Source: Butyriboletus loyo (lineage: Eukaryota > Basidiomycota > Agaricomycetes > Boletales > Boletaceae). Taken from it: a stretch of DNA of 64,000 nt. A model generated the notes under the pieces. That model saw only the letters and a program-made list of their open reading frames with translations. It was not told where the DNA came from and did not search any database. Positions within the stretch are counted from its first letter, which is position 1. Every line of letters starts with the position of its first letter. The DNA is taken from contig JBBPSI010000010.1 in the NCBI GenBank assembly GCA_038093515.1, positions 186,001 to 250,000 on the forward strand. The letters are read 5' to 3'. The position numbers and the translations under genes are program-made. Shown piece by piece: positions 1-64,000 of the stretch.

Positions 1-1225
1 GACAACCTGGGTACATGGGAACACATGGCTGTGGGTGTGAAGATGGTTCTTTCCAACGGACTCGCCGGAATGGTATTTGCAGGATGTGTGTTGTTCCGTC
101 CATTTCTTTCCCATGAATAGGATTTCTAACCCATGTACAGCTGATGTTGGCGGTTTCTTCGGTAATCCCGATCCCGAGATGCTTGTTAGGTGGTACGGCG
201 TCGGCATATTCTCACCTTTCTTCCGAGCCCATGCACACATCGACACAAAGCGCCGCGAACCGTATCTGTTGGACGAGCCCTACAAGGGTATGATCAAAGA
301 TATGTTGAGGTTGAGGTATGCAATGTTGCCTGTTTGGTACAATGCATTCAGGGAGAGTAGTTTGACGGGAATACCCGTCCTGCGGTAGGTGTCTCCATTA
401 CCGTCTGAGGAGCGCATGCGGCCCTAACGCAAAACTGTGACGGACAGCCCCCAATACGTGATGTTCCCCGACGACGAACAAGGCTTTGGGATTGATGACC
501 AGTTCTACCTCGGTTCTTCTGGTCTTTTGTGTAAACCTGTGACTACGCGAGGGGTAACGTCTGACACTGTTTATCTCTCCGATGCACAGGTCTACTATGA
601 CTATTTCTCGCATACTGCCTATCGTCCATCCACCTCTGAAACCACAGGCCGGACTGTCACCGTCCCAGCAGCCCTCCACGAAATCCCTCTGCTCATCCGT
701 GGTGGATCTATCCTACCCACGCGCGAACGTCCCCGCCGTTCATCCCCTTTGATGAAACACGACCCTTTCACGCTTCGCGTTGCACTGGACGTCGACGGCA
801 GCGCCAACGGCGAGCTTTACCTCGACGACGGCGAAGGCTTTGGCTACCAACGAGGTGAGCTCGTTTGGCGAGTCTTCCAAGCCTCGACGATGCACACCGA
901 CGACGGGAAGAAGGAAAGGAAGCGCGAGATTGTTGTCCGGAGCAATGATCTCGCGGTGGCAGCGCCCGATGTGGTGCCGTCGTATGCGCCTACGAACGCG
1001 TTCGCAAAGGGTGTGGAGGAAGCGGACGTGAGAGTTGAGCGGGTCGTGGTGGTGGGTGTGGATGCGCGACCGGTGTCGGCATCGGTGGTGCTCGAGGGCG
1101 AGGGTGGAGCGCGGGGGTTGGAGTGGACGTACGAAGCGGGTGACGGTGATAGGGCAGGCGTGGTGATCGTCAAGGATCCCGCGGTGGCGATTACCAAGGA
1201 TTGGACGGTAGTGATTGGGTTTTGA
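1..1225 (+). CDS. Glucosidase II catalytic alpha subunit (GH31), 3' part
   Basis: Glycoside hydrolase family 31 enzyme, best matched to glucosidase II alpha, which trims glucose from N-glycans on new glycoproteins in the ER. The window opens inside the catalytic domain, so the N-terminus and nucleophile region are missing. Visible are the GH31 block around DVGGFFGNPDPE, the FFRAHAH substrate-loop segment, RREPYLL, PVLRPQYVMFP, and a C-terminal beta domain with IPLLIRGGSILP, RRSS and the LDDGEGFGYQ motif typical of glucosidase II. Two short introns restore the reading frame: 86-140 and 385-447. The last exon runs unbroken to the TGA at 1223-1225. A plain alpha-glucosidase is the alternative, but the RRSS...LDDG segment favours glucosidase II. 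Confidence 0.88.
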
Positions 1226-1712
1226 GAGGACAGGGTCAGGCGTGCATGGCTTTTCGTGGCAGTCCTGGGAGCCAGTGGGTATGTGGAAGTTGATGTTTGC
1301 CCGACAAAAGTGCCCGTGTGATATCTGGGCTCTCGACGTACATAAGATTAATTACATATGTAGATGCGCGGCTCAGTGGTGATGAAAGTCAATCTTGACC
1401 AAGATCAAGCACCAATCATCTCAGGTGTCGATAGGAACTTTGGGGGAATCACATCATGTATTAGGGAAGGCGTCGACGAGCAGACCTCGAGCCCCGCATA
1501 TCGAAAAAGCTCTTGCCTTTTAATACGTCTGGCATACTCGGAGCAATATGCTCGCATGATATGCATGCCCCTTTCCAGCTTCTGTGGAGGTTTCCCCGCA
1601 CGGCGTTCAACTCGTGCCCACAAGTTCCTAACTGTTTTTTTTTATATCTGAGCAAGCAAGCAAAAAAAAAGGGGAGGGACAAAACGCCAACGCACAGAAA
1701 AAAAACGCCACA
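1226..1712. other. Intergenic gap between convergent genes
   Basis: About 490 bases between the GH31 stop and the stop of the MPP10-like gene on the other strand. It probably holds both 3' untranslated regions. It contains T- and A-rich runs near 1627-1710, and I see no coding signal. Confidence 0.5.
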
Positions 1713-2852
1713 TCACTTGACCTTTTTCACCAACCCACCCGTCTTTTGTTGCGTCTTGCTCCCTTTGCCGACGACGGTGACACCTTTGCCAGATTTGACG
1801 AGGCTCTTGAGCGCAGCCTCTTTTTGCTGCTTCGCGTTTCCCTTGTTCGATCGCGACGTTTTGGTTTTGGCGTACCGGTCCGCGGTCTTGGCCAATGCGT
1901 CTCGCATCTTCTGTTTCGCTTTTCTTTCCTTGGTGCGTCGGGCGCGTTTCTCGGCTGGGGTCAGTTCGCTACGGGCGCGGACGTCGGTGGAGGACGTGGG
2001 AACCAAGACTTCTTCAGGAGCGAGCGTGCTGGCGAGCGATCGGCCAGAGGGAAGTGCCGATTCGAGGGACGCAGCTGGGACGTTTGATACTGTCGTGATA
2101 CTCGCTTTCGGCTGTCAACCTCATCCATGAGCACGTCCCACATCACCAAACCAAGAGAAAAAGAAAAGAAAAGAGGAGGGAGGGGCATAGACACGAACGT
2201 ACCGGTTTAGGCACATAATGTGCATTACACAACGCATCCAACTTTGCACAAATGCCCTCCCACAAACGAGTGATCTCGTCGTGTTCCCGTTGTAGCCGAC
2301 CGTCTCGGTCGTCTATCGACGTACCCGACTGCGCAGCGACGTACGCGCCTTCGTATATCTGCGCCAACGACTGTGTCGATTTGGTATCCTGCAACTCCAC
2401 CAACCGAGAAGGCAAAAACGGCACGGCGTCCCCCACAGCGCATCGCCTCACCACATCGTCGAACCGATCCTCCTTGATGCGTGCCTTGATACGTTCTTCG
2501 AGCGCTGCGACGACAGCGTCGGTGATGATAGGGACGTGACGTCTCGCACGTTCGAATTCGAGGTCTTCTTGAAGGAGAGAGTCGTGTGGGCGAGAGGGAG
2601 CAGAGGCTTCACCGAGGAGGGTCCATTCTTTGGGGGCGACGTTTTCGGCTTCGAGGGATTGGATTTCGGTTTGGAGGGCGGCGAGGCGTTTCTCGTGGGT
2701 GGACATTTTTCTATGTCCTGTAGAGTGATGGTGATGGCGAGTGTTATTAACTTTGCCGCGGTGGAGTAGTGATCGTCTTCGATAAACGTACTTGGCCGCG
2801 AGAGACTTCGGACCCTTGCCAAAATTGACTTTGCTCCTTTATTTGAACCCAT
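1713..2852 (-). CDS. MPP10: U3 snoRNP protein MPP10, C-terminal part
   Basis: MPP10 belongs to the U3 small nucleolar ribonucleoprotein (SSU processome) that processes pre-18S rRNA in the nucleolus. The upper exon carries the diagnostic C-terminal MPP10 block: STHEKR, ENVAPKEWTLLGEA, DLEFERARR, IKARIKEDRFDDVVRR, FLPSRLVELQDTKS, LAQIYE and KLDALCNAHY. An intron at 2112-2202 joins in phase to a basic Lys/Arg-rich tail (2111 to 1713). The simplest start is the ATG at 2706. An extra 5' exon from 2852 (MGSNKGAKS), spliced just before 2706, also keeps frame. Either way only about 280 residues result, against roughly 500-700 in normal fungal MPP10. The acidic N-terminal half is not seen upstream, where another gene begins on the opposite strand, so this is a 5'-truncated copy or a gene whose first half lies elsewhere. 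Confidence 0.8.
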
Positions 2853-3276
2853 CACCTTGATTCGTGATCTTCGCAAACAGGTATGTTCTGAGCACCCAGT
2901 ACCACGACCGCTCCCCAGACAACTCGTGGATGATTTGCATTGTTCGGAAACCTTCAATTCTCTGTGTGGTTGGAAGTCTTCTGAAAACGCAAGTACTTCG
3001 AAGGTCGTAGTACAACCAATCCATCCCCCTATGCAGCCCTAGAACCACGGAGATTGTCGTAGAGAAACTGTTGTCTTCTCCGAGCGCCACGCATGTCAAC
3101 TTCCTTCACTTTCATTCACTCCTCGACGTAACTCGCGATTGATTCACCCGAACTCGGAAGACCATTCGTTTACGTCGTTGAGGTGCCTGTTCTGTTCCCC
3201 TCGCCTTTATCAGGATGGCCTCCCTCGGGTGTCTAGCTCTGGTTGTGATTTGTCCCCCCTTTGGCTCCCAAGCAGA
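2853..3276. other. Intergenic, possible divergent promoter
   Basis: Gap between the MPP10-like gene (-) and the peroxidase gene (+). A minus-strand open frame of 86 codons (3099 to 2839) has a protein-like composition but matches nothing I recognise. It may be a remnant of whatever replaced the first half of MPP10. Confidence 0.35.
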
Positions 3277-4328
3277 ATGAGATTTCTCCGTTCCCTCTCC
3301 AACGCTTTCTATGATGCGGGCATCTTGACTTGGGATCTCTTTCTGACGTTGGGAAACCTTGTCCAGTTTAGCCGTCCCGTCGGAGAAGTTACGCCCAAGG
3401 GTCATCCAGGATACGGAGGATATTGGCCGGAGTACAGACCACCGCAGGAAGACGACAGTCGATGCTGTTGCCCTGCCTTGAACGCAATGGCTAACCATGG
3501 TATGTCTGCACTTTGAGACGACCGTTACTCGGCTTACCATTCATTGCGTTGTTCGCTCAAATGCGTCTAGGAATTATTCCACGCAATGGCAAAGGTATCA
3601 GGTTCACCGAACTTCCCCGATATCTTCGTGCGACATACAACTTTAGCCCATCGTATTGTTACTATGCGTGCCACTACGCCGCCCGCGTGCTGAACAAGAG
3701 CTACAGTAAAGATACGTTTGATTTGGAGGAGATTAGCTTGCATAACGGAATTGAGCATGACGCTTCGCTGACCCGTAAGTGACAACGTCTCCGCTACTAA
3801 GCCAATGTGATCGCTTACTGCTCAATTAGGACTTGATACAGCGCTGCAGCCTAACCAAGCGGTGACGCATCCACCTTTTATCGAAGAGCTTTTCTCGTTC
3901 GCTACTGGCAAGGACGCGGCCGGAAATCCACTTCTCACTGTCAAAGATCTCTCTCGCATTTTGGGGAAGCGTCGGGTAGAGTCCAAAGCGACGAACAGAA
4001 AGTACAGCCTCCGACTCGCCCACAGAATCTTTAGCAGTGCCAAGTGCGTCGTCTGTCACCCGCTTCCTCCTCTGCGACGGATTGACATTCATTCTTTGAT
4101 TCATGTAGCACGTCGACGATCTCGACTGTTTTCGGTGGTCGGGTAGATGACCTCCGGGTGATTCTCTTGGAGGAACGGCTTCCTGATGGATGGGAATCGC
4201 GAATTCGTAAGCCCTATGGGCTAACGATTCTCACCTTCAACTTGACTATTCTTCCGATGGAGTGTAGTATCCGAGAGGCTGACTGGGCCGTCGGCGCTGC
4301 GAAGCAGGCTGTCGAAGAAGATTCTTGA
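3277..4328 (+). CDS. Heme-thiolate peroxidase (chloroperoxidase/UPO family)
   Basis: Predicted 286-residue peroxidase family 2 protein of the chloroperoxidase/unspecific peroxygenase type, which oxidises or halogenates substrates with H2O2 using a cysteine-ligated heme. Four exons keep frame: 3277-3499, 3571-3774, 3830-4043 and 4109-4328. The heme-ligand cysteine sits in SRCCCPALNAMANHG, followed by the usual PRNGKGI. The acid-base region reads IEHDASLTR, the EHD form of the short (group I) enzymes. The C-terminal GLTILTFNLT block is also typical. The N-terminus starts with a hydrophobic stretch (residues about 12-30) that may be a signal or anchor. The proline before the ligand cysteine (normally PCP) is replaced by cysteine. 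An upstream open frame from 3139 exists, but the ATG at 3277 gives the better family N-terminus. Confidence 0.82.
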
Positions 4329-4484
4329 AGGGGTGTTGCACTAGTGACGATGATGGAATGATCGAGTGCTCACTTGTTTTTCTTTTGGCGCGCCGTCAAT
4401 ACTTGTACTTCCTTACAATTGCTTCTTTCACTGGTCTACATCCGCTTGATCAAACATTGCGCTGCATCTCCACAGACCAAGTAC

Positions 4485-5339
4485 ATGGACTCTGCCACGA
4501 TAATCGAGCTCTCTCATCTGCTACTCGAGCCAATGCCATGCTACCCAGGGGACCCCGAATTTAAAATGAGGCTCGCATGTGCCTTTCCCCTCATCGCTGC
4601 CAGCGGGTCCGCGCCCGAATCTGTACCCGTACCTGGCACCATCAGCAGCGAGACCGATCGAGACTCTCACATGGTCGTCCGTGTGCATGCACTCTCGCTC
4701 GGCACCCACACGGGCACACACATCGACGCCCCCTTCCACTTCTTCCCATCTGGCCAGAAATTACACGAGATCCCGCTCTCTCGGTTCGTCGGCCGTGCAG
4801 CCGTCCTCGACGTCCGGCGTCTCGCGCGGGATCGGGGCATGATCAGTTGGGCGGACATGACAAACGACGGTACCAGCGCTCTCATGGCGACAGCGCTGTC
4901 ACGCATTGGTTCACGCACAGACGGCAAGGCAGACATTGCCCTGCTCTGGACGGGCTGGGACGTCCACTGGGGTACGCCCACGTACTTTGCACATCCCTAT
5001 TTCTCGCGGGACGTCGCTACCGCGTTGTACGACCTCGGTGCAAAGATCATTGGTGTGGATGTGCTCAGCCCAGATGAAACCCCTGCCGACGAGAACGCAA
5101 AGACCGAGCATGGGTGGGGAATGCATGAGGTGCTACTTGGTCATGGGGTGCTCATTTGCGAGAATCTAAAGGGGCTCGGGGAGTTGACTAGTGCTGGGAT
5201 TCAGAGCGGTGGGGGAGAGGAGACGTGGGTCAGTTTGGTGCCGCTGCGTATACACGATGCGGATGGTGCGCCCGTGCGAGCGTATGGCTGGAAACAACCC
5301 ACGTCAACCAGGCTCGTGAATCGTGGCCAGGAGTGCTAG
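4485..5339 (+). CDS. Cyclase family protein (kynurenine formamidase-like)
   Basis: Single-exon protein of about 284 residues in the putative cyclase family, which contains bacterial-type kynurenine formamidase (KynB) and other metal-dependent amidohydrolases. The metal-binding HxGTHxDxP signature is present as HTGTHIDAPFHF. Other family landmarks are IIELSHLL and CYPGDPEF at the N-terminus, TGWDVHWGTP..FAHPYFS in the middle, GVDVLSPDETPA, a histidine-rich HEVLLGHGVLICENL near the C-terminus, and VSLVPLRI at the end. The ATG at 4485 begins the conserved domain. The frame stays open upstream to 4374, but that stretch looks like 5' UTR. The actual substrate cannot be read from sequence; in fungi such proteins are often metabolic and of unknown substrate. 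Confidence 0.8.
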   Translation: MDSATIIELSHLLLEPMPCYPGDPEFKMRLACAFPLIAASGSAPESVPVPGTISSETDRDSHMVVRVHALSLGTHTGTHIDAPFHFFPSGQKLHEIPLSRFVGRAAVLDVRRLARDRGMISWADMTNDGTSALMATALSRIGSRTDGKADIALLWTGWDVHWGTPTYFAHPYFSRDVATALYDLGAKIIGVDVLSPDETPADENAKTEHGWGMHEVLLGHGVLICENLKGLGELTSAGIQSGGGEETWVSLVPLRIHDADGAPVRAYGWKQPTSTRLVNRGQEC

Positions 5340-6051
5340 TTGGTTTGGGTTGCGTGCATCCTAGCTATGAAGTAGTTGCAAAGAGCGAAAATAAGTACGT
5401 GATTACGTATCGAATAACCATCAAATTATTTTTAAATGATCATAAGTTGTGGAGTGCATTGGTGTACAGCCTGATGGATCCAGCTATCCGGCAGCTGAGG
5501 TTTCAAACAGACGAAAAACACATTGGCAAGTGAGAAAGCACCTTGCGACACATTATTTGCTGCCATTTACATTTGCCTCTAGGACTGCTGAGGTGGCCAT
5601 ACCTGACCAGCACTGGACATATGCCACGTTGTGACTGCTCTGTTCCTAGCTGAGTTCATATTATCATGTCTCTTTGGAATCACGGAATCGCATGTTTAAG
5701 TGCAGTTGCTTCTTTGAAGCCATCGAATTATTTGACTGATCAGCTCTCCCAGGTCATATCGTGATCATGAGCCTGACTTGAGGCTGTCCCTTGTCAACTT
5801 CACATATGTGGAAAACTGAGTCGGACGTACGGCGCCGTCATGTCAACGTCATTCTGTTCGTACACTGACGAAGTATACCTGAAAAAGCTGGCAAACCTAC
5901 CGTGCCTAGCCCCCAAAGTGGCGGCGGACCTCTCCCGCGGTGCCGTTGCTGTGGACAATGGTGTCCACATCAACTCATGTCCACAACAACACTACGGGTA
6001 TATAAGTCTGGTAGGGCAGAATAATGGACTTCCAATCACCCACCACCTATC
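5340..6051. other. Intergenic: 3' UTR of the cyclase gene and next promoter
   Basis: About 700 bases with only short, non-conserved open frames. The right end holds the TATA element of the following gene. No RNA gene or repeat is recognised. Confidence 0.5.
5998..6006 (+). promoter_or_regulatory. TATA box of the proline-rich gene
   Basis: A GGTATATAA element lies about 50 bases before the first in-frame ATG at 6052 of the downstream gene. This spacing suits a TATA-driven short leader. It was found by eye only. Confidence 0.45.
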
Positions 6052-7033
6052 ATGCCTACCGGAACAAGATTGACTCTTCCGACCCAAGCTCTCCTCGTAG
6101 GTGTTGTCATCTCTGTCCGGTTCACTGCCTGATGAGCCAATGTTTGGCAGAATACCTCGTTTCCAAAGGAAACGTTCGGACTCCCAGACGTGCAACCGAC
6201 CCAGTCTTGCCACGAGCTGGAACCCCCGTTCCCGCCACCGGTATCACACGCTGCCACCCCATCTATGCAGCTACAATCAAGCATTGATCACGACTCCGAC
6301 GTGAATTCAGTCGTACCACAAAGTGGAGAGGCCGAGGATGAATATACCATCAGTGCCTATGGCGACATTTCACTTAGCGAAGTCATAGTTCCTCCTTTGC
6401 CTGCTTCTACGCGTTCCGGTTCCATCCCCTTGCGGCCAAAGGTTTCCCAGCCGCGCCTCCGCCTCAAAGTGCAGCGCCCACCCATGCCGAGGCGTCGACT
6501 GAGCTACTACGTCCCAGATCCATTGCCTCATACTGGGGGCCTGGAGTCCGGTGAGGATTGGCCGGGAAGCCCCAGGCCTATCGCGAACGTGAGTGCCTCT
6601 GTCGCATGGCTATTTCTATCACTCACGACAACTATGAATGACCTCTCAGATATCGCCTTGGGTCCAACATCAATCACTTATATTATCCCCTCTTCCCGAC
6701 GATCCCGCGAGCTCTTGGATGCAGGAAAACAAGCCAGTTAAGAAGAATGATTCGAGCCTTGAGCGACTTTTTGAAGAGCTGTTACCCCATTCGCCTTCCA
6801 TTCGATTGTCGCCATCAGGCTTTCCTGCCAGTCAGGCACTCGACCTGCCACAAGGGACACATGAACAGAGGAGTGGTGTTCTACGAGGACGGAACCCGCC
6901 GGAGGCGGATGACTCTGCAGAGATGCCACAATCCTCACCCAGCGCACCTGCTCCTCCGCAGGACAAACCCAAGTCGAAACCTTGGCGTACCAGACTCCCT
7001 CCTCGACTCCCGATTCCAAAGTGGGATATGTAA
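6052..7033 (+). CDS. Hypothetical proline-rich protein
   Basis: Not recognised. Three exons (6052-6096, 6151-6588, 6650-7033) separated by canonical introns in phase 0 give an uninterrupted 288-residue protein, which supports a real gene. It is rich in Pro, Ser and Arg (EPPFPPPV, PPLPAST, RLKVQRPPMPRRR, PAPPQDKPKSKPWR, RLPPRLPIPKWDM) and looks largely disordered. There are no membrane helices and no clear signal peptide. A short acidic patch (SGEAEDEYTISAYGDISLSE) and a helix-like LERLFEELL segment near the start of exon 3 are the only ordered-looking parts. An alternative ATG at 6024 would start a different frame and is less likely. The TATA element about 50 bases upstream fits transcription of this unit. 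Confidence 0.6.
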
Positions 7034-9172
7034 ATGGCATGCGCCGTCATACTTCTCCTTAAACGATATTGATTCGATTATGCTTTGAAATATTCTAACT
7101 GTAATCCCTATTTTCTTCGACGTGGCGAACTGTACGCTACGGAAAACCTGGCAATCAACAATACCACTACCGCCTTGTACTTTGGACGATCATAACAAAG
7201 GTTCATTAAATACCAATGTTCACCAACTTGCCCCACGGAGATAGTAATCAAAACGTACGTTGCAGACCCTTGAACGAAGAGCTAAACCGTTTCGCCAAAA
7301 AAAAGCACGATGCGTCCGCTCTCCAATTAGTTTCAGGATAGGGTGACTGCACCACAAACGAGACAGTGTTGATTCGACTTCTAACTGTCAAGCAGTTTTT
7401 CAAAAGAACCTTAGCAACGGTCTGGGGACTATATAAACCGCAGCTACTCGTTGAGTCGTGATGTTCCCCAGCTCTCGTCTGTTTCGATCCTCTAGCTCTG
7501 TCCAGTCTGGTACTCTTCGTCTTCTGACTTGGTCATTAGCTTTAGCCCCCCGGGGCCTCCGAGGGAATATTCCGTCACGACGAGTCGTCAATCTCCTACG
7601 TAGCCGGCTACGATTTTCGTAAATCTTCCAGCCTGACCAGCCTACTCCGAGTTTGAGTCTGACAGCTGCTACAACAAGATCATGGCCTGGATTGATACTG
7701 TCGATATGCGGTCTGGTCGAGTACCAGGTCGGTCATGGGGCTCGGAAAGCTGTATCATGATGTGAGCTCAACTCAACGCGCCGCTTCTCTCAAACCCACC
7801 TGCCCGTCGTCCGATCGTCAGGCACGTAACATTGATATGCTCATGTGCAGATCATGGATTAAGAAGCGCTCGAGGACAAAGATCTGCTCACTACGCATGG
7901 GAGATCAGGTGTTCATCCTTCCAAGGCAACTTCATTCAGAACATATCCCATATTCCAGTGGGAATGTCGGTAAAATGTTCATTTTTACTCTTCGACTTCA
8001 ATCACCATCGTGAACCATATAGCGAGGTAGTACTTGGGTCTAGCGCACCGTGTTGCACAAAATTCACCCACCATATCGAACCCTTGCATGTTGGTTCCGG
8101 CCAAGTCCCCACCAAGCATTTAAAGCACGTGTCTGTAAACCTGCGGTTCAAATATACAAGACAGGAATCCAGGATTTCTTTGCAAAGACGAAGAATAGAC
8201 AAGAAGCTCGCAAGGGACGGCTTGCAACGTCCCCGCAATCCACGCGGCATCGAAGATCGGGATCATCCCAGTCGGAAACAGGGTGGTATACGTGCCCGAT
8301 GAAAAAAAGTTCTAGCTTGCGTGTTCGACAGAGTAGCCTAGTGGCAAGTGCGTGATGGAAAGACCGAGACTCGGGCTGCGGGCATAAAGCGACTGCGTCC
8401 CCAAGGCCACACATCTCGGAGAGGATATCGATATACCTCTGATGAGTCTGATCACGAACAGGATCTCAAGCTATAGGAAGAGGATCGCCCATGGTTGCGA
8501 GGGACAACAACGGGTTGAACGCGCCACAACGTTACCAGAGCCGTCACGCACTCTCGGGATGCGCGAAATGTAGGATTTTATGTCTGTTGTCAACGGTTGC
8601 CAGGTCGACCTCGCACAATCTCTAGCCATGTCCGAATCGAGAGTCCTCCTTGTGAGCGTCAGTTTCCCAAACAGACCCCAGTCGTTTGCCAATCCGTCCC
8701 AGGCATCTGATTAGCATGAAAACTGTTCGATGTCGAAGATTGGGTCAAGGACGATGCGATTAAAACGCGACGAATGGCGATAGTTCAGGGGAAGACTGCT
8801 GAAACCCAACGATTAGCCTCTGACACGTACAAAAGGTCGTCACATACCCATCTGTCCACTGTTCTGGCCCGTACAGTACCATTACAACGGAGGCTGATGC
8901 GAACACTGGAAAATAGACGCTGGGCACCGCGGTCAATTGTCCAATCGCATGGCACCGCAATTTTGGGTCAACCGCACACAAAGTCCATTATTCTACGAGA
9001 GAACCCTTCTGTGGTTGGACCATTGGTGAAGCGGGGAACGAGTGGACAGAGATTGTCCACTCCCTCATATATTCATGCAGAGCAAGAACAATTCCATAAC
9101 AGGCCCCCAAAAAACAGCGAGTGAGTCAGTATGGTATGATACGGTCGGTCGTCTCGGCAAACGACATGGCGT
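7034..9172. other. Sparse 2.1 kb interval
   Basis: No recognisable gene. A TATATAAA element sits at about 7430-7437, followed by a leader-like stretch and a weak open frame at 7832-8302 (listed separately). A tRNA box A-like match occurs near 8333. The rest (8400-9170) contains only short, composition-neutral open frames and the 3' flank of the sedolisin gene. Confidence 0.4.
7832..8302 (+). CDS. Doubtful hypothetical ORF
   Basis: An open frame of up to 156 codons downstream of a TATA-like element at 7430. It may be preceded by a small exon from the ATG at 7683, with an intron ending at the CAG near 7821. The translation contains a basic C-terminus (RRRIDKKLARDG, PRNPRGIEDRD) and a FLLFDFNHHREPYSEVVLG stretch. 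I recognise no family. It could be a fast-evolving gene or chance. Confidence is low because neither splice support nor homology is visible. Confidence 0.2.
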   Translation: MICSCADHGLRSARGQRSAHYAWEIRCSSFQGNFIQNISHIPVGMSVKCSFLLFDFNHHREPYSEVVLGSSAPCCTKFTHHIEPLHVGSGQVPTKHLKHVSVNLRFKYTRQESRISLQRRRIDKKLARDGLQRPRNPRGIEDRDHPSRKQGGIRAR

Positions 9173-11585
9173 TCAAGGCATTTCTATCCACTTGGAAAGA
9201 AGCATAGGAAAGTTGGGCGTTCCGAGACCCGTCACAGGGTTCCAACCCCTGCTCGTGTTGAAGCCAAGCGTGCCACAGCCAGGGTTAGTACCATTAGTGA
9301 TATCGTTGAAGCCGTCAGAAAAGTTAGCAGCATAGATCTGTCGCCAAGTGTCAACGGGACAATTTGCATTGGATTACAAGCAAAGATAAAGAAAAACACC
9401 CACAGTAGGATTGATGAAACCGATGGGGGACTTATTTAGCGCAATGCGGGCATCGTTGATCATCGTCAACATGGCTCCCACGACAGGCGAGGAAGCAGAA
9501 GTGCCGTACACGCGAGTATAGTTGCCCGCGACCTGACAATGTACAGGTTACCAAAACAAAATCATGATAGATGGAACTACTTCGCTTACCGCAACCACGT
9601 AGTTGGCGCCGTTTGCAGCGATATCAGGGTATGCACGAGACTAAACGGTAGGTAAGTGAGTCGTACGGACCAGGAGCGCATCTAGCCTACTTTTCCGGTC
9701 GAGTTCCAGATGCTGCTAGGGTATGCAGGAGGAGTGTTTTTCAAGTACGAGCCGACAGCATCCATTTGGTAACCGGGAGTCGCAAAGTAGTTGCTGAATC
9801 CGCCACTAGAGTAGATGACTTCTTCACATGCGTCCTCGCCGTCTAAAACACTCTTTCCAGGGCTGAGTTGCGTTGCGCCGACTGATGTGACATAGGGGCA
9901 AGTACTGGGGAAGCCAGGGTTGAAAATCGTGCCATTCGACGTTTGACTGCCTGCACAAAACATCTCAGTAAGTACATGTTAGTCCGCAAAGCAAGGAACA
10001 ATACCATCTGGGTTCAGACAAAGACCAGAGTTACCCGCAACCCCATCGTCCCCAGAACTGTACAAAACGGTAACACCCATAAGACCAAGCTTTGCATATT
10101 CGGCACACTGGCGCGACGCATAAGTAACCGTCAAGTCGGCCTCGTTGTATCCGTAGGAAGTGGAGATCACGTTGGCAGGTTTGACGGTGCCACAAGCCTC
10201 GGGACCTGGTAACAGACGATGTCAAATCGAGAGCACATGAATCAGGCTTTTCTGACCATTGTATCCACCAGATTGGGTATCGGGGTAAACAGCGTCCTGA
10301 CTCGAGTCGTCGCCACCCTCGAAGGTACAATAGGTACCATCAATCGCATCAAGGAAGTTGTTGAAGGATGCACCTGTAGGAGTCCGTTCTAGGTCAGGCA
10401 GCAAGCGTGTTATACAATCAAATTTCAAACCTTCGATCAGGTCACCCACTTGGTACAAGGTGACGTTTTGTTTCGAGGTTACGAGGCTCATGGCATACTC
10501 AAGATCAAGGTTGGATTCTCCGTTGATATTAAACGATACCTCTGAGCTCAATGTACCTGGTAAAGTATAAGTGACTTCTCCAACACGTACATTCAGTGTA
10601 CATACCACCATCAACAGAGACCATGACAGGACTGACACCATAAAGCTCCGAAGAGAAGTTCTTTGCAAACATATTGATATCTTCCTGACGGTACGACTGC
10701 GGGGTATACTCGACTACACGCTGACCTCAAACAGAATTCGTTCGATGACATCAGCATACTCACCAATACCATAGCTATTCTTCTCGGGGACAAGAGGCTC
10801 ATACAGAAAACCATACAACGCACGGAGACACAAAGGAGTGATGTATTGATCACAGTCCGAGAGCTGGTCCAAGTCGCTCGAGTCAAGCACTTCCCCGGTC
10901 GTTTTCGGACCGGTGCCACTGTTGGGGAGACCGACAGATTTAAGCAATTGACCACCACCGGAACGCTTGGACAACTTGACATCAAAGTGGACGGTAGGGG
11001 TCACAAAGTCGACGTGCGCCGCTACGTGCTCAGGAAGATGGTAGCTTTCGCACGCTGAACAATGGCACCAGAACCACGTCGGTCGAAACGTATACAGCCA
11101 AAACTATATCGTCACTCACCGACATGTTCATCACCGGTCTCGTGTCCGTACACATTGTAGCTTGTGTACAAGAGGTCCTCTGCTTCCTGGACGGTCGCCT
11201 TGAATTCGAGCCAACCCCCAGATGCGGAGAGCTTGATGCGGTGCGACTCAATACCACTGTCGAGCAGCCAGTCCCGGACGGTGTCAACGGAGTCGCGGCT
11301 CGGGGCGAACGTCGAGGCGACCCTACCAGCCGACCAGTGCTTACCGTAATTGGGAGAGTTGGGATGGGATACGTCGTAGAGGTATTCTTCAATGTCCTGG
11401 ATGTTGGACTGTGCGAGCGCGAAGCGGAGGGGAAGAAGAGCAGATGCATGGTGTTTGTGGGCTACCTTCCATCCTGCTGGAAGGTGTGAGCGACGCTCAT
11501 GCAGAGTTGAGCGGGAGAGAATCGGATCCGAGTTGGCAGCAAGACCGAGAGACAATAAAACGAACGGAAGGAGTAAGGAACGCAT
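9173..11585 (-). CDS. Secreted tripeptidyl-peptidase, sedolisin family (S53)
   Basis: Serine-carboxyl protease with a pro-kumamolisin propeptide, which removes tripeptides from protein N-termini at acid pH outside the cell. The ATG at 11585 starts a signal peptide (RSLLLPFVLLSLGLA). The propeptide follows: AGWKVAHKHHAS, YLYDVSHPNSPNYGKHWSAGRVASTFAPS. The catalytic Glu-Asp pair appears as GESNLDLEYAMSLV, the oxyanion-region aspartate as VLYSSGDDGV, and the nucleophile as VYGTSASSPVVGAML. The C-terminus has the usual NPVTGLGTPNFPMLL, ending at 9173. The gene is split by about ten short introns; I did not fix all borders, but every conserved block is present in order. The exact S53 subfamily is uncertain. 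Confidence 0.9.
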
Positions 11586-12342
11586 TGTTGGGAATTGCTA
11601 GGAGGGGGGGAAACGAATGACTTACCGAGATCGCAAACTCTTTTAAAGACGGACAAAGGGCGCTCGCCAATCGATACCCGATGTGCAATGTTTTGCGATC
11701 ATCAAGCTATTACATAAATTAAATATCTAACATTAATCAGAAATATTTCCTGTCATTGCTGGCCCACCACAGCTCTCCGAAGTCCCTCGTTCAGCGATCC
11801 GTCCCGCAAATATTATAATGTCTTGACAACCTCAGCCCAGTCATTCAAAGTCCCGGAATGATTTGGCCCTCCATCCATTAAGGCAATGACCCAACCCGGC
11901 AAGTGGTCGTTTCGCGTTGAATTGGACGCTGCTTGGCTGATTTTGGAGATATACACGCGGTACATCCCACCGATCAATCACTGAAACGGTTGCTGGGGCG
12001 CATCTGCAAAGCAGACAGTAACGTTATCGCTTGACGACACCCATCTGAGAGCTCTGATTGGTGGATTTATCGATGACGGAACTTTTGGCGAGCTTTTTGC
12101 TCGGTTTTGACTCGGCTACGTTTGCAGATGGGCCCTGGTTTCCGATGCTAACCGAGTGCTACATTGACAGACTGCTACCCATTGGTTCCGACCAATAGCC
12201 GTTTCACTGATGGGCCACACTCGTTGATCATCAAAAGGTTACTGGATCCATATGTGAAAACTACAGCAGATACAAACCGTATCTACGCACAGCTAAAGTC
12301 GTGAATGTCGTAAATTGTCGTTGATGGGAATCGCTAGCCTTG
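11586..12342. other. Intergenic: sedolisin promoter and MITE copy
   Basis: Gap between the sedolisin start and the stop of the sulfate permease gene, both on the minus strand. It contains A/T-rich sequence near 11705-11755 and a MITE-family copy ending at 12212 (separate entry). Confidence 0.5.
12125..12212 (-). repeat. MITE copy A (CATCAGTGAAAC family), one end diverged
   Basis: Read on the minus strand, the sequence begins CATCAGTGAAACGGCTATTG, then GGTCGGAACC, GTAGCAGTCTGT, GTAGCACTCGGTTAGC and TCGGAAACC. It parallels the copy at 56982-57090 almost base for base for about 75 bases. The second terminal repeat is not recognisable here. A related ACTGAAACGG motif near 11980 could mark a longer, older element spanning about 11973-12212. 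Confidence 0.65.
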
Positions 12343-15157
12343 CTAGTCATGCCTTGGTTCGATACGCGCAATAGCCTCTCCAAGGGTATCGCAGAATGCA
12401 TCGGGACCCAACAATTCGACAATACCCGCGTTTTCAAGCACCTCTCGGATTCCAGGTCGGAGGTGTGCGATGTACAGGCGGACACCTCGGTGCTGAGCAA
12501 ATCAGGGACGTGTCAGTAAAATGAAATCAAAATATTGGCCGGTGTTTCATCCTCACATTGTATGCCTCCAACAGCTCGTGGAAAATTTGTACAGCCCTTG
12601 ACATTCGAATCAGTTGACATGAGGCAACCAATGACAAAACTGTTACACATACGTTGCATCACAGCTCTCGACATCCGCCATATGAAAGACCAACACGCCA
12701 GGGGGTTGTCTTCTGGGCTCCTCAGATGGATGCGCGCGGTGAGCACCATACAGCTCAAATCTTCGCAATCGTCCTGTTGGAAACGTTAGTCATTGCCGCA
12801 GTACGGTCAGACGACAACACACACCTTTTAGTTGGGAGCTATTGGCTGAAATAATGTAAGTAAAGCTTGACGCTGTTATAATTACTCTGCGTACCGAAAT
12901 CAAGGCTCTCCCGAATGCGCACGATCAATGTACCAGGAATGTCCTCTGCTTCGGGGACATCAGTCACAGATCGCCACTGATTTGTGCCAGGAACGCGGCC
13001 CTGTGTCAGATGTAAAGTCAACAAGCCCAAATTACGGAAGATTCGGCAGGACCCACAAGCACCGTCATACGTGGTTTCGACGACCGCCGGACAACAAGCA
13101 GAAGCGCTATAATCAAACTGACTACGATACCAATCTCAACGTTCCAGATGACAGAAAGAGTGAACGTGATGAACATCATTGCCAAATCCATCCATGCTCC
13201 GATCCTAGAGTTAGATCCTCAGGTTAGGTGCGCTTGCTTGAAGGAAAACAACGTACTTGTAGTAGTATACCAAGTCGTGTGGAATCTCGGAAACGAGAGA
13301 CATGGCGAACAAACAAATGCTGTGGAGACTGGAATCAAAACGGGGCATATGATATGACAAGGGAAAGACAAACATGGAAGCCAATACACATGTGGGCAAG
13401 AAGTAAAGAGTAGGAAGGAAGAAGAATGTTGCCAGAAGAACAAGCACTGCGGTGATTAGCGACGCCAGCTGCGTTCTGGCACCGATATCGCCATTAATCC
13501 GAGACCTGTTATCTTGTGGGCTTTAATGTCCAAACAGATGCGAACTGTACGAACCTCACGATACCACCGAATGCGGGAAGGGTTCCTGGAATAAATGATC
13601 CAGCAAGATTGGCCGTACCTAACGCAACTAGCTCGCGGTTCGGACTGATTGGATGACCGAAGCGGTCCCCGTTCTGCTTCGCAGCTACAATGCTATCCAA
13701 GAACCCAATGACCGTGACTAGACTGTGAAGGCCAACAGTTAGCTGTCGGCTCCACGTGCAGCGAAGGAACTCACATCGCAGTAGATGTTGTGCTGCGCAA
13801 GAAAGGGTACGTGTGTGAGCCCAGAGGAAACTTGAAGAAATGTTCGCCAGTCGATACAGAGACAGAACCGAGAATCGCGACGCCATCTTGATCCCAATGC
13901 AGCTCATTGGATATCCCTAAAAGAATGTCAAAGCAGAGGCACTACTGGCACCACCACGGCTTACAAGTGGAGGCAACGACGACGAGAAGAACCTCGGGAA
14001 GTCGATAAATCCACCAAGTTCTCTTGAAAAATTCCTTGAAAAGTCGTAGGAAAATCAGAACGAGTAATACTCCAAAACTGATGAGGGTTGTCAGTTTATG
14101 GGAGTGTGTCCAACCATAATCGACGAGAAAGAGCATCCTGTCTAGAGTCGTTTCAGGACGGACTTGGCCCTCCAAGGCACCCAAACCAAACATCGGGATG
14201 AGTTGCTCACTACGCGCGACATCAACGTGTGTACAGCAACGGGAGGAAATGATACGCACACGGCGATCACGACTGCAACGGCAGTCACAAACCCACGGAG
14301 AAGGGCACGACTGAGAACGACATCCAAAAAACCGAGGCGAAGGAAACCCAGAAGGAACGCGAACAAACCAACCTGGCGTTGGTGTGTGTAGCATCTTGAT
14401 GAGGATATTGGGAAATCGTACCTGAACACCGATCGCAGTGGCCACAGCAATACCTATTTCATCGGGAGAAGAATCGGGGTACGCGTGACGATGCTCGGTG
14501 ACAGCTTGACCGACGAGCAGGGACAAAGCAGCCTCTGGTGCAACATTGAGTTGTCTTGAGGTTCCAAGTAAACTGTAGGCTATGGGCGGTATAGAGGCTG
14601 CGAACTGACAGGAAAGGGTAGTACCAAGTCGATATGAGACGAAAATTGTTCCTTACAAGGCCAGCAGTTGGACCAATCTTGGCTAGCGATGCACCGTAAC
14701 TGACCGACTGGGGTATGATCATAGCAGCGATTGATACGCCAGCAAGTACATCGCCACCGAGGCTGGACTAGAATGAGAAGCGGTGCAGGGCAGACCACGA
14801 AAACTTACAGAGAGAACGAGTAGTCAGGGATCCATGCGGTTGAAGGCACGTAATATCTCAATCTCCTTGCGAACTTGGTGTCACGTATTTTTGACCGCTT
14901 GACCCCTTCGAGGACTGGGAAGACGAATTGGTTTCCAGGTGGATGGGACCTAGTAATAGAGACTCACCGACGGTCGAGGCCGCATCTGCCGCAGAGGGTG
15001 TGTTTGCGCCATACTGAGCTGGACCAGCTTCGACATCGTCTCGGTTGAGGAGGGGTGCACTCTCTCGCGCACGCACCATTCCACGAAATGAGGAGATGGA
15101 GGTAGAAGTCGAAATTGTATGGGGCGGAGTGTCATTCGCATGCGAGTTGGCACTCAT
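12343..15157 (-). CDS. Sulfate permease, SLC26/SulP family with STAS domain
   Basis: Multi-spanning anion transporter, probably proton-coupled sulfate uptake at the plasma membrane or transport at the vacuole. The N-terminal cytosolic segment (first about 100 residues, from ATG 15157) is Ser/Thr-rich. It is followed by the SulP signature around AAMIIPQSVSYGASLAKIGP and then hydrophobic helices (GLFAFLLGFLRLGFLDVVLS, ALLRGFVTAVAVVIAV, LISFGVLLVLIFLRLFKE, GFLDSIVAAKQNG, TLPAFGGIVR, NGDIGARTQLASLITAVLVL). The C-terminal cytosolic part (about 13000 to 12343) reads GTLIVRIRESLDFGT and ends with GVRLYIAHLRPGIREVLENA, which is the STAS fold. About ten short introns are needed. It lies head-to-head with the subtilase gene. 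Confidence 0.88.
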
Positions 15158-15679
15158 TTCGAATATACAACCGGGGGGTGCAGCTAGCTGATGGTGGACT
15201 CCACCAAGGTGACACGAGGCAGTTCATGTGGCGAAGCTACTAGTACGCAATGCCGAGCGGGACTGCGCTCTCTGGGCGTCACGTGCATCGACATAGTAGT
15301 ACTAGCGGCGGTTCAAGGCGGTGGCTTCGAGGCGTCTGTCGATATGCGTGTCATATAATTACTTTACATGGTCGGTTTCCCCAAGGACGCAGCATACTTC
15401 TCGCGGAGAAAAGGATTGCTCCGCTTGACCAATCGAGAACCGAGATACGTGAATGGCACCTATCTATAAACGGCTGTGTGCGTCGCGATAACATCGAGCG
15501 CAACGCAAAGTATATCAGGTGAAACTCGCACAGTCTGACTCGCTGAGGGACTCATTTTCATAACGGACTGGCGCAATACCGGAGACACACGCCACCGAAA
15601 CCAAACAAAGCCAACCACAACAACGAAAACCGTTAAGTAGTAAGCCGCGACGGTACACCACTCTTTCTATCCGTCCGTG
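15158..15679. promoter_or_regulatory. Divergent promoter between sulfate permease and subtilase
   Basis: About 520 bases shared by two diverging genes. A GACCAATCG (CCAAT-type) site lies at about 15426-15434 and a TATAAA at 15465-15470, oriented toward the subtilase about 210 bases upstream of its ATG. The assignment to either gene is inferred. Confidence 0.4.
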
Positions 15680-17266
15680 ATGTCCCAATTCACTCTTGTC
15701 CTTCTGGCGGCGTCACTGGCCTCCTCAGCGCTGGCCACCCCCCTCTCTACCTCTCCATACTCACAGCGTCGTCCTGATTTCGGTGTCGCCCCCCTCGTCG
15801 AGGTCGAACACGTCCACGGTACTATCAACAACTCGTACATCGTCGTCTTAAAGGATGATATACCCTCATCGCTCATGCAGAACCACCTCAACTTCTTGCA
15901 ATCAGCTCATGAGTCCGACTCCTTCCTTGGCGACAATGTTGCGTCTGGTCTTCGCCACGTCTACGACACCCACATCAAAGGTTATGCTGGAGAATTTACC
16001 GACCGAGTTCTAGAGCAAATACGTAGAATGCCAGAGGTTGATTTCATAGAGCGCGATCAGATTGTCCATACCACCGACATTGGGCCGATCTACACCCAGA
16101 AAAGCGCACCATGGGTATCCTCCCCTTTCTTTCGCTTGTATCTCCACTCTAATGCTCTATCCTAAAGGGTCTCGCTCGCATTAGCCACAGGGATAAACTC
16201 ACCTTCAGCACTTTCACGACCTATGCATATAATCCAGACGGTGGCCAGGGTGTTGACGTCTACATCATCGATACCGGTATCAACATTCACCATTTCGAGT
16301 TTGAGGGCCGTGCCTCTTGGGGGAAAACTATCCCAGCCAACGACGTGGATGAGGACGGTAATGGTCACGGTTCACACTGTGCCGGTACCATTGGATCTCG
16401 AAAGTATGGTGTCGCCAAGAAGGCAAACCTCATTGCTGTCAAGGTTCTTGGTTCCAACGGCAGTGGATCCATGTCCGATGTCGTTGCAGGTGTTGCGTGG
16501 GCTTCGCAACAGGCTCAGATCAAAGCTGCAGCTGCCCGTGCTGAAGTCGCTGCGACCGGCAAGACTGCTCACAAGGGTTCCGTCGCCAACATGAGTCTTG
16601 GAGGGTCCAAGTCGCCATCCTTGGACATCGTCGTCGATAGGTCCGTCGATGCTGGACTCCACTTTGCTGTCGCAGCTGGTGTGTAAACTTCGAATAACAT
16701 TCTGTTCCATCTGCTCATGGAATCTAGGTAACGACAACAAGGACGCCTGTAACTATTCGCCCGCGGCCTCTAAGAACGCAATCACTGTCGCAGCTTCCAC
16801 GCTTGCTGATGAGCGCGCTTACTTCTCCAACTATGGTCCATGTGTGAATGTCTTTGCTCCTGGTCTCAACATTCTCTCCACATATACCGGTTCCCCAACG
16901 GCGGTTGCCACGCTCTCGGGTACTTCCATGGCATCGCCTCACGTTGCTGGCCTGGTCGCGTACCTCCTCTCCATTTACCCTTCTGTCACATTCAACCCTT
17001 CCATTCCTTTCCAATTCTCTCCCGAGGCTTTAAAGGTTGAGAGGGCATATACTTCCTTCTATACCGTTGCTCGTGCGGCACTCCCTTACTGGATGTCTCA
17101 ATACCTTCCTTCACCCGACTTCTTCGCTCCGGTTCCCGGGGGCCCTGTCACCATAACTCCTACCGAGTTAAAGGAAGCTCTCGTAGTGCTCTCGACTCAA
17201 GGCATCATTACGGACGTAGGCAAGGGTTCACCTAACTTGCTTGTTTTCAACAACGCCACCATCTGA
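15680..17266 (+). CDS. Subtilisin-like serine protease (S8, proteinase K type)
   Basis: Secreted or vacuolar subtilase. The ATG at 15680 starts a signal peptide ([18 protein letters not shown]). An I9 inhibitor propeptide follows ([24 protein letters not shown]). The catalytic domain has Asp in [10 protein letters not shown], His in [15 protein letters not shown], the oxyanion Asn in [12 protein letters not shown] and Ser in [20 protein letters not shown], so the triad is complete. Introns at 16115-16167 and 16679-16727 are canonical and keep frame. After the catalytic core the protein continues about 85 residues with a PELK-type C-terminus. The family resembles proteinase K and yeast vacuolar proteinase B/cerevisin; the location cannot be settled from sequence. 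Confidence 0.92.
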
Positions 17267-17662
17267 GGGAGGGACTTGGGTCGTTATTTTGTGATATTAT
17301 CTAATGCTATAGTGAAGCGCGAGCTATTTTGACATTTCCAATCTACATCTTGATCTACTCTGCAAATGTACTATAAAGTGCCGATGACTCTGCAATCGCT
17401 CACAATCAGGTCTTTCGAATGATTGACCACAAACGTATACATTCTGATACAGAGAAGACTGTGATCGCAGCTTAGCAATATTGAATGCCTCAAGAAAATC
17501 GCTTTCCAACGAATTGGTATATGTAACGATTATCCGAGACGTAGTACTTAAGTAGAGTGTGCTATGTACCAACCTTGCACTTGTTGCCAAACCTTACTCG
17601 ACAACGGGACAAAGTGCTTGTTCCTTGATATTGAAATCCAGCCTGCAGACTTTTCGATGCAA
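17267..17662. other. Convergent intergenic gap
   Basis: About 400 bases between the subtilase stop and the stop of the small minus-strand gene. It is probably two 3' UTRs. No coding signal is seen. Confidence 0.5.
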
Positions 17663-18308
17663 TTACACCCAGTGTGTAACAATGAAGGCCTCCTGCCTCA
17701 GCGCGGCGACCGCCTGCGCATCCGAGTCCCGATCCGCTTGCCACGCCCGTACCTCAATCGCCCTCGCGATCTCGTGGAATGCCGCTCCGCACCCTTTGTG
17801 TGCTGGAGGGAATGCGGCGAGAAGACTTCGATGAAGAAGCAGGGTGTCTAGATAAACGCCGTTCGTCGTCTGAAAGCCGCCTGCAGCGGGGTAAGGGTAC
17901 GGAGAAGGAGAGAGGACGGGGGACTCTGGGGCGAGCGAAGCGAGGATGGACTGAAGGAAGTGGCATGCGGGGAGTTGGGAAGGTGGGGCGGTGATAGATG
18001 AGGTGAGCAGGGAGTCGGGGTGGGGTTGGTCGGAGGAGCTGGACTTTGAGCTTGATGACTCCGACGCGTCGGACTGTGGAGGGTATTTGAGTGAGGAAAT
18101 GAGTGAGGTCGGGTGGAAAGGTGCGGGGACTCACATGGTATGCCGGGTGCTCCGTGCTTGCATCGTGCTCGTTTGCACTTTGCAATGCATATAGGACATA
18201 GTCCGCCGTTTCTGTTTCGGGAACCTTTCTCCAGTGATCGTCAATGATAACATCCTCAGAAATGGACCGGACGCAACTAACCTTGAATTTACCCTTGGTT
18301 AGAGACAT
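17663..18308 (-). CDS. Hypothetical 175-residue protein
   Basis: Not recognised. Three exons (18308-18282, 18224-18135, 18073-17663) with phase-0 GT-AG introns give one continuous 175-residue frame, which is good evidence for a real gene. It begins MSLTKGKFKVPETETADY and has a serine-rich linker (ASESSSSKSSSS). A helical C-terminal half includes GVYLDTLLLHRSLLAAFPP, GCGAAFHEIARAIEVRAWQ and AVAALRQEAFIVTHWV. There is no signal peptide or membrane helix. The 3' exon is GC-rich with strong coding bias. I cannot assign a function. Confidence 0.6.
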
Positions 18309-19825
18309 GGCCTGTAGGAGTTGACAAAGATCGACCTCCGGCTGATAAGCCTATGGCATAGCGAGAGTTGAGCGATTCAGTCGTCCATACAGGCGATGAT
18401 CCTCACCGAAATGCCGAACTCGTGCCCTTGGTCATATCCTACAGCGACCATGGGTCCAACTGGAGATGTCATTTCAATATCCATCGCGGCCGTGACGGTG
18501 TTTGGAACAAAGAATGGGGAGGAGAGCAGATGTCAGATATCGGTTTAACGGGTCATGCACCCTTTTCCAGTATATGTACCTGCGCCTCCGGAGGACATGC
18601 GGAACTGGGCACTTTGCCTCGTGTTCGCGGCACGACCCGGACATCAGTGTTACCGGAAAGCTCCCTCGTTCTAGGGCGGACCTGTGGCAACGTGTCTCAA
18701 CTAGTCACCAAGCGAGGGCACATTTCGTCTGTAGATTGTGGTCGAGACTTGGGCGACGGGGAGAAGCATGTGATGACTATAGGAAAGATGTCGACCTGGC
18801 TAACTCTGGAGTCTGGACGATCCGTTCATTGGCCTGCCTACACCCATGTGCCCAGAGGGCACCCGCACCCTACCCCTCCGCTTCACCCGTGATCCATGAA
18901 CGTGAAGCATGTCAGGCCTGGGACGACCCAACGTGTGCACGGCAGCCCTGAAACTAGTCCGGGGACCAGCCCGTCGATGAACCTGAGACAGACAGTCAGC
19001 ACAATACACATAATGCTGGTGTGTGAACGAAAGAAAGAAAAATAGAAACGACTCAGAGAGAAGATTTGATCCCTGTCTCTGACGACAGGGAGAGGATCAT
19101 TCAGAAGCGCCTGGGAGACCTCCTATCAAACACACAAAACTGATCGATACAGCATTCTCATCCTTGTACTCTCAAGAGTGGGAGGTGCAACAACCGTCTC
19201 AGACTCACCGTGACGATAATCCGTAGACCAGCGCCAGGCTGTGTGCACTTTGATGGATGTGACTTGGCGGATGCCATAACACTTGTCGATTCCCACGATG
19301 AGACCGCTGATCGATTGATCTCTCCAGTACTGCGTTATCACTTCTGCCTTTGTTTTCTAGTTTGCAACATTCCATGCACTCCAAAGACCGCATTTCAGTG
19401 TGTAGTCGTTCCAACGACACCCCACAACGCTGTGCTTGGAAGGGCTCGGCAACCTGAAACAACGTGGTCATGCAGCACAGCAACGTGCGTTTCCTCGGGG
19501 CTCTGACGTGACATGCTTGTCAGCCTTGGAGAACCCTGAGTGCTCCGTGTTTGGGCAGCCTTACTAGTATCTCGATCAATACGAGGCCAAATCCACCAGT
19601 CAGCTGACAACGTCCGCTAGCGCCAAGCGTCGTATTAAACCGACGCCTGCTTTCGCAGATCCACCAAGCTCCCTCCGCGACAAATCAAGAACTGTCTGTA
19701 TCGATAGCTCCTGTCAGTTTCCCAAGTCAACTTTATTTTATAGTTCATCCCTTTTTCGCAGATCGCCGCTAACGGTCTCGTAGGGCCACTTCCAACTGCA
19801 GGTCGCCTTTTCGTAGCTGTCTGCT
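18309..19825. other. Intergenic, no convincing gene
   Basis: About 1.5 kb. The longest open frame (18368-18892, 174 codons) has no recognised motif, and an overlapping frame of similar length makes it doubtful. The right end should hold the promoter and leader of the membrane protein gene. Confidence 0.4.
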
Positions 19826-20793
19826 ATGGATGATCACCCAAACCATGCAAGAGGTGCGCGGGAAGCGTATAATACTCCACGTATGCCATGTGAGCCTTAT
19901 GGGACCGAATAACCCTATTTACTCACGCTCGCCCTCCGTTGTAGGCGAAAAGGACGCCGTTGGGGGGCCAAGCAATAGCAGAGGCAAATCTGGCGAGGGC
20001 AATTTGCCAACTTCAAACTCTCGTGAGGATGACGAAGCACAACTGAACTCCGATCTAATGAACGCCTGGATGCAACGAATGCAGTCTCTCACTTTTGTGG
20101 TACGTCGATGATGGTGTCTTTTAGATCATATTTTAACTTTACTAATATGACACAATTGTATCAAGACTGCCTTTCTGGTATCAACGGACGGGATGCTCTT
20201 CACCTTGACAGCTCTCAACACCCAGATCGGACTTCCCACAAGCCCGGCTTCTCGTGAGCTGATATATTCTTGTCTTGCTGGAGCCTTGATTTTGCACATC
20301 TGTGCATGTAGGTGGCTCTTGTGTTGTCATTCTCATTCCATTCAATGCATGCATAGGTATACTTGGTTATATCGCGTCGTTCGCATTGATCCGTCACCGG
20401 ATCCTCGATGCTTCTGGTGAGGATGATACGAAGGTCGGAGGCATTCAATCCTCAGGTCTAGGTGCAGCTCAACCAGCACAGCGTCCTCCACGAAGGTTTA
20501 TTGTACTAGAGCCAGTGCGCCCGCTACGCTGGTTCACGACTTTTCTGCAACGCCCAGACAGACTTCAGTTCCTTTCCGTTTCGCGATCCTCTCGATCTCC
20601 GCCGCCGCCGCCATCGTCTCTTCTAACGCGTTGTTATTATACCACCCTTTGTCTCACTACGGTTGGATTTATCTTGGCAATTACCGGAATACTCTCGTAT
20701 GTATGGGCTGGCTTGCCAGTGGTAGTTGGTATATTTTCTACCATTTGTTTGGGTATCGGTGCCAGTGCAGGCATATTGGCGCTTGCTTGCTAG
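19826..20793 (+). CDS. Hypothetical four-helix membrane protein
   Basis: Predicted 262-residue protein from four exons (19826-19880, 19945-20099, 20166-20307, 20357-20793). The first about 70 residues are polar and probably cytosolic (MDDHPNHARG...SREDDEAQ). Four hydrophobic segments follow: TAFLVSTDGMLFTLTALN, ELIYSCLAGALILHICA with GYIASFALI, LCLTTVGFILAITGILSYV, and LPVVVGIFSTICLGIGAS. A proline/arginine-rich loop (QPAQRPPRRF, PPPPPSS) separates the two pairs. This pattern, a short polar head, two helices, a charged loop and two helices, recurs in large unnamed agaricomycete families. The function is unknown. Confidence 0.65.
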
Positions 20794-22366
20794 GTTGCAG
20801 GTGCGGTCTATCCTGCGCTTTCTGTAGATATCGATGTAATCCGAAGCTTTCATGTTGGCGTGCCGGGCCGGTTTTTGTTCTAAAACAGGCCATGAACGTG
20901 TCATCCTCTTTTTGGCAGGTGTTGTATTCCTTCCCTGTGTAATCCCTCGGCATGGTCCTGACCATGCCCAACGATTGCTCACAAATTCGTAGCAAGTGCT
21001 ACCGTGTCGTCGCCGCCCACACGATCTTTGCGGACAGCCATACCATCTTGCTGATCCCGCCCCACGCATTCAAAGGGATTGCCAAACTAGTGTCTGATGG
21101 CGTATTCACTTGAACACGGGTACTAAGACACTGCTCAGAAAGGCACCATGACGGTTCTTGCATACAGGTGAGACGTGGCTTCGGGGTTTGTGAAGGATTG
21201 GGCTGCAATCTCAGAGAACCACGGACAATATTAATGCCGGGTCGTGTGGTTGTTGTGCCTTGGAAGAAGATAAGCACACCGAAACAAGTATGGAGGGCGG
21301 TCTGTGACGTTGCGATTGAGACCGATACAATGGCAAGGGACCCTGGGGTGCAAGCTGCCACCTCACCTGCTTGATATCTCGCGAAGCTCAGTGCTCTGGA
21401 CTTTTGCCAGCGCGAACGAACAAACAAAGAGTCGTAGTTTGAACGATGTTATGCTCACGATGTTGTGATGTTGTGTGTGAAGCGACATGTGAATAAATCC
21501 TAGTCTTGCCGAACTGCAACTAAGATGCGAAGGGCACCGCCGATGAGTCCCCCCTCTACGGCTCTTCGCATGAGATGTTGCGTACTGTCACCGATCTGCC
21601 AACATCGGACTTTATCAGGCACTCCGAAAAGTACTTATCAGCGTGGGAGGTGTGTGTTGCCGTTGAAGTAGCAATCGAGCTGCAGCAGACTTGAACCTTT
21701 ACGGCGATTGGCATCATCCACGAGGATGAGGAGCGGGATCAGAGTACGAACTTGGTCGATTCATCACAAGCCGTCCGAGAGACGGAGCGATAATACGAAA
21801 AGTTGGACTGTCGTACGTGCGGAACTCGGAGGTGTTGTGTGGATCTCTCCAGTGGGTGATAATTTTCCGTAGGCTAATGATCTGAATAGATTCGATTTTG
21901 AGGCCATGAAAGCAACTCCTGCCATCCCAACCAAAATCGTTTTTCTGGTGGGTGGATTTTGAATCTAATCGTCGGATGGGAAGTCATATCGATCTAAATC
22001 CCTGTGTCTCGTATATTTCGGCATTGGGACAAAGGGACACCCAAATAGGACAGTCAATAAGCAACTTGACATGCAGGGCAGTGAGGTGATGTGAAAGGTG
22101 AACGTTTGAACAAGCTAACATCCGCATTTGGTCTGAAGGGAAATGCCAAAATTGGTTCGTAGCTTTTCCGCTAACCACATACGGTAGGTTCAAAGGGAGA
22201 TGTGTCTACAGCGCGTTGCGACGGGTATAAAGACAATTGGCGCATCCCGATTATGACTTAGTACCAGGATCAACTAAGCCACTTCGCGCCACTCTTATTG
22301 TTCTGCGCTCTGCTTCCATTTCCCGCTAGACGCACTTCAGAACAATAAACGCATCCCAAAATCGAT
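20794..22366. other. Intergenic, no convincing gene
   Basis: About 1.6 kb with only scattered short open frames on both strands (longest 142 codons on the minus strand, unrecognised). The right end holds the promoter of the small peptide gene. Confidence 0.4.
22225..22230 (+). promoter_or_regulatory. TATA box of the small secreted-peptide gene
   Basis: A GGTATAAAG element lies about 140 bases before the ATG at 22367. TATA-containing promoters in fungi often drive inducible, highly expressed genes, which would suit a secreted peptide. This is inference. Confidence 0.4.
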
Positions 22367-22628
22367 ATGTACGGCGCAAAGTTCATCGTCCTCTACGTTA
22401 TTGCTGGCTTGGCTGCCATGGGTAAGTCATCCAGCCATTCTTCGGAGTAAACATTCTGATGGATGCTTTTTAGCCTCTGCCTCACCTATCCCTGTTGCGG
22501 ACCCTAACGTGCCCATTGGCGACACCGATGTCAGCGCTGTGAGTGTTTCCCAATCTTCTGTAATCACAGTCAAACTGACCATAGACATAAAGCGCGGCGC
22601 TGGTGGCTGCGGTCGCGGTTGCCTCTGA
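22367..22628 (+). CDS. Very short secreted peptide precursor
   Basis: A tiny gene with a clear signal peptide (MYGAKFIVLYVIAGLAAMA), then SASPIPVADPNVPIGDTD as a pro-region, and a Gly/Cys-rich C-terminus GAGGCGRGCL ending at TGA 22626-22628. Exon 1 is 22367-22421 and the first intron 22422-22473 is canonical. A second intron with a strong GTGAGT donor at 22539 may end at the weak AAAG at 22592, giving about 51 residues. If it is retained, the frame stays open and inserts 18 codons that end in Lys-Arg, a Kex2-type site directly before the GAGGCGRGCL decapeptide. Ending that intron at the better ATAG (22584) would instead give an early stop. No family is recognised. Confidence 0.55.
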
Positions 22629-25417
22629 CTCTGGCCTTTATTTTCTTCTTCTTTTTTTTCTCGAAAACTCGGATCCATATAGCATACCCCCGACGATAAC
22701 GTCGTTTATGGGTCACTCTTCTAGTTACTTGACGTTCATTCTGCACAGCGATGAGCGCTGCTCGTCTTCTTTTTCGTGTCTTCTTTCATGGCTGTAACAT
22801 TTGCTGATAGACTTTGTATTGTTAAGCGTTGGCTCGAGGGTCTAGTGTAGCCTACATCTAAAGCACAGTTTTTTTCTGACTGGAAGGGATTTGAAGAAAG
22901 ACTCAGAGTGGCTCAAACGCTTGTGCAACAGCCAAAAACCACCAAAGATTGAGGCAAATGTTTGCTCGACCTCTGACTTGCGGAAATGAGCGGGGCCGAG
23001 ATTAGAGCCTTGTTGGCTGTCAAGGTAATAACCGAGCACACCAGAAAGCCCTAAATTGATCATAAAGTTCACGGGCGGTTGATTTGCGAGGAAGAGACTG
23101 CCGAGACTCTGGGGATTGACGCGATAGGATCGCAAAAGCTGTCTTGGGAAGAACTCTGGCAAATGTGAGCCAAGCCTGTTAGAATACCAACATTCGAGAT
23201 AGAAGAAAAGTTTGGAGGCCAGACAGGGTCTGTGCCGTCAATGGAGAATGGGTGGAATGGTACATAGACAAATATAGCGACGCAAACGCCCGACAGATGC
23301 GTCAGATGATGATCGAGCTCAGCTGACAGGTCGGTTTGGAAACGATCACGCCACGGCCAAAAATCTATATAATCTGTAGCTACATTCCGTGTATCCCCTG
23401 TCCTCTCTTTTCTAACGAAGTAGACCCAATGCAGCTACTTAGTTCGAGAAGCTCTTCTTCATCGTGCAACTTCTCAGCCTCTTCGGAGGCTAGTTGTTGC
23501 AGTAAACGAGCACGCCAAGCCTTGAGCAATATTATTATTACAGATATTGGCAATGTGATCAACCGTATTCAAAACAGCCACTTCATATTTGGATCAACTT
23601 CACGCACGGAAGCAGCCATTCAAGCTCGCAAAGAAGACGACTGTGGCATGAATCTGACCTGTGTCGGGCGCAGTCCAAGGGGCTTTTCAAGTTGCAGGTG
23701 GTGGAACTGGCACTTCAAGACACCACAGGACAAGAAGGATACTACGACCGATAGTATTGACCTTCCAGGCGACACCTTCTCCAGGAATGATTATGCACTC
23801 TGGATGCCATCATGGCACGTCAAGGAGTACGATTGGTTGGCCGAGGTTTCGGAGCGGCCATCTGGCTTGACGGTATTTGTCCCCTGTATGTTCTTCGATC
23901 ACAGTGCTGAGGACCTGTTTTTCAGCGTTCGGAGCTGCCTCCTTTGTAAGAACACTGTACCAACCCATGGTTTGGAGGCATGGGTACGCATCCTCTCGAG
24001 GCTGGTGGGATCCAAGCAAATTATGCTTCGACCACCGATTGCCTTTCTCGTTTGCCAAGGCTGGGTTCGTCCTCATGCACATGCCTCATGTCTTCCGTGC
24101 ATTCTTCGAGATTGATCAGCTTCTGATACACTCGTTTGTAGGCGAGCAATTTGCGTTTCGTGAGCTTGATCCCTTCGTAGCTTTGGGTAACTGATACTCA
24201 AAGCAGGAGGTCCTCACCGGGTAGAAGAAATGATCTGTTGTCCTTTGGGTTGGAGTGTAGAGCACGGACATGTGCGCTTGAATCACGCGGCCTGGAAAGT
24301 CATTTTTTCAGAATCGTACGTCTTTCTTTTGACGACTTCGACAAGTCCCATTGTCGTTGCAGTGTCGGCGGCCGCATCGCTCCCAGTTCGTTTCCAACTT
24401 CTGGTCGACTCTCTGTCTCGTTGGGAATCTTCATTGTCAATTCTTGTTCCTCTTCTCGGTTTGGAATACAGCCTCACCGGTCGCCTTTCTGGATGTGCTA
24501 CACGGGCTCAACAATCTGGAAAGAGTACATATTACGACTACATTCAGGTCCGCCTCGCTTTATGTCATCCTTGAAGTGTCTCACTGGGAGGTTCTAAAAC
24601 CAATGAGCAAATTGACAACCTGCTGCCATCCCGGCCGACCTATGTGCTCCTAAAACCATTGTGTGTGGGGGGGGGGATGTTGAGCTCGTCACCTCACTCG
24701 AGCAACTCACATTCAATGACGTGCTGTGCTACATTTCGCTTTGCAAATGAATCTCCCAAATCAGTCAAATTATACTTTCTGGAAGAAGTGTTACGACAGG
24801 ATGTATATGGAGAGATCTTGCCACTCCTAGTGTCGCAACGAGCCGGACGCTTGAGTGACGAGCAAATGGCTGACACAGGGCGCTCGCTGTGAACTATTCG
24901 ACGCTGAGACAAAGTTAGGCTGTAAAGTACAGAGACAACAGTTTCGTTGCATAAACGGACAAACTCGGATCCGGCTAGGCTGGAGGATTACGGAATGCAA
25001 GGTGTCCCCCGGGGTAGATTCGACCAACAGGGTGCGCTTCAGGCCTCAAGCTCAAGGATGGTCTAACCCAGACTCGATCATCGATGTGTTAGACAGGTGG
25101 CATGCGTTTAGACGGAGTGGTGGGTAAATATTGTGTCGCAGCATACGCAAACTTCGTTGGAAGAAACCCCAGTCCGAGATACAAGTCCGTATCCGAGCTC
25201 CTGGAAGGCTACTCAAAGTCATGCTAGTCTCGATACTATTGCCGATTCAGCGGGTCAGCGGGTCAGCCCGTTGGCGTCTTTCACGTGGCAATGTCTTGAC
25301 ACCTCTCACTCCGCGCCCGTCCTCTACCTGTGCGATGATAGATCACTCGCGATTGGTTGTGTGCTTGGAGATTTGTCTCCGTCACGGCGTTCGAATTGAA
25401 TCGAACGGTCGCCAAGT
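22629..25417. other. Sparse region with decayed or unrecognised ORFs
   Basis: About 2.8 kb without a recognised gene. It holds the doubtful gene at 23429-24192 (listed separately). There is also a minus-strand frame (23162 to 22842; 106 codons with FGGFWLLHKRL) and plus-strand frames at 24644-24892 (VKLYFLEEVLRQDVYGEIL) and 24855-25127 that look protein-like but connect to nothing I know. A run of ten or more G lies near 24667. The picture suits a decayed gene cluster or lineage-specific genes. Confidence 0.35.
23429..24192 (+). CDS. Doubtful hypothetical gene
   Basis: A long open frame from the ATG at 23429 reads MQLLSSRSSSSSCNFSAS..., then a Trp-rich block (CRWWNWHFKTP, GDTFSRNDYALWMPSWHVKEYDWLAEV). 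An intron of about 56 bases starting near 23873 and ending at the CAG at about 23927 would join in frame to FGAASFVRTLYQPMVWRHGY and FVLMHMPHVFRAFFEIDQLL, stopping near 24192. The composition is protein-like, but I recognise no domain. It may be a lineage-specific gene or a remnant. Confidence 0.3.
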
Positions 25418-25497
25418 CATCAGTAAAACAGTTTCTGGTTCCCGATGTGCTACAGACAGCTAACCGGTAATTCCGACCAATAGCCGGTTCACTGATG
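25418..25497 (-). repeat. MITE copy B (CATCAGTGAAAC family)
   Basis: An 80-base element with terminal inverted repeats. Its plus-strand left end is CATCAGTAAAACAG and its right end reads CATCAGTGAACCGG on the complement. Internally it matches the copy at 56982-57090 in reverse orientation, lacking about 29 internal bases. It is flanked by CAAGT on both sides, a possible target duplication. Confidence 0.75.
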
Positions 25498-26206
25498 CAA
25501 GTTGTTGTACTCAACCGAGGTCGGAGGTTATATTGGCCAGGTAAAAGAGTGGGTGGATTGTATGCGAGCCAATCGGACAAGGAGAGGGAGCGCGCTGAAT
25601 GACACGCCCAATCCCGCAGCCGAACACGCTGTTGTGGGCATGCAAGTGACGTCAAAGCGAACCCAGAGTGCTCTGGCGGACAGAGCTGCGAGCGCTGTGT
25701 CTGAGATCGATCTGAAGGACCAAGTTCAAGACTCGATATTTAAACTATCTTTGCGAAGTGAAACCGCTGGGGACGACTGAGGATGGGAGCGGTCGAGCGG
25801 AAGCGGTGCAATGAGCCGAGCCGGGAGATGAGCGGTCTCGCTGGGGGAGCGGTGTTTGGGGTCTCCGTTAGGGGGCTGATTTTTTTGGCTCGAGTCGCAC
25901 GGACGAGGTTGCACCCTGTCCTTTCCTTACAGCCTCAGGCTACAGGACATCCTCTCCATTCCCCCTCCCAGTTCGCCAACCACAGCGACGGGCACGGTTT
26001 TTCATAGACAGAAAAAAAAAACTAACATTCAACTTTGTTCTTCGCCTGCTGGCAGGTCACGCTTGACGACCACCGCACGCGACAAATCGATTGTTGTTTT
26101 CTAAGTATCTGTTCATCGAAATTCGTGCGTCTCCTTTCCTTTCCCTCGAAACTTTTCTTGACATTCATGTCTTCAATCCGTCCTCCGATCATCCCCCTTC
26201 TCAAGA
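25498..26206. other. Promoter and leader of eIF4G
   Basis: About 700 bases before the eIF4G start. An open frame at 25502-25780 has no recognised motif. The pyrimidine-rich stretch from 26100 to 26200 looks like the transcribed leader. Confidence 0.4.
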
Positions 26207-29200
26207 ATGAGCAAAGCTTCCACTGCATCAGCAAAGACTCCAGCGCAGCTCCCTTCGCAATCAGCTTGGGCAAAGGGCCCTCCGCCAAATAGCAACTCTT
26301 CAGCTCCCTCGCCGCGTTCTCAGTCTCCTGCTCCGTCCCATGCACCATCTCCGATAACAGCTTCTCACTCCCGCCGTCCAAGTGCGTTAGGCCAGGGCGT
26401 GCCAATAAAAGAAGGCGTCAGTGTTCCGCGTAGTAACGTGGGCTCTGCCAGACAAGGTACAGGTACATCGTCATGTTCATCCTTCTATTTATCATTTCTG
26501 TCCTTATTCTTCGTCCCAGGTTCCGCCGTCACTTTTGGTTCCATAGACGACCTTTCTCCTCCCTTGTCATCTTCACCTGCAGCCGCACCCGTGGTCAAAA
26601 CCGAAAGCGTAAAGTCCTTCGGATCTGTACCTGCTACCCCATCCAACCATGTCAATGGTAAACTTCCCGCTTCTGTTTTGACCTCCGGCTCTTCGAAGCT
26701 CCCTGCTCGGCCCGCCGCCTCATCCACGTCAACACCCTCGAACATGTCGTCGCCCTCCACCACGCCCGCCACGTCCTCATCAACGTCCTCTGCTCCGACA
26801 AAATTCGCACTTGGCAAAGCCGACATTGCCAAACTTTTCCAGGGTTCTTCTTCCGCACCTTCACAACCGTCATCAGACACTTCCTCTCCTTCAACTCGAT
26901 CGTCTAATTTGCCACCACATCATCAGCCCTCTTCGTCTGGACAGCACCCCCCACAACCTCCTGCGCAGCCCTCCCAACTAGGTGCGCACCAATTTGCGCC
27001 GTTTGTACCCGGGATGCGACCACAGCAGGGCGCTGGCGGCCCGCGCTCACCGGCCTTCCCTCGCGCCGTGCCCAACGGCACTGGTGCCCCTCCTCGACCC
27101 ATGGCGGGCCCTGGTGGACCCGGTGGCCCTCCGATTCCCGCTAGTCCGCGACTTGCTCCCCATCCCCCTCATCCACATCAACCTCCCCCTACAGGGGTTC
27201 CTGCTCAACAGGTTTCTCTCCAGCCTATGCCTTGGGCGCCTTATTACGTACGTATTTCCTTATCAAAATGTGGCAATTTATCTTTTTTTCCTAAATGCGT
27301 GTATCACTAGTATTCAGTAGATGCTTTTGTGCAACCTCCCTCGCCTTGGTTCTATCACCCCATGCACCAACAACCCCATCCTCCACATACGCCTCACCCA
27401 CCTGCGCCAGCCACACAGGGACCACCTCATTCCGCCATGCCCTTATCACCGCGAAATCAGCCTCCTAGTTTACCCCCTGGCACCCCCACCTTGGCGCACG
27501 CCATTCCGCACCCACCACATACGCCCCAACCACCGCCCTCCCACACGCATCAACCTCCGAGCGGTATGAGTATTTCATCGCCTCCTCCCACACCATCAAC
27601 TAGCACTGCCCCTTCTGCCCGTGCCCTCAACACCAATGCCTCCACGTTCGTTCCCACTTCGCGTGCACCTAAAGCAATTGTGATAAAGAATGAAGACGGT
27701 ATGGAGGTTAATCTAGAGGCGTTGAAGAAACATAGTCCGCAGCCGCCAACTGTACCGATTCCGCCGCCATCGCCGGTTACGACCAGTCGCCGTACTGCAT
27801 CGGTTAGAATTGAGAGTGAGGAGTCAAAAAGAAAGAGGGAGGAGCAGGCACGATTAGAGCAAGAGAAGAAGGAAGCTGAGGAACGAGCGAAGAAAGATGG
27901 AGAGGAACGAAAACGGAAGGAAGAAGAGGAAGCCAAGCGGAAGGAGGAGGAAGCCAAGCGAAAAGAGGAGGAAGAGAGGGAGAAGGAACGGTTACGGAAG
28001 GAAGAGGAAGAAAAGGAACGGTTACGACTTGAGGAGGAGGAGCGGAAACGCGAGGAGGATGCCAGACTTGAGGAAGAGCGGATGAAGGCTGAGAAAGAGA
28101 AGGAGGAGCAAGAGCGTGCAGATCGGGAAGCTGAAGAACAGCGACAGCAAGAAGCGAGGAGAAGCGAGGAGGCCGAGTTAGAGGCCGAGGAAACTCAGGA
28201 CACTGTCAAATCTCCCTCTGAAGAATCCAGGGAGCCAGAGGAAGGAGAGGTCATCGAAAACGGAGAAATTGTGGAGATACAGGTCAACGGTGATTTCACT
28301 AGCAAACCCCAGAGGGCTCCGAAGGAAGCCCTGCGGATAGATACGTCATCCATGCCCCCACCTTTAGAGATCCCCAGACGACGCCCTGGTCCTCTTGACA
28401 TTAACGCAGCAAAGAGGGATTTATCCGCTCCTCCTCTCTCTGCGCTGGCCACGGCAAGAAATATCGAGAGACTTCAGGACATTGAATATCCGGAAGGGGT
28501 CAGAAGCCCCAGGGAGGACCTCAACAAGGACGCGAAAGATGGCAAATTTAGGTATCTAAACATTGTTCGTGCTCTACTTTATCGATTTCCTCATCTTCCT
28601 ACAGATACGATCGCGACTTCCTTATGCAGTTTATGCAGCTCTGCAAAGAGAAGCCACTTAACCTTCCATCATTGGACATCCTGGGTATCGAACCCGTTGA
28701 CCAGTCAACCTTCAATATGACTCGTGGCGGTTCAGGACGCCATCGCCAGCCAGCAAGTGCGATGGTACCGACTGCTCGTCAAAGTTCAGTTGGACTCGGG
28801 ATTTCTGGCGGGTTCGGCACCAAGCCAGGTGCTGCGCCGAGTCCTTTCTCTATGGGGCAGTTCTCCACCACGACAGCCAAACTTACGAGTGAAGAACGTT
28901 ACATGATCTCAACAACGGGCACGCGTTCCGCTTCAGTCACCGGTGGTCCTGCCGCTTTGCAGTTTGGCCGTCCTGCTATGACGCGGACAGCATCTCAGGG
29001 TGGTCCAGGTGGGCACCCTATGGTCAGCAACCGTACTCGAAGTAAGCGTGGTGAGAGGCGTGCGGACGGGAACAAGGTTGCTCATCCTCAACAAGGCGAG
29101 GGATTAGGCTTCGGTGCCCCAGGTTCTGTGCCTATCCTAGGGGCTGCCTTCGAGCCCGTTGCTCCACTCGAGATGTCAGCAAACCGTTGGGTTGCTGCGA

Positions 29201-31091
29201 GTACCCTTCGCAAGCCCGCTGCCGATACCGACTCTCCCGAACTCGTGGATCGTAAAGTCAGATCTCACCTCAACAAACTTACCATGGAGAAATTCGACCC
29301 TATCTCCGATCAGATCATTGCTTGGGCGAACAAGAGCGAGAACGAGAAGGATGGCCGGACGCTTATCCAGGTTATCAGGCTCGTGTTCGAGAAGGCGACG
29401 GACGAGGCCGCATGGAGTGAGATGTATGCGCGCCTCTGCCGGAAGATGATGGAGACGATCAGTCCCGAAGTTCAGGATGATGGTATTAGGAACACGGAGG
29501 GCAAGCCTATTGCTGGTGGTCAGCTCTTCCGCAAATATCTTCTCAATCGCTGTCAAGAAGATTTTGAGCGTGGCTGGGTTGCCAAGGAGACGACGGCCGC
29601 GGCCGCTGCGGCCAAGGCCTCCGACGATCAAGCTATCAAGGCTGCTAACGAGAGGAAGGGCGACGAGAGCGAACTTTATTCGGAGGAGTATTACGCTGCC
29701 CAAAAGGCAAAACGTCAAGGTCTTGGTCTCATCAAGTTCATTGGTGAACTCTTCAAGCTCCAGATGCTCACGGAGCGTATCATGCACGAGTGTGTCAAGA
29801 AGCTCCTGGGCAACGTCGAGAATCCAGAAGAGGAAGAGATTGAGAGTTTGTGTCAGTTGCTGAAAACAGTCGGTCAGCTACTTGATGTCCCCAAGGCAAG
29901 AGCACATATGGACGTGTACTTCACGCGGATGAAGGAGCTTTGTAAGAGCCTAAACGTCAGCCCGCGTATGCAGTTCATGCTTCAGGTAACGACTGTTTAT
30001 CGTGTGTTGTTTGCGCTCCTCCTTATCTACTTCCTCCCGATAGGATGTGATCGAGCTCCGTGATCGGAAATGGGTGGCTCGCGGCGCTGTCATTGCTCCC
30101 ACCACTATATCTGCTGTTCATGAAGCTGTACGTATTTGGGATCTGAGTTTCTTGTGGTAGCAAGTGGCTAAATTGGGTACAGGTCGCGAAGGAGAAGGCA
30201 GCCGCAGAGGCCCAACGTCAGCTCAGCATGTCGAGAGGCGGATCAAGACGTGGTGGTGACCGAACTACAGAATCTGGACCTGACGGATGGACTACAGCTG
30301 GAGGTTCGGTCCCTCGGCCACAACCAAAAGCAGGCGACTTGTCACAATTTGGTAAGATCAGCAAAGCCTCGTCGATGGTCATGGGTCCCAGTAGCGTCTT
30401 CACCAAGAAGGACAACAAGCGCGATTCGTTATCTCGGACGAGCTCGAGTTCTAATATGTTCTCCATGCTCAGCCAAAATCCTGAATTGGCGGTCGACGCT
30501 ACCGCTAAATCCAGCCGACCACCCAGCCGGAAGCCTTCAGTGGACCTCGGACAGACTGGAGTGCCAGAACCTCCCCAAAGGAAGAAGCTGCAACTGCTGC
30601 CCCGAACAAAGCCCTCTCCCGCCGAGGAAAACCCTGCTGCTACTTCTGAGGACGAGTCCGAGGCACCTGCTCAGATGTCAGAAGCCAATGCGAAGAAAAA
30701 GATTGATGAGGACGTCAAGGAGTTCTTCGCCGTCCGGAGTATGGACGAAGCAGATGTCTACTTCCCGAATCTTCCCGAGGAACACCGCTTCCGCCTTGTC
30801 GACAAGTTGGTGGGTTCCGCTTTGGAGAGCAAGGAGGCCGACGCAGTGCTCGTTTCGGAATTCTTTGCCCAAGTAGCATCAAAGGGCCAGTGTTCTCCCG
30901 AAATATTCGAAGCCGGGTTTATGCCAATGGCGGAGTTCTTGGATGATATTGCCATCGACGCTCCGAACGCGTTCAAGTTTATGGCAATCATGCTCAAGGG
31001 TGCAGGTTTCGACAAGGATGAGGAAACGCTAGGCCGGATTGCTGGGAAATCGATGGAAGGTGACAGGTTACTCCAGCTCGTGTCATCGTGA
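26207..31091 (+). CDS. Translation initiation factor eIF4G (eIF-4F large subunit)
   Basis: Scaffold of the cap-binding complex, linking eIF4E, eIF4A, poly(A)-binding protein and, through eIF3, the ribosome. Six exons give about 1,530 residues; introns lie near 26458-26520, 27249-27310, 28552-28604, 29986-30043 and 30128-30182. The first about 500 residues are low-complexity Ser/Pro/His-rich. A strongly charged Glu/Lys/Arg coiled-coil-like segment follows (27820-28190). The eIF4E-binding motif YxxxxL-phi is YDRDFLM at 28606-28626. The MIF4G domain starts near ANRWVA (29180), with LVDRKVRSHLNKLT, ISDQIIAWANKS, FEKATDEAAWSEMYARLC, LLNRCQEDFERGW and GLIKFIGELFKLQMLTERIMHECV. The MA3 domain occupies the last exon (EDVKEFFAVRSMDEADVYF to LLQLVSS). 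This is the parent of the duplicated blocks at 36.2 and 39-41 kb. Confidence 0.95.
28606..28626 (+). other. eIF4E-binding motif of eIF4G
   Basis: Codons for YDRDFLM match the canonical YxxxxL-phi eIF4E-binding consensus. The motif sits just after the third intron and upstream of MIF4G, the normal eIF4G order. It is outside the block that was duplicated to 39-41 kb. Confidence 0.85.
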
Positions 31092-32066
31092 CGAACATAT
31101 TTTCTCACCATGCATCACATTCGCATATTTTTTCTTCTTTTTGGGCCTTGCACGATTGCAGTCTGCTTTTTCATTCTTCTCCTTCCCCGTTAATATCATT
31201 CGTAGGGTGACACACGTTTCGTTCTCGGACGCTGTTTGCGTGTTGCGGATGTTTTGCACTAATATCTGTACATCGCACGGTTCCACTTTGTTTTCCTACA
31301 TTTACAGCATAGTTTACAGCGGATGGTACATCGAGTACTTCGTACACCAATACGCTCAAATGACGAATGGATATGCCTAAGTCGAGAAATGAATGGCATC
31401 TGATCATCCCTTGATAACCTTGGTCACCTAACGCTTGACATTTTATCGTGCTCCTCGCCATTCTAGCCTACATTTTTATGCCAGAGTTCCGATATTGAAA
31501 AGCCTGCCAACATGGTGGAGCTACCATCACAACATTGCTGATTCACTTGCCTTGCTATCAGATGCGGGAAGAACTTGAGCAGCGTCCAGGCACTCGTTCC
31601 CATAGTGGAAAATGTCTACCGCAACGCAAATCTCAAAAGGCAAAACAACACATTCTCGACACTCTAGAAACGCATAAAACTTTATGAAGCATTTGAACCC
31701 AAAATCGAGATCGGTCATGGAAGTCACGGACTACCAAGGAGTGAAGTATTGCGAAATCTTGCCAAGATTGAATCACCGACGTGTGACCCGAACGTGACAA
31801 AATCAAGGCCCCTAAAACATCTCTTGTTTTCACAGCATAAAAAAGAAAAACAGAAAAATGCAGAAAAATACGCAGTTTACTGTACTAGACGTACGGAGTA
31901 GTCCGTGTGGTTGTGGAAGCTGTGGAAGGGATCTAATTGTTTTTTTGTACTAACGCAGGCACGATAGTGTGTGGAGGGAGTGACACGCACATGGTGATGG
32001 TTATTCTTATATTCTTATCATAGAGATGGCTTAGAAAGTCGTCCTCCCCGCCAGGAGGCACAGACC
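31092..32066. other. eIF4G 3' UTR and intergenic
   Basis: The first about 330 bases are the eIF4G 3' flank, a diverged version of which recurs at 40892-41228. The rest is A/T-rich with no gene seen. Confidence 0.5.
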
Positions 32067-35000
32067 ATGCTGGCACTCGTCCATTATGTAACCAACTTAC
32101 TGTCCCACTCTAGTCCGGTACTTTGTTCACCTGCACAATCACTGAGCCACTCGACACACTCGACATATCCAAACAACACCGTTCGCTCCATGCCAGTGGA
32201 CTTGCCCGACTCGGGTACCTGCTCAAGCTGTTGGACGACCCTGCGAAGACACCTCAATTTCTTCCGCATACATCTAGTCTTCTTGTGAGCCCACACATCG
32301 AGCCTAATGACCCCTGTTTGACAGCCATTTTCTTCCAGCACATTCACCCCACTGATTTTCTCTGTCATCCTATATGCCTCCAACGGAAGGTATCCTATCA
32401 CGTACATCGATGCATTGTACAACTCGGTCAGCGCTGTGACCGTCTGTGGTCTTGGGACGGTGAACTTGAGCCAGTTGACGCCCTGGCAACAAGTCCTGTT
32501 GTTCATTCAGATGTGTGTGGGAAGTCCGGTAAGCAAAATCCATGACACGTAAAGATCCACAAAGAGAACACGTTGATAGGTCGTAGTGTCATGGTTCATG
32601 GTCTTGATTCGGAGGTCAGTTTCGAGTTGCTTGTCCAAAATAAGAAATCCATTGACAAAGTGGACGTCCTATTCGGACAGGCATTTCTTTGCCAAGAAGT
32701 TCGAGTACATCATTCAAGCGGAGGCTGCGCGCCGTGCTGGGTCCAAGGCTCAGGTACCATACTCCCACGAATCGACCAGCGCAACCGGAAGGCGCAAGTT
32801 CACGTGGCCTGTGACGTCGCTTCGTCGCCGAACTGGATTGAGTCCCGTGGAGGAAAAGTATGAGAGCGAGGATTGGTCGTCTACGCTGAGGGAGAAGGGG
32901 AGGCCCAAGAAGCTTAGGACGGATATGATTCGCAGGATGGATGCACCACCGAAACGCGTCAACCCGAGTGGGTGGATTAGTGAAGGGATCACTACACCGC
33001 TCAAGCGGCTCTCAACCAAGATCGGGAGTGGTGGAGGACAGGAGAAGGGGCCATTGACTGAACAGCCATCGTCCTCCGTTTGGATCGACTCTCCGATGAA
33101 CTTGACGAGCATGGCAGAAAAGGACACCCACGCACAGGCAGAAGACGCTCAGACACCCTTGAATGCGTATGTTATTCCTGGAATTGTCCTGTACGGCCAC
33201 TGACGTTGCAAGGGCTTCTCGTAGTACCGTCGTTCCAGGAAGCAATCAGCCGGCCTCTGGTCAGTCCCCTCACCTATTTTTTGAATTATATATCGATTTA
33301 CCTCATTTTCTAGCTGGCTCGGGTTCGCTCGATTCAAGCACGCCTCAGAATAGTCCGCCGCAGTTGTCTCCCACTGCTGTCGGAATGCCTCGCACGACGA
33401 CCGTCGAATTCGCTCCAGCTATAACTCGCCATTACGTACCACTGACCACAGTCCTAAGTAGGCGCGGTGATGGCGCGCGAGATCCCTCCATCGACGAACG
33501 CCCCAGAAGGCAACCATTGCATGGTGGTTCGTATTCTCGCAGATACCCTAGCGTAGGAGGACAGTCCCAGGTATCATTGACGCGGAACCCCTCCCAACAC
33601 GCATCTCACTTGGTCATCGATCAGACTGGACCCGGGCAGGCGCAAGCTAGCCAAACTGACTTTGGGGGATTTCCTATGCCACACAAGTTACTTGGCATGC
33701 TGTTCCGGCGTTTGTTCCCCCAGGCAGCGAATCGTCTTCGAAGGACTGTGACGATTCCGACCACAATGGCCCTCTCGGGGGGAGAACTGGGTCAGACAGC
33801 ATCCATCTCTGGGCGGAGGGGAACTGTTGGAAACATACCAGAGGGTTCCAAACCGGTTGCTTATATTTCTTTCGACGCGATTGTGGGGCGCAACTCCGCC
33901 TTTCAGATGCTTACCAACGAACAGTTGGAAGAACTGGGTGGAGTGGAGTATCGAGCGTTGAATGCGCTATTGTGGTTGGTTGCACTAGTGAGTATCCCAA
34001 AGGGAGGGAACACGTATTGACTGACGATTCCTGCCACGCTATGTAAACAGTACCACTTTGGAAGCCAGCTTATCTCATTCGCTGTTATTGCCCCCTATAT
34101 GGTCATGCCACGGTGGGCCAGTGACTTTGTTCCTCCTGCATTGATTCGACCAGTAGCAACCCCATGGTAAGTCTGGATTTAAGCTTGCGACCGACATTGA
34201 TTAGGCTGCCGGTGTTGAACGTCACAGGTTTTCCCTCTTCCAAGTCGTTTCATCATATACCAATACTGGATTTTCCCTTGTGGATCAGTCCATGATTCCG
34301 TTTCAGACAGCCTACCCAATGATATTCTTCATGGTCTTCTTGATCTTGGCAGGAAATACAGGTTTCGTGAGTTCCTCTTTGCTTTCTGGTTCAACAAAAG
34401 GATGAAGTAATAACCTGGTCTACTGCTCTTTCAAGCCTATCTTGTAAGTCATCATTTCTCGGCATGGATCTAGATTAACTCCTCATGTTCAGCTTGCGAT
34501 TTATGATGTGAGCATGCTCGTTTCTATCGCCGTTTCATTATTTAGAACGTCATTTAGCTGGACCATTGCAAAATTGATACCCAGAAAATCTCGCCTCTAC
34601 AAGACCTTGCAATTTCTCCTTGATCACCCAAGACGTTGCTTTGTGTACCTATTTCCGTCTCATCAAACTTGGTTTCTTCTGTCCGTTCTCGTACTGCTGA
34701 AGTGACTGTTGCTCATTTATGTCAAAGAAGTTTGGCTAATTCAGTGCCTTCCAGTTCCATCGATTTCATCTGTTTCATGGTTCTTGACATCGGGAACCCG
34801 GAAATTGAGTCGATTCCATTAGGAACTCGATTTGCTGCAGGGTTACTACAAGCCACTGACGTTCGTGCCTCGGGGTTCGCCGTCGTTCCGGTTGCTGCAC
34901 TGGCTCCAGCTGTCAAGTACGTCTGCTCGGCTTGTGTGTTGCAGTTGCTTGTATTTATTGTTCCTGTTCCTCCAGAGTTATGTACGTAATCATGATGTAC

Positions 35001-36011
35001 ATTAGCGTATGTGCGTGTACCTTTGCTCGTCGAGCTTCGGACGACCATTGACACTGACATGCATCAAGACCCGATAGCGATGAGGTGAGTCGCATTGTTC
35101 TCGGGGTAGAGAATTTGTTGAGATGCATCCAGCGTGCGTTCTACAAACGTGTATGAAGAACAGTCACTTGGGATATTTCACTCGGACGATCAGTTGTCTG
35201 CCGCGGAGCAAGCGTTTAACACTGATGGGTCACGAATGGCCATGTGGGGTCGATATCTAGCGATGCACGCACGTTACCAGCTTTCGTTCGGTACGTTTCC
35301 ATTTATCTCACTCGTTGAATTTCTCTAAAATTTCTGTTGGAGATATGTGGTGGCTTGCACTAGCCCTTTTCCTCGTCTGCATAATAGAGGTTTGTACAGG
35401 ATGATTCGTGATTCGCTGTGCCTCAATGTCTGAATATTCTAACTTCAGAAGGATAACTTGATTAATCCAGAGATTCAAGGCTGGTTCAACGAATTCACGA
35501 TCAGTACGTGAATAGTATTTGCTGCAAACACCATTAATCAAAGCCCTTATTCGCCAGTCTTTGAGTTAGTTTCAGCATACGGATCTGTTGGACTTAGCCT
35601 CGGCATGCCAAACGTACGTGCGGTTCTGGGTTCACGATGAGTCTATCTCACCCATAGACCCAGCAAAACTATTCTCTCTCCGGCGCCTTCCGACCATTAT
35701 CGAAGCTCATTATCTGTCTGGTCATGATACGTGGTCGTCATCGCGGTCTGCCCGTAGCAATCGACAGAGCAATCGTGCTCCCGTATGAGTTTGAAAGAGC
35801 AGAAGATGATCCAGACCCACCGCCGAGAGTTGACGAACGGCGGTCCAGCCGGTATAGTGCCGGCGCCGCCCCCCATCCTGTCGGCGGATCTTTAGACGAC
35901 ATCAAACATGGGCATACAGTCATGGAGGGAGAGCGGGTAGGTAGAGACGATGTTGGTGACAAGCACGGAAGTCGAACGGGAGACGAGGAGATGGAAGGGA
36001 AAACTGGATAG
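32067..36011 (+). CDS. TRK-family high-affinity potassium transporter
   Basis: Plasma-membrane K+ uptake protein with the fungal TRK layout. The first unit reads RRHLNFFRIHLVFL, a TFTPLIFSVILYASNG helix, and the pore segment SAVTVCGLGTVNLSQLTPWQ. It is followed by LLFIQMCVGSP, VVVSWFMVLIRR and FFAKKFEYII. A long hydrophilic loop (about 32.7-33.9 kb) is typical of fungal TRK. The second half has EYRALNALLWLV, FSLFQVVSSYTNTGFSLVD, YPMIFFMVFLILAGNTGF, LLDHPRRCFVYLFPSHQTW, LDIGNPEIESIPLGTRFAAGLLQ and DMWWLALALFLVCIIE. A last pore unit reads FELVSAYGSVGLSLGMPN, with YSLSGAFRPLSKLIICLVMIRGRHRGLP before a polar tail. At least a dozen short introns are needed. The start could be 32067 or the in-frame ATG near 32190. 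Its last exon has a degenerate copy at 36.74-37.13 kb. Confidence 0.88.
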
Positions 36012-36043
36012 TAGTCAGTGGTTACAAGGACGTCACTGCCGGA

Positions 36044-36195
36044 TCAAGTACGCCCACAACCGATACGTAGCGTAGCGTTGTCTGTAAGAGCCCACCAAAT
36101 ATAAACCGCGTGGAGGAGTGCGAAGAGGACAAAGGTGAGCGCGAGAGTGGCTACGATGGGAGGGTGAGTCCATTGGACGTAGCACGAGGGGAGAC
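36044..36195 (-). pseudogene. Antisense membrane-helix fragment
   Basis: Between the TRK stop and the chimeric pseudogene, the minus strand encodes HPPIVATLALTFVLFALLHA, which continues as VYIWWALTDN: one hydrophobic helix with a short tail, ending at a stop near 36044. Its upstream part is lost where the eIF4G scrap begins. It could be the tail of a membrane protein gene destroyed by the insertion or rearrangement, or chance. Confidence 0.25.
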
Positions 36196-36197
36196 GA

Positions 36198-37130
36198 ATG
36201 AGCGAGAACGAAAAGGATGGCCGGACGCTCATCCAGGTCATCAGGCTTGTGTTCGAAAAAATGACGGACGAGGCTGCATGGAGTGAGGTGTATGCGCGCC
36301 TCTGCCGAAAGATGATTGAAACGATCTGTTCCGAAGTTCGCGATGATGTAGTATCAGGAACTCGGAGGGCAAGCCTACTTATCGTTGTCAAGAAGACTTT
36401 GAGCGTGGCTGGATTGCTAAGGAGATGATGGCTGCGGCCAAGGCCTCCGATGATCAAACTCTGAAGGCTGCCAACAAGAGGAAGGGCGACGGGAGCGAGC
36501 TTTATTCGGACGCTGAGTATTATGCTGCCCAAAAGGCGAACGTCAAGGTCTCGGTCTTATCAAGTTCATCGGGGAACTCTTCAGGTTCCAGATGCCACTC
36601 ATGGAACACATCATGCACGAGTGCCCCAAGAAGTTGAGCAACTTCGGGAATCCAGAAGAGGAAGAATGATTGAGCTCCATGATCGGAAATGGGTGGCTCG
36701 CAGCGCTGTCAATATTGTCCCCACCACTATATCGGTTCACGATGTGTCTCTCATCCAAGGGCATAGCAAAACAATCCTTTTTCCGGGACATTCCGACCAC
36801 TATCGAGGCCCGATGTCTGTCTAGTCAGGATACGTGGTCGTCATCGCGGTCTGCCGGTGGTAATCGACATCGACAGAGCAATCGTGCTCCCGTATGAGCG
36901 GAAGATGATTCAGGCCCACCGTCAAGAATGATGGATGAACAATGGTCCGCTGATATAACATCGTCTCCGTCTCCCATCCTGGATTGAGATATACAGACCA
37001 CGTCACATGGGCATAAGATCGCGGAGAAGGGGTGGGCGGGTAAAGATGAGGGCGCTGGAGGGCGTGGAAGTTGAGCGGGGAGACGAAATGGAAGGAAAAC
37101 AGTAGTCACGAGAGCGTCCAGACTGGCTTG
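36198..37130 (+). pseudogene. Chimeric pseudogene: eIF4G MIF4G scrap joined to TRK tail scrap
   Basis: From about 36200 to 36735 the DNA is a degraded copy of the eIF4G MIF4G region (ENEKDGRTLIQVIRLVFEK, EVYARLCRKM, SGNSSGSR in a shifted frame). It has several internal deletions and frame changes. One deletion joins the GAATCCAGAAGAGGAAGAA stretch directly to the exon that begins with ATTGAGCTCCATGATCGG. From about 36738 the match switches to the last exon of the TRK gene (compare 35640-36030), including the TACGTGGTCGTCATCGCGGT stretch and the polar tail, again with indels. No single frame spans it. Its AATATT insertion after GCTGTC is shared with the fusion gene at 39.9 kb and not with the parent. 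Confidence 0.75.
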
Positions 37131-37623
37131 TGGAAAAGGATTCGTTAACGGCATTGGACGTGGTGTTCGAACCTGCGGCTACCACGACAGTCCGACTGGG
37201 ACATGAACATTCTCCTATGGATAAATCAAACAGCGAAATGCATGATCAAAAGTATGTCACTGTAACAGACACAATTCGGAAAATGGGTATGATACCACGG
37301 ACGCATGCATCGTTCCCCTTTTGTTCTGCTTGAACTTGCACCCGAGACTCCCAGTGTCATTGCGCGGTCATAGGAGAATTCTCAAGATCTCACCGTCCGT
37401 CAGCTGGCAACTTTGCGACCCTGTAGACCAGTCCAAGCCAGCCTCCAAGCCAACTCTTGCCGTCTACGTGCATCGAATTTCGGGTGACATTGTGCTGATG
37501 AAGGGTTGGTTGAGTTTGATCAGCCCATCACCGCACTTGCCCCCGACCGTATTCGACTGTCCACGCGGCCAGGTCATTGACCCTGTGACCTCGCTCTGAA
37601 TGTCCCCACCGGAATCGTAAATC
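37131..37623. other. Upstream region of the kinase fusion gene
   Basis: About 490 bases between the chimeric pseudogene and the first clear kinase exon. Short open frames (37130-37333, 37321-37599) could be 5' exons of the fusion gene, but no kinase-family motif is visible in them. Confidence 0.35.
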
Positions 37624-40600
37624 TTGTTCTGTTACTTTGATAATACACTGGTCGCTGACACGCAGGTGTTTAGCAGGTCTGAGCCTGGGCAACCACCACA
37701 TCTCTCCTCGACGATCGTCTCAGACCTGACAGACAAGATCAGACGACCAGACGATCAGTACCATGAAGCGGGCAGTTTAAGTGACGTGTTCCGGTGTCGG
37801 TATATGGCCGTCGATGGTGCGGAGGTTCGAGCCGCTGTCCTCCCTACATCTTCTTTTATTCTAAGACGGCTTCCCCCTCAGCCCCTTTGGATCCGGGTTT
37901 CCGTAAAAGCATTTCGATTTAGTTTCATAGTCGACGAACATGAAGGAGCCAAACGAGATGGGGGAAAGGTCTCGCGAGTACGTTTTTTCACTCGACTTAC
38001 CCACACGACCAGCGACCTTGATGTTCGATCTTAATCTGTAGATGATACGCCGACAGCTCGGTATCTGGAAGAGGCTCTGTCATCGTAATATCGTTCCATT
38101 CCTAGGGATCGCGTATGGGTTTGGAAGAGAAGGAAGCGCGTCCTTGGTGTCGGTGTGGATGCACTACGGTACATTGCACACGTTTTTAGAGAGGCATGAC
38201 AGTCGGCTCGCGGTTGCACACCGCCTACAGTTGGTGAGTAAATGACAAAGCACTCTCGAGTATTGCTCTCTGACATCCTCTTGGATGTTGCGTTTCAGTT
38301 ATTGGATATTGCCAATGGACTCCAGTACTGTGGGTTTGGGGTTTCATTTACGCCAGAGTGCTCATGTGACTCGTTATGAACAGTGCACTCATTTCCTCTT
38401 GTCCACGGAGACCTTTCAAGCGTACGTCCTGACATATAGATTTCGTCTTGCTCGCTGAGCTACCGACAGAATAACGTGCTCCTCGATCACAATTGCAATG
38501 CTCGCCTGGCCGATTTCGGTTGTGCTTCCTTGGTAAGAGAGCTTCCGGACGGATTCAGTTACCTCAAGATGTCCGGTGTGAGACCCGGTACCCTGCGATG
38601 GGCCGCACCTGAACACTTCTTGGACAACGAAAGGGACACAAAGCATACAATCAAAAGCGACATTTACTCATTCGGGAACATGGCTCTTCTGGTATGTGCT
38701 TGGCACTGTAATCCTCCCTCTGACTGTGTACAATTGCGAACCTTCTTTTGTTTCTCGACAGGTACTGTCTGGAAAATACCCGTGGTCCGAGGTCCAACAC
38801 GATGACGTTGTCATATCCAATTTGTCTCAGGGTCACAAGCCTGATCAGCCACTCGCGCGACCGATTGACGATCGGCATTGGGCATTTATCGAAAGGTGCT
38901 GGTCGTCGATATCGGAGAGGCCGCTTGCCGAAGACGTGGTGTCCTCACTTCAACAATTCCTGGGTACCTACCCACCCCCAGCGCGCCTTCGTGACCTCCT
39001 CAAGATGTATGCAAATCGTTGGGTTGCTACGAGCACTCTTCGCAAGCCAGGTGTTGCCGACATCGACTCTCCCAAACTCGTAGATCGCAAAGTCAGGTCC
39101 CTCCTCAACAAGCTCACCACGGAGAAGTTCGACTCCATCTCCGACCAGATCATTACATGGGCGAACAAGAGCGAGGACGAAAAGGATGGCCGGACGCTTA
39201 TTCAGGTTATCAGGCTCGTGTTCGAGAAGACGACGGACGAGGCCGTATGGAGTGAGTTGTATGCGCGCCTCTGCCGGAAGATGATGGAGACGATCAGTCC
39301 CGAAGTTCAGGATGTCGGTATCAGGAACTCGGAGGGCAAGCCTATTGCTGGTGGTCAGCTCTTCAGAAAGTATCTTCTCAATCGCTGTCAAGAAGACTTC
39401 GAGCGTGGATGGGTTGCCAAGGAGACGACGACCGCGGACAAGGCCTCCGATGATCAAACTCTGAAGGCTGCTAACGAGAGGAAAGGGGATGAGAGCAAAC
39501 TCTATTCCGACGAGTATTACGCTGCACAAAAGGCAAAACGTCAAGGTCTCGGTCTCATCAAGTTCATTGGTGAACTCTGCAAACTCCAGATGCTCACGGA
39601 ACGTATCATACACGAGTGTGTCAAGAAGCTTCTGGGAAACCTCGACAATCCAAATATTGAGAGTTTATGTCTGTTGCTGAAAACAGTTGGTCAGTTACTC
39701 GATGTCCCCAAGGCAAGAGTACATATGGACGCATACTTCGCGCGGATGAAGGAGCATTACCAGAGCCCAAACATCAGCCCGCGTATGCAGTTCATGCTTC
39801 AGGTAACGACTGTTCATCGTGCGTTCATCGTGCTCTTCCTTACCTGCTTTCTCTCAATAGGATGTGATCGAGCTCCGTGATCGGAAATGGGTGGCTCGTG
39901 GGGCTGTCAATATTGCCCCCACCACTGTAATCGCTGTTCGTGAAGCTGTACGTGTTTAGGATGTGTTTCTTGTGGTAGCAAGTGTCTAAATTGGGTACAG
40001 GTCCAGAATCACCAACGTCAACTTAGCAGGTCGAGAGGCGGATCGAGACGTAGTGGTGACCGAACCGCAGAATCTGGACTTGACGGATGGACTACAGCTG
40101 ATGGTTCGGTCCCTCGGCCACAACCAAAAGCAGGCGACTTGTCACAATTTGGTAAGATCAGCGAAGCCTCATCGATGGTCATGGGTCCCAGTAGCGTCTT
40201 CACCAAGAAGGACAACAAGCGCGATTCGTTATCTCGGACGAGCTCGAGTTCTAATATGTTCTCCATGCTCAGCCAAAATCCTGAATTGGCGGTCGACGCT
40301 ACCGCTAAATCCAGCCGACCACCCAGCCGGAAGCCTTCAGTGGACCTCGGACAGACTGGAGTGCCAGAACCTCCCCAAAGGAAGAAGCTGCAACTGCTGC
40401 CCCGAACAAAGCCCTCTCCCGCCGAGGAAAACCCTGCTGCTACTTCTGAGGACGAGTCCGAGGCACCTGCTCAGATGTCAGAAGCTAATGCGAAGAAAAA
40501 GATTGATGAGGACGTCAAGGAGTTCTTCGCCGTCCGGAGTATGGACGAAGCAGATGTCTACTTCCCGAATCTTCCCGAGGAACACCGCTTCCGCCTTGTC

Positions 40601-40891
40601 GACAAGTTGGTGGGTTCCGCTTTGGAGAGCAAGGAGGCCGACGCAGTGCTCGTTTCGGAATTCTTTGCCCAAGTAGCATCAAAGGGCCAGTGTTCTCTCG
40701 AAATATTTGAAGCCGGGTTTATGCCAATGGCGGAGTTCTTGGATGATATTGCCATCGACGCTCCGAACGCGTTCAAGTTTATGGCAATCATGCTCAAGGG
40801 TGCAGGTTTCGACAAGGATGAGGAAACGCTAGGCCGGATTGCTGGGAAATCGATGGATGGTGACAGGTTACTCCAGCTTGTGTCATCGTGA
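37624..40891 (+). CDS. Protein kinase fused in frame to eIF4G MIF4G-MA3 module
   Basis: A chimeric gene of about 930 codons. The N-terminal half is a complete TKL-type protein kinase: beta-3 lysine in VSVKAFRF, catalytic loop LVHGDLSSNNVLLD, DFG in ARLADFGCASL, GTLRWAAPEHF, SDIYSFGNM and the closing CWSSISERPLAEDVVSSLQQFL. The glycine loop is weak (AGSLSDVFRC). Introns in the kinase part are short and canonical (near 37825-37878, 37981-38040, 38235-38298, 38331-38381, 38420-38470, 38692-38761). One exon from about 38762 runs without a stop from the kinase C-lobe into ANRWVATSTLRKPG and the whole MIF4G domain. Introns 39803-39860 and 39948-40000 sit exactly where the parent eIF4G has them. The MA3 exon ends at 40891. 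The N-terminal low-complexity region and eIF4E-binding motif of eIF4G are absent. The start is uncertain: no good ATG is seen near 37624 and 5' exons may exist upstream. Confidence 0.82.
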
Positions 40892-41403
40892 CGAACATGT
40901 CTTCTCACCATGCATGTATCCACCCTCACCCTCACATCATGTTCTCTTTTCTTTTGGGCCTTGTACGGTTGCGGTCTGCTTTTTCATTCGTAGGGTGACA
41001 CACGTTTCGCTCTCGGACGTTGTTTGCATGATCTGGATATCCTGTACTACCAATATCTGTACATCGCATTGGCTTCACTTCGGTTCGTTTTGAATGTTTT
41101 CCTCCATTTACAGCAAGGGCTATAGCGGACGGTACATCGAGTACTTCCCACGCCAATATACCCAGACGACGTTGAACTGCTACGCCTAAGCTGAGAAACT
41201 CGGAGCGGCGTCTAATCAACCCTTGATAACGGAATCTTTACTCTTTAAAAATGATGAACTCGAGCCCCCAATAAAGGTAGTATTATATATTGGTGGTCAG
41301 GAATCGGTTGCCCGGGTCTTTTGCGTTGAGCGGCACAGGGAGAGTGCGGGAGTCTGTTGGGTCATGAGAAGATTCAAGTTTGCCTGTCAGTCAGTGCAAA
41401 CTA
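40892..41403. other. Duplicated eIF4G 3' flank
   Basis: From the stop to about 41228 the sequence is alignable with 31092-31420 (ACCATGCAT, GGTCTGCTTTTTCATTC, GGTGACACACGTTTCG, ATATCTGTACATCGCA, CCCTTGATAAC). It has many substitutions and indels and marks the right end of the duplicated block. No gene is seen. Confidence 0.7.
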
Positions 41404-41482
41404 CATCAGTGAAACAGTCGGTGGTCAGGACCAGTCAGAACCGCTCGGCTACCACCAGAAACTAGAAACCGTTTTTCTGATG
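41404..41482 (+). repeat. MITE copy C (CATCAGTGAAAC family)
   Basis: A 79-base element with ends CATCAGTGAAACAG and GTTTTTCTGATG, which are inverted repeats. TA is present on both flanks. Its internal sequence is more diverged than in the other three copies. Confidence 0.65.
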
Positions 41483-41782
41483 TAATTCGATGGGTCCCGA
41501 TGCCTTCACTGGCAATCCACCGTTCCACAATCATCTTTGATATCACCGGCGGTAGTCAGTCCATGTATGAAATGGATGTATTGAGCGGGGTTAGTTCCTC
41601 AACTACATAAAGAGGAGGTTTATGTCAGACATAGTAGAATACGTTGAGTGGTACTTTTCTCATAATCTATGAAATGCAGGGTGACGTGAATGCGGATAGC
41701 GAGAATGTGGACAAATGCAAACGAAGGGACGGCGAGAGGGCCACAAAGATCAAGCAAAAGGATCAACAAGTCGAGAATGCGT

Positions 41783-44137
41783 TTAATCCTTCTTCTCCTC
41801 CTTGTTTTCTGATGATGGCTCGGATGCAGCATTTTCAGCGTTACGCTTCTCGTAGACCTTTTGGAAAAGACCAAGCGAGGCTTGTTGGGTCTCATTGATC
41901 TTCTCCCGAATTTGGTCCGCAGTAACCGAAGCGTCACCAGCTTGACCTTTAACTGCCAATTCACGGAGTTCTGCCACGAGCTTGGTAACTTTCTCTTTCT
42001 CTGTACCGTCAAGCTGGTCCTTGAATTCGTTCATGGCTAAACACGAAGCTATGAGCACCCGTGACACTTGCGATGACCGAAGACTGACCTTTCTCTGTGT
42101 CGGAGCAAACAGATTCACCCTTATTTGCCTCCTCGATAAGAGCACGACGGGCTTTGTCGGATTCGGCGTACTCCTCAGCATCTGATACCATACGCTCGAT
42201 ATCCTTATCACTGAGACCTGACGAAGAAGCAATAGTCATCGATTGATCTTTCGCAGTCGCCTTGTCCTTGGCAGAGACATTGACAATGCCGTCTAGAAAG
42301 CGGTCAGCATATGCCAAGCAAAACAGATCATTCAAACTAACCGGCATCGATATCGAACGTGATCTCAATCTGAGGGACACCCTTCGGTGCAGGAGGGATT
42401 CCAACAAGGTTGAAGTTACCGAGGAGCTTGTTGTCCCGAACCAACTCACGTTCACCCTGATAGATCTTGACCTCGATAGCAGTCTGACCGTCAGCAGCAG
42501 TCGAGAATGTCTGCGACTTTTTGGTAGGAATGGTCGTATTGCGGTTAATAAGCTTCGTCATTATACCACCAAGGGTCTCGATACCGAGGGAGAGTGGAGT
42601 AACGTCAAGGAGCAAGATGTCAGTGACGTTGCCGGCGAGAACACCGCCTTGGATGGACGCTCCAATAGCAACAGCTTCATCAGGGTTGACGCCCTTGCTA
42701 GGCTCCCGACCGAAGACATTTTTCACGGTGTCGGCCACCTTTGGCATACGAGTCATACCACCGACCAAGATTACTTCGTTAACTTCACTAGCTTTCACAC
42801 CGGCGTCAGTGAGTGCCTTCTTGCAGGGCCCGACAGTGCGCTGGACGAGGTCGTCGACAAGGCCCTCGAGGTTGGCTCTGCTGAGTTTCAAATTGATGTG
42901 TTTGGGACCCGATGCGTCAGCAGTGATGAACGGCAAGTTGATCTCCGTCTGGGTCGTCGAGGAAAGTTCGATCTTGGCTTTCTCTGCGGCCTCACGGATT
43001 CGCTGAACGGCCATCCGGTCTTGGGAAAGGGATATACCCGACTCCTTCTGGAACTCTTTCAAGATATGGTCAACGAGAGCAATGTCGAAGTCCTCTCCAC
43101 CGAGGTGAGTGTCACCGTTGGTAGACTTGACCTCGAAGACACCCTTTTGCATCTCCAATATCGAGATATCAAAGGTACCACCACCAAGATCGTAAACTGC
43201 GATGATGGATGAATCTGAACGGTCGAGACCATAGGCCAGAGCAGCAGCAGTTGGTTCGTTGATAACACGGAGCACGTCTAGACCGGCGATCTGACCAGCA
43301 TCCTTGGTAGCTTGCCGTTGTGCATCATTGAAGTATGCAGGGACAGTGATCACAGCGTGACTAAGCACACAAGATTAATTTTGTTCTCAGATACCCCATG
43401 ACGAAGGACATACTTGACTTTCTTGTTAAGGTATTGCTCCGCGGTCTCCTTCATCTTCGTGAGTACCATAGACGATAGCTCCTCTGCAGACTGTAAATAG
43501 TGTCAATACATTTCATGCTCGCAAAGGTGTCCACTTACGAATTCCTGTTTCTTGTCACCATTCTCAACTCGGACTGCCGGACGACCGTCACTCTTGGCAA
43601 TAACTTGGAAAGGCCTATATGCCGAGTGAGACGAAGAGGATCCCTACGTAACGTAGGTACTCACCAGTGCTTCATATCGTCCTGGACCTCCTTGTCTTTG
43701 AATTGACGGCCAATCAAACGCTTAAAGCCGAAGACAGTGTTCGCAGAATTGACAACTGCTTGTCGCTTGGCAGGGAGACCAACAAGGCGCTCTGCATGTT
43801 TCGTGAAGGCCACAACAGAGGGAGTCGTCCGGGCACCCTCTGAGTTCTCAATGACACGAGACGACTTCCCCTCCATGACGGAAACACATGAGAACGTCGT
43901 ACCCAAATCAATGCCCACGACGGGTCCTAACATGAATTTAAGTGAAGCTTAAAAACATTCAAGGTGAGGAAACTACACACCATTGATTTTGGTGTTCATG
44001 TTCCTCGCAATCGAAGACCGAGGAATGCCCTGAAAACGAATGCATGAGGACTGGGCAACTGGTACGGAGGTGGAACGCACAGCATAGTTGCCTGAACGAG
44101 CAACGGCGGTACGGAGGGAACGAGCTGCAGTGAACAT
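41783..44137 (-). CDS. SSC1: Mitochondrial HSP70 chaperone
   Basis: ATP-driven chaperone of the mitochondrial matrix, the import motor for precursors and a partner of J-proteins and Mge1. The ATG at 44137 starts a basic presequence ([20 protein letters not shown]). The nucleotide domain follows: [91 protein letters not shown] and [14 protein letters not shown]. The substrate domain has [17 protein letters not shown] and [15 protein letters not shown]. The tail is [10 protein letters not shown], not EEVD. The organelle-type [14 protein letters not shown] block and the presequence support the mitochondrial paralogue. Several short introns interrupt it. A heat-shock-element-like site lies about 100 bases upstream. 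Confidence 0.95.
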
Positions 44138-44505
44138 GGAGGAAGAGAATGAAAGTGAAGAAAAAAGAGTACTCGGCGTAAATTTTTAGACCCTCCGAGA
44201 GCTTACGTCAGTATTTCACTCCGGCGGTTACTGGAAGTTTCCGCGGAATCTCCCACGTCGCGTGTTCGAACCACGCAGCCGACTGAAAATTCGCTTCAGA
44301 ATTCCCTGTGGCCATGACCATAGAAGTTGGCAATAAGAGCACCAGCGAGAACCGTTTGCGAGATTTGCGTTTGTCGCGGCAAAGTGGTCGCTTTCGCCAG
44401 CACTGAGATATCACGCATTTCTCGGTGATAGCTTCACCGGCGCCGAAGCCAGTCAAAAATTGAAGTTCCCACCCAACGCTCACCAAGTTACTGTCTATCT
44501 GTACG
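44138..44505. promoter_or_regulatory. Divergent promoter, HSP70 / phosphotransferase
   Basis: About 370 bases shared by two diverging genes. It contains GAAGTTTC at 44234-44241 (GAAnnTTC, heat-shock factor half-site pair) followed by a further GGAA, and TTCAGAATTC at about 44296-44305. Together these suggest heat-shock control of the HSP70 gene. Confidence 0.45.
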
Positions 44506-46028
44506 ATGTCGAACAGTTCTCCCAAACGAATCGGGGGTGAATACGGAGCAATACGCGCCAACATCAATGTCCACAAACTGAATGCGTATCTTGACGCTCA
44601 TGTCCCAGCTATCACCTCTCCCGTGGACGTCCAGCAATTCAAAGTATGTGCTCCCGGCTGTCTCAACTATCACTGTACCTGACCTTCTGTCCAGTTTGGA
44701 CAGGTATGCCTAGTCGGCTTTACTCAACGTTCGATTGAACCACAACCGAGGTTTTAGTCCAATCCTACATACTTCTTGACCGATGCAAGGTTTGTGCCAC
44801 GAGTCGATATTCTGCTACGCACAATACTAAATAGTCTCTCCTATAATTCAAAAGGCAGAGGCGTTTCGTTTTGCGAAAGAAACCTGCAGGCCAGCTACTC
44901 TCCTCCACCGCTCATCAGATCGACCGCGAATACCGAGTTTTGAGTGCCCTCCATAAGCACAATACCAAGCCAAGCACCAAACCTTGGCAGGTTGTCCCTG
45001 TTCCGATACCGTATGCTCTGTGCGAAGATGTCGAAGTCATTGGGACCTCCTTTTACATTATGGAATATTTGGATGGTCGAATATTCACTGACATGAGGAT
45101 GTTTGAAGTATCTCCAAATGACCGGCACGAATGGCGAGTGAATCTTTATGACTTATTATGCACATAGCTGAGAATAGGAGCCGATTCCAGTTGGATTTCC
45201 GCTGTGCAAGTTCTTGCTGCGCTGGCGTCCCTTGACCCAGCTGGCATTGGCCTTGCTAATTTTGGACCATCCACGGACTACTTTCCGCGCCAGATCAAGT
45301 CATTGACTCGTGTTTCTGAGGTGCAGGCCCAAGCAGTCGATGTTGATACTGGAAACCCGACAGGAAAGATACCGCGCTTCGACGAATTGGTGGGTTGGTA
45401 TCAGAAGCATCTCCCAGACGAGCGGAAAACTGGGTTGCGTGTCGTTCATGGAGATTACAAACTTGACAATTTGATCTTTCATCCGTCCGAGAATAGAGTA
45501 ATAGGAATTTTGGACTGGGAGTTGTGCACTCTCGGTAGCCCGGTAGGTCGCTCTGCACTATCGATATGGTGAGGAAATAAATTAGGTTCCAGTTGGCCGA
45601 CCTTGGCAATCTCACGCAACCATGGGCTATTGATCCCAACAACCTACCCGACGATCAACTACTCAAGAACTTCAACCTGCTCAAGGCATTCAAGAACACG
45701 ACAAAAGATGTACCGATACCCTTGGAAGATCTGGAACGTGAATTTTGTCGCCTCACCAATCACGCATACCCCATCGAAGAGATGATTTTCGTCCGTAGTT
45801 GGATGCTGTTCCGAGTGAGCTCAATTGTTTAGTCTTTGCACACTGTTGTCTACAACATATCTGCAGCTGGCAATCATCTTGCAAGGGATCGCAGCCAGGT
45901 TTGCTAGACGCCAAGCCAGTTCGGAACATGCACATGTCCACGCTCGGCTCTTTCCTGTAGTGGGAGCGCTCGCAAAGACCGTTCTTGAGGACGAGGGACA
46001 CTCCATCGGCAGTAGATCCAAGTTGTAG
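44506..46028 (+). CDS. APH-type phosphotransferase (ACAD10/11 N-terminal-like)
   Basis: Aminoglycoside phosphotransferase-family protein with a kinase-like fold. The closest architecture I know is the N-terminal domain of ACAD10/ACAD11, which phosphorylates small hydroxylated molecules such as 4-hydroxy acyl-CoAs. Motifs include [13 protein letters not shown] at the ATP-binding end, [11 protein letters not shown] with the likely lysine, and [15 protein letters not shown] in the hinge. The catalytic loop [15 protein letters not shown] and the metal-binding [12 protein letters not shown] follow. The gene starts at the ATG at 44506 and has short introns near 44644, 44860, 45165, 45541 and 45813. 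It stops after SIGSRSKL at 46028, with no acyl-CoA dehydrogenase domain, so it is standalone. The true substrate is unknown. Confidence 0.82.
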
Positions 46029-46060
46029 ATCATTGTCGCTGCAGTCATAGGGTACTTGTT

Positions 46061-47293
46061 TCAAGAATAGCTACTCCTCTTTTTATCCACGAATCCCTTT
46101 ATATCAACCATGGACGGCCGTTCGACAGGGTTCTGTTTCCAGCATTTCTCCAACAAAGTCCACAGACTTTCTCTAATGTCGGGTTTGTAATCATCGTACC
46201 TGAGCCTCCTGTGTCTCGCTGTAACGTATATCAGCACCGCAGCATCGTTCGGAAGATCGCAGTACGGTTGTTTCGCCGAGAAGATCTAGAGATGGAACAT
46301 ATCTGAGATGGTGGGAGAGTAGGTCCCACTTGGAGATCTTACCTCTGTCGCTGTGATCCCGAATGCCCATGCATCAGTTGCAGTTGTGGGTCGGATCGCT
46401 GCCGAAGTGGTCGGCTCGGCCAGAAGCTCAGGCGCCATGTATCGGAGGGTCCCAGGTGTATTCTTAGTAGTAAACCCTGACATTTCCAACGCTATAGAAA
46501 GACCAAAGTCAGTTAGGACTGCTTGTCCACCATCGTTAATTAGGATATTTCCCTGTAAAGATTTCAGACCACGATATGAGGTCCCGATCAAGGGTCGAGA
46601 CCTAACATACTGGTTTGATATCCCCATGGACCACCCGACGGCTATGGAGGAAAGCCATACCACTGGCAACTTGGTACAGCTACGACACAACATTAAATAC
46701 CTCTGTTTTAATGAAATTGATTCGGTTACTTTACCAAATCCAATTTTCCGCGAAGTGTAATGTTGTTGCTTGTAACGTACTTCTTCAAACTCCCATTTTT
46801 GTAATAAGGCGACACTATTGCAGGAGCTGAATGACGAGACATGTCGGAAGTGGACATGAATCCAAGGAACGGTACGATATTTTCGTGTTCCATTGTAGTC
46901 CAGAGCCTTGCTTCTCGAAGGAGTTTCTGTCATGGGGACGATACCAGTTTTTAAACCTCAATGGATCTAAAGGGCTGCCTGTGATTGATCCACTGACCTC
47001 ATTGAACTGCTTCGCCTCTTCAGTGGTGAAGGCACTCCTAATAACTTTGATGGCGACCTTGATCCAGAACTTGAAGTCAATGGTGATCGAGGCGATCATC
47101 GATCCAAAAGAACTACCTTGTTGGTTCTCTGCTTGGGATCGATGTATTCTCCCAACCAGATGTCTGCATGATTACCGGCATCAAAGGGATGTTGACCAGT
47201 TGTGCGAATCACAGAGGTGAGGTCTTTGAGCTGAACGTTCATGAGCGCCATGTCGTTCCTTGAAGTTCGACCGCCGGCCTTATGATGTTGCAC
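46061..47293 (-). CDS. TKL-type protein kinase
   Basis: Serine/threonine kinase of the tyrosine-kinase-like type expanded in agaricomycetes. Reading on the minus strand: a PFDAGNHADIWLGEYI glycine-loop region, the beta-3 lysine in VAIKVIRSAF, and ENIVPFLGFM. VVHGDIK opens the catalytic loop, NILINDGGQAVLTDFGLSIAL carries the DFG, GTLRYMAPELL is the APE region, and ATDAWAFGITATE is followed by a final CWKQNPVERPSMVDI helix that ends at TGA 46061-46063. About six short introns interrupt it. The start is uncertain: an in-frame ATG at 47251 begins a short N-terminus before the kinase domain, and one at 47293 lies further out. Its stop is only about 30 bases from the stop of the convergent phosphotransferase gene. 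Confidence 0.8.
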
Positions 47294-48840
47294 AACTTAG
47301 GACCGAGTGTTACTACGTTGTTCGAGGAAAGATGATATTCCGGACGCTCGAACCAACCAGTGAGCAGCCGCCCGTAATGACCCATGTTGGCAGGCCGACA
47401 ATTAGGTTTTGATCAGACTAACCAAAATGTCCACGATTCAAGACCAAGTACTCCTGTCAAATTCACAACCATCAGGATATGTTATGGGACGCCAAGTTTC
47501 TCGTCGAGTCCTCCAGGGTGCATTCCACGATGCTCTTCTCCGAGCCAGATCTATCACAAATATTTAATGACTCATTCCAATGCACCCTTTGCATGAAACT
47601 GATAAATAATCATATCCCGAGCTCCACGCTGGCAGTGTTGGATTTATCGTGAAATGTGCTCCAAGTTGGGTTTTCGACTGACGACTCGTCTCGTTCCTTT
47701 CGAACATTCTTTCGCCCAGTTGGCTTACTCGGCTTACTCATCTTGGTTCGTATGACATACGACTCGGATGTTGACTCATCTGTCTGGCAGGTTCTGTCTT
47801 CTCTTGTCGAATAATCAACGATAAGAGTGTCTCGATATAGCTTATCGATTTATCACATCCTAATTGTGTGTGCCAGGCATAGCGCAAGCTGTTGAACATC
47901 TTCGGACTAGCCTCATCCAGGTCGAGAAGATGTGTTAAGACGCGAATAATGAGGCCCTCCTATTGTTTGGTTCAATTATAGCCTGCGTGGATGTGCTGCG
48001 GCCATCAATGGTAGGTATCGCTTACTCTTCTGGGGGATGGTGTGGGGGCGATGATCTCTCTCACGTACCTTCAGGATCATCTACCAAAGTGGATCCGGTG
48101 ATGTAACAGGGTCATTCCAATGGTTCGTCTCGTTCCTGATATATATTTGCGTCCGGTTGTTTCATTCGGTGTTACCGTTTCAGTCTGTGTGCACATTAGA
48201 TTTCTGTTTAGAAGTATGGCCCAGTGAAGCATACGAAGCCTTCTCATCGTTTGATTCTTACATTATTCCTATTCGGTCATTCGATTGAATTGCAACTCGT
48301 TTCTTATATATGAATTGTGACATCTCCCCTTATCTGAACTCATAGCACAAGGTCAACAGACTAGCCTTCTAAGACAAAAGCATGGCGATGACCTGCTTCG
48401 AAGAGGCTCGGGGAGATCCGGGTGTCAATCCGGTCTGTTGGGTCTGTTTATCTGCTCATATCAGAACAGGGTTGTAGGTCAATCTGCCAATCTCAACAGC
48501 GAGTGAGCCGAGTCCGAGGGCAACCTGATCTGGTCGATCAAAGTTAATAGATCACCGGTGTACCAGCGAGCTCGGCCCGACTTTGCACACCAAGGCTCTG
48601 TCCGTTCTCACCAGATCCATCGCCCACCGCCATATATCCGCCTCGATTCCTACGTTCCATCCGTCACACAGGGTCATAACAGAGGTCTCTCCTTTGGTGA
48701 ACTCGATTAATTTACTCCGGCAAGGTGATTGCCTGTTCCAGAGGGGGCTCACTCGGTATCATCGTGGATCAATATTTTCTCGTTCTAATGTCATCCAGCA
48801 CAGCTCTCTGGCTCATGGGCCACTTCCAGGAGGCGTTGCA
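47294..48840. other. Intergenic, A/T-rich, no gene seen
   Basis: About 1.5 kb with almost no open frame over 70 codons. A/T-rich tracts lie near 47800-47880 and 48200-48320. No TE motif or RNA gene is recognised. Confidence 0.5.
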
Positions 48841-49797
48841 TCAGTTGTCTACATCTATACCTATGGTACTATTTGGGTTCTCAAATGTTTGCTTAAATGT
48901 GGTGAACGTGCTTGTTCCAAGAATCGCAAACGCAACGCGATCAAAAGAAGACCTGTATCTCGCTCCCTTGCTCGCCAGCAGGTCTGCCCAAATTCTAGCC
49001 ACCATCTTCACGCTGTTCTGAAACTCTCCTGTACCAAAACTTCCCAGAACGAGATTCTTGGCCCCTTGTCGTTCCATCAGCAACAGTATCCTGCCCATTC
49101 TCTCCTTCATCGTCGCCTCTATCGTGCTCTCGAGTTTGGCGCGGTCTGCATGTCTACCATTCCTGTTCCGGACATCGCTCGCGTTGACCGCAGCGCAGGT
49201 AAGGATGTCAACTTCGAAAGGCGTCACCCAATCTCCGACATCATTTCGGAATATGACAACGGAAGGGGTGTATATCATTGCATGATGATAGAATCCACCT
49301 CGACGATCACGCAGATGCAATTTATAGAACTGCTGGGCGGTGTCTGTCATGAGGGAAGGGTATAGTGTGGAGGATCGTGCGATGGATTCTTCCTGCGCTT
49401 GAGCGCCACTGAGAAAGCCACCGCCTGGGTGAGTGGCAGAGGCAAAATTGAGCACTGCGATTCTGCCAGAGCTGGTCAAGCCAGACAGGGTGTCGCATAG
49501 GGAACGAGCGGCATCGAGTGTCGAGATCTCTAAAATCGAGATCTCGGTCTTCGTTGGGGATAACGTGGGCACGTCCAAAGTCCATCTGGAAGAGGCGAGG
49601 TCGTCGTGCGGATAATAACGTGTGTTGTGATTGGAGAACCTGACTTTCGCGGCCAAGTCGAGGTGACCAGTAATGGAGCCCACTTCGATGGCTTTCAGAG
49701 TAGCGACCGCGATGTTTTTGAGACTGTCGCGCTTCTTGGCAGGTCGATTGGCAGAGTTGGCGGCACTAACGCCTGCCGTTCTTGAGAGCACATTCAT
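48841..49797 (-). CDS. Microbial-type PARG (TIGR02452/DUF2263 family)
   Basis: Single-exon 318-residue protein of the microbial-type poly(ADP-ribose) glycohydrolase family, a macrodomain-like fold that removes ADP-ribose units. The key signature is present: VLNFASATHPGGGFLSGAQAQEE, that is the GGG loop and the QEE catalytic glutamates, followed by ARSSTLYPSL. Other family blocks are FYHHAMIYTPSVVIFRND, FEVDILTCAAVNAS, RMGRILLLMERQGAKNLVLGSFGTGEFQN and RIWADLL. The N-terminus (RTAGVSAANSANRPAKKRDSL) has the family helix in LKNIAVATLKAIE. The intron-free structure is unusual in this intron-rich window. The substrate in a fungus is not known; bacterial and some fungal homologues act on ADP-ribosylated proteins. 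Confidence 0.85.
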   Translation of the reverse strand: MNVLSRTAGVSAANSANRPAKKRDSLKNIAVATLKAIEVGSITGHLDLAAKVRFSNHNTRYYPHDDLASSRWTLDVPTLSPTKTEISILEISTLDAARSLCDTLSGLTSSGRIAVLNFASATHPGGGFLSGAQAQEESIARSSTLYPSLMTDTAQQFYKLHLRDRRGGFYHHAMIYTPSVVIFRNDVGDWVTPFEVDILTCAAVNASDVRNRNGRHADRAKLESTIEATMKERMGRILLLMERQGAKNLVLGSFGTGEFQNSVKMVARIWADLLASKGARYRSSFDRVAFAILGTSTFTTFKQTFENPNSTIGIDVDN

Positions 49798-50220
49798 GTC
49801 CTTTGGGTGAAGCGCAGCAGGGTTTGATGATTGCTGTCCTTTTAGGGCTCCGGCCGTGTGCTGACTCGGTGTTTGCTTGGCGTTAGTTGCGATTCACAGC
49901 CAGCTGGCTATCAGCGTAGAAACCCACGACAAGTGGATGGACAGATGCTCGGTGTGCGGTATCTAATGATGGTCACGTGTGTAGTCTGTTGCGCAACTCA
50001 CCCAGTCGCTGAGATAACTTACAGCAACGGTGTTGCTGCCATGTGTATAGCCTGATCGACTCGGCGCGGACATTGGGCGCTGCATTTGATCGTTCAAACG
50101 TTCAAGCTCAAGCGCCTGCCAACTCGCACACGCGGCCTGACCTTGACTTGCTCAAGGGAATCGCGTCTCCACCTGCGTCACCTTTGAACTCTGGGGCATA
50201 CCCAGATCCACTTACCTCAG
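49798..50220. other. Divergent intergenic region
   Basis: About 420 bases between the PARG start (-) and the esterase (+). An open frame at 50043-50330 overlaps the esterase start in another frame and could be a 5' exon or chance. Confidence 0.4.
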
Positions 50221-53200
50221 ATGCCCAATTCTCTTACTCGCACAGCTGGCCTGAAGCTTGGTCCAATCGCTTTGGACACCCTCCTCAAGCATTACTTCGA
50301 TCGTGTGAAGAAAGAAAGGGCCGGAGATGATCTCCCATTCACTCAACTTCGTAAAGACGAACTCCTCTACGATGAGGCGTTTAATATAGCCAAGGCACGT
50401 CTTGCCATGTGCTCATCTTCGGAGTGTTCTTAATGCACCGCGCACAGAGATTCTTCGACGTCGCGACCCAGTGAGTGGCCAACCTTTGCGACTTCTCGTA
50501 AGATCTGCATCTCATGGGACATAGCCATTCAGTTGAAGAGCTACAAGCATTTGCTAATTCCCGGACCCCATCTCCTCCTTGGGTTCATGTTGTACGGGTC
50601 ACTGTACCGATGTCGTGTTGTGATGAGGCAGCTACATTGCTCATCCAGGCTCTCGGAGGCGAAGAGCATGCATCCCTTCTAGTGGGTGGGACCAGATGGT
50701 GGCAAGTGCGTGGTCTCACTGGGTAAGTCAGACTCGAAATATTTGACCTGTAATTTATGATCCCGCAGAATTGCTGGAGAATGGGTGACCGCCAGGAAAG
50801 ACTGGGAAGAAATCAAGAAACGTCAGAAAGCATTCCAGAAAAAGAAAGCAGACCGCGGCGATTCCTCGCAGGACGCGGCCAACGCTTTACCTTCCTCAAT
50901 CTCGGAGCCCAGCAACATCTACCAGGAGGATGTAGACGACTTGCGCTGTATATTGTACACTCACGGAGGAGGTTATTACTTTGGAAGTCTCGATCAGGAG
51001 AGGTAGCTTGTTTTGCACCTTGCCCTGCTTCATGCTAAATACATCTCACTGCTCAGACACTGCCTTCAGCGGCTCGCAAGAAAGATCAAAGGTCAAGTGT
51101 TTGGTAGGTGTTCCATGGAATTAATTTGCCATGATGATGGCTGAGCAAATCTAGCGGTGAACTATCGTCTCGCTCCGCAATACCCATTTCCTTGTGCACT
51201 TCAGGATCTGGTTGCGGCCTGTAAGTGCGATCATCGGTTTGTCTGCAAGGACTTACCTCGGAGAATCCCATAGACCTGTATTTGATCAAGCCTCCTCCTG
51301 ATGCAACTCATCAGCCCGTGAAACCGTCCCACATCGTGGTCGCGGGGGATTCTGCGGGAGGTGGACTTACCCTTGCTTTACTTCAAGTGTTGCGCGACAC
51401 CGGTCAGCCACTGCCCGCCGGTGGTGTTCTGATTTCACCATGGTGTGATCTGACACATTCTTTCCCGAGCATTCACATCAATACTACCACGGTAACTTTG
51501 GATTAATCTCATCGTCATACTATCGTCTAAACTCACGGGGTTCGTCAGGATGTTCTTCCTTTGTATGGCTTGTCTATTCACAAACCCAGTGCTTTATGGC
51601 CTCCCCCGTCAGAGGAGATGACACGCAAAATTCATACTGGGCTTCGACTGAGGATTCGACAGATTGTCCATGTCACTGGGAACAAAGCCGGTGAAGCACC
51701 TGCTCCGGAACTTACCCAGGATGCATTAAATGGTTCAAAGCTTGTCCTCAGTGGTGGCGATGGGAAATCAGCGTCGAGTGATATGCCTATGGATGTTGGG
51801 GTTACCGCCCCACTGCCCCCAGTTGACGAAAAGGATAATCAAACCATCTCTCTCGAGACTAAGTCAGGGGAAAAACTGATGATAGACTCACAAATCCATC
51901 TCTATGCTCAGAATAGCCTTCTCGGGCATCCCCTTGTCAGTCCTGCCCTTTCATATTTGGGAGGGCTGCCCCCTTTATTCATCATTGCGAGCGACAAGGA
52001 GGTGCTCAGGGACGAAATCATTTATTCGTGAGTTAATTGTTACCGTCAGGGGCAGGGAATAATGACTGAGTCTTTATTATCTTCTATCAAGAGCGCATAA
52101 GGCAGCTGATCCTCCTAGGTTTCCCCTGAAGGACGAGACCCGTTCACTGTATCTACCACTGGTGGGTATAGAAGATCGTTATGGGCCCACGCAAGTTCAC
52201 CTCCAGGTCTATGATGGTGTGTATTCGACAGAGGGACAGATGCAAACATGGACTAATTTTCTCATAGATACCGCGCATGTTCTGCCGATCCTGTTCCCTT
52301 TTTCGACCCCAGGAAAATACTGTTATCGTGCCATTGCTACTTTCACAAAGCACGTTACGGGAATGTTACACCCAACGAAGCTTACGCCGAGTTCGTCGGA
52401 AGTGACCGCTCCGGCTCCGCGCCACCTGTTCGGCAATCCCGTGAATGTGGATCTCCCTATCCAGCAAGTTTCCCGCCCGTTCTCCAATGATCCTGTAAGC
52501 GAGTCGCTAGGCACCCAGGGTGGTACGCACAGCGCTCCCGACACACCAGCACCTATACAAGACTCGTGCGATCTACGCTCATCGTTCTCTTGGCCGATGT
52601 TTTTCTCCTTCCAGGCGAAATCAGGCCGAGCATCGGTGTCACGGTCTACCTCGGAACGGTCACTCAGACGAAGACATAGTACCTTGTTACGCTCCCCAGA
52701 CGGCCAAAACGTAGGAAGTCCCGGTAAATTGCGACGAAGTGCATCAATGATAGACACGACCGGAGTACGCTATGCTGGAGAAGCGAGCGTTTACTACAAT
52801 GAAGAGGTGGGTGTTATCCCACAAGTCGTGGCTTACATTTACGCGGCGCCGCGACGTGCGTGGCATGAGGTTGACGTCTTATATTTGCATTATAAATCTC
52901 GGTAGGGCCTTTTATCGTGGAAGGAAGGCATGATCCGCGAGAGAGTATCTACTCAAGGTATAATTAGGCCTCTGGAACCCGCCGACAAGCTCGATGCTTT
53001 GCATGTGCCGCTAGCAATCATCGGGGTTCTCTCGGAGAGGGCTGTGCGTCGTTACCTGGCAGGGAAAGCTCTTTTCGACAGACAATACGTGAGAGAGTCA
53101 CTGACGATAGAGAAAGAGCGGAACCGAAACTTGGACCTCGCTAAAAGGGACATTACGAGGAACTTGACCTACTTGGAGGCGTTGCAGAACGGGCGGGCAA

Positions 53201-53550
53201 AAGGAAGGCAAAAGGAGACATCTCAGGTGTTCAGAGACGGGCTGGAATCGTCGACTGGAACTTGGGGGTGGGCTTGGGCGGATGAGCGACCACCACCTAG
53301 CAGTATTGTCTCCAGACGCGACACAGACGAATCCCGTAGACTGGCTCGCGTCGCTGATCACTCGGTCCTACAAGACGAAGCTCATATGAATAGCAACAGC
53401 CTCTGGGCCGCCATCGTGAATTTCCTTGCTACATCTCCGCCTAAAGAGCATCCTGCCTCCGACTCTGAAGCTGCTGAGCCCCCTATCGAACGAACGGCAA
53501 TTAAGAAGAGTAAATCCATGTTTGCATCACTTCACATTCGTGAGAGATAA
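50221..53550 (+). CDS. Hormone-sensitive-lipase-type alpha/beta hydrolase
   Basis: Lipase/esterase of the HSL family, with the oxyanion motif [16 protein letters not shown] and the nucleophile elbow [16 protein letters not shown], plus [22 protein letters not shown] and [17 protein letters not shown] between and after them. The acid region follows [28 protein letters not shown], and the histidine is expected in the [13 protein letters not shown] stretch. The fold is interrupted by a polar insertion (51.7-51.9 kb). A long Ser/Arg-rich C-terminal extension ([52 protein letters not shown]) runs about 300 residues past the catalytic domain, as in large fungal relatives. Many short introns are present. 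The ATG at 50221 is the simplest start; 5' exons cannot be excluded. It probably acts on acylglycerols or sterol esters. Confidence 0.82.
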
Positions 53551-54199
53551 CCAAAGAGTCGCAGTTAGCTAGTCAGTCCAGTAAAGCGCCCCAACTTCAT
53601 CAGAGCGCCATCCATTGTTGTCTTTTTAGAGATTATACATCGTATTTAAGGACTGTGTTGTACGCGAATACGATAATATTGACGTATTGGCAAACGTCGT
53701 GCTGACAGTTCAGCGTCTTGTCGCTTTTTCACAACGTGTCTTTTGACAGCGGATTCCTGCGATGCAATGGACGACTTCATCGATCTTATCTTCAAACTGA
53801 ATCTTATAAGTTGCCTTTGGTCGGACTTTTTGTTGTGGGGCGTTATCAATCATGTCCACGATGGATGAGTGACTGTCATTGAGGCCTTCCATGGGACATC
53901 CACCCTAGACTCATCAAGAGAATTGTGAATTTGACAAGGGTCCCCAGGCGAGGAGCATGCGCTCGACGCCATGATCGCGTTTGACGAACTTGAGGATCGT
54001 CCCGGATGGTGATCGGTATTGTGATCTGATTGGAGCGGTGGACCGTGATTGAAGATGCAAGCAGACTGGTTGAGTCCCAAATAGATTGATTAACGTGGCG
54101 ATGGATTGGCCAGATGATCGACCTTGCACCTGACTGATGAGGCTGTTTCGCCAAGTCCGATCCGACTCAGCCGTTTAGACATCGATCGGGGGGACACAA
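53551..54199. other. Intergenic, no gene seen
   Basis: About 650 bases: the 3' flank of the esterase gene and the promoter of the DUF2156 gene. Only short open frames are present. Confidence 0.5.
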
Positions 54200-55695
54200 A
54201 TGACGTCATTAACACTAAACATCCAAGGTGTCGAGTTGTCAGCGAAGGAGGTCTGTCTTATAAAACCATTCACCATTGCGCACCGCCCGCAGTTGAAACA
54301 GGCCATGCATCGTTTCCTCAACACGCTCAAAACCAATGGCTTGAACTACCACTTGGAGAAACCCGTCGATACCAATGGCTCTTCGCCATCCCCATTCACC
54401 TCAAGTTCTGCGAGCGAGCGGTCCGACGACGACGAAGCCTCTTATTTTCATCTGGACCAGAGTCCGGTAGAGATCCCTGACCCTATCGACGGTAATCATA
54501 TCGACGGTGCCGAACTCGCGGCCCTCGTAGCTCAATATGGACACGCCCCAGACACTGCTTGGCTCGAGAGCGCGCGGTACCGCATCTGGCGACCGTCCGA
54601 GCCCGTTCCACAGTCGTCGTTCCTCCCCGTCCAGGGGTACTTGCATACCAAGGCCTGGGTCTTTGCTTGGGGGGGACCCCTTGTCTCCGACGCGGCGGCG
54701 CTGAAGCCGACCATGACTCAGTTCGCCACGTGTGTCCAGTCCCATGATCTACGCCTCGTGTACTGTTGCATCCCCGAGGAGGTCGAAGATTTGTTGGTAG
54801 ACATGGGGTGGTCCACCGTCAGCTGTATCAGTGAGGACGTCTTCGACCCTCAGCACATTCTCGAGATGACGCAGGATGATGACGAGGGTGGGCATGGGTC
54901 TATGGTCAAGGATTTGAAGAAGAACCTTAGGCGGGCGGAAAGAGCAAATGTGGAGGTTAAGCGCATCTTGCAACAAGACTGGTCCGATGATCTTAAACGA
55001 GAGGTCGAGGATGGTATCGCTGTTTGGAAGCAAGCTCGCAAAGGTCTTCAGCTGGCCGCTGTGCGTACCATTGATCAATCTATACCGTTTACCATACCGA
55101 GTATCGTCAGACGTCCTTCGACCCGTGGCTTAACTTTGAGCATCGAGAGTATTGGGTTGCATTCCAACACGAAAAGGTAACAACATAGAACATCTCAAAG
55201 AGTTTCCAATAACTTGTCGGTCTTGTAGGTGATCGGCGTGTTGATCCTTACTCCGGCAGGAGATTCCTACGTCATCAAGAACGCTGCTCAATTCCCCGGT
55301 GCACCGAAGGGCACATCCGAGCGGTTGATCCACACAGTCCTTCGAGATACTCACGAACAACACCCAGAAGGAGTTGCGGATTACAAGCCAAGCAATCCTA
55401 TGGTCACGTTCGACATCAGCGCAACAAGGGATCTCAGGCCAACCAGGAATATATCTAGATGGAAGTTTGCGTGGCTCAGTCAGACGCACATGAAGGTCGC
55501 GCTTGGTGCCCACCTGCTCAATCGACACGACTTTCGGGTCAGTTGGTTTCATATATGTTAGGAGCTTTACTGACCAGCGGGGTTTCTTAGCGTAAATTTG
55601 ATACGTTTGCCCGGCGAATGTTTGTGTGTTACCCATCTGAGAATGGATTTGGGTTGGATGGTATTGAGAAACTGTTGAAGCTGTTACGGCGTTGA
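54200..55695 (+). CDS. DUF2156 / lysyl-phosphatidylglycerol synthase C-terminal-like protein
   Basis: A GNAT-fold protein of the DUF2156 (MprF C-terminal) type, which transfers amino acids from aminoacyl-tRNA to lipids. Exons cover 54200 to 55695 with introns near 55055-55115, 55178-55228 and 55540-55590. The first domain has YLHTKAWVFAWGGPLVSD, RLVYCCIPEEVEDLLVDMGW, KDLKKNLRRAERANVEVKRI and GIAVWKQARKGLQLA. The second has YWVAFQHEKVIGVLILTPAG, YVIKNAAQFPGAPKGTSERL and FDISATRDLRP. It ends with the characteristic RKFDTFARRMFVCYPSENGFGLDGIEKLLKLL. Fungal relatives include ergosteryl-aspartate and ergosteryl-glycine synthases, so sterol aminoacylation is a candidate role. No aspartyl-tRNA synthetase domain is fused here, so it would be the standalone type. 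Confidence 0.68.
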
Positions 55696-55794
55696 GATGC
55701 ACGCGTGAAACGCCAATGTCCGTCCATAAATCAGAACGATTCGGCACCACCTTATGCATACATGACATGACATGACATTTACATTTGAATACCG

Positions 55795-56573
55795 CTACTC
55801 GCTTCGCCAAAGCCGGCACGACGATTTGTCCAACGCTTTGCGTATCGACTTTTCCTTTCTATTGGGTGCAAGAGCGATGCAAGTGGGAATGTTTTCCGGC
55901 TGTTCTGTCCAGACGTGATGTGGTATCGGCGACGGATCGGCGCTCGAGAGTGCAGCAAAAAGCTTCTCAAGCGTAGATACATCTGGTGTCTAAAACACAA
56001 ACCGAGTTATACCGTCAATCGTGCATGGGAAAAACGTCCAGGATGAATACAACATACTTGGAGCACGATCTACGTGGATTGGATCTATATTAAACGTATG
56101 CAGATCTCGATCCTGGCGACTCACCTTGCGCATGTTCCCGAGGTCTGCCAGATAGTTGATCGTTTCTTGTCGTTCGCGCGTCACGTGCAGAACCTGCCAG
56201 TGAGAAGCGTCAACCCTGCGGGAAGACACGGACGTGTATGCGATACGCATACCGCAGTGGCCGCATGCGCTGCTTGGGCCATGAGTGGTCCAACACCCCA
56301 CTTCTCTTTCTTTGATAGAAAATCAGTCATTGCATAGGTCACTCGGACCGTAACCGTCAGCTTAGACAGGAACTCACGTCAAAGAGGTCCCTGCGTACGA
56401 CAATCTGCATCACGAGCGGCTCGGTACTGGAGGTCTGCGATGGGATAGCGTTCTGCGACTCCGAGGGTAACGTCCAGATCAGATGTCAGCGACTCCTGCC
56501 AAGGATTTCGAAGACAGCTTACGGAGGTGGTCACTGTTGCATTCCGAGGATCTGGCGAGGTTCGGGGCTCCAT
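55795..56573 (-). CDS. Peptidyl-tRNA hydrolase, PTRHD1/PTH2-like
   Basis: Small (about 155-residue) PTH2-superfamily protein. Reassembled on the minus strand: exon 56573-56523 (MEPRTSPDPRNATVTTS) and exon 56458-56378 (ending EPLVMQIVVRRDLFD). Next come exons with KEKWGVGPLMAQAAHAATAV and LHVTRERQETINYLADLGNMRK, a 12-nt microexon 56069-56058 (IVLQ), and the last exon from 55989 with TPDVSTLEKLFAAL, HHVWTEQPENIPTCIALAP and KEKSIRKAL. The Q-AHAA motif, the MRK-VL edge and the WTEQPENIPTCIAL ending are diagnostic of PTRHD1. Family members hydrolyse or bind peptidyl-tRNA; PTRHD1 itself is poorly understood. The stop at 55795 lies 100 bases from the stop of the converging DUF2156 gene. Confidence 0.82.
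56058..56069 (-). other. 12-nt microexon of the PTRHD1-like gene
   Basis: Minus-strand ATCGTGCTCCAA, coding IVLQ, is bounded by a 55-base intron (56070-56124, GTGAGT...GTAG) and a 68-base intron (55990-56057, GTATGT...TTAG). Including it restores the conserved MRK-VL-xTPD sequence of the family; skipping it deletes four residues in frame. Confidence 0.75.
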
Positions 56574-56981
56574 CACGAGAATCGTACGTGAACGTCGTTT
56601 TGGTGAATCAAAGTTTGAGGGTGATGAAAACCTTGCTTTGAGATGATATCCAATACAGGCGATGGCGGGATATCGTAGTAGTGGCGAGGACTTGAAACGC
56701 ACTTGCATGCGTGTCCGATGACAAGGCGCCTCCAACTTCCAGGTGTCTTCTTTCAACTGGTTAGATTCCGATTCGCATCCGCGAGTGCTCCGTTATGTGT
56801 GATCCAGGTCTACGGAAGTATGACCTGATGTGAACATTTACTTTTTTTTTTGCCCATGACGGGCATAAGCTAAGTGCTATGTATGCCATGCTAGGTCCTA
56901 GCCTGGGTTTAAAATAAAATTACAGTAGTACCTCCCGTACACTACACGCCGGTGAAGAAGTGCACTAGTAAATATGTACTT
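56574..56981. other. Intergenic, PTRHD1 promoter side
   Basis: About 400 bases with no gene seen. A T-rich run near 56840 and a short GCTAGGTCCTAGC palindrome near 56890-56902 are the only features noted. Confidence 0.4.
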
Positions 56982-57090
56982 CATCAGTGAAACGGTTATT
57001 GGTCGGAACCACCGGTTAGCAGTCTGTAGTAGTCTGTAGCACTCGGCCGCACTCGATTAGCGTCGGAAACTAGCAACTGTTTTACTGATG
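56982..57090 (+). repeat. MITE copy D (CATCAGTGAAAC family), fullest copy
   Basis: A 109-base element with ends CATCAGTGAAACGG and CTGTTTTACTGATG as terminal inverted repeats. It carries the internal signature GGTCGGAACC, GTTAGCAGTCTGT, GTAGCACTCGG and GTCGGAAAC. It is the longest of four related copies in this window and has no coding capacity. Confidence 0.78.
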
Positions 57091-57555
57091 TTGGATCGGA
57101 AAAAAAAAGCCGGGTCCATCCACTGACCACCACCGGCGTGTTTCCGCACGCTAATCACGCACGCACCACTCGTCGCTAACGGAGCGAAAAAAAGTAAAGT
57201 CCAGCATCCGAAAGTGTGTAGTACTTGGTCTCATTCTCTCACTTATGATTCAGACATTGCAGGATGACTGCCCGGAAACGAGGATGGATGCCGGGTTGTG
57301 CTCATGGTAAATAAATGGCTTTGCCCAAATTTGTGCTCTCGTCCTGCAGGCACATACTTGATACATTGTTTTTATGATACTGGCTGGCCAATGAATTGAC
57401 ATCATGCGTGGTGTAGAGAACCAGCTACCTGTTCCTGGCATAACTCAGATAGTATTATACGTATATATTCCGAGGACCAACCCAAGTAAGCGCCACTGTA
57501 TATCCAATATAATATGTTGTTCTCGCTTCCTCGCGGAATATATGTCCTTGAGTAA
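57091..57555. other. Gene-poor gap between two MITEs
   Basis: About 460 bases; no gene is seen. It contains an A-run near 57107-57115 and short open frames only. Confidence 0.45.
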
Positions 57556-57773
57556 GAGCCAGTTCGGTATGCTCATCCAGTAGGTAGCCGAAATAGTAGG
57601 AGTGCAAGCGACTTTGCAGCATTCTCGGCGCAGCTGCAACTGAATGATCGGAGCCTGAACCTTCACATGGCTGCGGGATGGTATCAATGCCGCAACGTCG
57701 CTTGCACTCCTACTATTTCGGCCAAATCCCTACTATTTCGGCTACCTACGGTCTGAGCATACCGAACTGGCTC
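57556..57773. repeat. Long-TIR MITE with TAA target duplication
   Basis: A 218-base non-coding element whose ends are inverted repeats. The left end reads GAGCCAGTTCGGTATGCTCA and the right end is the complement of the same. GTAGGTAGCCGAAATAGTAG follows inside the left arm, and CTACTATTTCGG occurs twice in the right arm. GAGTGCAAGCGA and TCGCTTGCACTC extend the pairing to about 55 bases. TAA lies on both flanks, the 3-base target typical of PIF/Harbinger elements. The right arm carries an extra tandem copy of the CCTACTATTTCGG motif. Confidence 0.78.
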
Positions 57774-58440
57774 TAATGATGGTAGATCTGACCACGATAA
57801 CCCTGACAGAAATGTAAGTTTTCAATTTTGAATCTCCGATGCTTGGCGTGCTCAGGGTAGGTAACCTATATCCCCCAAAATAAAAGCACTCTAGGTAAGT
57901 GAGTGCCGTGATATTAGGTGTCACGCCTACTAGCCTTGTTAATTACCGTAGAAATATGCTTACAATTCGTGACAACTGCCCATTAATTAATTAGATGTCA
58001 CTTGGCTTTCAAATTTCATTGCTCAGCAACATGTCTATGTTCAGGTTATGTACTATCCTTTACCGCGAATCGGCACTGGGCCACCTCGAATCGGCGGTCA
58101 CACGAATAGTCACAGATTATCCTGAACTACGAGAGCCATACAGTATTTGATTAGTAGTGTATGTAATGTATCTAATCAAAACGCCGATCTGCCTTGAACT
58201 GCGGAAGCTATTTCTGTGATAATTAACATGTGAGTAGGTATGATATGGCAAGTGGGGGTATCAAGGGAGTGTTATGGGACACATGCAGAGTGTAAGGAAC
58301 ATGAGTATGAGACGTGGGACCACTCGGCGATGAAGGGAATCCTGGCAACTGCATGTAGCAACTCGGCCAAGTCGGAACGGGAAGGTCATTCATCGTGGTG
58401 GAAGATTGTGGCGGCTCTCTGAGGGATTGGCCTCGGTAGC
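57774..58440. other. Gene-poor flank of the transposase remnant
   Basis: A/T-rich sequence, including TTAATTAATTA near 57982-57992, without recognised coding content. The right part may contain further decayed transposon sequence on the minus strand. Confidence 0.35.
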
Positions 58441-59010
58441 ACTGCGCTTTCTTGAACCACCGAAAAGTCCACTCAACCGTGGCCCACCTGCTCGCGCAGG
58501 TTTTCTGCAAGGTGATCCCCGATCACTTCAGGAATAGTGACGAGCTCCAAGTTACCACTGTACTGGCGATAACATTCCTTGTCCTCCGTTGCATAGACTT
58601 CATTCCCAAGCCGTTCCACCTGCCACCCATTTCTCACCCCCGTTGCAGTTGTGCTCCAGACTCTGGAGGGATCACATTATACCGCTTCTCAATCTGTGCT
58701 TGAAATCGAAAGTAACCGTCGACATTGGTTCGATTGAAGTTCTGAGCTCGTTTCGGGTAGGGGTGCAAGGGAGTTACTAGTCATGTCCGACGAGTTAATC
58801 ATTCATAACGTTCTCTTGAGCCTCGTTGAGAAGGCGTGAGTCCTTGCGAGCTTGACGGTGGGACTTGTGTGGACTATTTACACGATCACTGAGCGTCTGG
58901 CGGGCAACCTGTGATACAATGTTACTCAAGATTTGCCCTGGGAGAGCTTGCTCACCTTGGGGCCTTCGCAGCCGCAGCGAAGGTCTTGTAAGTCCCATCC
59001 GCAAGACCCT
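58441..59010 (-). pseudogene. Decayed pogo/Fot1-type transposase (CENP-B HTH and DDE start)
   Basis: On the minus strand, the frame at 59004-58795 reads ILSNIVSQVARQTLSDRVNS, then KSHRQARKDSRLLNEAQENV. This is the helix-turn-helix and CENP-B-type linker of pogo-like Tc1/mariner transposases (pattern: VSRxTLxxRxxG, SHxEAxxxxxLLxxxEE). After a stop the next part has NVDGYFRFQAQIEKRYNVIPPE, then a different frame QVERLGNEVYATEDKECYRQ and GNLELVTIPEV, consistent with the start of the DDE domain. Stops and frame changes show it is dead. The later DDE half is not recognisable. Confidence 0.5.
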
Positions 59011-61435
59011 TACAGAAAGCTCTAACTAGGCCTTATATTCTGGGTAGAAGCTCGCTGTCCTCGACGGCCCTCCATCTCCAGCGACCGCGTCTGGGGTCAG
59101 GCGGCGGCATATTGAATCTCCGCTTCAGCACATGCTCGGTGAGTGACAGCTAGCGTGACACAAGCCAACTTCATGATCAAGAGAACTACTGTATTGTTTT
59201 TGTTCGTTCAACTTCGCAAATGTAGGTGTAGTATAGGAACTAATGTAGCGGAGTGCCGATTTGAGGGTGGGTGCCGGTTCGGGGAAAGGAATAGTACTGC
59301 CAGACTCTGCTTCATGAATGCGCGGTGACGATCAGTGTCGTGATAGCAACTCCAGGATGATCGGTTCAACGTTGAGCGTGTACGTGATCACACTGGCAGT
59401 GTGATGGGCTGCGAACTTATCAGCCCCCCAAACCCACAATGTCGTCACAGTGCAACATATGATTTCGCTTATTCGGTTGTCTGATGGGCCAGCAAACATG
59501 GTTATAATTAGCCATTTCTGCAGTGTTTTCTAGAATGATCAACTTTTCGGGTCATAGCGTAGTCTAGAACCGTGCAATTGTGAAGGGATAGTTTACACAG
59601 AAGTTGGGACCCGAAAGTGATGCGCATGGACGCCGCAAGCTTCTGCCAAATCGAGAGTCACAGACTCATCAATATGACGTATGATTCAAGGTATGATGCC
59701 AAGAGTCACTTATACAAAACTGGCCAATCCGAACATTTGGTTCCGAGGTAACCGAGCGATTAGAACCGGCCCAGCGGGTATTCTAGGGCACCAGTGGGTT
59801 ATATGCCAGCGTGTCGATCGGCCCGTTGATGGTCGAACAGCGAAAGCTATTGCTCGAGGTTAGACTGTTAGTTGTGATTTGATCACTCGGTGTTATTTCC
59901 GCAATGCGCTGCGGGAAACCTCGACGAGCAAGGAATATTACCAAGGCTCGTGGTACTCGGCGGGTGCCGACGAGCGGTCACTCGATGGATTGCATATCGC
60001 CGATCGTGTTGTTTCCCCTCTAACACCACACCAACACCCCAATCGGCGGAGTCAGCAAACGATACCACTCATCCCGCATCTATTATACTGTAACGCCTAC
60101 TCAAGGAAACAAGGTGATTGGTGAGCCAAGCCGTTGTTCGGGGCTATAGGATGGACGTCTCTATGGATTTGGTTGCCGACCGCTCTATCAACGTCGACTC
60201 ACCCTCCATTGTACTTTTCAGCTACGACGAGCTGGGAATATTATCAGAGAACTTGGTGCTCGACGGGACGAAAGGAGGAACCCGATTAGTATTGCTTATC
60301 AAGTGCGTTTTTCCCCTCTAACTCCACAATCTTAGCATAGTCAGCAAACGGTGAGATTCAAATCAACAACAAAGCACTGGCGATGTCAATGCGATGGCTA
60401 CGTCTTTGCAGCGCCGCGGGACGTACTCCACTGCGAACAATCCTTTAAGGAAATGCGGCCATTCAACAAAGACTGAGCACTGCAGGGGGAGATGAACAAC
60501 TCAATCCGTGATACCCGATCCTCCCTTTCCCGAAGACAGTCCGGGTGAATCCTGTTGCCACAGCACGCCATGCTGTGATCGTATAGTCACAGTGGAGTGG
60601 TTCGTTTACGGTCGGTTTGATCTCTGCGATTTATTTGTAGAATGGTCCCTTGGCATCACGTGTGCGAGTTGGTCGCTTGTTGATGGCTACCTGTAAGCTT
60701 TTCGGATTATCATGACTTATTTCCGCTCAAGCACCGTCAGAGTAGTAAACCTGGTACACCGTGGGACCGTATCTGACTCTCACTGATCAAACTGACGCTG
60801 AGTGGAGGCACCAGGGTATTTGAGCTCGACACAGCCAACAGTGCTGCACGTCGCCGCCGTTCCTGTGGGCCTGGTGTCGCACTTGCTGCGGCGCCGGGCC
60901 CAAGCCAAGCGAGCGATCTCGGGTCGGCTATTTGTAAAGACCGCTTACGCAATAATAGTGATTGGAGGAAGGCTAGCAAAAAAGGAAATCAAGGATCTCG
61001 CCTTTTCGAGGGACGACGTTATCCCTTTTTTGCACACTACCGGCAACTTCGAATGCTCTTGGGCTTGGATTTCTGGTCCATGGGCAACCAATAATTAATA
61101 TGGGTGTCCCCATCGACCTTCCATATTTACTCTCCTTTGTCTCCGTCTGTTCCCGCGGCACACCATCTAACTTGGCGCGGAAACTGACACCAGGAATCAC
61201 GGCACACCGAAACGGGGGAAACGAATAGCGCCGCACACAGTTTCACAGCTCTACGTAACAGGTGCCGACCCTTTGAACACATTGCCATCCCACAGAAATG
61301 GCAAGTCCTCCAATCGGGAGGCCCCGCGAAGTTATAAAATGCAATGGTTGCCGACGGTGTCGCCTTCAACCTGCCCCTTCTCTTAATCCGCTTTGTGTAT
61401 ACGGACACACTTCCACACACTACACACTCATCACC
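59011..61435. other. Gene-poor interval
   Basis: About 2.4 kb with no recognised gene. Two weakly similar segments (about 59930-60068 and 60240-60356) share CCCCTCTAAC..CCAC and AGTCAGCAAACG, suggesting an old tandem duplication. The last about 150 bases form the promoter and leader of the lyase gene. Confidence 0.4.
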
Positions 61436-62783
61436 ATGCCTGGACTCGACTTCTACAAAGCTCCTGAATCGAATGGCGCTGCCGTTGTTCCAGAAACCCC
61501 CGTCGAGGAATCCAATCACGTCGCTGCCACACCTTCTCCAGAAGTCCTCCAGAAGGCTGGCGTTTACTACAACTCCCGTCTGGACCCCAAGAATTTCTTG
61601 GAGGGTCCTCTGTCCTGGGATCCTGCTACGCGCCTTCGTCAGATGCTCGCTCGCCCTGGCATTGTTGTTCGTAGAAACGTTTCCGTAGTGATCAACTTTG
61701 ATCTGATTGCGGTTGGCAGGTTGCTCCTGGTATTTGCGACGGTATCAGTGCCCGGTGCGCACTTGAGGCAGGCTTTGATTGCTTGTACCAAAGTGGAGCT
61801 GCTACCACGGCTTCACGGCTTGGTCAACCTGACCTTGCTATCGCGACTTTGAACGACTTTGTCCAGAGTGCCCAAATGGTCTGCGGTTTGAGCCCTACAA
61901 CGCCTGTAATTGCCGACGCCGACACTGGGTACGTGACTTGGGACGTCTAATAATTCATGCCCATTTTTACCTGTGTTATTGCGATAGCTTTGGTGGGACC
62001 GCTATGGTTGCCCGCACTGTTTACCAATATGCCCGTGCTGGTGTAGCTGCCATGCACATCGAGGATCAAGTACAGACCAAGCGTTGTGGCCATTTGATGG
62101 GGAAACAAGTCGTTTCGCGGGAAGAGTTCGTTACTCGGATTCGTGCTGCGGTGATTGCTCGTGATTCCATTCCTGGCAATTCCAACTTCGTGAGTGGGGT
62201 GCATGAACCTGTCAATCAACGTCTCACCACTTCATTCGTAGGTTATCATTGGGCGCACAGACTCTGCTCAGGGCCTCGGCATGGAAGAAGCTATCATACG
62301 TCTAAAGCTTGCGGCTGATGCCGGTGCAGATGTTTGCTTTATCGAGGGTGTCAAGACTTCTGAGCTCCTCACTTCAACGGTGAAAGCTTTGGCTCCAAAA
62401 CCTGTTCTCGTCAATGTCATCTCTGGTGGTCTTACGCCCTCTTTTACTTGCAAAGAGGCTGAGGCATTCGGAGCAAAAATCATCAGTGAGTTAGCTGGGC
62501 AACGAGAGGTAGATTTGTTGCCTAATGTCATTTCAGTCTTTTCTCTAGTTTCCTGTGTTGCTGCTGTCCACGGTATCCGTGCAGCTATGCAATCGTTAAA
62601 GAAAACTGGTACCGATTTCACTTCCGCACAAGGGATGGACCCGAAAGCATTTTTCGAAGTCATGGGTAGGTGTCTGTGCAACAACCTGATCATACTGAGT
62701 ATACTCACGATATTATCTTAGGTCTGAGTGACGTCGTCAGCCTCGACGCGCGTGCAGGCGGAAGTTCTTTTGAAGTCGTTTAA
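61436..62783 (+). CDS. Isocitrate lyase/PEP mutase-family carbon-carbon lyase
   Basis: TIM-barrel enzyme of the isocitrate lyase/PEP mutase superfamily, most like methylisocitrate lyase or oxaloacetate hydrolase-type fungal proteins. Exon 1 starts at the ATG at 61436 (PGLDFYKAPESNG) and runs to PATRLRQMLARPGIVV. Spliced exons then give APGICDGISARCALEAGFDC, LYQSGAATTASRLGQPDLA, the metal-binding VIADADTGFGGTAMVARTV, HIEDQVQTKRCGHLMGKQVV with the catalytic cysteine in KRCGH, and IIGRTDSAQGLGMEEAIIRL. These are followed by GADVCFIEGVKTSE and KPVLVNVISGGLTPSF. It ends SSFEVV at TAA 62781-62783. The KRCGH motif and DxDTG show an active lyase rather than a PEP mutase. The specific substrate is not decided. 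Confidence 0.85.
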
Positions 62784-63505
62784 GGTTCTTCGTCATCAAC
62801 GTACCTTTTCTTGTTTTTCCTCTCCTCTACTTTGTTTTCCGTGCTTGGAATCCAATCATGCTATGTAACAAGTAGTCATCAGCATCTTGATAGCTATGGT
62901 CACTCCTTTACATTTTTTTATATCTTTAATCTTCGGAATGCATAAAAGTTGCACCGGAGTCATTCTGTACGTTGAATAGTCCTTGTACGGAATGTATCGT
63001 GCTCGCTCTCTTCAGGCAGGGTGAATTACAGCGCTCTGCAAATCGATGTAGCGGCCCAGAATTTGGACTCTGCTGGCGCCGCTCTAAATTGAAACCCAGC
63101 GAGGTAGCTTTTCTGCCAGCTTAGGTAGCCAACTGTGGAAGTCGGAGGCAGTAATGCCCAAGATCGAGTGCGTCCAAAAGAATCCAAGTCGTTCATGAGA
63201 TTCTTTCGTGAAAAAAACTTCGATCAAGTAGAAAGGTATAAAGATCGGGGTGCTGTACCGTGCTTGCCCACACCAAATCCAACCTCCGACGGCAACTCCG
63301 CCTGAGGTTGTGGTTGGGTTTGAATATTTGAATACCGACATGTCGGAGTTTCCATCGCGGTCCATCTCCACTGTAGTAAAGGCGCGTCTCGTTCCCAGGA
63401 CGGGATATGCGGGACGGGCGATCCGCTTGCATATAATAGCGAAAGCGAACCGTGGTTATTCGTCCACGTTCAACTCAGTCTCCCGACTCGCAGCTGCTTC
63501 TCGCG
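62784..63505. other. Intergenic, lyase 3' UTR and promoter of the last gene
   Basis: About 720 bases. A/T-rich sequence near 62900-62960 may be the polyadenylation area. Short open frames only. Confidence 0.45.
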
Positions 63506-64000
63506 ATGGCCCACGGAAAGCCCCTCACAGGCAACGAAGTCGCCTTGCACAATAGCCGCCAAAGTTGCTGGATCATTGTCCATGGTACGTTCGACTGCGC
63601 CGTTTAGGTTTGACTCTGGATACGTTGGTCGAGTTCGCGGTAGTGGCTGACTGTTTCGTGCTCATGTAGGGAATGTGTACGACGTTACTGACTTTTTGGA
63701 TGGTGAGCACTGTTGAGTCGTGTCATGTGCTTTCTTGGTTAACTCGTCCCAGACCACCCTGGTATGTTTGAATGCATGGGTTTCCTTGATCCCGTTAACA
63801 AGCCGAACAGGCGGGAGTAGAATTATCCTTAAGTACGCAGGCAAAGATGCGACGTACGTTCTACGGTGCACCGGGTACCTAGTGGAGGGTTGATCACATT
63901 AACAGGAAGGAATACGAGCCCATCCATCCACCAGACGCCATTACAACCAACCTAAAACCGGAGAAACAGTCAGCAGACACAGTGCCTGTTTAACGTTCGT
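63506..64000 (+). CDS. Cytochrome b2-type (FMN-dependent 2-hydroxy acid) dehydrogenase, 5' part
   Basis: The N-terminal cytochrome b5 domain of a fungal L-lactate dehydrogenase (cytochrome b2)-like enzyme; the gene continues beyond the window. The ATG at 63506 begins MAHGKPLTGNEVALHNSRQS. Exons then give CWIIVHGNVYDVTDFLD, DHPG, GSRIILKYAGKDAT and KEYEPIHPPDAITTNLKPEK. Both heme-ligand histidines are visible: in DHPGG and in EPIHPPD. The EYEPIHPPDAI linker is typical of the b2 family, where the FMN-binding barrel follows. At least four introns occur in under 500 bases, including the two around a 9-nt microexon. No mitochondrial presequence is seen at this start, so a cytosolic form is possible. 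Confidence 0.8.
63753..63761 (+). other. 9-nt microexon carrying a heme-ligand histidine
   Basis: ACCACCCTG lies between a GTGAGC...CCAG intron and a GTATGT...ACAG intron. Joined with its neighbours it completes D-H-P-G of the conserved cytochrome b5 HPGG motif, in frame. Skipping it would keep frame but remove the axial histidine. Confidence 0.75.

What the first reader, a model, noticed from the sequence alone, without database searches (positions are those of the whole stretch)
37624..40891. A protein kinase domain fused in frame to the MIF4G-MA3 half of eIF4G
Seen directly: one exon from about 38762 runs without a stop from the kinase C-lobe (VLSGKYPW ... CWSSISERP ... LQQFLGTYPPP) into ANRWVATSTLRKPG and the full MIF4G domain. 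The next two introns are at the same places as in the parent eIF4G and the MA3 exon is intact. The kinase has its lysine, HGD, DFG and APE motifs. Established: MIF4G binds eIF4A and eIF3, and MA3 is a regulatory eIF4A-binding domain. Inference: a kinase physically tethered to the translation initiation machinery, able to phosphorylate factors at the scaffold or to compete with eIF4G. I know of no described protein with this domain order.
Basis: partly seen in the sequence, partly recalled or inferred. Interest (0 to 1): 0.88.

Follow-up and report, generated by a model that had tools for sequence, protein, structure and literature searches.

The report
Kinase-like domain fused to half eIF4G
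In this bolete-like mushroom, a kinase gene has become joined in frame to a duplicated half of the translation factor eIF4G, and similar joinings turn up in several other mushroom lineages, which suggests that coupling these two parts may be useful to the fungus.

Summary
One exon (38762-39802) reads without a stop from a kinase C-lobe, through the kinase family's LRDLL tail, into the MIF4G domain of a duplicated eIF4G. The modelled gene (37600-40891, ten exons) encodes 920 aa: kinase, MIF4G, MA3, with no eIF4E-binding segment. It is a duplication chimera: the parent eIF4G lies 10 kb away and a broken third piece just upstream.

The eIF4G half looks constrained: all five coding indels are multiples of three, and changes concentrate at third positions. 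Part of that constraint may predate the fusion. The MA3 exon was recently homogenised with the parent.

First, of 71 positions invariant in 13 chosen sister kinases, the fusion changes three, all in the ATP-binding N-lobe and including the helix-C glutamate, so it may be a pseudokinase. Second, 8 of 295 database proteins in hand also join a kinase or kinase fragment to MIF4G (Paxillus, Mycena, Marasmius, Paramarasmius, Lyophyllum, environmental DNA); a tree needs six changes.

My paper searches showed no description of this architecture. Best guess: a cap-blind scaffold, binding eIF4A and eIF3, controlled through the kinase domain. Expression and function are unproven.

The parts
37600..37616 (+). 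exon 1 of the fusion gene (ATG, MSPPES)
   Evidence: the Tylopilus felleus relative P0123 also begins MSPPE
37677..37824 (+). exon 2: N-terminal leader, glycine loop GSLSDV (last Gly changed to Ser)
   Evidence: the 57-base intron after it (37825-37881) is in frame and may be retained
37882..37977 (+). exon 3: kinase strand with the ATP-binding lysine (VSVK)
38042..38691 (+). exons 4-7 (38042-38233, 38299-38329, 38384-38421, 38470-38691): helix C (Glu changed to Gln), HGD loop, DFG, APE
38762..39802 (+). exon 8, the fused exon: kinase C-lobe end, LRDLL tail, junction, most of MIF4G
   Evidence: Pfam MIF4G 168.5 bits
38987..39005 (+). junction: kinase tail ...RLRDLLK | MYANRW... of eIF4G
   Evidence: kinase homology ends about 38987, eIF4G homology starts 38999; 3 of 5 unfused family copies examined (L012, L013, L016) have the LRDLL tail; L018 has ICDLL and L022 FCGLL
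39861..39947 (+). exon 9, end of MIF4G
40001..40891 (+). exon 10: linker and MA3 domain, stop 40889-40891
   Evidence: Pfam MA3 25.3 bits
40172..40898 (+). tract nearly identical to parent 30372-31098 (five differences), read as gene conversion
28606..31091 (+). parent eIF4G 3' part (YDRDFLM motif, MIF4G, MA3); the gene begins further upstream, near 26.2 kb by eye
36200..36731 (+). third, frame-broken eIF4G (MIF4G) fragment

Best explanation
This is a real chimeric gene. A truncated duplicate of eIF4G, starting just before MIF4G, lies directly behind the coding sequence of a Boletales TKL-type kinase, so one spliced mRNA would encode kinase-like domain, linker of about 40 residues, MIF4G and MA3. 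Shown: the frame, splice sites, domains, constraint on the eIF4G half, and parallel fusions in other species. Inferred: the protein binds eIF4A (and probably eIF3) through MIF4G and MA3 but cannot be recruited through eIF4E, so it acts like a DAP5-type, cap-blind or competing scaffold. The kinase-like part, probably weak or inactive as an enzyme, serves as the regulated or sensing half and brings the kinase gene's expression pattern.
For: The frame is open across ten modelled exons with GT-AG introns. Coding indels against the parent are 3, 9, 9, 3 and 18 bases (5 of 5 multiples of three); intron and 3' flank indels are mixed in length, and the fragment carries frameshifts. Third-position changes are 60 of 107 over 361 codons, p = 1e-6. 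Differences avoid conserved sites: 12 of 174 invariant against 26 of 118 variable columns, p = 0.0003. Pairwise dN/dS is 0.16, 0.13 and 0.36 in the first three 100-column blocks. Sixty-eight of 71 kinase columns invariant in 13 chosen relatives are kept. Pfam finds MIF4G, kinase and MA3 but no eIF_4G1, and there is no YxxxxL-hydrophobic motif. Parallel fusions: 8 of 295 proteins in hand, with 6 changes on a 54-row tree.
Against: There is no transcript or protein evidence. The copy shares a 9-base deletion with the broken fragment, so part of its constraint may predate the fusion, and the fragment itself shows a third-position excess (21 of 42). The linker block has dN/dS 0.62 on few changes. 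The copy has changed 12 of 173 otherwise invariant MIF4G columns (the parent 0 of 178), so constraint is relaxed. If only a fifth of the synonymous changes lay on the copy's branch, neutrality would not be excluded. Comparison with kinase relics gave no significant constraint on the kinase half. The ATG at 39005 could start an unfused MIF4G-MA3 protein.
Confidence: 0.45

Rival explanations
1. A young chimera without function: a duplication happened to land in frame behind a kinase gene, and both halves are drifting towards decay, as the C255/C371 kinase relics and the 36.2 kb eIF4G fragment already have.
For: Relaxed MIF4G (12 of 173 invariant columns changed), lost N-lobe residues, broken sister pieces nearby and elsewhere, no significant constraint on the kinase half against the relics, and constraint possibly inherited from before the fusion.
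Against: All five coding indels are in frame, all ten modelled exons are open, and third-position excess is strong. Environmental proteins P0241/P0244 carry the same kind of fusion with a kinase fragment, and stand as one clade with this copy in the MIF4G tree, though with weak support 75/81.
Confidence: 0.3
2. Two products: the kinase ends by early polyadenylation, and a separate MIF4G-MA3 protein starts at the ATG at 39005, so no fused protein is made.
For: An ATG with A at -3 lies exactly at the junction. Several Boletales have short MIF4G-MA3 protein models, such as P0004, P0022 and P0027.
Against: No stop or intron separates the halves, and the junction lies inside a 1041-base exon. P0241, P0242 and P0244 run on across the join.
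Confidence: 0.15
3. Bait receptor: the kinase family joins many domains (WD40, HET, GATA, zinc cluster, NPHP3_N), and here the eIF4G half is a decoy for non-self factors that attack translation, in the manner of plant tandem-kinase and NLR integrated domains.
For: At least 23 of 120 listed kinase hits carry WD40 (PF00400, my count); HET, GATA, Zn_clus and NPHP3_N partners; two-kinase proteins P0121/P0122; repeated fusions.
Against: No functional data for this kinase family were found. Kinases are listed as NLR effector domains in the passages I saw, but no eIF4G bait appeared in my searches; the search joining tandem kinase, NLR and fungal terms gave 0 papers. The plant parallel rests on a search listing and recall.
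Confidence: 0.08
4. Assembly artefact.
For: No reads were available, and the MA3 exon is almost identical in both copies.
Against: The junction lies inside a 324 kb contig; the fused copy differs from the parent by roughly 10-20% on both sides of the identical tract; other species show such joins.
Confidence: 0.02

Closest known systems
DAP5 / eIF4G2 (animals)
   Same: keeps the middle and C-terminal part (MIF4G, MA3), lacks eIF4E and PABP sites (PMC9726905, passages seen)
   Different: DAP5 has a C-terminal W2 domain and no kinase; here there is no W2 and a kinase-like domain stands in front
eIF4G itself (parent, 3' part at 28606-31091)
   Same: MIF4G, intron positions, MA3, stop
   Different: the N-terminal half with the eIF4E-binding motif is replaced by a kinase-like domain
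Expanded Agaricomycete TKL-like kinases (compare FslK, PMC3937382; abstract, passages and section 9 read)
   Same: PF07714-type kinase, expanded in mushroom fungi, kinase motifs largely kept
   Different: FslK membership was not tested; this copy lost the helix-C Glu and carries eIF4G
Kinase-MIF4G proteins in databases: P0073 Mycena rebaudengoi, P0257 Marasmius sp., P0015 Paxillus ammoniavirescens, P0253 Paramarasmius palmivorus, P0241/P0242/P0244 environmental
   Same: kinase or kinase fragment followed by MIF4G (and MA3 where the model reaches it)
   Different: other kinase subfamilies, linkers and junctions in most; P0241/P0244 are the nearest by MIF4G tree

Membership tests
eIF4G | MIF4G domain | tested here: met
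   PF02854, 168.5 bits, residues 357-602
eIF4G | MA3 domain | tested here: met
   PF02847, 25.3 bits against cut-off 23.2
eIF4G | eIF4E-binding region | tested here: not met
   no PF12152 and no YxxxxL-hydrophobic motif. The parent exon translation begins YDRDFLM; the parent piece I scanned, which starts at that motif, gave no PF12152 either, while full relatives P0006 and P0010 do
DAP5/eIF4G2 | MIF4G and MA3 without an eIF4E site | tested here: met
DAP5/eIF4G2 | C-terminal W2 domain | tested here: not met
   no such Pfam hit at E 0.001; the MA3 match ends at residue 883 of 920
DAP5/eIF4G2 | binds eIF4A and drives translation of particular mRNAs | not testable with these tools
   needs binding and reporter assays
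Active protein kinase | VAIK lysine, catalytic Asp, DFG, APE | tested here: met
   VSVK, HGD, DFG, APE in the model; motif names recalled
Active protein kinase | helix-C glutamate and full glycine loop | tested here: not met
   E92Q, F40L, G41S; the CTR1 alignment places Q at the Glu
FslK kinases | phylogenetic placement with published FslK members | not tested
   their sequences were not fetched
Orthologous fusion shared by species | one clade with P0241/P0244 in the MIF4G tree | tested here: inconclusive
   in the best tree, support 75/81; the later kinase pieces of P0241/P0244 do not group with the window kinase
Orthologous fusion shared by species | one clade with the Paxillus fusion P0015 | tested here: not met
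   AU p = 0.0005 and 0.0025 with P0241/P0244 included

The most novel reading that the evidence does not exclude
Mushroom fungi repeatedly built the same device: a kinase or pseudokinase module, in Boletales from a family that also joins WD40, HET and DNA-binding domains, tied to the eIF4A/eIF3-binding half of eIF4G. It would serve as a switchable translation brake or as a bait for factors that attack eIF4G in non-self or viral conflict.
Probability: 0.2. Interest if true: 0.85.

Novelty: new variant of a known kind. Interest (0 to 1): 0.62.

Why it matters
eIF4G is the central scaffold of cap-dependent translation, and kinases usually reach it as separate proteins (general knowledge). A gene that ties a kinase fold to the eIF4A-binding half, and that apparently arose several times, would be a natural experiment in rewiring translation control. 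It would also be a concrete test of whether recurrent gene fusion marks selection or merely unstable loci. The Boletales eIF4G paralogues and the lost N-lobe residues give direct, cheap experiments.

Tried and rejected
A single ancestral kinase-eIF4G fusion for all Boletales was tested and rejected: the window copy with P0015, p = 0.0005; window, P0241 and P0244 with P0242, p = 0.0018, and with P0015, p = 0.0025. The last two groups were named after a tree had been seen, which weakens those p values. Gene conversion towards each lineage's own eIF4G could mimic separate origins; P0015 shares eight derived residues with the P. involutus paralogue P0021 (no kinase found) and one with the window copy.

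Constraint on the kinase half was sought against the C255 and C371 relics. Third-position shares were 70 of 183 and 80 of 227, not significant; relic decay may dominate. The evidence for that half is only the intact frame and the 68 of 71 kept columns. That set of 13 relatives left out P0121's second kinase, which was in the earlier alignment and has Thr at the helix-C Glu and Ser at the loop Gly, so the losses are not unique to the fusion. Each of the 13, tested the same way, departs at 0 to 8 such columns, so the number three is ordinary; its location is the point. The broken eIF4G fragment also shows a third-position excess (21 of 42), which weakens the argument that constraint followed the fusion. 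Lineage-specific dN/dS could not be fixed because no relative's DNA was available.

A first gene model without a start codon was replaced by the MSPPES model.

The first tree used 48 of the 120 proteins listed plus the two window copies, leaving out 4 second matches. The second dropped 14 of those 50 rows (Suillus, Pisolithus and other divergent or partial rows) and added 18. Only the best 120 of 890, 206 and 360 hits were listed, so fusion counts are lower bounds and are biased towards kinase partners by the queries. P0073, P0248, P0253 and P0257 are predicted gene models and could be merged neighbours. P0241, P0242 and P0244 seem to be single open frames, since they carry what reads like translated introns (my reading).

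Ten paper searches listed no title or abstract describing a kinase-MIF4G fusion; three of the listings were capped (12 of 15, 6 of 35, 10 of 20). Of four papers opened I saw the abstract, passages and one section of PMC3937382, and passages of PMC9726905, PMC9815663 and PMC4986451.

Full report
WHAT IS THERE. The window lies on a 324.6 kb contig of a 30.3 Mb, 420-contig genome. The parent eIF4G's MIF4G is 94.6-96.0% identical to those of Chiua, Imleria and three Boletus records, so the organism is a bolete-like fungus (Boletales, probably Boletaceae; inference). The 432-codon open frame 38582-39880 joins a kinase C-lobe to a MIF4G domain. The full model has ten exons from 37600 to 40891, introns GT-AG, and 920 residues. 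Exon 1 encodes MSPPES; the Tylopilus felleus relative P0123 also begins MSPPE, followed by what reads like a translated intron. Pfam gives a kinase (118.6 bits, matched from profile position 46 on), MIF4G (168.5 bits) and MA3 (25.3 bits), and no eIF4E-binding domain.

HOW IT AROSE. Kinase homology ends at about 38987 and eIF4G homology starts at 38999. Of 5 unfused kinase copies examined in the same genome, 3 have the same LRDLL tail (L012, L013, L016), L018 reads ICDLL and L022 FCGLL, and none continues like eIF4G. The eIF4G part matches 29167-31418, so the duplicate runs from just before MIF4G to about 330 bases past the stop. A whole-genome search with the MIF4G-MA3 part found matches only on this contig: the parent, this copy and a broken fragment at 36200-36731 (counts there are lower bounds). 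Fragment and copy share a 9-base deletion and the string AAACTCTG, which the parent lacks. This suggests that they descend from one duplicate, although the deletion lies in an alanine run and could recur.

GENE CONVERSION. Identity to the parent is 78-97% per 60-base bin through MIF4G, 97-100% in the bins from 30300 to 31079, and falls again after the stop. The tract is about equally like other boletes in both copies, so its direction is not resolved. An assembly copy error in this 0.7 kb is possible, but it would not affect the junction.

IS IT CONSTRAINED. Indels between parent and copy in coding sequence are 3, 9, 9, 3 and 18 bases; outside it they are 2, 9, 4, 25, 3, 1, 14 and others. Third-position differences are 60 of 107 over 361 codons. 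NG86 dN/dS is 0.163, 0.134, 0.36 and 0.616 in successive 100-column blocks; the last rests on 5.5 synonymous and 11.5 other changes in the linker. Using the fragment to polarise, copy-lineage changes fall 6, 5 and 17 at positions 1, 2 and 3, parent-lineage changes 4, 0 and 8. With half to two thirds of the synonymous changes on the copy branch and all other changes charged to it, its own ratio would be about 0.35-0.47; with a fifth it would be 1.19. I read this as relaxed, not neutral. The copy changed 12 of 173 columns invariant in 25 reference eIF4Gs, the parent 0 of 178; other paralogues and fusions changed 6 to 22. Some of this history may precede the fusion.

THE KINASE HALF. Against 13 chosen family members, 68 of 71 invariant columns are kept; the three changed are F40L and G41S in the glycine loop and E92Q, the helix-C glutamate, as the CTR1 alignment also shows. 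The 13 relatives, tested likewise, depart at 0-8 columns each, and P0121's second kinase, not in that set, has also lost the Glu and the loop Gly. The lysine, HGD, DFG and APE are present. A kinase fold kept while its ATP-positioning residues change is what a pseudokinase would look like; weak activity is not excluded. The Marasmius fusion P0257 has NFG in place of DFG, whereas P0073 and P0248 keep DFG.

NOT ALONE. Of 295 proteins gathered by three searches, 8 have both a kinase match and MIF4G. P0073 (Mycena rebaudengoi) and P0257 (Marasmius sp.) have kinase-MIF4G-MA3 by Pfam; P0248 (Lyophyllum atratum) has the reverse order, eIF4G then kinase. P0015 (Paxillus ammoniavirescens) and P0253 (Paramarasmius palmivorus) have a kinase tail, MIF4G and MA3, and P0241, P0242 and P0244 (environmental) have a kinase C-lobe piece and MIF4G; in these five the kinase part is a fragment found by phmmer and does not reach a Pfam kinase cut-off. 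On a MIF4G tree of 54 rows, 9 of them fused, the trait needs 6 changes. The window copy, P0241 and P0244 may be one event (support 75/81, not strong); P0242 and P0015 are separate by AU tests. A quick tree of kinase C-lobes shows the window copy with Tylopilus and the first piece of P0241 (99), while the second piece of P0241 and P0244 fall elsewhere; P0242 falls in a group of 15 rows (97) with Imleria, Boletus and other WD40-bearing and related kinases; P0015, with a quarter of the columns, lies near Melanogaster, Gyrodon and Paxillus kinases. The Boletales kinase family also joins WD40 (at least 23 of 120 listed rows, my count of the printed domain lists), HET, GATA, zinc-cluster and NPHP3_N domains. 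One dynamin-MIF4G protein, P0265, shows that eIF4G pieces also join other partners. So both partners are promiscuous, and recurrence alone does not prove selection.

HOW IT MAY WORK. From the DAP5 passages: an eIF4G relative without eIF4E and PABP sites has the parts that bind eIF4A and eIF3 and serves particular mRNAs. Inferred: this protein binds eIF4A and eIF3 but not eIF4E, under the kinase gene's promoter, and either slows ordinary initiation by competition or serves particular mRNAs. The kinase-like part would sense or dock rather than phosphorylate. Bait for non-self factors is the boldest reading and is untested.

NOVELTY. The searches listed in Tried and rejected showed no description of this architecture. 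Database records with it exist but, where named, are called hypothetical, armadillo-type or ARM repeat proteins. I rate it a new variant of a known kind: a chimeric gene of known domains in an undescribed, recurrent order.

Noticed in passing
window 36200-36731: A third, frame-broken eIF4G piece lies between two copies of a 70% identical direct repeat (35629-36017 and 36734-37108), just upstream of the fusion gene.
   Followed up: partly
window 30372-31098 and 40172-40898: Gene conversion-like tract limited to the last (MA3) exon and a few bases past the stop, between the parent eIF4G and the fused copy.
   Followed up: partly
L003, L004 (contigs C255, C371): Decayed kinase relics, the nearest DNA matches to the fused kinase; L003 begins with reverse-transcriptase-like coding sequence (my reading, no call), and L004 carries further kinase pieces, recalling two-kinase proteins such as P0122 and P0123.
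   Followed up: partly
P0010, P0018, P0260 (Paxillus involutus): Three eIF4G paralogues are on contigs of the same length (818445), suggesting a tandem array; several Boletales have more than one eIF4G-like protein.
   Followed up: partly
P0134, P0138, P0150, P0196, P0189: Members of the same Boletales kinase family are joined to GATA, Zn2Cys6, HET and NPHP3_N domains in predicted proteins, a very promiscuous kinase module.
   Followed up: partly
P0009 and P0243 (Gyrodon lividus); P0015 and P0122 (Paxillus ammoniavirescens): The eIF4G or fusion gene and a related kinase lie on contigs of equal length (828269; 1215937), so local linkage may favour repeated fusion.
   Followed up: no
P0265 (Hermanssonia centrifuga): Dynamin GTPase joined to MIF4G in one predicted protein.
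   Followed up: partly
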